DNA from: Candidatus Saccharimonadales bacterium
Lineage (GTDB): Bacteria; Patescibacteriota; Saccharimonadia; UBA4664; DATIHN01
Direction of reading: 5' to 3'
NCBI GenBank assembly: GCA_035480635.1
Contig: DATIHN010000024.1
Location: forward strand, 1-36,408
Length of the DNA stretch: 36,408 bases
The position numbers and the translations under genes are program-made. The notes below the pieces were generated by a model that did not search any database, had not been told where the DNA came from, and saw nothing but the letters and a program-made list of their open reading frames with translations. Of this stretch, positions 1 to 36,408 are shown piece by piece. The number at the start of each line of letters is the position of its first letter. Position 1 is the first letter of the stretch.

Positions 1-1594
1 CGTTATCGACATCCATAGTTGCTCTGACCCACTGGCCGTGGCCGTCAACGAATCCCGATGCAGTAGACATCGCGGCAGTCAAGAAACTGGTTCCGGCCGT
101 TGACCATTGGAAATCAATAATGCCGGTAGTATTAACACGAATGCGCCAACCCCTTTGATTTGCCACCGAAGTGGATTTACTAAATAAGATAACAACAGCA
201 CTAGGCGTCCAATCATTGAGCATTACTTTTACCCTAACGTCAATATCCCCGGTAATAACCAGTGGTGATGCCGAAGGAGTGGCCAAATAATCACCGCTAC
301 TACCAGGTATAACGGCGTTGCGGGCATATGGATCAATAGAGTTAAGCGTGGCTTCAAGCGAGTTCCGCTCGCTCAAATGACCGGAGTCATTGGCCACATT
401 TGTGAGCTCGTTGGGGTCATTGTCCAGCTCGTACATTTCGTATTGGTCGGTTCCGGTGGTGAAAAAGCGGTAGAGTTTACGGTTTTTGGTGGTAACGCCA
501 AGACCGGGGGGGTGAGGGGCAAGGTTATCGGCAAGACTATCGTTCAGCTCGTGCGGGATGGCCCGGGTTGCATAAGTTGCAGGATTGTTAATGATATCAC
601 GCAGGTCGACTCCGTCGAGTGCAATAGATGGTGAGGCCCCAGCAATGGCCGAAATAGTGGCGCTGACGTCTTGGCTGTTGACTGGGACGTCGGCTGATCC
701 GATCGGAATACCCGGCCCCCTAATAATCAACGGTACGTGTATTGACACGTCATAGACTGTATTTTTGGTCGATGGCCCTGTGGTGCGGTGTTCATAGTAG
801 TGGATGCCGTTGTCGCTATGGAATATCACCACCGTATTACTTAGCTGGCTGGATGTTTCCAATTGCTGAAACAGTGCTTCAATGGTTTCGTCAAGCACGA
901 GCAACTCTCGTAGTTGATCTCTAGCTAACCCTTTGGCGAGGTTCAAATCGGCCTTGGTTAATGCTGGCAATGACTGGATCCACGATGGTTTGTCGCTAAC
1001 GTCCTCTTCGTCAACCACCGGCCACTGGATTCGGTGCCATTTGTGGTAATGGTCAGGGCGTGGAGTATATGGGTAATGTGGCACAGTTGGCGCCAAATAC
1101 AAAAACCATGGTTGAGTGGCGGTTTGCATAAAGCTGATCGCTTGCTGCTTTAAATAAGTCATTTGAAATATACCCGGGTGTGTTTGGGATGTCCCATTAT
1201 CCGAAGCATATTGGTAAGGATCCTGGGTGTCGGGCAAAGTCAGGTGCCGCCAAGTGTCCCAGCCAGTTGGTTTTGGATGGAAGGTGCCAGCGCCGTTCAT
1301 ATATTTACCGATCATGGCGGTTGCGTAACCTTTATCGTGTACCCACCGGCCCACAGTGTTGTTGTGGTCAACATTACCCCCATCGATGTCGGCCTGATTA
1401 TTATCCAGCACACCATGCCGCATGCTGTACTGGCCCGTCAAAATACCGGTTCTGGCCGGCTGGCAAAGACCGATATTTAGACGACTAGACGTAAAGTGAT
1501 AGCCCTCTGCTAATAATCGCCGTCGACCATGCCACATGTATTTCAAGGTGTCGTAGCGCATATCATCAGCAAAAATAACTAAGATATTGGTCAT
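1..1594 (-). CDS. Sulfatase (type I, formylglycine) with C-terminal LamG-like region, 3' end outside window
   Basis: Read on the minus strand from ATG at 1594, the frame is open to the window edge (531 codons, no stop). It begins [17 protein letters not shown], giving the metal-binding Asp pair at about residues 10-11. The sulfatase signature follows: [11 protein letters not shown], with Cys44 the residue converted to formylglycine. Further on are HSDNG (second metal site) and a [16 protein letters not shown] stretch typical of the family. After about residue 430 the sequence becomes a beta-rich LamG/concanavalin-like stretch ([15 protein letters not shown]). The family hydrolyses sulfate esters, often on polysaccharides; the substrate here is unknown. 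No Sec or Tat signal is visible. ATG overlaps the TGA of the upstream fibre gene (ATGA), so translation is probably coupled. No formylglycine-generating enzyme lies in the window. Confidence 0.92.
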
Positions 1595-3717
1595 CGTGAA
1601 ACGCCGTACTGGAGATAGAAATAATCAACATGGACTTTTCGGTTAGTGGCGCCAAGCGATTTTACTATGCTAAACGATGGCCCGTAATTACTGAATGCTC
1701 CAGGCAGACTACTGGCACTGGTTGCTACCAAGACATCGTCAATGTAGAAAAGTGCGTTTGTGCTATCGAAGTAAATTCTGAAACGATGATACGACGTATC
1801 AACCGTAGTAGCCGGGCTGGAAGCCAGTGAGTTCCTTACTCCGCCCACCGCTGTCACACAAGTCCAAGTGGTACTGGAGGGACTGTACTTAAAGTAGAAG
1901 CCATTGGTCGGCTCGGTATTGATACCGTTATGAAGACCAAAGTAAGTTGAAAACTGGTTGCTGCCATCATTGAGGGCCTCAACTTTCAAACGCCACTCAT
2001 TAATGAAGATTGGTACACTTGCCATTTGATACTGGCCTAAGTTGATCTGGACATAGCCGGTGGAGGTGGTTCCAGTACCGAAATAGAAGATACCGCCTCC
2101 CGTGTCGGATGGTACCAATAGCGAAGGTGGCAAGATTGTACCGGTTGAGCCCTCGTCAATAGACCAATTTAGTTGACCGATAGAGCTTATCGGCTGAGTA
2201 GTGGGATTGCTCCAAATCACGTGAGTCAAGCCGCTATAAAAGTCATCAACTAGTATGGCGTTGGACCGTAAGTCGGTTAAGGTGCTAACAACATCCGAAG
2301 CCAGCTCATCGAGAGCATCATCAACAAAGGTCGATGATAATGTGCCGCTGTAGGTTATCTCGGAGGCATCACCCTGGGCAGCATAGGTCATCACCAGATC
2401 TCCGCTGGTTGTACTTAAAGTCGAGTTGCTGGTCAGATAAGTTACGCTCAGCTTGCGGTAGCCAGTACCCGTAGTGACCGCTGTAATTGTAAAGACAGCG
2501 AATTTGTTAGGGACGGAATTATTGTAGAGCCTAATAATGCCGCCGGTGAGGCTATCGAGCCAAGTGGACAGGTTGCTGCCGTTGGAGTCAAAGATATCGA
2601 CAAATACTTGGGAAACCGATGAGATAGTGGCGTTGTTGAGCCTAAGTTTACCGCTACCTGGATCAGCATCGGCAGTACTTGAGGTGTCGAGGGTAAATGA
2701 GAAACTGTTACCCCCAAAGTTGCCCTGAGATCCGGTGGCGCCGGTGGCGCCTTGAGAACCAACACTCCCCGTAGAACCGGTGGCGCCAGTTGCGCCTTGG
2801 GAACCAACCCCGCCCGCCGAACCGGTGGCGCCAGTTGCGCCGGCCCCAGTTGCTCCGGCTGGACCAAGCGGCCCAGTGGCACCTGTGGCACCTTGAACGC
2901 TGGCGTTACCGGGGGGGCCGGTGGGGCCGGACGGCGCAAAGGTGACGGCCAGATCACCAGCAGTTGTACCAAGGCTGCCATTGCTTGTTAAATAAGTTAC
3001 AACTAACTTGCGGTAACCGGCTACCACCGTGACGGCACTGACGCTAAAGATGGCAAATTTGGTTGGATCGGAATCGTTAAATAGTTTGATGGTGCCGCCC
3101 AACAAGGCCGCTAGCCAACTGGTTAAGTCCGTACCTCCAGCATCAAGCAGGTCAATGTAGATAGTGGTGACCGATGAGATGGTGGCGTTATCAAACTTTA
3201 GCTTGCCATTGCCAGGGTCGGAATCCGAAGTGTCGCCATTGTCATAGGTATACAAGAAAGTGTCACCAGCCACATGGCCGCGCGGGCCGGTGGCACCGGT
3301 GGGACCCTGGGGACCGGTACTACCATTCGGGCCGGTGGCACCATCCGGACCAGTGGCACCGTCTGGGCCAGTCGCGCCATCCGGGCCTGTAGCACCAAGA
3401 CTGCCGGGGTCGCCTTGAGGTCCAGTAGCTCCAGTAGTACCCCGAGGCCCGGTCGCTCCGGTGGCACCATCCGGGCCGGTGGCCCCCAGGCCAGCCGTAG
3501 CATCTACGTAGGCCTTATTGGCGGCATCCCCGGTGAGGGTTGGGGTTGGGACCATTGGTGAGGCGGTGAAGACTTTGGAACCAGTAATGGTATCACTACC
3601 GGATTTTGAGACGACGTCTTTAAGAGTGCCATCACTATTGAGGCCAACTTCTAGAAAATCATTGAGGATCTTGCCCCAAGTGCCATCATCTCCTCCGGGT
3701 GTAGGTAATCGTGCCAT
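1591..3717 (-). CDS. Collagen-like tail-fibre-type surface protein (708 aa) with lectin-like C-terminus
   Basis: Domain order: residues 1-79 are a conserved N-terminal unit ([14 protein letters not shown], then [13 protein letters not shown]...AANKAYVDA, typical of phage tail-fibre repeats). Gly-X-Y collagen repeats rich in GATGPDG cover 80-148. A beta module covers 151-262, a second collagen run 263-334 and a second copy of the module 336-448. Residues 490-708 form a Ser/Thr-rich LamG/concanavalin-like domain ending VDYFYLQYG. Proteins of this build form trimeric fibres that bind polymers or cells; the ligand is unknown. There is no signal peptide or membrane segment, so the export route is unclear. 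It lies 11 nt after the 1151-aa paralogue and overlaps the sulfatase start, so all three probably form one operon. Confidence 0.88.
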
Positions 3718-3728
3718 TCTACTACCGC

Positions 3729-6700
3729 CTAGATCTCGTAACTAATTGAAAATTGTACTTTTTTTCCACCAGAACTGGTCCAGGCCGCAGTGTTGTAGTC
3801 AGTTCTAACGGTGAATACAGTGGTGGCACTGCCGCAGGTTACAACTCCCGGAGTGGTACTAACCACGCTATTGTCGGTAAATTGAAGCGGCGCAGCCCAT
3901 ATGGCGTTTGCGACTGTACCCGATCCAATCGGCTGCGAAATAGTCGTAGTCGTGGCATTGCTAGTGCCATTAGTCCCCTGCCTAACTAGCGTTGTGCAGG
4001 TATTTCCATCGACTTTGAACCTATAAGCTAAAGTTGTCGGGTTGGCCGACCAACCAACCAAGGTTGGCGTGTAGGCGAACCAAGTAGGGTAACCGGCTGG
4101 GTTAGCAGCGTAAGAAAAGAAGGTGGCCGAGATAGCGGCGTTGGCCAGCACATAAGTATCGCCCCCGTTAATTGTGACCGTTGTGGTATTTGAGGAAAAG
4201 CTTGAGTCGATCACCACAAAATATTTAACTGTCGAGTTAGTCATCTTGATCCTAGTACCCTTGACGAATGTAGTGGTGTAATCAGTAGCCGACGAAATGG
4301 TAAAGGTGTTGGCGTAAGAAGTATTTGTGGCGTATGTCCAGGTGTTGGTATCAGATATCCAATTGTTCCAGACTGTAATTGTCGGGGTATTGATTGTTGG
4401 CGTTGTCAGGATTGGTGTGGCGAGAGTCGGCGAAGTATCAAAAACGAACTGGCCGGTGCCGGTCGCGCCGGTACTAGTCACGCCCTCAATGGTTTGGTGG
4501 CCGGTGAAGGTGTTAGCGGCATCGGTCCTGGCAATAGTGGCAGAAGTAGACGGGAATGTCATGGTGGTGGTATCGGTGCCGGCTAGCGTTATGGAGTTGT
4601 TGGCGGTTAGGGTTTTGCCATCGGCAATTGTCAAAGTGGCGGATGACGACGGTGCAGTTAAGGCTACCTTGTTAACTGATGTGGCTGTGGCTACACCAAT
4701 AGTTGGTGTAACAAGGGTGGGTGAAGTGGCCTTGACTGTACTTCCTGAACCCGTCACTGTGACGGGTTCATAGCTCGTGCAGATCCAGTTGCCGGATCCG
4801 AGAGATACAAACTCGGCCGTGTCCCCAGCCACAGTGGTGATGTTAGCGCCACCAGGCAAAATCAGGCTTGAGGCATTATGGGTTAGGGTTAGAGCTCCAG
4901 TGAATTTGACAATGCGACGGGTGCCAGCCTGAACCGTATCAAAGGCAGTGATAGTGGTGGTGCCAGTAACATTTATGTAATTACCGGTGGCGGCGCCAAT
5001 ATTGGTGGTGGTGCCAGAGGCCACATCGGTGCCCTTGGCTTCGTTGATGAATGATGACAATACCAGCGACGTACCGGTAGCCGCCCCGATTACTGGCGTG
5101 GTAAGTGTGGGTGTATTGGCGAGCACCACCGAGCCAGAACCGACCGAGGCATTGCCAAGCAGCGTCATAGTGCCAGAGGCATCTGGGACCGTCAGAGTGC
5201 GCGTATTGCCGGCTGTAATACCCGACAATTGGAACTGCATTTGCCTAGTAGCGTCGCCATCGTCTTGGACAGTAAAGACATTATCGGCCACGGTAGTTGG
5301 CCCGGTGGCACCAGTTGGACCGGTGGCACCAACTCCCGTGGCGCCGGTGGTGCCAGTGGCCCCAGTCGGGCCAGTCGCACCGGCATCGCCAGTGCGGGAG
5401 TAAAAGATTTTTACAACATCGTTGTTAGCGAAACTGCCGCTTGAATTTACATAACTGACCGTACAGTTATCCCAAGTGCCGTTATCGGTAATGGCACCGG
5501 CCACTTGCAAAACCAAAACATTACCCGGCGCACCGTCTTTGACCATCGTAATGGTGGTGCGGGTAGCCGAAGTCGTGCTATCATCCCAAGTTTGAATCAG
5601 CGTATCGATAGTGTTGCTATCACCGTCCGTCTCACTAATACGCAAAGCGTTAATGGACGAAAGCGTCGTCGAATTGAACTTAATTACACCAGTACCAGGA
5701 TCGCTAGCAGTCGTGTTGGTGGAATAGGTGTATTTGATCCCAGCATCACGACCGGCCGATCCAGCTGTACCGGTGGCGCCTTGAGCACCGGCCGTCCCAG
5801 TGGCGCCGTCGGCTCCGGTGGCACCCTGCGTCCCAGCTGAACCTGTGGCACCCTGCGTACCAGTTGAACCGGTGGCTCCAGCTGGCCCCGTGGCACCTTG
5901 AGCGCCGGTGGCACCTTGGCCTCCGGTCGTACCAGCGGAACCACGATCACCGGAGCGCTCAAACGAGAGAGTGATGGCATCGGCATTAGCAAATGGATTA
6001 GCCGATGATGCACTGATATTTGCAACTGAGATGTTGTTGTAACCGCTGGGTGAAGCCACAGCCGAAACACTAAAGACCAACCACTTGGTGGTGTCTAAGG
6101 TTTTAAATAATCGAATGTATCCTTTGACCGTATTGGTGCTATCGGCAAAGGTGGCCAGCACTGCACTCCAATCAGTGGTGTCACTGCCCAACAAATCGGC
6201 TCGGATGGTTGTAGCGCTACTCTGAGTGGCGTTGTCTAGGCGTAAGTTGCCATTGCCAGGATCGGAATCGGTGGTGGTAGTCGAGAAAGTGTATGGAATA
6301 GTAATTGAACCGCCGACAGCCCCAGTGGCTCCGGTTAAACCAGTCGGTCCGGTTGAGCCAGTTGTACCCTGAGCGCCAGTTGCGCCAGCCGGTCCAGTGG
6401 CTCCGGTGGTACCGGTTGGCCCAGTGGCCCCATCGTTACCAGTGGGCCCAGTGGCGCCGGCTTCGGCTAGTAAGGCCCAGACCGTTTGCCAACTGCCGCC
6501 CACTCCCGGTTCGGTCGAAGCCCCAGAGGTGTGAGCACTGGTACAAATATAACTTGAGCCATTGTTGCTAACTGCATCGAATTGCGCATATGGGGTTGAG
6601 GTTGCCCAATTACCCGTCCAGTTAGTTGACCCACCCGAAACACCTTGCGGTCCGGTTGCGCCGGTGACTCCAAGCGAACCGGTCGCACCAACCGGGCCAG

Positions 6701-7184
6701 TGGCGCCGGTGGTACCAGCACCAGTGGCACCAGTTGTGCCGGCTGAACCAGTTGGCCCAGTGGCGCCAGTCGCGCCAACCCCTCCGGTTGTCCCAGCGGT
6801 GCCGGTAGCTCCAGTTGTGCCTGTGGCTCCAGCCGGACCTGTGGCGCCGGTTAGACCCTGAGTGCCCGCCGAACCGGTGGCACCGGTGGTACCGGCACCA
6901 GTTGCACCGGCCGGTCCAGTGGCGCCAGTCGCGCCAGTCGGGCCTGAGGCTCCGACCCCAGCCGTGGCATCAACGTAGGCCTTGGTGGTAGCATCGCCAG
7001 AAGACGATGGAGTTGGTACCGTCGGCGAGACGGTAAAGGTTTTGGCGCCGGTGATAGTATCAGTGCCAGATTTACTGACGACATCTTTAAGACTGCCGTC
7101 GCTATTATGCCCGACGTTCAGGAAGTCATTAAGAATCGAACCCCATGTGCCGTCATCTCCACCTGGTGTTGGGAGCCGTGCCAT
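3729..7184 (-). CDS. Large collagen-like tail-fibre-type protein (1151 aa) with a CBM5/12-like module
   Basis: The N-terminal 79 residues are nearly the same as in the downstream 708-aa protein. Then come: collagen repeats 80-185; a small carbohydrate-binding-like module 186-237 ([18 protein letters not shown] ... [10 protein letters not shown] ... SWQTVW, the CBM5/12 pattern often seen in tail fibres); collagen 241-290; a beta module 293-410; collagen 411-478; a second beta module 481-598; short collagen 599-629; and a long Thr/Ser-rich tail-fibre-like C-terminus 632-1151. No signal peptide is visible. The start ATG is preceded by GAGG at a long distance (about 13 nt), so initiation may be weak. 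It is the first gene of the fibre/sulfatase operon and has its own promoter candidate upstream. Likely a surface or released adhesin; this is inference. Confidence 0.87.
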
Positions 7185-7239
7185 TGGTTATACATTTACC
7201 TCGTAATTAACTAAAAAACTGCACATTCCACTTGTGCTT

Positions 7240-7268
7240 ATTCTAGATTAGATTGAGGGAATAATCAA
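7240..7268 (-). promoter_or_regulatory. Promoter candidate for the fibre/sulfatase operon
   Basis: On the minus strand there is TTGATT, a 17-nt spacer, then TAGAAT (4/6 and 5/6 matches to sigma-70). Between it and the start codon lies an inverted repeat, GCACA-N7-TGTGC (7221-7237), which could be a 5'-UTR hairpin or an operator. Confidence 0.5.
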
Positions 7269-7287
7269 AGATTTTCAGGGCAGAAAA

Positions 7288-7485
7288 TTAGTGTTTTTTG
7301 GCACCGCCGCCATAGGAGCTCGATCCATACCCGGAAATCTGGTGACGCTGCCCGCCAAATTCAGACAGGGTTTTGACCAAGCCGCTAACCCCGACTACCG
7401 CCAGAGCACCAGCCCCAATGTGAGCTAGAAATTCACGGCGATTCATTGGCTTTGTTAGAAGTTGTTCGATCGGTTTTTTGACCAT
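7288..7485 (-). CDS. Small twin-arginine (Tat) signal protein, 65 aa
   Basis: The sequence has a 13-residue polar lead, then NRREFLAHIGAGALAVVGVSG, i.e. a twin-arginine motif (RREFL) followed by a mildly hydrophobic segment. After it comes a short tail rich in Gly, Ser, Tyr and ending GGGAKKH. The mature part is under 30 residues, far smaller than a normal Tat cargo. The gene sits 55 nt after tatC in the same direction, so it is probably in the tat operon and exported by it. It may be a membrane-retained peptide, a test cargo or a partner of the Tat machine. Translation could start at residue 14 (MNRREF), but neither start has a clear Shine-Dalgarno sequence. Confidence 0.8.
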   Translation of the reverse strand: MVKKPIEQLLTKPMNRREFLAHIGAGALAVVGVSGLVKTLSEFGGQRHQISGYGSSSYGGGAKKH

Positions 7486-7540
7486 GTTCTCACAAAAAAG
7501 TTATGCTTTGGTATTACTCTATCGATTCATGACCCAAACG

Positions 7541-8488
7541 TCAAGATTCCTGGCTTAAGTCTAAAATGTTATAGCGATTAACCTGCATGGCTGGTGGCGC
7601 CTTGAACTGGGTCGCTGGGCGATCTTTGCGGGCTAACTTAACCCCATCGAGAGTTGTATTCAAAACGTTGGCCGGGTGTTGGCGACGCAGCCGAGGCTTG
7701 GGTTCAGCGATTTCTGGTAAAGCCGTGGGTAGCTGCAGTTCGGAGTTTGGTTCAGCCACCTCACCCACAGCTTCAGCTGGGTATTCGACTCTTCGATTAA
7801 CCATCCAAACCAAAATTATTGATAAGTAGTAGAGAAAAACAATCGGGATAGCCATGACGAATTGGGTAATTGGGTCGTAGGTGAAAGGCAGAATGACGGC
7901 CAAGACGAAGGCCGATACCACCACATGGCGCTGATAGCGCAACAATTTTGAGGGCTTAATCGGCTTTATGCGATTAATGAAGAGCACGATCAAAGGAATT
8001 TGAAACAGCAAAGCAAAAGTCAGCAGGGTGTTTGAAACAAACGACAAATAGGCGTCAGCCGAAATCAGCGGCTGAATGGCGGCACTAGAATACTTTGAAA
8101 AAAAGTGCAGCGACATCGGAATTATGATGAAGAAACCGAACGCCACACCCAAGGCGGCCAATATGGTTGAGAAAATGATGACCTTGAGTAGCAAGAATCG
8201 TTTGAGCACGTTCGGCAGGGCCGGCTCCACAAACCGAATCGAGTTATAAACAATCAAAGGCAGCGCCATCATTAGTCCCAGCAGGCCGGAAACTTTTAGG
8301 ATGAAATTAAAGCTGCCGGCTGGGGAATTGTAGAATAAAGGCGCGCCCAACGGCCGCTGCAGTACCAAAATAATCGGTCCCCGAAAAACGTAGCCCAAAA
8401 TCGAACCAAAACCAACCACCAGCAGAACCCACAGTAGTCTATGCCGCAACTCTTTAATGTGATCGTGAAAAGTCAGCGATGGAGACAC
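7541..8488 (-). CDS. tatC: Sec-independent protein translocase TatC
   Basis: TatC is the multi-span core that recognises twin-arginine signals. The N-terminus has the family pattern FHDHIKELRHRLLWV (normally HLxELRxRL). Six membrane segments can be seen at about 17-37, 68-88, 104-128, 150-172, 188-206 and 210-230. The start is GTG at 8488 with an AGGA about 7 nt upstream. The protein is longer than the usual 240-260 residues: an extra C-terminal tail of about 85 residues, Pro/Glu/Arg-rich, follows the last membrane segment. It lies 27 nt after tatA and before the 65-aa Tat substrate. Confidence 0.93.
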   Translation of the reverse strand: MSPSLTFHDHIKELRHRLLWVLLVVGFGSILGYVFRGPIILVLQRPLGAPLFYNSPAGSFNFILKVSGLLGLMMALPLIVYNSIRFVEPALPNVLKRFLLLKVIIFSTILAALGVAFGFFIIIPMSLHFFSKYSSAAIQPLISADAYLSFVSNTLLTFALLFQIPLIVLFINRIKPIKPSKLLRYQRHVVVSAFVLAVILPFTYDPITQFVMAIPIVFLYYLSIILVWMVNRRVEYPAEAVGEVAEPNSELQLPTALPEIAEPKPRLRRQHPANVLNTTLDGVKLARKDRPATQFKAPPAMQVNRYNILDLSQES

Positions 8489-8515
8489 TATATGTCCTAA
8501 GTACCGCTTAGAAAA

Positions 8516-8686
8516 CTAAGCTTTCTTTTCGACAGTGTCGTCTGAACTCTCGCCGGCCACACCCTTCTTGACCTCATTGATCGATTGACCAATGCTGCGG
8601 GCAAGCTCGGGAATTTTTTTGGCCCCAAAGAGCAACAGGATAATCAGCAATACGATTAATAGCTCTTCGAATTTCCCTGCAAACAT
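8516..8686 (-). CDS. tatA: Sec-independent translocase subunit TatA/E, 56 aa
   Basis: Short ORF starting ATG at 8686 with a good GGAGG 5 nt upstream; an overlapping ATG at 8690 is out of frame. The protein has one hydrophobic helix (residues 9-20) followed by the FGAKKIPELARSIGQS amphipathic helix, the hallmark of TatA/TatE, and a charged tail. It would form the pore or membrane-thinning oligomer with TatC. No separate TatB is seen here, as in many minimal Tat systems. It is the first gene of tatA-tatC-small Tat substrate, directly behind a strong promoter. Confidence 0.93.
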   Translation of the reverse strand: MFAGKFEELLIVLLIILLLFGAKKIPELARSIGQSINEVKKGVAGESSDDTVEKKA

Positions 8687-8711
8687 ACATCCTCCACCAA
8701 TTATTAGCTTT

Positions 8712-8740
8712 AGTATAAGCGCTTTAGTGACGGATGTAAA
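8712..8740 (-). promoter_or_regulatory. tatA: Near-consensus promoter of the tat operon
   Basis: On the minus strand there is TTTACA, 17 nt, then TATACT (5/6 and 5/6 matches). It is 25 nt upstream of the tatA start and upstream of its GGAGG. A small hairpin, ACCTC-TCTCG-GAGGT (8741-8755), abuts the -35 and lies between the divergent genes. Confidence 0.7.
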
Positions 8741-8802
8741 ACCTCTCTCGGAGGTCCCATAGCAGACTAGATTTACAGTCTTGTGCTAACATTTAGGTAA
8801 GC

Positions 8803-9474
8803 ATGAGCAAAGTGGTGAAGCAAAGAATCATAAATATGGTTGGTATCGGCCTATTGGCCGGGTTAATGCTTGTTTCATCCGGTACAGCTTGGGCCACGAC
8901 CTATGGCAACGGAACTTATGGCAATTGTCCCTACAATACTGGGTGTGCCAGTAGCAGCCAAAGTTCGACTCAGGCCCAGCCGGCCCAACCAGAAGCCATT
9001 TTACTCAATGACTTTCAAGATTTTTTCCAACCCGGCGGTAAAACTTTTGACCTGGTCGTAAACCAAGTAGTTTATTTTGACGTCGCTGGCTTAAATGGCA
9101 CCGAGCGCCATAGCATTACCATCAACGAAATCGGGCCGGACTATGTCGTTTTCACCATTGCTTCGACCCCAATTCAGGATCGCTTATACGTTGGGCAAAG
9201 TAAGCAATATGACGTCACTAGCGATAACAAAGACGATATCAAAATAGCCCTCAACTCTATTACCGATGGTAAAGCTAACATGACCTTCTTTGCTCTGAAC
9301 CAATCGGTCTCAAACCCTAGTCAAAATCAAGCCGCGCCGCAAGCTAGCTCATCATTGTGGTGGCTGTGGTTAAGTTTGTCGATTCTGGCAATTGTAGCGG
9401 CACTGGTAGTCTTTTTCATCCTATGGAAGCGTCGCAAAGATCGCCACTCGGATATCACAACCAACTCAAGCTGA
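8803..9474 (+). CDS. Cell-surface protein with Sec signal and C-terminal membrane anchor
   Basis: Residues 1-31 are a Sec signal peptide (hydrophobic core VGIGLLAGLMLVSSG, cleavage likely after TAWA). The mature protein begins TTYGNGTYGNCPYNTGC, a Tyr/Gly motif with two Cys. A Ser/Gln/Ala linker, a beta-rich domain of about 115 residues and a single hydrophobic helix (about 184-207) follow, then WKRRKDR, which stops transfer. It is therefore a type I membrane protein displayed outside. The function is unknown; I associate the TYGNGTYG-type start with Saccharibacteria surface proteins, from memory. The start has TAGG 5-8 nt upstream. Its last 9 nt overlap the convergent methyltransferase gene. 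Confidence 0.85.
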   Translation: MSKVVKQRIINMVGIGLLAGLMLVSSGTAWATTYGNGTYGNCPYNTGCASSSQSSTQAQPAQPEAILLNDFQDFFQPGGKTFDLVVNQVVYFDVAGLNGTERHSITINEIGPDYVVFTIASTPIQDRLYVGQSKQYDVTSDNKDDIKIALNSITDGKANMTFFALNQSVSNPSQNQAAPQASSSLWWLWLSLSILAIVAALVVFFILWKRRKDRHSDITTNSS

Positions 9475-10044
9475 GGCTAGGTAAATCATCAAATTATTAA
9501 TCAGCCAGCCCAGGTGATAGCCTGATTGCATGATGATTTTGAGGTAGTTTTCGCTTGTCTCATCACGAACATACCCGTTGCTTGTAAAAAGCTGCTGCCA
9601 ATATTCCTTTGGTTGGCAGTTGATGTGACCACGGCCACCCTGGCCCGGTTGAGCCGCCGAAAAAATAATGATCGGGGCGGTCTGGCTTAAATGTTTGATG
9701 GCGGAAGCCGCGCCTGACTCGGGAATGTGTTCTAGCACTTCAATGCAAAGGCTCAGATCGGCTCTAGCGCCAATTGACTGTTTGGTGATATCGACGATTT
9801 TGATGGCACTTCGTGGAATTTGGAGGACTTCATCAGCCACCGCCGCCTCGGCATAATCAACGCCCTGACCCTTGATGCCTTGGTCTAGGAACGGGCGGAG
9901 GTATAGTCCGGTAGCACAACCCACATCCAGAACCGATTTTGGAGCGTACTTCCAGATCAGCAATTCGGCTAGACGCCGAGCCTGTTCCCCTTCTTCGGCG
10001 TTAATTTGGCGGTAATAATCAATATCGTATTGGGCTTGATCCAT
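9466..10044 (-). CDS. Class I SAM-dependent methyltransferase
   Basis: The 192-aa protein has SAM-binding motif I, VLDVGCATGLYL, at about residues 39-50. An acidic motif II follows near VDYAEA, then a motif IV-like SLCIEVLEHIPESGA segment, the pattern of the Methyltransf_11/23 group. The substrate cannot be told from sequence. The start lies 2 nt after the stop of the flavin reductase gene, so the two are co-transcribed and perhaps coupled. Its 3' end overlaps the convergent surface-protein gene by 9 nt. Confidence 0.85.
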   Translation of the reverse strand: MDQAQYDIDYYRQINAEEGEQARRLAELLIWKYAPKSVLDVGCATGLYLRPFLDQGIKGQGVDYAEAAVADEVLQIPRSAIKIVDITKQSIGARADLSLCIEVLEHIPESGAASAIKHLSQTAPIIIFSAAQPGQGGRGHINCQPKEYWQQLFTSNGYVRDETSENYLKIIMQSGYHLGWLINNLMIYLASA

Positions 10045-10046
10045 GA

Positions 10047-10736
10047 TTAGGCCAATGGCCAGTCGTAACCGGGGAAATCATCATGCTTTTGTTGAGCCGC
10101 TGAGATGCCCAACTCATCTAGAATGGCCGCCATTGCCGCAACCATTGGTTCTGGTCCTGAAACGTAATAGGTCTTGGTTTGGTAGTCGGGCAGAGCCTTG
10201 ATGGTTTGAGCATCAATACGTTTGGGTTCTAGGATATTATTCATAATCAATTTAGGATTTAGATTGGCAAAAGTTTGCAGCTCCGACCAAAAGACCGTGC
10301 CGGCCAGATCACGATTGCCATAAAGCAAAGTCACATCAAGTGCGACTTGTTTATGATCAGCCTGCTTGAGGATAGACCGAAATGGAGTAATGCCAATGCC
10401 ACCGGCGATGAAAACGTAACTGTTAGTGACGTCTTCGATGACAAAATCGCCATCGGGGCCATCGGCTTCGATTTGAGCTCCAACTGTTAATGCGCGTAAA
10501 TGGCGTTTAAACGAGCTGCTCTTAGGCGAAAACCGCGTGGTGATTTGCGGGTTGGCCTCAAATGGAGCGGCCGAGATGGTAAACCAGCGTTCAACGCCGC
10601 GATCATCGGCATCGTCATGCGGTAATGTGTAATGCAAGTACTGGCCGGCCTGCCAGGATAGCGGTTGCTCGGGCTTGAAGACGAAGGTGATGACATCGGG
10701 CGCTTCTGGACGTTTTTCGATCAAAGTTAACTTCAC
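10047..10736 (-). CDS. FAD/NAD(P)-binding ferredoxin-reductase-type oxidoreductase
   Basis: The 229-aa protein has the FNR fold order. An N-terminal FAD beta-barrel carries GQYLHY and RWFTISAAP (isoalloxazine-binding RxYS-like site). A nucleotide-binding half carries FIAGGIGITPFRSIL and YYVSGPEPMV. No iron-sulfur or globin domain is fused, so the electron partner must be separate. It probably moves electrons between NAD(P)H and a soluble or membrane carrier. The start is GTG at 10736; the only nearby ATG runs at once into TGA. TATAAT lies exactly 6 nt before this GTG, so the mRNA may be leaderless. Confidence 0.87.
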   Translation of the reverse strand: MKLTLIEKRPEAPDVITFVFKPEQPLSWQAGQYLHYTLPHDDADDRGVERWFTISAAPFEANPQITTRFSPKSSSFKRHLRALTVGAQIEADGPDGDFVIEDVTNSYVFIAGGIGITPFRSILKQADHKQVALDVTLLYGNRDLAGTVFWSELQTFANLNPKLIMNNILEPKRIDAQTIKALPDYQTKTYYVSGPEPMVAAMAAILDELGISAAQQKHDDFPGYDWPLA

Positions 10737-10742
10737 ATGCTA

Positions 10743-10748
10743 ATTATA
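10743..10748 (-). promoter_or_regulatory. Leaderless -10 (TATAAT) for the flavin oxidoreductase
   Basis: TATAAT, then TAGCAT, then GTG: the predicted transcription start falls at the start codon. There is no Shine-Dalgarno sequence at usable distance. Confidence 0.6.
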
Positions 10749-10767
10749 GCCTGCTTTGCGGAAGTTT

Positions 10768-11292
10768 ATGGCAACGACTACAATAACGCTAATGGCTAGA
10801 CTAACCAGAACCAGCGAATACGTCCGCAGCACCATCTTTGGTATCGAAGACAGCTTGGTTTCAACCACCGGCATTGTGGCTGGCGTCAGCGCCGGGTCCC
10901 ATCATCGACCCACGATTTTATTAGCCGCCATCGTAGCTGTCACCATTGAGGCCATGAGTATGGCAGCGGGTGAGTTTTTGAGCGACGAAGCCGTTCACGA
11001 GATGAACAAACGCCGGCGGGCTGGTGATAGCGCCATGGTCAGTGCCACTTTGATGTTCTTTGCTTATTTGTTGGCCGGTGCAATTCCAATCGTGCCGGTG
11101 ATTGTTTTCGCCTACCCTTCATCCATATTCATTAGTATTTTTTGCTCACTAATTGGGTTGTTTATACTGGGCTATGTTAAAGGCCGGGTAGTGCGTGTGA
11201 ACGCTACCCGCAGTGGCCTCAAAATACTACTCATCGGTGGAGTTACCGCGATCGTTGGCGTAATTGTTGGCCATTTCTTAAAAGCGGTTTGA
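10768..11292 (+). CDS. VIT1/CCC1-family iron/manganese transporter
   Basis: The protein shows the family motif FGIEDSLVSTTGIVAGVSAG near the N-terminus, followed by about five membrane segments and the acidic helix MAAGEFLSDEAVHEMN expected in this family. VIT/CCC1 proteins move Fe2+ or Mn2+ across membranes in exchange for protons, usually to lower cytosolic metal. The N-terminus is uncertain: ATG at 10768 follows GGAAG closely, an upstream in-frame TTG (10756) and a downstream ATG (10792) are also possible. It is divergent from the flavin oxidoreductase and ends 1 nt from the convergent His-rich protein gene. Confidence 0.87.
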   Translation: MATTTITLMARLTRTSEYVRSTIFGIEDSLVSTTGIVAGVSAGSHHRPTILLAAIVAVTIEAMSMAAGEFLSDEAVHEMNKRRRAGDSAMVSATLMFFAYLLAGAIPIVPVIVFAYPSSIFISIFCSLIGLFILGYVKGRVVRVNATRSGLKILLIGGVTAIVGVIVGHFLKAV

Positions 11293-11293
11293 G

Positions 11294-11821
11294 TTAAAGA
11301 TCGGCCGGGAAAGTATAGGGCGGCGGAGCCACCACCTGGCCTGATTCAACCGTAATAACATCGTGCTGGTTCAAGGGGAGCTGCTGTGGGTCACCAGGGT
11401 AGGGCTGGCCATTGACGTAGAAGCGCAAGGTTTGGCCGCTGGCAGCGGAGATAGCGCCGGCTTCAGTTGTGCTAAGCGGCTGGCCCCAAACGGCAAAGAA
11501 ATCGCCAAGGGTAAAATTGGTGCGCTCTGGAGATTCAATGTGAATAATGCCATCGGTTTGGTGGGTATGAAGCCAATACAGGCAGTTGGCGTCTTTATTG
11601 ATACCGATGCCAGCCGGCACTTCAACATTTTGGCCATCGTTGATCATAGTTAAATGGGCATGCCAGTGGACTTTGACCATTTCGGTCTGACATTCAATGC
11701 CGTTGATAGCCGGCGCCGTCGAAGATTGACTGGAGCCAGATTTCGAGCTGTGATTACCTAAGACAAAGATACCAACTAGGACAATCACGGCACCTACTAA
11801 TATGATCCAGAAGCGTTTCAT
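11294..11821 (-). CDS. Membrane-anchored extracellular His-rich protein of unknown function
   Basis: Residues 5-22 are a hydrophobic N-terminal anchor, followed by a Ser-rich linker and a domain of about 130 residues. That domain holds clustered histidines: VHWHAHLTM and YWLHTHQTDGIIHIES, then FTLGDFFAVWGQPL. Two cysteines (about 44 and 84) could form a disulfide outside the cell. The strong His conservation style suggests metal binding, but I cannot name a characterised family. Neighbours include an iron transporter and a cupredoxin-like protein, which fits a metal role. The gene has TAAGAT exactly 6 nt before ATG, so it may be leaderless. Confidence 0.75.
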   Translation of the reverse strand: MKRFWIILVGAVIVLVGIFVLGNHSSKSGSSQSSTAPAINGIECQTEMVKVHWHAHLTMINDGQNVEVPAGIGINKDANCLYWLHTHQTDGIIHIESPERTNFTLGDFFAVWGQPLSTTEAGAISAASGQTLRFYVNGQPYPGDPQQLPLNQHDVITVESGQVVAPPPYTFPADL

Positions 11822-11827
11822 TCCACA

Positions 11828-11833
11828 ATCTTA
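11828..11833 (-). promoter_or_regulatory. Leaderless -10 (TAAGAT) for the His-rich anchored protein
   Basis: TAAGAT, 6 nt (TGTGGA), ATG. It is a weaker hexamer than others in the window but has the same spacing. Confidence 0.4.
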
Positions 11834-11857
11834 ACGGCAGAACAGGTAGACTACAAG

Positions 11858-12040
11858 CTAGTCGGAAGGTCGGCCAGGTCTATTAATTCGCCCGAGGACA
11901 AAATAAACCACAGCGATAGTAATAATAACTGCTATTAGTAATCCGATAGCTAGCGGTTTATTGATGTCAGAAAAACTGTAAGTGCCGGAGTCATTTTGGC
12001 TAATACCTGTACCCACATCTTCAAGATGGGCTAGCATCAT
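11858..12040 (-). CDS. Small single-span membrane protein, 60 aa
   Basis: One hydrophobic helix (about residues 29-50, LAIGLLIAVIITIAVVYFVLG) follows a polar N-terminus, and the C-terminus is basic (RINRPGRPSD). Its ATG overlaps the TGA of the DoxX-like gene (ATGA at 12037-12040), strong evidence that it is a real, translationally coupled gene. It is the last of a three-gene run. I do not recognise the family; a small accessory subunit of the preceding membrane protein is plausible. Confidence 0.65.
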   Translation of the reverse strand: MMLAHLEDVGTGISQNDSGTYSFSDINKPLAIGLLIAVIITIAVVYFVLGRINRPGRPSD

Positions 12041-13026
12041 GCTTGAGCCCGACCCAAAATTTTATCGATGTAAGGCTTCATCCAGCGATCGACAGTATAG
12101 CGATCTTTGGGTGAAATTATTAGACCGATCGCAAGAACGTAGAGAATCAGATGAGGCCAAACCACTTCGCCAAAATAAAGTAGGGCTAGGGTCATCATGG
12201 CCAAAAGGAGGAATAGGGTCCAGCGTAAGGCCAGTCCAAACACAATGCAAAAACCCACCAGCAGCTCGACCAGGCCAGCGCCAGCCACAAAGTAATCGGC
12301 ATTCATGTGGAAGAAATTTGCCAAGTGGTATTGATTGTAAACTGCTACTGTCAGATCCGGGTGGAGTAATTTGACTGTGATCGCCGTGTAGATCAGAGCG
12401 ACACCGAAACAAACTCTAATTATTGGGATGGCCTGAGTTTGGTAACGCCTAAGCCATGAGCCGCTGATGGGGGTTGACCGAAGCTTGGCATCAAGCGTGT
12501 AGACGTCTCCTCCCATAATCAAGATGGCCATCAGGGCGCCGAAGTAAGTCAGGTAGGTTAGCAGGTATGTGTGCCAGAAGAAAGCCATGAAGAAAAATAA
12601 AACCAATCCCAGCCAGGCCGCTGGTTGGACCGCAAGTCCGGCCAGTAACAGCGCACCGATCAATATTAAGAGCAACCGCAGCACTGTCGTACCTGTAGTC
12701 ACGTCACCCAACTGAAGTTCGGGTCCAAAAATGCTGTGACTGGCGGCAGCCAGGATTAAGGCAGCGGCCACACCAATGCGGATAAGGGCGGGTGCAAATT
12801 TGGCACCGCGCTCAAATTTTTTACCCAATCGCGCGACTGGCGGCCAAGCTGATAAACCAATGGCTACTAAATAGCTCAAAGTGATTAGTAAAGTTAGGCC
12901 AATAGATAGGGCGAGATGATGTCGGTTAATGAGTTGGCCGATGGTTGTATGTGCGGGGCCGTTGACGCCGTTAAAAAAAGCTTGTCGGTTGGTAACGTAG
13001 GCTTCGTGACCAAAAAAGAAACGCAT
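12037..13026 (-). CDS. DoxX-like multi-span membrane protein, 329 aa
   Basis: The protein has about eight hydrophobic segments and a short N-terminal segment (MRFFFGHEAYVTNRQAF). The C-terminal half, with a repeated four-helix pattern including VAGAGLVELLVGFCIVFGLA, resembles DoxX/MauE-type membrane proteins, which have roles in quinone or thiol redox steps in some bacteria. The exact activity here is unknown. The gene starts inside the stop of the 210-aa gene (TAATG) and overlaps the 60-aa gene downstream (ATGA), so all three are likely made together. Confidence 0.7.
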   Translation of the reverse strand: MRFFFGHEAYVTNRQAFFNGVNGPAHTTIGQLINRHHLALSIGLTLLITLSYLVAIGLSAWPPVARLGKKFERGAKFAPALIRIGVAAALILAAASHSIFGPELQLGDVTTGTTVLRLLLILIGALLLAGLAVQPAAWLGLVLFFFMAFFWHTYLLTYLTYFGALMAILIMGGDVYTLDAKLRSTPISGSWLRRYQTQAIPIIRVCFGVALIYTAITVKLLHPDLTVAVYNQYHLANFFHMNADYFVAGAGLVELLVGFCIVFGLALRWTLFLLLAMMTLALLYFGEVVWPHLILYVLAIGLIISPKDRYTVDRWMKPYIDKILGRAQA

Positions 13027-13658
13027 TAAACTACTCCAGTTGAGTCATCATATTGATTGCTGGTGCGGCAGAAGTGCCAAGTCATACCGATCAATAGTGC
13101 AAGTAGGACAGCTGCAAGATAACCGTAGTCTAAAAATCGAAAGTCCTGGGTGACAAACTGCGATAACTCGACCCCCAGACCAAGCCCGACTATGGCTAGC
13201 GTTAACCATTGTTTAGTCAAGCGGCTTTTGATTTCTTTATGCAAGATCGAAAAGTTGGAGCGGGAATAAAGGAAAATACCCACACTCGAAACAGCAATTG
13301 TAGCAAAGCGCAGAAACTTATCGTGGGTAACCGCCCCGATCACTAGAGGCGTTGCGAAAATAAAGAGGTAGAGTCCCAGAAATTCCAAAATGTTGTTAGC
13401 ATACTCCAAATATTTTTGAACCAGGTTCAGCTCACCGGCAGAAATTTCGATGCCAGCATTTGAATAAATCGAGGCTGCAAAGATAAAGCTAAAGGTCGAG
13501 ATGATCAAAAACAGCAGGGGGACTTTGATAGTTGAATCAAACGAACTAAACTGGGCGATTAAAATTCCAGTGAAGAAAAGCGATACGGCGCTCATAAAAG
13601 AAGCGAAGGTTACACCGACCGAGACTTCCCAGTTCAAGGTGTCTTTTGATGCTGCCAT
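13026..13658 (-). CDS. Six-span membrane protein of unknown function
   Basis: Hydrophobic segments are visible at about 15-35, 45-65, 90-112, 118-132, 150-168 and 177-195. No motif is recognised. It is the first gene of a compact run with the DoxX-like protein and the 60-aa membrane protein, joined by 1-nt and 4-nt overlaps. TGCTATATT, an extended -10, ends exactly 6 nt before the ATG, predicting a leaderless message for the run. Confidence 0.65.
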   Translation of the reverse strand: MAASKDTLNWEVSVGVTFASFMSAVSLFFTGILIAQFSSFDSTIKVPLLFLIISTFSFIFAASIYSNAGIEISAGELNLVQKYLEYANNILEFLGLYLFIFATPLVIGAVTHDKFLRFATIAVSSVGIFLYSRSNFSILHKEIKSRLTKQWLTLAIVGLGLGVELSQFVTQDFRFLDYGYLAAVLLALLIGMTWHFCRTSNQYDDSTGVV

Positions 13659-13664
13659 AAGGCC

Positions 13665-13673
13665 AATATAGCA
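13665..13673 (-). promoter_or_regulatory. Leaderless extended -10 (TGCTATATT) of the three-gene membrane run
   Basis: Extended -10, then GGCCTT, then ATG at 13658. There is no Shine-Dalgarno sequence. Confidence 0.6.
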
Positions 13674-13718
13674 CTATGGCACTAAAAGCGTAAGCGTAAT
13701 CGAGAAAATGGCCGTGAT

Positions 13719-14141
13719 TTACTGAACGGTGATTGAACCGGTTTGGCTGGCTTCTAGGTGGTTGTGATAACCCCAAGTTCCGGTTTTGCTGATCGTAAAA
13801 GTGGCACTTTGACCTGCCGCTACAGCGCCGACGTTTAGTTCGGTGTTGTCGGTATGGGCCGGGTGGGGGTTAGAATCCAACTGGAGCGAGCGAGATGAGG
13901 CGTTCATGATGGTAATGGTATCGCCGGCTTTGACGGTTATGGTGTTAGGCGAAAAGCCGCTGCCGGTGTAAGTAATGGTGGCGGCCGACTGTGGCGCCGT
14001 TTGACCGGTAGTGTCAGTGCTTTGGGTCGATGTGGTGCTAGTAGAGTTTGAATTGCTATTGTTACCAGACCGGGCCACTATAATGCCACCGACTGCCAAA
14101 ATCACTACAACTATGCCGATAATCCAATATTTCGATTTCAT
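13719..14141 (-). CDS. Membrane-anchored cupredoxin-like protein
   Basis: An N-terminal anchor (residues 6-23) and a long Asn/Ser/Thr linker precede a cupredoxin-like beta domain: YTGSGFSPNTITVKAGDTI, then SNPHPAHTDN, then GTWGYHNHLEASQTGSITV. Classical blue-copper proteins end with Cys-x-His-x-Met; here the Cys and Met are absent and the likely ligands are histidines (HPAH and YHNH). It may carry or store copper or may have lost electron transfer; this is inference. It has a clear GGAGG about 7 nt before the ATG, unlike its leaderless neighbours. Confidence 0.8.
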   Translation of the reverse strand: MKSKYWIIGIVVVILAVGGIIVARSGNNSNSNSTSTTSTQSTDTTGQTAPQSAATITYTGSGFSPNTITVKAGDTITIMNASSRSLQLDSNPHPAHTDNTELNVGAVAAGQSATFTISKTGTWGYHNHLEASQTGSITVQ

Positions 14142-14203
14142 ATTTATCCTCCAGCTAACATTCTAACAATTTATTCAGCTTGCATTAAGCATAAGGATAA
14201 AGG

Positions 14204-14209
14204 TTTAAT
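14204..14209 (+). promoter_or_regulatory. Leaderless -10 (TTTAAT) for the small DoxX protein
   Basis: TTTAAT, 6 nt (AACTAT), ATG at 14216. No Shine-Dalgarno sequence is seen. Confidence 0.5.
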
Positions 14210-14215
14210 AACTAT

Positions 14216-14560
14216 ATGCAACAAAGCCGCACAGCCAAACTGTTACTTCGGATCGGGCTAGCCAGTGTTTTCCTCTACGCCGCCGCGAGTGCCACAATTC
14301 ATCCCAACAATTGGATTGGGTATCTGCCCAGTCTGTTGGATTCATTTGGATCACGCGAAGTCTGGCTAAAGGTCTTTTCGTTGTTACAAGTTGGTTTGGG
14401 TCTGTGGCTGCTATCGGGTTGGCGTACTAAAGACGCCGCTTGGGCCACTATGCTCATGACAGCTGGCATTATACTAGCCAACCTTCACGTATTCGATGTG
14501 ACCTTCCGCGACATCACAATATTCTTTGCCGCCTGGGCGCTAGCCGTCCTTGAGAGTTAG
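14216..14560 (+). CDS. DoxX-family small membrane protein, 114 aa
   Basis: Four hydrophobic helices with the DoxX pattern: LLLRIGLASVFLYAA near the N-terminus, then LLQVGLGLWLLSG and a C-terminal ITIFFAAWALAVLES. In other bacteria DoxX partners redox proteins at the membrane; the role here is unknown. It is transcribed alone and its stop overlaps the convergent 56-aa gene by 4 nt. Confidence 0.75.
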   Translation: MQQSRTAKLLLRIGLASVFLYAAASATIHPNNWIGYLPSLLDSFGSREVWLKVFSLLQVGLGLWLLSGWRTKDAAWATMLMTAGIILANLHVFDVTFRDITIFFAAWALAVLES

Positions 14561-14727
14561 CTTTTACGCATCATATCCAATACCACGGCAACCACCATCA
14601 CAGCCACGCCTACCCAAACATTGGATAGACTTGTAAAAACTGTGGCTAGGACTAAACCTAATCCTAAGCCAAATAAACTATGCATTAAGACATGGGGTTT
14701 AAAACAGGCTTTCATTTTCTCACTCAT
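14557..14727 (-). CDS. Small two-span membrane protein, 56 aa
   Basis: Starts ATG at 14727 with a near-perfect AGGAGGTGA about 5 nt upstream, one of the strongest ribosome sites in the window. The protein begins MSEKMKACFKPHVLM and has two short hydrophobic stretches (about 16-30 and 37-50) ending in DMMRKS. Its start lies inside the 3' end of the 59-aa gene (8-nt overlap), so it is the third gene of a coupled set with the hydrolase. The family is not recognised; the ORF is below common length cut-offs. Confidence 0.65.
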   Translation of the reverse strand: MSEKMKACFKPHVLMHSLFGLGLGLVLATVFTSLSNVWVGVAVMVVAVVLDMMRKS

Positions 14728-14899
14728 CTAACTCACCTCCTTTCTGCTTATGATTAGGATAAACCCAGGTTTTGATTTTGACCATGGTTCGCCGGGCGAT
14801 ATCACGGATTGGTCGCCAAATTAGAGCTAAGGCTGGTAGGGCGACTGCCCAATTTTCGGGCGCATCAATCGGCGTATGGTGAGCCACCATCCAAATCAT
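14720..14899 (-). CDS. Small protein, 59 aa, coupled to the hydrolase
   Basis: The ATG at 14899 overlaps the TGA of the alpha/beta hydrolase gene (ATGA), and its own stop overlaps the next small gene. The protein begins MIWMVAHHTPIDAPENW, has one hydrophobic segment (about 17-28, WAVALPALALIW) and a basic, then polar C-terminus ending KGGELDE. The family is not recognised. The chain of overlaps argues for a real gene whose product acts with its neighbours. Confidence 0.6.
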   Translation of the reverse strand: MIWMVAHHTPIDAPENWAVALPALALIWRPIRDIARRTMVKIKTWVYPNHKQKGGELDE

Positions 14900-15945
14900 A
14901 AATGGCTCCGGTAAAAAGCAATGGCGCGTTGCATCAGCAGGCTGCGATCGGCGGTAAAGTTATGGTCGTTGCCAGGGTAGAGGTAATATTCAACTGGTTT
15001 TGAACTTTGCTGTAAGGCCCGGACCAAATGGTCGGAGAAAATTTTTGGGACAACGGTATCGCCGATGTCCTGGTGGACTTGAACGGCACCGGTAATGTCG
15101 CCAACGTAGTTGATGGCTGAAGCACTGTTCCAAAAATCCGGATCAGTTTTGGGTGTACCGAACTGATCGATTAAATGTTGGCGAATACCCTGAACTAAGG
15201 CCAGCGGCCGATCGTTAGGGGCAGGACTATTGGGCCAATTGTAAAAAATGTCGTTGAACGAGCCAACCACGCCAGCCGCAACGACGGTAGCTTTAACGTC
15301 TGGAGAGGCGACAATTGTGCGCAGGCTAACGTGCCCGCCCATACTGTGGCCAAACAGACCGATCCGATTGGCGTTGGCCTTGGGATATTGTTTGAGAGTG
15401 CTGATGAGGTTGAGTACATCGTAGGCGTAAACCGGCGAAAAGTGCCCACCCTCAGGTTGACCCTGGCTACCCGCATTGCCGCGGTAGTCGGGTTTGACCA
15501 CCATGAAGCCGGCCCGGGCCAGAGTGGCGACCCAATCCCGGTAGCTACTGGCGGTTTGGTACTGCGCTGGGTCGATGTAGCCGTGATTAAAAATGATAAC
15601 TGGCCAGCCACCGGCTGGTTCGGGCGACGTTGGCACCGCTAGCAGCGCAAAAATTTTTAACCCATCCGAAGTGTAGGAGGCAATATAGCTATGATAGCCA
15701 CCTTGGTCCCCCAGATCAGTTTCAGTTACCAATTGGCTAGCCGGATAGCTTCGGCTACGAATGGCGTCGATTTGGAGCGGATTCAGCGCCGGCGCTGGAG
15801 TTGCCTGGGGCTGACTTGCAGATCTAGGTGTTTGGGTTGGTTGAATTTGGTTCGAGTGATGGCGATTCCAATAGCTGGCTCCGCTGGCGCCCAAACTGGC
15901 CACCAGTAGTACAGCCACAACCACATAATTAAGCTTGCCTTTCAC
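14896..15945 (-). CDS. Exported alpha/beta hydrolase (S9/dienelactone-hydrolase type)
   Basis: The N-terminal 25 residues form a signal/anchor. The catalytic domain follows with VIIFNHGY (oxyanion strand), the nucleophile elbow GLFGHSMGGHVS (Ser in GHSMG), and a C-terminal catalytic His in YPGNDHNF; an acid is expected near QDIGDTVVP. The fold serves esterases and prolyl peptidases, so the substrate is open. The start is GTG at 15945 with TATGAT exactly 6 nt upstream, so it is probably leaderless. Two small ORFs are coupled behind it. Confidence 0.87.
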   Translation of the reverse strand: MKGKLNYVVVAVLLVASLGASGASYWNRHHSNQIQPTQTPRSASQPQATPAPALNPLQIDAIRSRSYPASQLVTETDLGDQGGYHSYIASYTSDGLKIFALLAVPTSPEPAGGWPVIIFNHGYIDPAQYQTASSYRDWVATLARAGFMVVKPDYRGNAGSQGQPEGGHFSPVYAYDVLNLISTLKQYPKANANRIGLFGHSMGGHVSLRTIVASPDVKATVVAAGVVGSFNDIFYNWPNSPAPNDRPLALVQGIRQHLIDQFGTPKTDPDFWNSASAINYVGDITGAVQVHQDIGDTVVPKIFSDHLVRALQQSSKPVEYYLYPGNDHNFTADRSLLMQRAIAFYRSHL

Positions 15946-15951
15946 CCACTT

Positions 15952-15957
15952 ATCATA
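15952..15957 (-). promoter_or_regulatory. Leaderless -10 (TATGAT) for the hydrolase set
   Basis: TATGAT, then AAGTGG, then GTG at 15945. The same spacing supports the GTG start. Confidence 0.55.
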
Positions 15958-15975
15958 ACGCCAAAATGGCTTGAT

Positions 15976-16752
15976 CTAGGCCATACGCTTGTATTCGCGA
16001 ATCGAAAGCGGCACAAAAACTATCATTATTCCTATGATCCAAAATATTGACCTCCAAACCGAACTAACACTACCGGCGCCGAGAGCTAAGTAACGACCGG
16101 CATTAACGACCTGGGTTACTGGTTGGTGATTAGCGAAGGCCTGTAGCCATGAGGGCATGGTTTCAATCGGCACGTAGGCAGCACTGGCAAAAGTCAGGGG
16201 GAAAATAAAAAGAAAGGTAGCCAGTTGAGCCGTTTCAGCGTCCTTAACTTTCATACCAATAAATGCAAATACCCAAGAAATGGCATAGCCAAAAGTCACC
16301 GTCAAAGCAACCATCCCAATGGCTCCAAAAAAACCGTTCTGAAACCTAAAACCTAAAATAAATCCAACCGTAATCATGATTGCTGTTACGACCAGATTTC
16401 GAACTGTATCGGATAGCGTTCGGCCCGCCAGCACTGCCAGTCGACTCATTGGCAGCGAGCGAAAGCGATCCATAATCCCCTTGCCCATGTCCTCAGCTAA
16501 ACCAATGCCCGTCTGAACGCCACCGAACATGATCGTTTGAACAAGAATCCCTGGTAGCAAAAAGTTAATGTATTTTCCGCCCGGAACACCGGCTGCCAAA
16601 CCGATGGCGCCGCCAAAGACAAAGTTGAACAGCACCAAGAACATGATCGGTTGGATCGAAGAGAAGAAGACCAATTGAGGCAAACGTAAATAACGGCGCA
16701 AATTGCGCTTGGTGATGGTAACGGTATCAACTAGTCCCCAACTAATGTTCAT
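15976..16752 (-). CDS. ABC-2 type transporter permease (DrrB-like)
   Basis: Six membrane segments and the ABC-2 permease pattern are visible: RNLRRYLRLPQLVFFSSIQP near the start, LLPGILVQTIMFGG in the middle, and FPLTFASAAYVPIETMPSWLQ, the conserved ABC-2 signature, near residue 190. It would form the export channel for the ATPase encoded just upstream; the ATG overlaps that gene's TGA (ATGA at 16749-16752). The cargo is unknown; this group handles drugs, lipids or polymers. Confidence 0.9.
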   Translation of the reverse strand: MNISWGLVDTVTITKRNLRRYLRLPQLVFFSSIQPIMFLVLFNFVFGGAIGLAAGVPGGKYINFLLPGILVQTIMFGGVQTGIGLAEDMGKGIMDRFRSLPMSRLAVLAGRTLSDTVRNLVVTAIMITVGFILGFRFQNGFFGAIGMVALTVTFGYAISWVFAFIGMKVKDAETAQLATFLFIFPLTFASAAYVPIETMPSWLQAFANHQPVTQVVNAGRYLALGAGSVSSVWRSIFWIIGIMIVFVPLSIREYKRMA

Positions 16753-17795
16753 GATCTTCCGCCTTTGGCAGCAGCCTCGGCTTTTTCTGATTCAGTTCGT
16801 CTGCCCGTTAAGTTCAAAAAGACGTCATCGAGCGAAGGCCGATGCAGAGCAATGGCGGCTAATTCGACTTTGGCCTCGTTCAGGGCCTGAACAATCGCTA
16901 GTAAATCCTTGGCGCCGTGCTCAACTGGCACGGTAATGTTGTTGCCGCCGTCTTCCCTGGTTGGATGTCTTTTGGCGATACCCTCAACAGCTTTGATGGT
17001 TTTGGCAGAATCGTCGGCATGGGCCAGTTCTAATTCAACGACGTCTCCACCAAGTTTGGCCTTCAGCGAATCACTGGTGCCTTCGGCGATAATTTTGCCG
17101 TAGTTCATCACTGCAATCTGATCGGCCAGTTCGTCAGCTTCTTCCAGATATTGAGTGGTTAAAAGAATACTGCGGCCTTCGCGGACAAGTTCGCGGATGA
17201 TTTCCCAAAGGTTCAAGCGTGTGGCGGGATCGAGGCCGGTAGTTGGTTCATCGAGCAGGAGGACCTTGGGTTGACCAATCAGGCTGGCTCCCAGATCCAA
17301 GCGGCGGCGCATCCCACCGGAATAATTTTTGACCGGTCGATTAGCGGCATCAGTTAATTGCAAGCGATCGAGTAGATCCAGGGTCCGTTTTTTGGTCTCT
17401 TCATGACCCAGATGATACAGCCGCCCAGTCATATAAATATTTTCGTATCCGGTTGAAAATTCATCGATGGCCGCATATTGGCCGGCCAGACCAACCACTT
17501 CCCTGACCTTTTGTGGATCCTTAATAGCATCGATGCCTAAGACTTTAATGTCGCCCCGATCCGGTACCGAAAGCGTCGAAAGCATTCGTACTAAAGTGGT
17601 TTTGCCAGCACCGTTGGGCCCGAGTAAAGCAAAAATTTTACCGGCCTCAGCTGCCAGACTGACACCGTCCAAAGCTTTAACGTCATCGAAGTATTTAAAG
17701 ACGCCTTTGGCTACAAAGGCATGCTGGTTGCTAGTTGGATCTTGGTCCTTCACTTTATCGATAATACCAGACAATTGCAGCTTGGTTTCATTCAA
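16749..17795 (-). CDS. ABC transporter ATPase (DrrA-like)
   Basis: The nucleotide-binding domain (about residues 26-250) carries Walker A LLGPNGAGKTTLVRML, the signature NYSGGMRRRLDLGASL, Walker B VLLLDEPTTGLDP and the H-loop region LLTTQYLEEADELADQ. The pattern matches the daunorubicin-resistance DrrA group. A C-terminal extension of about 80 residues is typical of it. It energises the permease encoded next to it. The promoter is uncertain: a TAAAAT lies at 17820-17825. The gene is divergent from the RRM gene, with the palindrome AAATAGCTATTT (17839-17850) between them. Confidence 0.93.
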   Translation of the reverse strand: MNETKLQLSGIIDKVKDQDPTSNQHAFVAKGVFKYFDDVKALDGVSLAAEAGKIFALLGPNGAGKTTLVRMLSTLSVPDRGDIKVLGIDAIKDPQKVREVVGLAGQYAAIDEFSTGYENIYMTGRLYHLGHEETKKRTLDLLDRLQLTDAANRPVKNYSGGMRRRLDLGASLIGQPKVLLLDEPTTGLDPATRLNLWEIIRELVREGRSILLTTQYLEEADELADQIAVMNYGKIIAEGTSDSLKAKLGGDVVELELAHADDSAKTIKAVEGIAKRHPTREDGGNNITVPVEHGAKDLLAIVQALNEAKVELAAIALHRPSLDDVFLNLTGRRTESEKAEAAAKGGRS

Positions 17796-17838
17796 AATCC
17801 CAATCGGTCAATTAAGTTCGATTTTACAAATACCACTG

Positions 17839-17850
17839 AAATAGCTATTT
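17839..17850. promoter_or_regulatory. 12-nt palindrome between divergent ABC and RRM genes
   Basis: AAATAGCTATTT is a perfect palindrome lying between the RRM -10 (17876-17881) and the ABC operon start. It could be an operator. The A/T-rich context makes chance occurrence possible. Confidence 0.25.
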
Positions 17851-17872
17851 TTCTTTGCTAAACCCAGATTTA

Positions 17873-17881
17873 TGTTATAAT
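17873..17881 (+). promoter_or_regulatory. Extended -10 promoter (TGTTATAAT) of the RRM gene
   Basis: A perfect TATAAT with the TGn extension. Transcription would start near 17888, giving a leader of about 90 nt, in contrast to the leaderless genes. Confidence 0.65.
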
Positions 17882-17918
17882 TCAGGCGCAGAATAACTTC
17901 TATAGCCGTGTGCCCTTG

Positions 17919-17961
17919 TTTGTGCAGTAAACGTATCTATCAGAAGGATCGACTGCACAAA
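17919..17961 (+). ncRNA. 5'-UTR hairpin of the RRM gene (candidate RNA switch)
   Basis: TTTGTGCAGT (17919-17928) pairs perfectly with ACTGCACAAA (17952-17961) across a 23-nt loop that itself contains AGAAGG. The GGAGGA ribosome site begins 9 nt after the stem. The stem could act as a thermosensor or a self-binding site for the encoded RNA-binding protein. Confidence 0.5.
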
Positions 17962-17979
17962 TTTAATTTGGAGGAGCCC

Positions 17980-18261
17980 ATGGCTACCAAACTCTACGTC
18001 GGAGGTCTACCGTACAGTGTGACTGACGATGAATTACAACAAATGTTCGCCGCTCATGGCGAAGTAACTTCAGCCAAGGTCATCACCGATCGCGACAGCG
18101 GCCGGTCGAAGGGATTCGGCTTTGTCGAATTCTCTAACGATGATGAAGCCAAGGCTGCTATCGAGGCCCTAAACGATACTGAACAGCAAGGTCGCAAGAT
18201 CATGGTCAGTATTGCTCGCCCGATGGAGCGACGCGAAGGCGGATTTCGCCGCGAATTTTAG
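17980..18261 (+). CDS. RRM-domain RNA-binding protein, 93 aa
   Basis: A single RNA recognition motif fills the protein: RNP2 KLYVGGL at residues 4-10 and RNP1 KGFGFVEF at about 44-51, with a short Arg/Gly-rich tail (RREGGFRREF). Such small bacterial RRM proteins bind single-stranded RNA and are often cold-responsive in cyanobacteria. The start at ATG 17980 is chosen because GGAGGA lies 4-5 nt upstream and the motif begins at once; a longer in-frame reading back to 17908 would run through the leader hairpin. A strong terminator follows. Confidence 0.93.
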   Translation: MATKLYVGGLPYSVTDDELQQMFAAHGEVTSAKVITDRDSGRSKGFGFVEFSNDDEAKAAIEALNDTEQQGRKIMVSIARPMERREGGFRREF

Positions 18262-18274
18262 TTTAGTTAACTAG

Positions 18275-18310
18275 AAAAACAATAGCCCCCAGCCGGGGGC
18301 TATTGTTTTT
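18275..18310. terminator. Bidirectional intrinsic terminator
   Basis: A 16-bp perfect stem (AAAAACAATAGCCCCC with its complement) around an AGCC loop, T-run on both strands. It separates the convergent RRM gene and the 399-aa membrane protein gene. Confidence 0.9.
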
Positions 18311-18317
18311 GGGGCGG

Positions 18318-19517
18318 TTAAGCCGTAGCAATTTGGGTCGGTCTGGGAGCGAGCAGTTCGACGATCGAAATAAAAGAGGCCGTCAGCATCAAAGCTTTGA
18401 TCAAGCCCTGCCAGTCGGTAGAGACGGCAAAGGCGAGGCCGGCTAGCATCAAAATGGCTCCGCCACCCCAAATGTAGTACTTATTCTCGCCAACTTGCTG
18501 GCGAAACTTGGCCCAGGTTTGACCAATGCTAGTTTTATTGAGTTGATCCAGGCGCAGCCAGTGTCGGGTAGCCACCGCCCAAGGCGCGGGCCCAGCAAAC
18601 AGGGCGAAGCCCCAGGTGAATAGCGAAAGTATCAAGGAAATGGTGGCAATATGGTTAAAAGACGCTAGCATTCGATCATAGAGCAGGCCAGCGGCCGGTT
18701 TGTAACTAACATTTTGAACTCGATTAATAATTTCCGGGCGCAAAGCCTTGATCCCAATCAACTGCAGGAGTGATAGAACGGCTACTGTGATGGAAGCCGC
18801 CGTGATTGTAATGCGGCGGCGGCGAGCAATGGCGATAGCGCCCAGAAAACTAGCTAAAATCAGGTAGGGCAAAACGCCAGCCAGAAAATCAACTGATTTG
18901 ACGATATGCTGGAAAATTGAGAATTTCTCGCCCAGATCAAGGTTTATGTTGCTGTCCCCTTGAGGTACGTCAGTTTTACTAAAGAGCGATTGGCCGACAT
19001 TACCGAGCCTATCGCTAAGGGTGTTTTTGATCGAACTAAGTTTGAGCTCTAAATTGGTTTCGTTGGAATCGTTTGAAGTTGTGCCTCTGGCCTTTTCGAT
19101 TAAACGACTTTGAGCCACGCGATTAGCTGTTACCCAAACACCACTAAATTGATCACTGGCGATTAGTTTGGTGGCAGTATTATCAGCGATGGTTTGGAGC
19201 TGTTGGCTCAGTGGCGAAGCCAAAAAGGCCGCTTTTTCAGGTAGGGCATCGCTCAGTTTTTGAGTAACGTCGACGGACGTGAAGAGCTGGTCGACAACAT
19301 ACTTACCCAAGGCGCTGGAAACCGTTGGGTCGCTGGGCAAGGGCGCCACCATATCCACATAATTGTTAGTGTCAAAGAGTTGGCGCTCAGCCCAGTGCAC
19401 CATTACAAAGGCGGCGACCGAGAGGGCACCGATTAATACTAAAACAGCTGCCAATATGCTTCTAGTGCGCCTGGCTACTTTACTCTCGCCGCCTTGTTTG
19501 GACGATTGCCTTGCCAT
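18318..19517 (-). CDS. Integral membrane protein of an actinobacteria-like family, unknown function
   Basis: The protein has an N-terminal helix (about 20-42), then a 160-residue external domain starting WAERQLFDTNNYVDMVAPL. At least four further helices follow (about 215-235, 240-262, 290-315, 350-385). The pattern of a helix followed by DTxxYVxxVAPLxxDPxV is common in actinobacterial membrane proteins of unknown role, from memory. No enzyme motif is seen. Ribosome site is weak (GAAAGACC). Confidence 0.75.
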   Translation of the reverse strand: MARQSSKQGGESKVARRTRSILAAVLVLIGALSVAAFVMVHWAERQLFDTNNYVDMVAPLPSDPTVSSALGKYVVDQLFTSVDVTQKLSDALPEKAAFLASPLSQQLQTIADNTATKLIASDQFSGVWVTANRVAQSRLIEKARGTTSNDSNETNLELKLSSIKNTLSDRLGNVGQSLFSKTDVPQGDSNINLDLGEKFSIFQHIVKSVDFLAGVLPYLILASFLGAIAIARRRRITITAASITVAVLSLLQLIGIKALRPEIINRVQNVSYKPAAGLLYDRMLASFNHIATISLILSLFTWGFALFAGPAPWAVATRHWLRLDQLNKTSIGQTWAKFRQQVGENKYYIWGGGAILMLAGLAFAVSTDWQGLIKALMLTASFISIVELLAPRPTQIATA

Positions 19518-19607
19518 TTTGGTCTTTCGCTAGTCTTAAATAAGTTCGAGCTATTCTTACGCTCTCACTTTTACACACCAGATTAATTGTGCAAAGTTAC
19601 AGTAACT

Positions 19608-20144
19608 CTACTCCTTAAGGAGTTTATCAGCAAACTTCTGGCGTAGTTTGGCCAGTTTGGGGTTGATTACGACTTGGCAATAGGCCCTTTCGGGGTGATT
19701 CTTAAAGTAGTTCTGGTGCTCAGGCTCAGCTGGGAAGAATTCTTTCAGTGGTTCGATTGTGGTAACAATCTTATTAGGCCAAAGCTTAGCTACTTGGACT
19801 TTTGACTGTTCGGCAATTCTCTTTTGACCCTCGCTTTCAAAAAAGATTATGGACCGGTACTGCGTACCAACATCATAGCCCTGACGGTTGAGGGTGGTTG
19901 GATCGTGAATGGCCCAAAAGATGTCCAGGATGTCGGCCAGGCTGATGATGCCAGGATCGAACTCGACCTTAACGACCTCAGCGTGCCCAGTACGACCAGT
20001 GCAGACGGCATAATAAGATGGATCGGGCACGGTGCCGCCAGAATACCCGGATGTGACCTTGGTGACGCCATTAATCATTTGGTAAGCTGCCTCCAAACAC
20101 CAAAAGCACCCGCCGCCTAGAACGATTGATTCAGTCTTTGCCAT
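19608..20144 (-). CDS. msrA: Peptide methionine sulfoxide reductase MsrA
   Basis: MsrA reduces methionine-S-sulfoxide in proteins. The catalytic motif [11 protein letters not shown] starts at residue 10, followed by SGYSGG and [12 protein letters not shown], all standard. The ATG at 20144 is chosen because family members start a few residues before GGCFWC; the open frame extends 25 codons further but those residues look non-native and lie within msrB. The start overlaps the 3' end of msrB by 14 nt. A perfect 14-nt palindrome (19610-19623) spans the stop region. Confidence 0.95.
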
Positions 20145-20535
20145 CAGCCTTCTTTGGCGCAAAGTCGAGCGCACTGGAATTAATGCAATAACGTTGGCCG
20201 GTGGGTTTGGGCCCATCATCGAAAACGTGCCCTAAATGACTACCGCAATTAGAGCAGGTTACCTCAGTACGGCTCATACCCAAACTGGTATCATCCTGAA
20301 GCTTTATTTTGTCCTTATCGACAGCTTCCCAAAAACTGGGCCAGCCGCTACCGGAGTCGAATTTTGTTTTGGAGCTAAATAAATCCTGACCGCAGGCAGC
20401 ACATCGATACATCCCATCGCCTTTATGGTTGTAAAGAGTACCCGTAAAAGCGGGCTCCGTCCCCTTTTCCCGCAAAATGTGATATTGCTCTGGGGTCAGC
20501 TTGTTTTTCCAATAGTTTTCATCGTGTTTTTCCAT
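20131..20535 (-). CDS. msrB: Peptide methionine-(R)-S-oxide reductase MsrB
   Basis: MsrB reduces methionine-R-sulfoxide. Zinc-binding CxxC pairs are present (CAACGQDLF and [10 protein letters not shown]), and the catalytic Cys sits in [13 protein letters not shown]. The length (134 aa) is normal. GGAGG lies 8-9 nt before ATG. TGTTATGAT, an extended -10, lies just after the terminator of the glycerol kinase operon, so msrBA has its own short-leader promoter. Together with msrA it forms a complete repair pair for oxidised methionine, which implies exposure to oxidants. Confidence 0.95.
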
Positions 20536-20554
20536 CGCTTAGTCCTCCCCATTC

Positions 20555-20563
20555 ATCATAACA
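20555..20563 (-). promoter_or_regulatory. msrB: Extended -10 (TGTTATGAT) of msrBA
   Basis: The TGn overlaps the end of the upstream terminator T-run. A short leader with GGAGG precedes the msrB start. Confidence 0.6.
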
Positions 20564-20588
20564 AAAAAGAGAAGGCTTCCCGGCCTTC
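20561..20588 (-). terminator. Intrinsic terminator of the gpsA-glpK operon
   Basis: GAAGGC-CGGGAA-GCCTTC followed by TCTTTTTTG on the minus strand. Two more small inverted repeats, AGTAC-CT-GTACT (20595-20606) and ACATCC-ACCTA-GGATGT (20611-20627), lie just upstream in the 3' UTR. Confidence 0.75.
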
Positions 20589-20696
20589 CCTTTCAGTACC
20601 TGTACTCAAAACATCCACCTAGGATGTACCCTTAATATACCACAACCGCTATGAATACAAAAGTTGCTCGCCCTGCACACATTAATTACCGATTTT

Positions 20697-21833
20697 CTAT
20701 CTGATATTATCAAAAATTAGTTTGGCTACACCCAATGCCGTACCCTCATAGTGGGCCAATCGAACGACCGGCCGGCCGCAGAGTCGGGCTAGTTCGGCGA
20801 CGATGGTATCGTTTTGGCTAATACCGCCATCGACCACTACTTGTTTTGTAGACTCATCGATTAGCTGCAAAAGCGGTTGGCTGGCTTCGGTCGCTAAACT
20901 TTTCATAACCAGCTCAAGTTGCTCTGGTTGATCCAGCACTGGCGAAACGCGCAAGGCGGCATCTTTGATATAAGTCTCCAGTGCAAAAACCGGTTGGTTG
21001 GATTCGCCAACGGCCAATGTTGTGTAAAAACCAGGTTGAGAAATAAAATCCGGACCGACTAACTTCATCGGAAATATACCTGTGCCCAATGTGGCCTTGA
21101 TGATACCGGGGGTGTTTCCAGCCGCATAGAGGCTAGCTTGCTGATCGCCCAAAATCGCCCTGATCGGGATAGTTTTTGGTCCGATTGTTAGACTACCAAA
21201 ATCGCTAAAGCTAGCTTTGACTTCTGGCAGCAATGAAGTATCTATCCCAAAAGCCTGAGCCAACCCTGGGTCCCACTGGCGTTTGCGAATATCAAACAGC
21301 AGGGTCCTTGCAGCGTTGGTCATATCTGTTACGTGTTGACCGGTTAGCCTCATCATCAGCCAGCTATCAATCGTGCCAAGCTTATAGGCCTTGGGTAGAT
21401 CGACGTTTTGAAGTAGCCATTTCATTTTTGAAGCCGAAAAGTAGGGTTTAAGGTCGAGGCCGGTGTTTTCTCTGACTTTGGCTTGGAGGCCAGGTTGGTT
21501 CATCCACTCCTGGCAGATCGATGCTGTTCGATCATCTTCCCAAACTATGGCAGGATGCAGTGCTCGGCCGGTGTTTGCATCCCATAACACTGTGGTTTCA
21601 CGCTGGTTGGTCAGACCGACAGCTGTGATGTCGGGATGGACAGCGACTGCTTGAGCGGCCAGCTTTTCAACCAAAGCTAGGATTTGTTCGGCGTCCTGTT
21701 CAACCCAACCGGGCTGTGGGTGTAAAGTTTGGACAGACTCGACCCAACGACCCAGCACCTTTTGACTTCGATCAATTGCCAAAGCTTTGATGTTGGTGGT
21801 GCCGGCATCAAGGACCAGAACAGGATCAGTCAT
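20697..21833 (-). CDS. glpK: Glycerol kinase-like FGGY carbohydrate kinase, shortened
   Basis: N-terminal phosphate motif VLVLDAGTTNIKALA, then GLTNQRETTVLWDANTG, AIVWEDDRT, GTIDSWLMMRLTG and TNAARTLLFDI, all close to glycerol kinase. A GDQQASLYAAG loop and VVDGGISQND (adenosine site) follow. Glycerol kinases are about 500 aa; this one has 378, and the loss lies in the C-terminal half (no GAPYWD-like segment). The frame is intact, so this is a compact form, not a visible break. It would make glycerol 3-phosphate; the pairing with gpsA (8-nt overlap) supports that. Confidence 0.8.
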   Translation of the reverse strand: MTDPVLVLDAGTTNIKALAIDRSQKVLGRWVESVQTLHPQPGWVEQDAEQILALVEKLAAQAVAVHPDITAVGLTNQRETTVLWDANTGRALHPAIVWEDDRTASICQEWMNQPGLQAKVRENTGLDLKPYFSASKMKWLLQNVDLPKAYKLGTIDSWLMMRLTGQHVTDMTNAARTLLFDIRKRQWDPGLAQAFGIDTSLLPEVKASFSDFGSLTIGPKTIPIRAILGDQQASLYAAGNTPGIIKATLGTGIFPMKLVGPDFISQPGFYTTLAVGESNQPVFALETYIKDAALRVSPVLDQPEQLELVMKSLATEASQPLLQLIDESTKQVVVDGGISQNDTIVAELARLCGRPVVRLAHYEGTALGVAKLIFDNIR

Positions 21834-22716
21834 CGATTACCGCCGTGAAAAAATCGGGTTTTTGCTGGTGAGTTGCTACCTGATAGATGGCATCCATAAC
21901 TGGAAACCGCGAAATTTCTAGCACCGAAGTGATCTCTTTGACGGCATTAACACCCTCGCCTTGAGTATGCTCATTGGAGGTAAGCCCCTCCGCCAAAGCT
22001 TTGCCAATGCGATAATTAAACGAAGTTTCACTCCAGCCGGTCGCCAGTAAATCCGCTAACCCAGCGTAGCTTTCGGCCAGACCTGGATCTAGATCCATTA
22101 CCGTAAGTACACCGCGCATTTCGCGGACTGATTTTAATGCCAATGCGCCCTTGGTATTGGAGCCCAAATTTAAACCATCACAGATGCCAAAGCCGAGGGC
22201 GTAAATGTTTTTCAGGGTGCCGGCCACGGCTACACTAGAGACGTCATGGGTATAAGCCAAGCAAAGACCTTTGACGCCATCTAGGCAGCCCCGCCATTTC
22301 AGATCTGATACGGCCAGCAAGCCATAACTTTGTTTGCCACCCGCAATTTCTTCGGCCAACATTGGACCGTAGAGCAAACCATAATCAAATTTTTGCTTGG
22401 CGGCTCTGGCTAGCACCTTATCCATAGTCACAAAACCTGGTTCTACACCTTTGGCCAGCGTTATTACTAAAGGATGATCTTGGGCTGAAAGCAGCGGTGG
22501 GATGGCGGCGGCGGCTGGTTGGTTGGCCCACGATGGCACAGCCAGGATGATAACTTGAGCTTGGGCAATGGTGGCTGCCAGCGAATTGCCGTTGGATTTG
22601 GCCGGATCTTTATCCCAAAGCGCCACCGTTTTACCAGCCAGTTTCAAAAGGTCACCAACGGCTGTACCAATGGCCCCCGCTCCAATAATGGCAATGCGAT
22701 CGACTGATTCGTGCAT
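21826..22716 (-). CDS. gpsA: Glycerol-3-phosphate dehydrogenase [NAD(P)+]
   Basis: The Rossmann motif IAIIGAGAIGTAVGDLL begins near residue 8. LAKGVEP, GPMLAEEIA, the catalytic-lysine helix GTLKNIYALGFGICDGL and GSNTKGALALKSVREM are the family's conserved blocks. GpsA interconverts dihydroxyacetone phosphate and glycerol 3-phosphate, the phospholipid backbone. ATG at 22716 is preferred over TTG at 22722 because TGTTATGAT lies exactly 6 nt before it (leaderless pattern). With the kinase downstream it gives two routes to glycerol 3-phosphate. Confidence 0.92.
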   Translation of the reverse strand: MHESVDRIAIIGAGAIGTAVGDLLKLAGKTVALWDKDPAKSNGNSLAATIAQAQVIILAVPSWANQPAAAAIPPLLSAQDHPLVITLAKGVEPGFVTMDKVLARAAKQKFDYGLLYGPMLAEEIAGGKQSYGLLAVSDLKWRGCLDGVKGLCLAYTHDVSSVAVAGTLKNIYALGFGICDGLNLGSNTKGALALKSVREMRGVLTVMDLDPGLAESYAGLADLLATGWSETSFNYRIGKALAEGLTSNEHTQGEGVNAVKEITSVLEISRFPVMDAIYQVATHQQKPDFFTAVIDD

Positions 22717-22722
22717 GCCCAA

Positions 22723-22731
22723 ATCATAACA
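22723..22731 (-). promoter_or_regulatory. gpsA: Leaderless extended -10 (TGTTATGAT) of gpsA-glpK
   Basis: TGTTATGAT, then TTGGGC, then ATG. It sits directly after the T-run of the upstream terminator. Confidence 0.65.
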
Positions 22732-22752
22732 AAAAACGGCCGCGAAGCCGTT
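22731..22752 (-). terminator. Intrinsic terminator after the 172-aa gene
   Basis: AACGGC-TTCGCG-GCCGTT followed by TTTTG on the minus strand. Confidence 0.7.
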
Positions 22753-22766
22753 ATTAATAATTGTTT

Positions 22767-22801
22767 AAGGGGAGGGCGATCTGTGATCACCCTCCCCTTT
22801 T
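22767..22801. terminator. Second strong hairpin after the 172-aa gene
   Basis: A 10-bp stem, AAGGGGAGGG with its complement, extended inside by GATC/GATC. The T-run (TTTT) lies on the plus-strand side. It sits between the 172-aa gene's stop and the first terminator, so it may stabilise the 3' end or block antisense transcription. Confidence 0.6.
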
Positions 22802-22806
22802 CTGAC

Positions 22807-23325
22807 CTAGCTGGCACTAGCGACGAGGTGCAGAGACCTGTTGGGCCGGCGTTTGGCGGGTCGGCCTTGGCTCTGCAGTCGTTTTGCCAGTCGCTCCAAA
22901 CGAGCGTCCCAGTTGAGAGCCGTCTGCAGACGCCGCGCTTCAGCCCGAGTCACGGCACCCTTGATCAGTTCGTAGGTCTCCGAGTAGTCGTAATCGTGGC
23001 CTTGAATCTGACCGAGGCTGTCGGTAACAGTGTGCCGAATACTGCCACAGTCATTGCAGCGCCAGGTTTCGCGTAGGCCAGCTGTCACCCTCTGGGGCAA
23101 GATGTTGAGGACGGGATCGAGGTCGTGACGCGAGGAGGCTCGGCAGCGCAAGCCGCCGGCAACTGTTGCGCCACTATCGCGATTCAGACCCACGCGGCGT
23201 TCGAGTTCGAGCAAGAAGTAGTGAACTTCCCGGTCGAGGCTGCGCAATTGAGCTACTTCACCGGCATCAAGCCTGCCGGAGTCCGCAATCCTTCTGATCA
23301 GGGACTTCCTATCGGTCGCTTTCAC
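22807..23325 (-). CDS. Unrecognised 172-aa protein with one CxxC, GC-richer than neighbours
   Basis: GTG start at 23325 with GGAGG about 5 nt upstream. The N-terminal half is charged and helical. A WRCNDCGSIRHTVTDSLGQI segment (about residues 89-108) then YDYSETYEL resembles, from memory, small zinc-ribbon-like proteins of actinobacteria and their phages; this is weak evidence. The C-terminus is Arg/Lys-rich. Codons favour G/C third positions more than neighbouring genes, which may mean transfer or strong expression. Confidence 0.6.
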   Translation of the reverse strand: MKATDRKSLIRRIADSGRLDAGEVAQLRSLDREVHYFLLELERRVGLNRDSGATVAGGLRCRASSRHDLDPVLNILPQRVTAGLRETWRCNDCGSIRHTVTDSLGQIQGHDYDYSETYELIKGAVTRAEARRLQTALNWDARLERLAKRLQSQGRPAKRRPNRSLHLVASAS

Positions 23326-23445
23326 CTATCCTCCAAGATTGTAGATCTCACAGCGAACTAGCAGAGCGCTATTATAAGTAAAATCTAACTAAAAGTCAAT
23401 GGCTATTTAATGCCTTAACCGTTTTGCCACCTGACTGTCTGGTTG

Positions 23446-23694
23446 TTATTTGATTGCTCGTTCGATGACCAAGGTGCACTCTGTTACCAAAGCCGCAATA
23501 GCGCCAATGGCAGCTAGCGGCGGTGCTAATACAGCGCCAACTACTCCAACAGTCAGCGGGAACTCAACAATGGTTTTGCCGTCTTTGGTTCGAATGATAA
23601 TGCGGCGAACATTGCCTTCGGCAATCAGCGATTTAACCTTTTTCAAAAGGTCTTCGCCGTTGATTTTAAATTCTTCAGTATGTGATTTTGCCAT
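23446..23694 (-). CDS. DUF4342 protein, 82 aa
   Basis: The protein matches DUF4342: an N-terminal polar helix (EEFKINGEDLLKKVKSLIAEGN), a beta pair (RRIIIRTKDGKTIVEFPL) and a hydrophobic C-terminus with GVVGAVLAPPLAAIGAIAA. The function of the family is unknown; the C-terminus probably associates with the membrane. TAAAAT lies exactly 6 nt before ATG. It follows the PAS gene by 31 nt. Confidence 0.8.
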   Translation of the reverse strand: MAKSHTEEFKINGEDLLKKVKSLIAEGNVRRIIIRTKDGKTIVEFPLTVGVVGAVLAPPLAAIGAIAALVTECTLVIERAIK

Positions 23695-23700
23695 GTCTCA

Positions 23701-23706
23701 ATTTTA
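23701..23706 (-). promoter_or_regulatory. Leaderless -10 (TAAAAT) for the DUF4342 gene
   Basis: TAAAAT, then TGAGAC, then ATG at 23694. Confidence 0.45.
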
Positions 23707-23725
23707 TCCTAAAAATGCGGCTGTT

Positions 23726-24193
23726 TCAGGCCGATTGTAGGCCAGATTCAATCGTTGAACTGAGTTGTTGTAATTGATTGCGCAGCGATTTGATTTCCGA
23801 TTCGGCCTGGCGCAGGGCCCCTACGTCGAGGTAAGCTGCAATACCGCCAATAATGTTCTTGCCATCGTACCAGGGCGCTGCTGTGGCAATAATAGTTGCC
23901 ACCGAGCCATCTGGCCGGATTAAATCGATTTCATAATTTGTGACTTTTTTGCCACCCAAAACGGCCTGCCGGAGCGGCAAATCGGACTCTGTCAGCTGCT
24001 GGCAGAGATGGTAGGCCCGAAAAAACGGCGATGAGATAAATGACGCGCTAGGGGCGATATCCTTCTGATAGAAGATGGCCATAACATCGGCCATGGCTTT
24101 ATTAACTTTGACATTTTGGCATTGGTTATCGAAGGCGATGGCAATCGGTATGGGCAGGAAATTGATGACATCGATCAGTTTTGACTCATCCAT
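23726..24193 (-). CDS. Single PAS-domain protein with C-terminal coiled coil
   Basis: A PAS core is seen at about 10-120: FLPIPIAIAFDNQCQNVKVNKAM at the start and a PAC-type strand set (YEIDLIRPDGSVATIIATAAPWYD ... GGIAAYLDV, here shown in part) at the end. A coiled coil (about 125-150, ALRQAESEIKSLRNQLQQL) follows and probably dimerises. No kinase or DNA-binding domain is fused, so the output partner must be separate. A weak TAACCT lies 6 nt before ATG. Confidence 0.75.
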   Translation of the reverse strand: MDESKLIDVINFLPIPIAIAFDNQCQNVKVNKAMADVMAIFYQKDIAPSASFISSPFFRAYHLCQQLTESDLPLRQAVLGGKKVTNYEIDLIRPDGSVATIIATAAPWYDGKNIIGGIAAYLDVGALRQAESEIKSLRNQLQQLSSTIESGLQSA

Positions 24194-24369
24194 TGGCCTA
24201 GGTTAACTCTATTCGGACGAGCATCATACCCACCTTTTGCCATTAAGTTGGCCTCAGGTGGGTTAATTTTTGGAGGATGAACCGAGTCGGACTGGCCGGA
24301 GACTAATCAACAATTCCAAACTTTTGCCTAGATGAAAGCAAATTTTTAGATTCTTCGATACTCGCTGGC

Positions 24370-24388
24370 CCACCATGGGTGGTACGAT
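24370..24388 (+). promoter_or_regulatory. Inverted repeat next to a -10-like TACGAT, upstream of the YCII gene
   Basis: CCACC-ATG-GGTGG (24370-24382) abuts TACGAT (24383-24388). This looks like an operator beside the -10; no convincing -35 is seen. The remaining 170 nt back to the PAS gene hold nothing I can name. Confidence 0.3.
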
Positions 24389-24411
24389 AGCATAGTAATC
24401 AAGGAGTTCTC

Positions 24412-24741
24412 ATGAAAAAGTTTATATTACTCTACAATGGCCCAGCCACTCCAATGGAGGAGATGACGAAGGAGCAGGGCGAGAAGGTCACAAAAGGCTG
24501 GCAAGATTGGATGGAGAAAATCGGCTCTGCCTTGGTTGATGTTGGCGCTCCCATGGCCAATGGCAAAGTCGTGGTTGACGATGGTTCGAGTGGAACAGCT
24601 ACCGAGCTTAATGGCTATAGCATCGTCGAAGCCGAGGACATGGACGCTGCTCTGATGTTGGTTGAAGGCCACCCATTTTTGAGCGATAAGTCGGGCAAAT
24701 TCAGTGTCGAGGTCTTCGAGCTCTTGCCTGCTCCGATGTAA
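24412..24741 (+). CDS. YCII-related domain protein, 109 aa
   Basis: The sequence MKKFILLYNGPATPMEEMT, then ALVDVGAPMANGKVV and GYSIVEAEDMDAALMLVEGHPF, matches the YCII/DGPF-like dimeric alpha-beta barrel family. Its members include small enzymes and unknown proteins associated with sigma factors in some bacteria; no sigma factor is adjacent here. AAGGAG lies 6-7 nt before ATG. It is convergent with the next gene (1-nt gap). Confidence 0.8.
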   Translation: MKKFILLYNGPATPMEEMTKEQGEKVTKGWQDWMEKIGSALVDVGAPMANGKVVVDDGSSGTATELNGYSIVEAEDMDAALMLVEGHPFLSDKSGKFSVEVFELLPAPM

Positions 24742-24742
24742 T

Positions 24743-25234
24743 TTAGGTTAATAACTCGAGAGCTTCGCGGCAAGTTTTTTCTAGGCTGTCCTGAATAATG
24801 ATATCCGGGCAGTCTTGATTTAGACGCTTGGTAATGTAGCGTGCCCCGGAGAATCCCGACTCAATCCCAATTGCCAAATTAATGCCATCACGTTCATGTC
24901 GAATCTTCCATTCCGCTAGCTCAAACCTGCTGGTTTGGGCGTAGGCTCGATCGTGGTCGTGAATTTGTTCTCGTGCCAACCAGAATAGGATTACCCCGTT
25001 TTCGGCAGCCTGACGCAAATAGTGGGTTTCCCAATCGACCTGTTTGGCATAGTCGAACTGACCATCCAAGTACTGGCGCCGGGGGTTGGCGATATTGGTC
25101 GGAGAAGACAGCTTTGAAATGATGGCGATAGCCTGGCTTTGCCAGTCAAGGGCGCCCTGAATCGGCCCGGCCAAAAAAATCGTTTGGCCCTCAAGTTTTA
25201 CGATTTCGGGTGGTTGAATGACTCGCCCTGCCAT
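24743..25234 (-). CDS. Nucleoside 2-deoxyribosyltransferase-like protein
   Basis: The pattern TIFLAGPIQGALDWQ at about residue 18, then ANPRRQYLD, VDWETHYLRQAAENGVILFWL and AYAQTSRFELAEW matches the Nuc_deoxyri_tr2 family, which moves or hydrolyses (deoxy)ribosyl groups on nucleosides. The family Glu/Asp residues in ELAEW are present. It may serve nucleotide salvage, which fits an organism with few biosynthetic pathways; this is inference. TGCTATGAT lies 6 nt before ATG. Confidence 0.75.
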   Translation of the reverse strand: MAGRVIQPPEIVKLEGQTIFLAGPIQGALDWQSQAIAIISKLSSPTNIANPRRQYLDGQFDYAKQVDWETHYLRQAAENGVILFWLAREQIHDHDRAYAQTSRFELAEWKIRHERDGINLAIGIESGFSGARYITKRLNQDCPDIIIQDSLEKTCREALELLT

Positions 25235-25240
25235 AACTTA

Positions 25241-25249
25241 ATCATAGCA
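25241..25249 (-). promoter_or_regulatory. Leaderless extended -10 (TGCTATGAT) for the deoxyribosyltransferase-like gene
   Basis: TGCTATGAT, then TAAGTT, then ATG at 25234. Confidence 0.6.
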
Positions 25250-25274
25250 AAGTGGGTCAGGTCTTTGGTCTAGC

Positions 25275-25499
25275 CTAAGTTGATTTGTGGTGATTGGGTT
25301 GATGCGGTTTGGGTACAAAAGTGTGGGGTTTGTGAGCCCGGGGTTGATGTGGTTTGTGCCGCGGGGTGTGGGGTTTACTAGCGGCCGGGTGGGTTTTGGG
25401 CAAATGCTGGGTGTGGCTTTTAGCTTGGACCACCGCTGGAGCGGCCAGCAGTATTGGCAGTCCAACTGCTAATCCTAGTAATAGTTTCTTGAGTTTCAA
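25275..25499 (-). CDS. Secreted His/Pro/Lys-rich peptide, 74 aa
   Basis: The first 26 residues are a Sec signal (MKLKKLLLGLAVGLPILLAA, cleavage after VQA). The mature part is about 48 residues with 11 histidines, built on repeated KPH units separated by 4-6 residues and ending NHHKST. It contains no Cys and is strongly basic. Metal (Cu, Zn, Ni) binding or binding to acidic surface polymers are both plausible. The start is TTG at 25499, supported by AGGAG 6 nt upstream. A promoter and a leader hairpin precede it. Confidence 0.75.
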   Translation of the reverse strand: MKLKKLLLGLAVGLPILLAAPAVVQAKSHTQHLPKTHPAASKPHTPRHKPHQPRAHKPHTFVPKPHQPNHHKST

Positions 25500-25512
25500 T
25501 TAATACTCCTTT

Positions 25513-25527
25513 CTCACTTTTAGTGAG
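25513..25527 (-). promoter_or_regulatory. Leader hairpin directly before the ribosome site of the His-rich peptide
   Basis: CTCACT-AAA-AGTGAG forms a 6-bp stem with a 3-nt loop; AAAGGAG follows at once. It may limit or tune translation from the TTG start. Confidence 0.4.
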
Positions 25528-25534
25528 CGCTCCA

Positions 25535-25563
25535 TTTATAGCACTAGAACTGATCTCGATCAA
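25535..25563 (-). promoter_or_regulatory. Promoter of the His-rich peptide gene with overlapping inverted repeat
   Basis: TTGATC, 17 nt, TATAAA with a TGn extension on the minus strand. TGATC-TC-GATCA (25551-25562) overlaps the -35 and could be an operator. Confidence 0.55.
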
Positions 25564-25584
25564 GCGTTACCGAAAAGGCACAGG

Positions 25585-26640
25585 CTATAGCTCTCGACTT
25601 GATCGCTCGGGTGTTTCATCCATTAAGCGAGCTAGTATGCCGGTAATACGTTCATTCGACTCCTGCAGGTGACTTTCACGCTCTTTTTTATCATTTAGTT
25701 CCTGTAGGATTTTATTGCGGGCGGCTTTGAGTTCCTTGGTCTGCCTAAGCAATTGTTGCTCCGAAGCCTCGCGTTGTAAAACTGCAACCGCCATAAACAA
25801 CCCACTGGCTGAAAGCAAAATAATGTAGACCAAAAGTGTAATCAGCTGCTGCTCGCTCGAACCAGCTCCAGCAAATGGGCCCTCTCCGGAGGCCGTACCC
25901 AAGATTGCAATAATGGAAGTAATGATACTAACAGCCGTTACACCCAGCTGTTTGAACCGAAAGGCAGCCCAAATTATAAAGGGGAAGATAAAATACGAGA
26001 CTTGGGGATGGTTACCCAAAAAAGTAAATTGGCCAAAGAAAATAGCTGCTGCCACCACGGCTGTGCCGACTAGCAAAGAGCCAAATTCGGCAAAATTCTG
26101 ATGGTTGATTTGGCGCCAGCCGTTACGCCAGACCAATATCACCGGAGCGAATAGCAAGACACCGGCCATATCGCCAAACCACCACAAAACCCAAGCTGTC
26201 GGTGCAGAGGTTGTAGCTAACAAACCGCCCAACGATAAACTGATTGTACCGATTGTGGCCGCCACCATAGTGCTAAAAAAGGCCGCTAAGAAAGCTAGAC
26301 CAATCACTCCTCGAACCCGATTTAGAGCCGGCCGAAAATGAATGACGCGGCGCAGTAAGTAGGTGCCCAAAACGGCTTCGAGCGTGTTGCCAACAGCAAT
26401 ACCGGCCGCCACTGGTAGTGGCGCGCTGGTTAAAAGGTTAGCTAAAAGAGCTCCCAGAAATATGCCCGGCCAGAGGTCGAAACCGTAGAGAATTAGAGCT
26501 GCCAGCGCTAGGCCACTCGGAGGCCAAACGGTCGTGATTTGTTTTACACTAAAAGCTAGCGATAAACCGAGCTTGGCGGCAATTAGGTAGAGCCCGGCTA
26601 AGACCAGGATACTCCCAAGATATCTTGGCGTCAGCCTCAT
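25585..26640 (-). CDS. MASE1-type membrane sensor without output domain
   Basis: About eight membrane segments occupy residues 8-280, with the MASE1 pattern (TTVWPPSGLALAALIL near residue 37 and WWFGDMAGVLLFAPVIL near 152). A helical coiled-coil tail (about 285-340) follows and the protein ends at 351. Normally MASE1 is fused to GGDEF, PAS or kinase domains; none is present, so signalling would need a separate partner or the domain may act as a transporter-like receptor. TGATATGAT lies 6 nt before ATG. Confidence 0.8.
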   Translation of the reverse strand: MRLTPRYLGSILVLAGLYLIAAKLGLSLAFSVKQITTVWPPSGLALAALILYGFDLWPGIFLGALLANLLTSAPLPVAAGIAVGNTLEAVLGTYLLRRVIHFRPALNRVRGVIGLAFLAAFFSTMVAATIGTISLSLGGLLATTSAPTAWVLWWFGDMAGVLLFAPVILVWRNGWRQINHQNFAEFGSLLVGTAVVAAAIFFGQFTFLGNHPQVSYFIFPFIIWAAFRFKQLGVTAVSIITSIIAILGTASGEGPFAGAGSSEQQLITLLVYIILLSASGLFMAVAVLQREASEQQLLRQTKELKAARNKILQELNDKKERESHLQESNERITGILARLMDETPERSSREL

Positions 26641-26646
26641 GCCGGT

Positions 26647-26655
26647 ATCATATCA
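26647..26655 (-). promoter_or_regulatory. Leaderless extended -10 (TGATATGAT) for the MASE1 gene
   Basis: TGATATGAT, then ACCGGC, then ATG at 26640. Confidence 0.6.
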
Positions 26656-26727
26656 CCTTTTCTTATATGCTTATGGCTTTTGGTCTGAAACTTGAAGAAA
26701 CTTTTGGTAATAGGCTCCAGCCACACC

Positions 26728-26764
26728 AAAGTAAAAGGGTGGCCCGCTCAAGAGCGGACCACCC
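26728..26764 (-). terminator. cfa: Intrinsic terminator of the cfa gene
   Basis: GGGTGG-T-CCGCT-CTTG-AGCGG-G-CCACCC with one internal mismatch, then TTTTACTTT on the minus strand. Confidence 0.75.
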
Positions 26765-26777
26765 CGATGAATGTGTC

Positions 26778-27905
26778 TTAGCGCACCGAGACGTACCCGG
26801 GCACACCGCCTTCGTGAGAAAAGACGATCTGCTGAACCTGAGCTTGCCGCGTATGGAAGATTGCCCCGCTGGAGGGGAGGTAATACATCCACATCCGGAA
26901 GTTACGTGGGCAGTAGCGGTCGCGGTCGAACTTCTCGAGCTCGGGCCAGCCGCCCGTCAGGTTTCCGATCCAACCACGGGTTGTGTGGAAGTAGCCCGGT
27001 CCGATATTGTGAACGTCTTCGATCACAAAGTACCCTTCGGCCGCTCGACCCAATTGCGGCACCGATGGCAGCATGCTGTTGGGGAAGATGCGTTCGTTGA
27101 GCCAAGGGTCACCTTGCTTGACCGAAACATTGCTAGTGATGGTGTGGAGGCAGAAGTGACCATGTGGAGCTAGTGATCGAGCGGCCACCGCCATGAACTG
27201 GCGGAAATTCTTGTAGCCAACGTGTTCGACCATGCCAATACTGGCAATGGCATCAAATTGGCCATTGATCCGTCGATAATCCTGTTCCCGGATCTCCACG
27301 TCCAAGCCATCGCAGAGCTGGCGAGCCAGTCTGGCCTGCTCTACCGACACGGTTACGCCGACGCCGCTGACGCCGTAGTTTTGGGCGGCATAGCGGAGCA
27401 AGCTGCCAAAACCGCAACCGATGTCCAGGAGTCTCATGCCGGGCTCAAGCTTGAGCTTACGGCAGACCAAGTCGAGCTTGGCATCCTGGGCCTGGTCCAA
27501 ATCTTCCACTCCATTCGGGAAGTAGCCGCAGCTGTAGGCCATGGTGCGACCAAGCATGGCTAGGAAGAGTTCATTGCCCCAGTCGTAGTGGCGCTCGCCG
27601 ATCTGGAAGGCCCGCTGGCGACTCTGCAAGTTCATCACCCGCGCTTGGGCAGCGGCCAGCAGAATGTGGGGGTTGAGCCGGAGTTGGTGCCGAGCGCCGG
27701 AGGACAGGATGCGGAAGAACAGCTCCTCCAGATTGTCGCAATCCCACCAGCCATCCATGTAAGAGTTACCGAAGCCGCGTGAGCCTTCGTCCAGGATTCT
27801 CTGGTAGAAGAGCGGTTCATGAACTCTGATGTCGAATGGTCGTGAACCGTTGAACTCGATTTCGGCTATAGCGGCTAGTTGGCGGATAGTCGTTTCGGCG
27901 GACAT
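26778..27905 (-). CDS. cfa: Cyclopropane-fatty-acyl-phospholipid synthase
   Basis: Methylates cis double bonds of membrane phospholipid acyl chains using SAM. Family blocks are all present: HYDWGNELFLAMLGRTMAYS with the active-site Cys in YSCGYF, SAM motif LLDIGCGFGSLLRYAA, ASIGMVEHVGYKNF, and LNERIFPNSMLPS. Length 375 aa is normal. The gene looks GC-richer than flanking genes, so recent acquisition is possible. The start has only a weak AGGT. A promoter candidate lies 63 nt upstream, followed by a small leader hairpin GGCTT-TACT-AAGCC (27930-27943). Confidence 0.92.
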   Translation of the reverse strand: MSAETTIRQLAAIAEIEFNGSRPFDIRVHEPLFYQRILDEGSRGFGNSYMDGWWDCDNLEELFFRILSSGARHQLRLNPHILLAAAQARVMNLQSRQRAFQIGERHYDWGNELFLAMLGRTMAYSCGYFPNGVEDLDQAQDAKLDLVCRKLKLEPGMRLLDIGCGFGSLLRYAAQNYGVSGVGVTVSVEQARLARQLCDGLDVEIREQDYRRINGQFDAIASIGMVEHVGYKNFRQFMAVAARSLAPHGHFCLHTITSNVSVKQGDPWLNERIFPNSMLPSVPQLGRAAEGYFVIEDVHNIGPGYFHTTRGWIGNLTGGWPELEKFDRDRYCPRNFRMWMYYLPSSGAIFHTRQAQVQQIVFSHEGGVPGYVSVR

Positions 27906-27967
27906 GTGAACCTACTTTCGGAACCGATTGGCTTAGTAAAGCCTCAACCTGATTCGAACAAGCCAAA

Positions 27968-27996
27968 ACTATACCGCTTTTAGATCCAAATATAAA
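27968..27996 (-). promoter_or_regulatory. cfa: Promoter candidate of cfa
   Basis: TTTATA, 17 nt, TATAGT on the minus strand (4/6 and 5/6 matches). Confidence 0.45.
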
Positions 27997-28005
27997 GCAT
28001 GAGCA

Positions 28006-29208
28006 CTAACGTTCGTAAGTTCTGGGGTTATTAAACCCAGATACGCTAGCGCAACTGGCACCCATGAAAGTTTCGAATTTGAGCTGGCGATCGCCCGTCA
28101 TCTGAGCCAGCGCGCAACCAACCGTGGCCTGTCCGGCAGTGCTTAATTTGATGGGGCTGGAATAAGACATGCTATCCCACCTTGAACCGTCGGCCTTCAA
28201 ATAGCTCCCCCGCTTGAGCTCAAATTTAACTAACCCGCTATTCGCGCCAATAGTGTTGGGGTCGGGTGAACCAGATGGCACGGCAAATTGGTTAATGCCT
28301 TGGCCATTGGCTGGAGCCAAATAGCCAATGGAAATTATCTGAACGGTTGGGTCAATGTAATCAGGGGCAAAAGCTAAATGGCCGTCCCAGTAACCCGGCT
28401 GAGCATTGCCGCTGGCGCCGGCGTAGCCATTGGTCCCCACTTGAAACCAATTGCCGGCTAATTTGCCATCAATATCGTAATCGATCTTGCCACTGCGGGG
28501 CTCGGCCGTGCGAACATATTTGGAGAGCGCCAGTTTCTTTAAATCATCAGTGTAGTAATTAAGTGGGTCGGCCGTATAAATTTTCCAGGCTTCACCAGTG
28601 TAATGAGCCGGGTTTATGAAACCAGTCAGGGGTTTGGTGGTATCCCAAACGGCAAAGTCCAGGGTTTGACCACCAATGTGACCGATCAATTGTCCGGCTT
28701 TAACGTCTATCGGCAAGGCCTTTTCGTTGATGTTTGGTTCGACACTGGTTAGCAGGTCGTAGTAGTAAAAGAAGGTACACGAGACCGAAAAGACCAAACG
28801 AATGCGAGTGGGATGGACTTCGATGCTAACGATTTTAGCGTCGCCCATAGCGTGGACTTCATAAGTGTCAGGCTTGGAATTGAATACCGTCGGTGAAAAA
28901 TATTGGTGATCAACTGGAGTCACGTGGCCGCCGACCATCAAACCATAGGGCTCAATGAAAGCATAATCTTCGGCCTTCATCGGTGAGACACTTAGTTTGG
29001 AGCTACCGGTCCCGCTGCAATGGCCGCCGCTGAGCGATTTACCAGCTGCCTCGGCATCGGCTGGAGAGCCGGAGGTTGCGACTGAGTTTTTGTTGGCTTT
29101 GTGATCGTGAATGGTTTTGACGGTCACGCCAGCCACCGCCAACACGATCAAGACTAAGATGATCTCGAGGATCATGGCAAAGCCTTGTTGTTGGCGCAGC
29201 CGCTTCAT
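28006..29208 (-). CDS. Type IV pilin-like protein with a degenerate M23/lysostaphin-like domain
   Basis: The N-terminus KRLRQQQGFAMILEIILVLI looks like a class III prepilin: basic lead, Gly-Phe cleavage site, then a long hydrophobic helix. The Glu normally at +5 is at +6. After a linker, the segment IEPYGLMVGGHVTPVDHQYF and AMGDAKIVSIE recall lysostaphin-like/M23 folds, though I do not see a full zinc site; this second point is tentative. The C-terminal 150 residues are beta-rich with two Cys (about 367 and 384). TATGAT lies 9 nt before ATG. Confidence 0.65.
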   Translation of the reverse strand: MKRLRQQQGFAMILEIILVLIVLAVAGVTVKTIHDHKANKNSVATSGSPADAEAAGKSLSGGHCSGTGSSKLSVSPMKAEDYAFIEPYGLMVGGHVTPVDHQYFSPTVFNSKPDTYEVHAMGDAKIVSIEVHPTRIRLVFSVSCTFFYYYDLLTSVEPNINEKALPIDVKAGQLIGHIGGQTLDFAVWDTTKPLTGFINPAHYTGEAWKIYTADPLNYYTDDLKKLALSKYVRTAEPRSGKIDYDIDGKLAGNWFQVGTNGYAGASGNAQPGYWDGHLAFAPDYIDPTVQIISIGYLAPANGQGINQFAVPSGSPDPNTIGANSGLVKFELKRGSYLKADGSRWDSMSYSSPIKLSTAGQATVGCALAQMTGDRQLKFETFMGASCASVSGFNNPRTYER

Positions 29209-29234
29209 AGTTACTTAATCATAGCATAAGGGGT

Positions 29235-29825
29235 TTACTGAAGGCTCAAAATCCATTTCCCTAGCTCATCTCGGCCAACCAGCTCGGTTCTGGTCGTGCG
29301 TGATAAAGACTGGGCGCTTTGCTGAAACGAACGATTAGTTATGACCATAGACTTGTTGCAGCCATAATGACCGATGGCACTATAGGCCTCTTGCACGGCT
29401 TTTAGATTGACCTTGCGGTGGGCGGCACAATGTTTAGCTTGGATTGCGTAGATATCACTCCCACGTCTAGCAATCAGATCGGCACCATAATCGCCGCTGG
29501 CCGGAGTTAGTTTGACCTTACTAAAACCAACCTGAGTTAAGAGTTGAGAAAGATAGTCTTCGAACTCGCGGCCGGTCATACTATCAACCCCAACTAACGA
29601 GACAGCTCGCGTGCGTTTGGTTCTAGCAGCATTAGTGAAGGCGCCAAGACTTAGAGCCGTGGCCGCAACCACAAAACCAAGCAGCAGAATAATAATAGCA
29701 ACGACTGATGTATTATTGGCCAGCCAGGTCCCACCAGCTAAAGTCCCCAACGCCAAAACAGCCAGAATTAATATCAAAGCTTCATTTGTACCTGGAGACT
29801 TTGTTCTAGTACGCCGTCGCTTCAT
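29235..29825 (-). CDS. Membrane-anchored Mrr-type restriction-endonuclease-fold protein
   Basis: Two hydrophobic helices (about 13-30 and 38-60) precede an Mrr-type catalytic domain from about residue 82: MTGREFEDYLSQLLTQVGF, then GDYGADLIARRG and IYAIQAKHC, giving the D-x(n)-QxK core of this nuclease superfamily. SMVITNRSFQQSAQSLS follows as in other members. Such proteins cut DNA, often methylated or foreign. No methyltransferase partner is adjacent. TGTTATACT lies 6 nt before ATG. Confidence 0.85.
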   Translation of the reverse strand: MKRRRTRTKSPGTNEALILILAVLALGTLAGGTWLANNTSVVAIIILLLGFVVAATALSLGAFTNAARTKRTRAVSLVGVDSMTGREFEDYLSQLLTQVGFSKVKLTPASGDYGADLIARRGSDIYAIQAKHCAAHRKVNLKAVQEAYSAIGHYGCNKSMVITNRSFQQSAQSLSRTTRTELVGRDELGKWILSLQ

Positions 29826-29831
29826 GCCGCC

Positions 29832-29840
29832 AGTATAACA
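29832..29840 (-). promoter_or_regulatory. Leaderless extended -10 (TGTTATACT) for the Mrr-type gene
   Basis: TGTTATACT, then GGCGGC, then ATG at 29825. Confidence 0.6.
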
Positions 29841-29877
29841 AAGCCTTTGATTGGCCTTTGATTAATCAGTGGGTAAT

Positions 29878-30141
29878 TCAGGATTTTCTGCCGCGATGCA
29901 TGCAACCAACCCAGCAACACGGCCGCCGGATTCCTTGAATCAATTCTGAAACCGTTCGTTCAACATGATTTTGGCGCGTCTCCGCTTTTTTAACCGATAT
30001 GGTCCAGCAAATCCATTCGTTGCGAGCCAGTGGCGTTAGGTCCTGCCATTGTTCCAGGGCATCCTCATTGGCCAACAGAGCCTTGCGCAAATCTGCTGGC
30101 ACTTCGTGAACCACACCAGTTGAGATCGTTTTGGTTACCAT
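29878..30141 (-). CDS. YdeI/OmpD-associated family protein, 87 aa
   Basis: The pattern VHEVPADLRKALLANEDAL, then WQDLTPLARNEWICW and VKKAETRQNHVERTVSEL, is the YdeI/OmpD-associated domain. The C-terminus RRPCCWVGCMHRGRKS adds three Cys and a His, a possible metal site. The role is unknown; some relatives are linked to antimicrobial peptide resistance. TGCTAAAAT lies 6 nt before ATG. Confidence 0.75.
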   Translation of the reverse strand: MVTKTISTGVVHEVPADLRKALLANEDALEQWQDLTPLARNEWICWTISVKKAETRQNHVERTVSELIQGIRRPCCWVGCMHRGRKS

Positions 30142-30147
30142 GGTTAT

Positions 30148-30156
30148 ATTTTAGCA
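30148..30156 (-). promoter_or_regulatory. Leaderless extended -10 (TGCTAAAAT) for the YdeI-type gene
   Basis: TGCTAAAAT, then ATAACC, then ATG at 30141. Confidence 0.5.
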
Positions 30157-30200
30157 AACCCTTTATGTAATTAGGGCTTTGGTTGAGCCCTGCCTAGGCT

Positions 30201-30206
30201 CATAAT
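30201..30206 (+). promoter_or_regulatory. Leaderless -10 (CATAAT) for the 81-aa membrane protein
   Basis: CATAAT, then AGACTC, then ATG at 30213. Confidence 0.5.
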
Positions 30207-30212
30207 AGACTC

Positions 30213-30458
30213 ATGACCCAAAAATTTTTTGAGGATAACAACGGCAAAATCACTTTATGGCAAACGCCCAATTTAGCTCTAGTCGGTTGGGCAATGCTCT
30301 CGGTTATCAATCACTTTGTTAGCTCACAAGCTCTATCTTGGCTAGCTTCAGCTATACTTTTTGCCTGGGCTTTGATGGAGCTACTCACAGGAGTCAATTG
30401 GTTTAGAAGGTTACTTGGATTGACGGTGCTCATTTTAATAATTGTGAAACACCTATAA
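30213..30458 (+). CDS. Small three-span membrane protein, 81 aa
   Basis: After a polar start ([19 protein letters not shown]), three hydrophobic helices fill the rest of the protein (about 20-35, 40-58, 62-80). The motif [18 protein letters not shown] between helices two and three is seen in unnamed CPR and other bacterial proteins, from memory. The function is unknown. It precedes the DUF2200 gene by 16 nt and is probably co-transcribed. Confidence 0.7.
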
Positions 30459-30474
30459 AGAATCAGGAGAATTT

Positions 30475-30834
30475 ATGAAAAAAGAACGACTCTATGCCAC
30501 CAGCTTTTCCAGCGTCTACCCCTACTACTTAGCGAAAGTGGAGAAAAAAGGCCACACCAAGGCTGAACTAGATGAAATTATTCGCTGGTTAACTGGGTAT
30601 AGTCAAAAGGAATTTGAAGCTCAGCTTGCCAAGCAAGTGGACTTTGACACTTTTTATTCAAAAGCTCCTAAACCGAATCCTGCGCGCTCGTTAATAAAGG
30701 GCGTAATATGCGGCGTCCGGGTCGAAGAAATTGAAGATCCCCTTATGCAGGAAATTCGCTATCTAGATAAATTGATCGACGAGTTGGCTAAAGGGAAGGC
30801 GATGGAGAAGATTTTACGGAGTGCTGACAGTTAG
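30475..30834 (+). CDS. DUF2200 protein, 119 aa
   Basis: The sequence [22 protein letters not shown], then [12 protein letters not shown] and [25 protein letters not shown] (here in part), matches DUF2200, a small family of unknown function usually 110-120 aa. AGGAG lies 6 nt before ATG. Its stop codon lies in the loop of a short hairpin. Confidence 0.8.
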
Positions 30835-30843
30835 AACTGTCGG
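30824..30843. terminator. Weak hairpin between convergent genes
   Basis: CTGACAGT-TAGA-ACTGTCGG (8 bp with one wobble) contains the DUF2200 stop in its loop; TAATTTT follows on the plus strand. Confidence 0.45.
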
Positions 30844-31185
30844 CTAATTTTCGGTTGGAGTTTGTTCAATAATCACTGCCGGTTCGTTGCCAATCACCCA
30901 AGCGTCATGACCAGGTGGTATTAAACCGACATCCCCCGGGCCAAATTTCATTTCGGTTCCATCATCTAAATGCACAGCGATTTGTCCTGATACGTGAATC
31001 GTCAAGTGGGCATATTGGCAGCTATTGGTTTTAGCCTCTGGCTTAACATCTTCCGACCAGCGCCAACCCGGTTGGAAAGTTAATCGTCTGGTGGTTATGC
31101 CGCCCAGATTAATAGCGTCAACCACACCCCTGCCAGAAGGATGTTTTTCGTCCGGTGCTTCAAAGCTCTTCTTTTCTAATTTCAT
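30844..31185 (-). CDS. Cupin-domain protein, 113 aa
   Basis: A single cupin fold: RRLTFQPGWRWSEDVKP, then YAHLTIHVSGQIAVHLDDG and FGPGDVGLIPPGHDAWVIG. The usual HxH metal pair is replaced (H in AHLT and IH), but PPGHDAWV keeps the late His. It may bind a metal or small ligand; no regulator domain is fused. No leaderless -10 or Shine-Dalgarno sequence is obvious. It follows the CopB gene in the same direction. Confidence 0.8.
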   Translation of the reverse strand: MKLEKKSFEAPDEKHPSGRGVVDAINLGGITTRRLTFQPGWRWSEDVKPEAKTNSCQYAHLTIHVSGQIAVHLDDGTEMKFGPGDVGLIPPGHDAWVIGNEPAVIIEQTPTEN

Positions 31186-31241
31186 AATTACTTAACTCTC
31201 TAAGTTTAGTGATTTTATTCAACAATCCGAGCATAGCAGAA

Positions 31242-31268
31242 AAACGGTAATGGGAGTTAGAACTTTAG
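31242..31268 (-). repeat. Partial copy (half) of the 49-bp junction repeat
   Basis: The first 27 bases of the repeat (sense), including AAAGTTCTAAC and ACCGTTT, are kept; the rest has diverged. The repeat supplies the last codons and TAA stop of the copB gene. Confidence 0.7.
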
Positions 31269-33233
31269 TCGTCGCAGCAGCTGAGCATTGGCTGCTACCA
31301 CAATCGTCGACACAGACATGAGGATAGCTCCAACCGCTGGAGACAATAAGATTCCTTGTTTATACAGCACCCCCGCTGCCAATGGAATTGCCAAGACATT
31401 ATATCCAGTTGCCCAAAAAAGATTTTGAACCATTTTTCGATAAGTTGCTTTCGAAAGCTTAATCACTTTTACGACATCCCTAGGATCACTCTTAATCAAG
31501 ATGATGTCGGCTGACTTGATGGCAACATCAGTGCCAGCTCCAATGGCTATGCCAATATCGGCTTGAGTCAGGGCTGGAGCATCGTTAATGCCATCACCCA
31601 CCATCGCAACTTTTGAACCGCTAGCTTGAAGCTCTTTGACCTTGGTGGCCTTGTCCTCAGGATGCACCTCGGCAAAAAAGTGATCCAGTCCTAGTTCCGT
31701 AGCTACCAATTCCGCCACCGCTTTTGAGTCTCCTGTTATCATAGCCGTTTGGATACCTAACTGTTTTAACGTTTTGATAGTTGCCAAAGATTCTTCCCTG
31801 ATCATGTCAGCTAGTGCTAATGCTGCTATTACTTCCCTGCCTTCGAGCAGATAGACTTCAGTCTTCCCATCTTCTGCGGCTTTCTGAATATACTGCTCAA
31901 TCTCAGGTGGAACTGCTATGTCATTCTCAGTGATAAAGCGACGACTGCCAGCTGTATACTCTTTGCCCTCTATTTTGCCTTTGACCCCCAAGCCAGGTAG
32001 TGCCGAGAAGCCGCTAACTCTTAACAGCTTGATGCCTGACTGTTCGGCTTTCCTTACAATGCCCCTACCAACAATGTGTTCGCTGTTACGCTCAAGGCTG
32101 GCTGTAAGCTGCAACGCCGTGTTGTCATCGATGCCCTTTATAGCCCAAATGTCGGTAACTCCATGCTCGCCCTTGGTCAATGTGCCGGTTTTATCAAACA
32201 AGACAACGTTGAGATTTCGAGCAGACTCGAGAGCCAGTCGTTTTCTGATAAGTAGTCCGTTTGAGGCCGCCAGTGTGGTCGAAATAGCAACCACCAAGGG
32301 CACAGCTAATCCCAGCGCATGAGGGCAGGCGATGACCAGCACAGTCACTGCCCTCTCCACCGCAAAACTACCCCCCATAGCAAATGCCCAAATGATGAAA
32401 GTAATGACTCCCGAAGCTAGTGCCACATAAAACAACCACCCAGCCGCCCGATCGGCCAGCGCCTGGGCATTTGACTTAGAGCGGCTGGCTTCGGCGACTA
32501 GCTTCATGATGCCGGCGAGTGCCGTATTCTCGCCTAGCTTAGTTACTTTGATGGTCAATGAACCGTCTTGGTTAATAGTGCCCGCTATGACTTCATCATG
32601 AACCGATTTGGCAACAGGTTGGGATTCACCGGTAATGGCGGCTTCGTTGACGGATGAACTCCCCTCAGTAATTACGCCATCGGCTGGGATGCTAGAGCCT
32701 GGCCTGACGAGGATTAAATCATTGAGTTTCAACTCAGAGACTAGCACTGTTACTGGCCGGCCATTCTCAAGACGCTCTGCCTTATCGGGCAGAAGTTTGG
32801 CGATAGCATCTAAGGCGCTTTCGGCACTGTGAATCGACTTCATCTCTAACCAATGACCTAGCAGCATAATAGTAATTAGCGAGGCCAGCTCCCAGAAGAA
32901 GCCCTCACCGTTAATAAAGAACAGCGTTGCCAGGCTATATAGATAAGCGGTTAGGATTGCCAGACTAATTAGAGTCATCATGCCTGGCTGCCTGGCCTTC
33001 AGTTCGCTTACACCACCTCGAACAAAGACAAGTCCACCATAAAAGAAAATGATGGTCGCAAAGATCGCCGGTATATAACTAGACCCTGGAAAGGTTGGTG
33101 GTGTGAAATGTAGCCATCGTTGAATAGTGTCCGAGTATGCCATTACCGGCAAAGTCAGGAGCAAGCTGATCCAGAATTTGTCTCGAAACATCGCTACAGA
33201 GTTACCGGCGTGCTTATTGTGCTCCGAGTTCAT
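31257..33233 (-). CDS. copB: CopB-type heavy-metal P1B-ATPase (CPH motif)
   Basis: A 658-aa pump with TGES (actuator), the transport motif IACPHALGLAVPL, phosphorylation site DKTGTLTKG, and MVGDGINDAPAL hinge. CPH marks the P1B-3/CopB group, which exports Cu or Ag. There is no N-terminal HMA domain; only a short His-bearing lead (SEHNKH). The helix pair GYNVLAIPLAAG and MSVSTIVVAANAQ near the C-terminus is typical. ATG at 33233 is preferred to the longer frame, whose extra 16 residues lie in the junction repeat. TGTTATACT lies 6 nt before ATG. Confidence 0.93.
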   Translation of the reverse strand: MNSEHNKHAGNSVAMFRDKFWISLLLTLPVMAYSDTIQRWLHFTPPTFPGSSYIPAIFATIIFFYGGLVFVRGGVSELKARQPGMMTLISLAILTAYLYSLATLFFINGEGFFWELASLITIMLLGHWLEMKSIHSAESALDAIAKLLPDKAERLENGRPVTVLVSELKLNDLILVRPGSSIPADGVITEGSSSVNEAAITGESQPVAKSVHDEVIAGTINQDGSLTIKVTKLGENTALAGIMKLVAEASRSKSNAQALADRAAGWLFYVALASGVITFIIWAFAMGGSFAVERAVTVLVIACPHALGLAVPLVVAISTTLAASNGLLIRKRLALESARNLNVVLFDKTGTLTKGEHGVTDIWAIKGIDDNTALQLTASLERNSEHIVGRGIVRKAEQSGIKLLRVSGFSALPGLGVKGKIEGKEYTAGSRRFITENDIAVPPEIEQYIQKAAEDGKTEVYLLEGREVIAALALADMIREESLATIKTLKQLGIQTAMITGDSKAVAELVATELGLDHFFAEVHPEDKATKVKELQASGSKVAMVGDGINDAPALTQADIGIAIGAGTDVAIKSADIILIKSDPRDVVKVIKLSKATYRKMVQNLFWATGYNVLAIPLAAGVLYKQGILLSPAVGAILMSVSTIVVAANAQLLRRLKF

Positions 33234-33239
33234 GCCGTA

Positions 33240-33248
33240 AGTATAACA
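33240..33248 (-). promoter_or_regulatory. copB: Leaderless extended -10 (TGTTATACT) of copB
   Basis: TGTTATACTTACGGCATG: extended -10, 6 nt, start codon. It directly follows the terminator T-run. Confidence 0.7.
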
Positions 33249-33269
33249 AAAACGGCCTCTCGGCCGTTT
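33248..33269 (-). terminator. Terminator between the 125-aa gene and copB
   Basis: AAACGGCC-GAGA-GGCCGTTT then TT on the minus strand. Confidence 0.75.
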
Positions 33270-33317
33270 AAGCATAAGCATATTTGCTCCAAACGGTGAT
33301 GGAAGTAAGAACTTTAG
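33269..33317 (-). repeat. 49-bp junction repeat, copy 1
   Basis: Begins just after the stop of the 125-aa gene. Contains CACCGTTTGGAGC and the direct repeat ATGCTTATGCTTAA. It differs from copy 3 at about five positions. Confidence 0.85.
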
Positions 33318-33323
33318 TTTCTG

Positions 33324-33701
33324 CTAGTTAACTTTTCTAACCATGCTTTCGGTCTTCACTATTAAAGTTGTGTCTTGGCCGATAGTGGGCAGTATCACTC
33401 TAGTTAAACCTTCTTGTTGATCCTCCACCCTGCACGATATCATGGCGACACCAATCCCTGCCTCAAATGGTGCTTTTACCTCTTCAGGAAGCTGAGGAGA
33501 TAGTCGAGGCATATTGAGTCGCTGTACGGCTTCTTCTGGCACAGTAAAGGTGTTTTCTTCACCTAACGAGTCTGTAATCTCTACTTCGGTTGTTTTAGCA
33601 TCTACAGAAGGCATTGCCCGACCGCTAATTCTTTCGGGATAACTAGATTTATCAAATTCCCCACTTTCGGGCGAATTAGGTGATGGTCCATGTTCAGACA
33701 T
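33324..33701 (-). CDS. Unrecognised acidic protein, 125 aa
   Basis: Soluble, Pro/Glu/Ser-rich N-terminus (MSEHGPSPNSPESGEFDKSS) followed by a beta-rich part (VEITDSLGEENTFTVPEEAVQRL, shown partly) and one Cys. No signal or membrane segment. No family recognised. TGATATGAT lies 6 nt before ATG. It is a single-gene unit bounded by junction repeats on both sides. Confidence 0.55.
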   Translation of the reverse strand: MSEHGPSPNSPESGEFDKSSYPERISGRAMPSVDAKTTEVEITDSLGEENTFTVPEEAVQRLNMPRLSPQLPEEVKAPFEAGIGVAMISCRVEDQQEGLTRVILPTIGQDTTLIVKTESMVRKVN

Positions 33702-33707
33702 ATGTTA

Positions 33708-33716
33708 ATCATATCA
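33708..33716 (-). promoter_or_regulatory. Leaderless extended -10 (TGATATGAT) for the 125-aa gene
   Basis: TGATATGATTAACATATG: extended -10, 6 nt, ATG. Confidence 0.65.
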
Positions 33717-33739
33717 AAAAAGACCCCTTTAGGTCTTTT
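33714..33739 (-). terminator. Terminator between the 515-aa gene and the 125-aa gene
   Basis: AAAAGACC-TAAAGG-GGTCTTTT then TT on the minus strand. Stem sequence differs from copies 1 and 3 but the position is the same. Confidence 0.75.
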
Positions 33740-33787
33740 AAGCATAAGTACTTTGGCTCCAAACGGTGTTGGATGTTCGAACTTTAA
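33739..33787 (-). repeat. 49-bp junction repeat, copy 2
   Basis: Same length and position relative to the genes as copies 1 and 3, with more substitutions; it has the perfect palindrome GTTCGAAC where the others have GTTCTTAC or GTTCTAAC. Confidence 0.8.
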
Positions 33788-33797
33788 TTACACTCAA

Positions 33798-35345
33798 TCA
33801 AGCAGCTTGAACTCGAGTGAACTGCGCCCTGGGCCGCCCCTCTAAATGATCATCGTCTGGGACATAAAAGTCTAGCACCCCACTTGCCCTTACAGGCACA
33901 ACTATCTGGTCGGGCCACCTGTCTATGCTTTCATGCTGCAAAGACTTAATATCATCGCTTATCGTCTGCTCTCGTTCTACGGCGGCTTCAGGACTATTCG
34001 TCCAATCTAAGTCGTCTATATTGTGTAGTTGCGGAAAGCCCTCACCCAAGCCCGATTGACCTGCTATATCAACTTCTTTGTCGTTAACTGTTACGGCGTA
34101 ATCGAATGGGCTTTGTTCAAGCACGTAGCCATCTGGTGCGGTTTCAATTGGAGCTTCGGCTGGCACATCGTGTGCTGAAACGTAGAAAGTTCTATCAGTC
34201 CCAATTTTTCCCTGAAAATCTGGGCCACCGACGCCAATGTCTCCAGCTCCGTCAGCAATTGGCACTCGGGCGTCAGCCTCTGCTCTGCGATCGGGTTTAA
34301 TTCTTAATACTCCGTACTCGGCATCTCTGCCATAAGGAGCTGCCTTAATAATCTCCCATAGTGGCATAGCAATCGTGCCTGGTGCCCTGCCTCCGCCCTT
34401 GTAGCCGGCAGAATCGTATAGTTCACTCCAGTGCGTAGTAGGAGAATGAATATGGCCATTAAGTTCTCCTGCTGTGGCAGCATGAAATTCACCTTTCGCC
34501 CGTCTCTGCATCCTACGGGGCATAATCTTGCCCTGCCCACGAGTTTCTAGCATTTCACTTGATGAATGAAAGAGCAGTTGGCCAGCATAACGTGTGTCCT
34601 TCCAAAAAGTTTCCTGAGCACCGTTTAGAACTAATAGAGGGTTTTTCAACAAAGATGTGTTCAAGTATCGTGGGGGGTTGAGTCCAAGAGTCTTACCTGC
34701 TTTATCAAACATGCCAGAGGAATCTGCTTTCTCTAGTACTTCGGAAGCTACAGACTTAATGAGGCTCCTTTCTTTATCTCCGACTGTAGTAACGGCAACG
34801 CTTGGCTCATTAAAAAGTGCTTCGACTGCTTTTGCCATGAGCATAAGTTCAGCCCTTTCGAGATTTGAATCATCGGGGTTATCCAGGCGTCCTAACCGAA
34901 TGATAGCCATATAGGATCGAATAATATTACATATAGCTGGCGGCATATTGCCGTGCTCAATAATGCTATTAATACTCAGCTGTAATTCCTCACCCTTTAA
35001 GGGTGCTGTGGCGGCAATTTCCTCAAGTTTGCTACGGCGCTCAGCAACATCAGATTCCACTACATGAGGATCTTCTTTCAATAGCGATTCTACGTCTGAA
35101 GCCAAGCCGTAATGATCGGCATAAAAGCCCTCCACTGAAGTTTTTAACTCTGGTGTAGTAATGAAATCACATCGTTCCAAAGCCTCATCTACCCGGACTT
35201 TTAAGTTTTCTGGCTTTAGCATCTCGGATGAGGATAATTGGTGACGTATCTGTTCTTGGGTAGGGCTCTCTTCAATTAGGACGTCTGCAAGAGACTTGCC
35301 AGAGAACTCTGCATTTTCTTCTTGGCCTGCAACCACTTCACTCAT
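33798..35345 (-). CDS. Unrecognised 515-aa protein
   Basis: A soluble protein with an acidic, helical N-terminal half (about 1-240) and a mixed C-terminal half. The latter has QLLFHSSSEMLETRG, GEFHAATAGELNGHIHSPTTHW, WEIIKAAPYGRDAEYGVLRI and GTDRTFYVSAHD. The FHSSS plus distal Glu/His pattern loosely recalls ADP-ribosyltransferase-type folds, a very weak hint. There is no signal peptide. ATG at 35345 is chosen since the 16 upstream residues come from the junction repeat; TGTTATACT lies 6 nt before it. Lower GC than the cfa region. Confidence 0.6.
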   Translation of the reverse strand: MSEVVAGQEENAEFSGKSLADVLIEESPTQEQIRHQLSSSEMLKPENLKVRVDEALERCDFITTPELKTSVEGFYADHYGLASDVESLLKEDPHVVESDVAERRSKLEEIAATAPLKGEELQLSINSIIEHGNMPPAICNIIRSYMAIIRLGRLDNPDDSNLERAELMLMAKAVEALFNEPSVAVTTVGDKERSLIKSVASEVLEKADSSGMFDKAGKTLGLNPPRYLNTSLLKNPLLVLNGAQETFWKDTRYAGQLLFHSSSEMLETRGQGKIMPRRMQRRAKGEFHAATAGELNGHIHSPTTHWSELYDSAGYKGGGRAPGTIAMPLWEIIKAAPYGRDAEYGVLRIKPDRRAEADARVPIADGAGDIGVGGPDFQGKIGTDRTFYVSAHDVPAEAPIETAPDGYVLEQSPFDYAVTVNDKEVDIAGQSGLGEGFPQLHNIDDLDWTNSPEAAVEREQTISDDIKSLQHESIDRWPDQIVVPVRASGVLDFYVPDDDHLEGRPRAQFTRVQAA

Positions 35346-35351
35346 TCCGTA

Positions 35352-35360
35352 AGTATAACA
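35352..35360 (-). promoter_or_regulatory. Leaderless extended -10 (TGTTATACT) for the 515-aa gene
   Basis: TGTTATACTTACGGAATG: the same unit as before copB. Confidence 0.7.
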
Positions 35361-35381
35361 AAAACGACCCTTCGGCCGTTT
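35358..35381 (-). terminator. Terminator between the 155-aa gene and the 515-aa gene
   Basis: AAACGGCC-GAAG-GGTCGTTT then TT; one G-U wobble keeps the stem seen in copy 1. Confidence 0.7.
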
Positions 35382-35429
35382 AAGCATAAGCATATTGGCT
35401 CCAAACGGTGATGGAAGTTAGAACTATTT
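35381..35429 (-). repeat. 49-bp junction repeat, copy 3
   Basis: Begins a few bases after the stop of the 155-aa gene and is nearly the same as copy 1. Confidence 0.85.
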
Positions 35430-35431
35430 TA

Positions 35432-35899
35432 TCAGTTCATTAATAGTGCATTCTTAACTAATTCAATTTTTTCGTTATTTGTTTTTGCATTATTATGTTC
35501 ATCAACTTGCCCCTTGTATAGGATTGAGTTATGTAAGTAAATTAGGGACTGATATGCTTCATTTACCTTGTCTTGGGATGGAATTATCCTAATCAAAATC
35601 AATGATTTTCGCCAAGTTATGCTCATATACTTTGACTTTAACTGAGTAGCAGCAGAACGTAGATCAGATTCGATCTGTTTGATAAGTTGTCTCTCTTGCT
35701 CACTAGGTTCATCGGGAAAGAAGTTTGTTAGACGATTCGAATAATAATCTAACCTGTCTAAAACTAACTGCACTTGCTCTCTGTACTTATATAGAGGTGT
35801 TAATACTAATGCTCTCGCAAATTCTGCGAACACAAATAGAATCATTCCACCAATAAGCGTGGCTGCCGCTGTCAATATAATTTTCAGCCAATCTGACAT
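35432..35899 (-). CDS. Single-span membrane protein with helical cytoplasmic domain, 155 aa
   Basis: One N-terminal helix (about 6-28, IILTAAATLIGGMILFVFA) then a largely helical domain with YREQVQLVLDRLDYYSNRL, ESDLRSAATQLKSKY and IIPSQDKVNEAYQSLIYLHNS. The last two blocks resemble unnamed proteobacterial membrane proteins of this size, from memory. The function is unknown. TGTTATACT lies 6 nt before ATG, and a junction repeat follows the stop. Confidence 0.6.
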   Translation of the reverse strand: MSDWLKIILTAAATLIGGMILFVFAEFARALVLTPLYKYREQVQLVLDRLDYYSNRLTNFFPDEPSEQERQLIKQIESDLRSAATQLKSKYMSITWRKSLILIRIIPSQDKVNEAYQSLIYLHNSILYKGQVDEHNNAKTNNEKIELVKNALLMN

Positions 35900-35905
35900 G
35901 CCGTA

Positions 35906-35914
35906 AGTATAACA
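35906..35914 (-). promoter_or_regulatory. Leaderless extended -10 (TGTTATACT) for the 155-aa gene
   Basis: TGTTATACTTACGGCATG, the same 18 bases as before copB, but here without the 49-bp repeat upstream. Confidence 0.7.
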
Positions 35915-35922
35915 AAGCTGGG

Positions 35923-36408
35923 CTACTGCTCAGTGTAGTTATCAATCGAAAGAATAGTATTCCAGGCAACCTTTGATGGTTCTTTCTTATACTTTTCATG
36001 CAGCGTAAAGACAATGAAGCGGTACTTCGTTGACGAAATAGCTTTTGAGAAGTGTTCTCCAACAAATACCGTGTTCAGCACGTTCTCGATCCTTGCTCCT
36101 TCTTCAGTCCCTCTCCATGAGTCTCCATGCATCTTCTCTAATAAGCTGGCTCTTTGCTCCAAACTATTCAATGACAATACGCCAAGGTCCTTGTCTTGGT
36201 AAATTGCTTCATTAGCAATTCTTGGTAAGTAAGGCATAACTCTTTTGGTAAACTCCTTTTTCAGGCTGTCGGGAACTTTTGCACCTGATACGTCAACTCG
36301 GTTTCCGAAAAGGAGATTTATTACTTGCCCTTGGGTCAAGTCTGTTAAATTCAAATTCTTAAAATCTACGTCTCTAGCTTTCGATATATAACCCATAACG
36401 GTCAACGA
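35923..36408 (-). CDS. Unrecognised soluble protein, 5' end possibly outside window
   Basis: The frame is open to the right edge. An ATG at 36396 (MGYISKARDVDFKNLN) is possible, giving 157 aa, but no ribosome site or -10 precedes it, so the true start may lie beyond. The visible protein is helical and charged, with LTQGQVINLLFGNRVDVSG, LEKMHGDSWRGTEEGARI and KYRFIVFTLHEKYKKEPS. No family recognised. A short imperfect hairpin covers its stop. Confidence 0.5.
   Translation of the reverse strand, partial: SLTVMGYISKARDVDFKNLNLTDLTQGQVINLLFGNRVDVSGAKVPDSLKKEFTKRVMPYLPRIANEAIYQDKDLGVLSLNSLEQRASLLEKMHGDSWRGTEEGARIENVLNTVFVGEHFSKAISSTKYRFIVFTLHEKYKKEPSKVAWNTILSIDNYTEQ

Follow-up and report, generated by a model that had tools for sequence, protein, structure and literature searches.

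The Tat pathway carries folded proteins. Two described arrangements come closest to the one that we report here. In hitchhiker co-translocation, documented for HybO/HybC and PaoABC (PMC4273604), one partner bears a Tat signal, and the other, signal-less partners cross with it as a folded complex. In the Streptomyces tyrosinase MelC1/MelC2 (PMC8375020), the 'caddie' MelC1 is a small protein with a Tat signal, and its gene immediately precedes that of its signal-less cargo. The export route that we propose below for a cluster of fibre genes follows the logic of both systems (PMC4273604; PMC8375020). However, the candidate carrier, a 65-aa protein that we call SRR, would be a mere signal anchor with a short tag, and its cargo a large and open-ended family with a common module as its address, unlike the one enzyme carried by HybO/HybC or PaoABC. 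MelC1 is a cargo-specific copper chaperone; in SRR no folded domain is visible, and the protein seems to act for many cargoes and to be retained as an anchor.

Two further systems resemble the fibres themselves. Among phage proteins, tail fibres and tailspikes that bear N-terminal attachment segments share the same module and have a neighbour with a terminal YG tag, but the module genes studied here are host-encoded, dispersed and tied to Tat, not to virion genes. The streptococcal-type collagen-like adhesins (Scl) also place distal domains on a collagen-repeat stalk; in contrast, our fibres have neither a signal peptide nor an LPXTG anchor, and they reach 91 bits with NF038329, against a cut-off of 325 bits. 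Regarding the organisms, tatBC has been reported from a saccharibacterium, along with four predicted Tat proteins, two of which have no known function (PMC6031116), and Tat has been mentioned in freshwater CPR bacteria with no role given (PMC9166423). Our literature searches found no paper linking Tat to fibres, and none that assigns a main role to the Tat genes of these organisms.

The tat, fibre and sulfatase gene cluster

The window analyzed is an entire contig (C24) of 36,408 bp, from a genome of 788 kb that is 97% complete. A first-pass annotation of its first genes had described an operon of two collagen-type fibres and a sulfatase, without export signals, in a CPR-type organism. Much of this description holds. 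The spacing of 11 nt and -4 nt (a gap and an overlap) was reproduced from the open reading frames, which all lie on the minus strand; none of the three N-termini shows a hydrophobic or RR signal, and the relatives of the organism are Ca. Saccharibacteria. The three genes are real, but they are a fragment of a longer cluster begun by tatA, tatC and SRR, which lie just upstream and had been overlooked, as had a 33-aa N-terminal module common to the fibres. The features are as follows.

8803..9474, plus strand: exported 'YG protein', divergent from tatA
8516..8686, minus strand: tatA, 56 aa (profile of relatives' TatA, E=7.5e-22)
7541..8488, minus strand: tatC, 315 aa, GTG start (PF00902, E=1e-47; TIGR00945 above cut-off)
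7288..7485, minus strand: SRR, predicted 65-aa Tat signal-anchor protein (NF038009, E=1e-16, below cut-off; TIGR01409)
7426..7443, minus strand: SRR twin-arginine motif NRREFL (R16 and F19 invariant in 16 relatives)
7306..7332, minus strand: SRR C-terminal YG tag GYGSSSYGG (Gly54, Tyr58 and Gly59 invariant or nearly so)
3729..7184, minus strand: fibre 1, 1151 aa, with module, collagen repeats and CBM5/12-like segment (Pfam; phage tail fibre families)
7086..7184, minus strand: N-terminal 33-aa module of fibre 1 (sequence comparison)
1591..3717, minus strand: fibre 2, 708 aa, with module, collagen repeats and concanavalin-like C-terminus (Pfam)
3619..3717, minus strand: N-terminal 33-aa module of fibre 2 (sequence comparison)
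1..1594, minus strand: sulfatase A, S1-type, truncated by the contig end (531 aa on C24, open at base 2; completed at L039 18413-17949, on contig C15)
1..141, no strand: exact overlap with the end of C15 (sequence identity)

The cluster start (8686-7288) lies upstream of fibre 1 on the same strand, with intergenic gaps of 27 nt (tatA-tatC), 55 nt (tatC-SRR) and 103 nt (SRR-fibre 1). At the other end, the sulfatase A gene is cut by the contig edge. Bases 1-141 of C24 are identical to the last 141 bases of C15, and we infer the junction from this 141-bp overlap and not from reads. On C15, the cluster continues with the remainder of sulfatase A, fibre 3 (821 aa), a GDSL-like protein, fibre 4 (302 aa), sulfatase B and a glycosyltransferase. 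Fibre 2 with sulfatase A and fibre 4 with sulfatase B resemble two copies of one pair: identity is 33% between the C-terminal ends of the two fibres and 39% between the sulfatases, and a 4-nt overlap is found within each pair. Promoter and terminator scans gave results near chance level. Both contigs also bear ordinary chromosomal genes. Of note, a copper-type P-type ATPase is encoded at 31257-33281 of the window, in a CPR genome of 0.8 Mb, and the glycosyltransferase after sulfatase B (L039:10644-11819, minus strand) is 61% identical to glycosyltransferases of viral contigs, one of which (L060) also encodes a module protein within a few genes.

Both fibres encoded in the window carry collagen repeats (PF01391, E=5e-26 and 2e-15), and the fibres match PHROG tail-fibre families. 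The earlier view of them as surface-type fibres is supported. The CBM5/12-like segment of fibre 1 can be seen, although it stays sub-threshold (CBM_5_12, 22.5 vs 26.2 bits). Lectin-like ends had been proposed for both; fibre 2 retains a weak Laminin_G_3 match (E=0.0013, below cut-off), and the 333-aa end of fibre 1 has no Pfam match. The C-terminus of fibre 4 matches PF22237 (SO2946-like_C), and no viral relatives of the fibre 2 C-terminus were found. The conserved part of the fibres is the 33-aa module, which begins at residue 1 of all four (MxRLPxPGxDxGxWGxILNDFL...H..DG.LK). A search of the PDB found no relatives of the module.

Sulfatase A can be placed among the S1 sulfatases with good confidence from its sequence: it matches the PF00884 fold (E=3e-34), its CxPxR motif is CQPAR at 44-48, with Cys44 as had been noted, and 56 related sequences have solved structures. 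The LamG-like C-terminus once ascribed to it is unproven, as the completed C-terminus gives no Pfam match. Desulfation, also proposed earlier, is doubtful because neither known maturase family, the formylglycine-generating enzyme (FGE, PF03781) nor the anaerobic sulfatase maturase (anSME, TIGR03942), was found in the genome; the enzyme may mature by another route. No viral relatives of the sulfatase were found. A conserved fibre-fibre-sulfatase trio was rejected when related genomes were checked, the sulfatase being nearly private to this genome: a relative occurs in one other genome of 117, and that genome lacks the module.

SRR is absent from the annotation. Its sequence (...KPMNRREFLAHIGAGALAVVGVSG...ISGYGSSSYGGGAKKH) comprises a twin-arginine signal, a hydrophobic segment in which no cleavage site is evident, and a tail that contains GYGSSSYG; R16, F19, G32 and the tail are kept in 16 relatives. 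It scores just above the cut-off of TIGR01409 TAT_signal_seq (17.4 vs 16.7 bits). The model NF038009, 'Tat system-associated protein' (TatB_1), matches 16/16 SRR relatives (best E=7e-20), but these matches are below its cut-off, SRR itself reaching 60.6 bits of the curated 100, and the title of the model gives no role in relation to fibres. No TatA_B_E family match was found among the 16 relatives. The tatC gene of the cluster is the sole one in the genome. A rule-based scan that covered essentially all of the genome gave SRR as the only convincing Tat signal; seven further Tat-pattern matches resemble ordinary membrane or soluble proteins. Therefore, the cluster is the only visible load of the Tat system in this organism.

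Co-occurrence of the module with TatC and SRR

We examined 117 relatives from the same class, counting TatC above the profile cut-off and SRR as strong matches. The module was present in 37 genomes, TatC in 38 and SRR in 36. All module genomes have TatC: the module is found in 37 of the 38 genomes with TatC and in none without it (Fisher 9e-30), and SRR is found in 35 of the 37 module genomes. The sole TatC genome without the module (G060) has SRR as well. No SRR match was found in two genomes with both module and TatC, G076 and G047 (the latter 62% complete), even when their neighbourhoods were searched. Five genera (g3, g14, g37, g42 and g43) include both states, and each time module and TatC are kept or lost together; hence, the correlation is not merely inherited. 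Across 381 genomes of the phylum, TatC and an SRR match accompany the module in 21/21 cases. These include six genomes from other classes, for which the probability by chance is about 2e-7 or less.

Gene order points in the same direction. The tatC, SRR and module genes are contiguous in CPR classes beyond this one as well (G305, G366, G390, G410 and the Levyibacteriota locus L159), and they lie with tatA inside 5 kb in the cultured actinobacterium Acidithrix ferrooxidans. In this last species (L134, genome G460), we also noticed a second SRR-like frame, broken by one TAG. SRR adjoins tatC in most genomes, and 16 of 49 SRR genes precede a module gene on the same strand by no more than 166 nt, when about 0.2 would be expected within 300 nt. 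Most module genes do not adjoin SRR.

The bodies that follow the module in class relatives are unrelated to each other (pectate-lyase-like, beta-helix, collagen, GDSL, lectin-like or cellulase-like). A genome may hold up to 13 copies, compared with 4 here, and in the relatives these genes are scattered singly amid housekeeping genes. A search of plasmids found no module. A second module type (QRLPxVNxDDGxWGxILNxYLxKEHYD) was observed at L114, L116, L107 and L115, adjoining SRR genes in L107, L114 and L116; SRR of L114 and L116 ends in GFGSGKYGA, possibly a pair co-varying with this module type. We also observed signal-less proteins (ANWASLQP or ASWSSLQP) directly after module genes in two genomes (L070 9500-10681; L068 6160-7338), which are possible second-order passengers.

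YG tags in phages and in exported proteins

The module is encoded on 24 viral contigs and in two Streptomyces phage genomes, in the latter on a collagen-type or unannotated protein. In these two phages, BRock and LuckySocke (L065, L066), the module proteins lie within tRNA gene arrays, outside the tail gene block and close to a gene for a Ro-like or RNA-binding protein. In several viral contigs, the module gene directly follows a long, tape-measure-like open reading frame. A terminal YG tag, such as GPYGSSLYG or YGSGTYGSGTYG, is present in 12 of 42 viral genes adjoining a module gene and in 1 of 331 others (p=1e-11, an optimistic value given that some contigs are related). The pairing occurs in about eight distinct arrangements, the tag standing at the N-terminus in some and at the C-terminus in others. 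In phages, the module:tag pair probably serves to attach an appendage of the tail to a tail protein next to it, and SRR looks like a Tat signal bearing a YG tag of this kind. In bacterial genome contigs, YG tags were not significantly enriched beside module genes (p=0.4), because most module genes are singletons distant from SRR.

YG peptides are also carried by exported proteins. The YG protein of the window consists of a signal peptide, TTYGNGTYGNCPY, a low-complexity linker and a C-terminal transmembrane segment with a basic tail. Similar proteins, with a signal peptide and then a YG peptide, are encoded at about 11 of 33 Tat loci, and none was convincing at 38 other loci; that of L173 has a peptidoglycan-binding domain (PG_binding_1). 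These proteins near tatC may be further docking posts. In addition, a Sec-exported family of about 190 aa, with PYGxGIYNxNVPYG after the signal peptide, is found near tatC in several genomes (L107 11816-12358, L111 6052-6612, L114 14608-15168 and L116 3510-4145).

Proposed export route and its alternatives

The tatA, tatC and SRR genes are likely the export route of the fibres. Starting from the parts of the cluster, their linkage, the single convincing Tat signal and the phage pairing, all readable in the sequences, we infer a hitchhiker locus for export and display, to which we give a probability of about 0.6. In the cytoplasm, the YG tag of SRR would bind the module at the N-terminus of folded, collagen-type and probably trimeric fibres. 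TatA/TatC would then take SRR through its RR motif and move the loaded complex across the membrane. Because no cleavage site is present, the hydrophobic segment of SRR would stay as a membrane anchor, with the fibres projecting outside. Sec-exported YG proteins may hold more fibres through the same tag, and the fibres in turn may carry the sulfatases and the GDSL-like protein, which are signal-less. On the carrier side of such a hitchhiker pair, SRR has the Tat signal NRREFL and is encoded with its cargo; on the cargo side, the fibres have no signal of their own, the module starts at residue 1 and, in fibres 1 and 2, an in-frame stop lies 1-15 codons upstream of the start. Moreover, a 65-aa protein made of a signal and a short tail gains nothing from Tat unless it is loaded, which argues for folded cargo bound to SRR. 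AlphaFold2 placed the tag at low confidence in two read-through constructs of tag and module, modelled as monomers with artificial linkers and with no tag homologues aligned.

SRR could instead be a translocase component, a substitute for TatB that stays with TatC, recruits module proteins by its tag and passes them on; or the module could contact TatC itself. The name of NF038009 (TatB_1) implies such a role for all 16 SRR relatives that it matches, and the adjacency of SRR and tatC in most genomes would fit it. We nevertheless regard this role as rather unlikely, since SRR has an RR-x-F-L Tat signal followed by a hydrophobic segment, with neither a TatA/B family match nor an evident amphipathic helix, the NF038009 scores stay under the cut-off and, in G115, G001, G065, G116 and G112, SRR is far from tatC and directly upstream of module genes. 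It is more improbable still that SRR is a plain Tat-inserted anchor and that the fibres leave the cell otherwise (by lysis, a holin or an unknown path) and dock outside on YG tags. Docking outside is plausible in itself, as Sec-exported surface proteins at the Tat loci also bear YG peptides; however, Tat is not needed for a short tail, no other exporter was found, and the module never occurs without TatC among the 117 relatives.

Finally, the cluster might be the remnant of a prophage or of a phage-tail-like particle, its products being tail fibres with no host export. The PHROG matches of the fibres, the module and tag shared with phages, and the glycosyltransferase of C15 are all in line with a phage origin. 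Yet the cluster opens with tatA and tatC on contigs with ordinary chromosomal genes, no virion genes adjoin it, the module genes of relatives are scattered singly in up to 13 copies per genome, and a phage origin leaves the correlation with TatC unexplained. On its neighbours and on this scatter we rejected the prophage, which we consider very improbable.

Returning to export by SRR, a broader reading, which we hold tentatively and at slightly less than even odds, is that a phage docking pair has been reused as an export address. One Tat signal-anchor peptide would then serve fibres, depolymerase-like proteins and lectins in CPR bacteria and in at least one cultured actinobacterium, and Tat would be nearly exclusive to this task in many Saccharimonadia. 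The hypothesis can be tested in culture, with Acidithrix ferrooxidans. If true, it would tie an export route of the host to the assembly of phage tails. The module itself would provide a sequence tag for surface proteins overlooked by signal-peptide predictors (4 here and up to 13 per genome elsewhere). The proposed route would also explain the purpose of Tat in many Saccharimonadia, symbiotic bacteria of a little-known phylum: it would display fibres and polysaccharide-active proteins (pectate-lyase-like, GDSL, lectin-like and collagen), pre-folded and signal-less, on the cell surface, where these episymbionts could touch their hosts.
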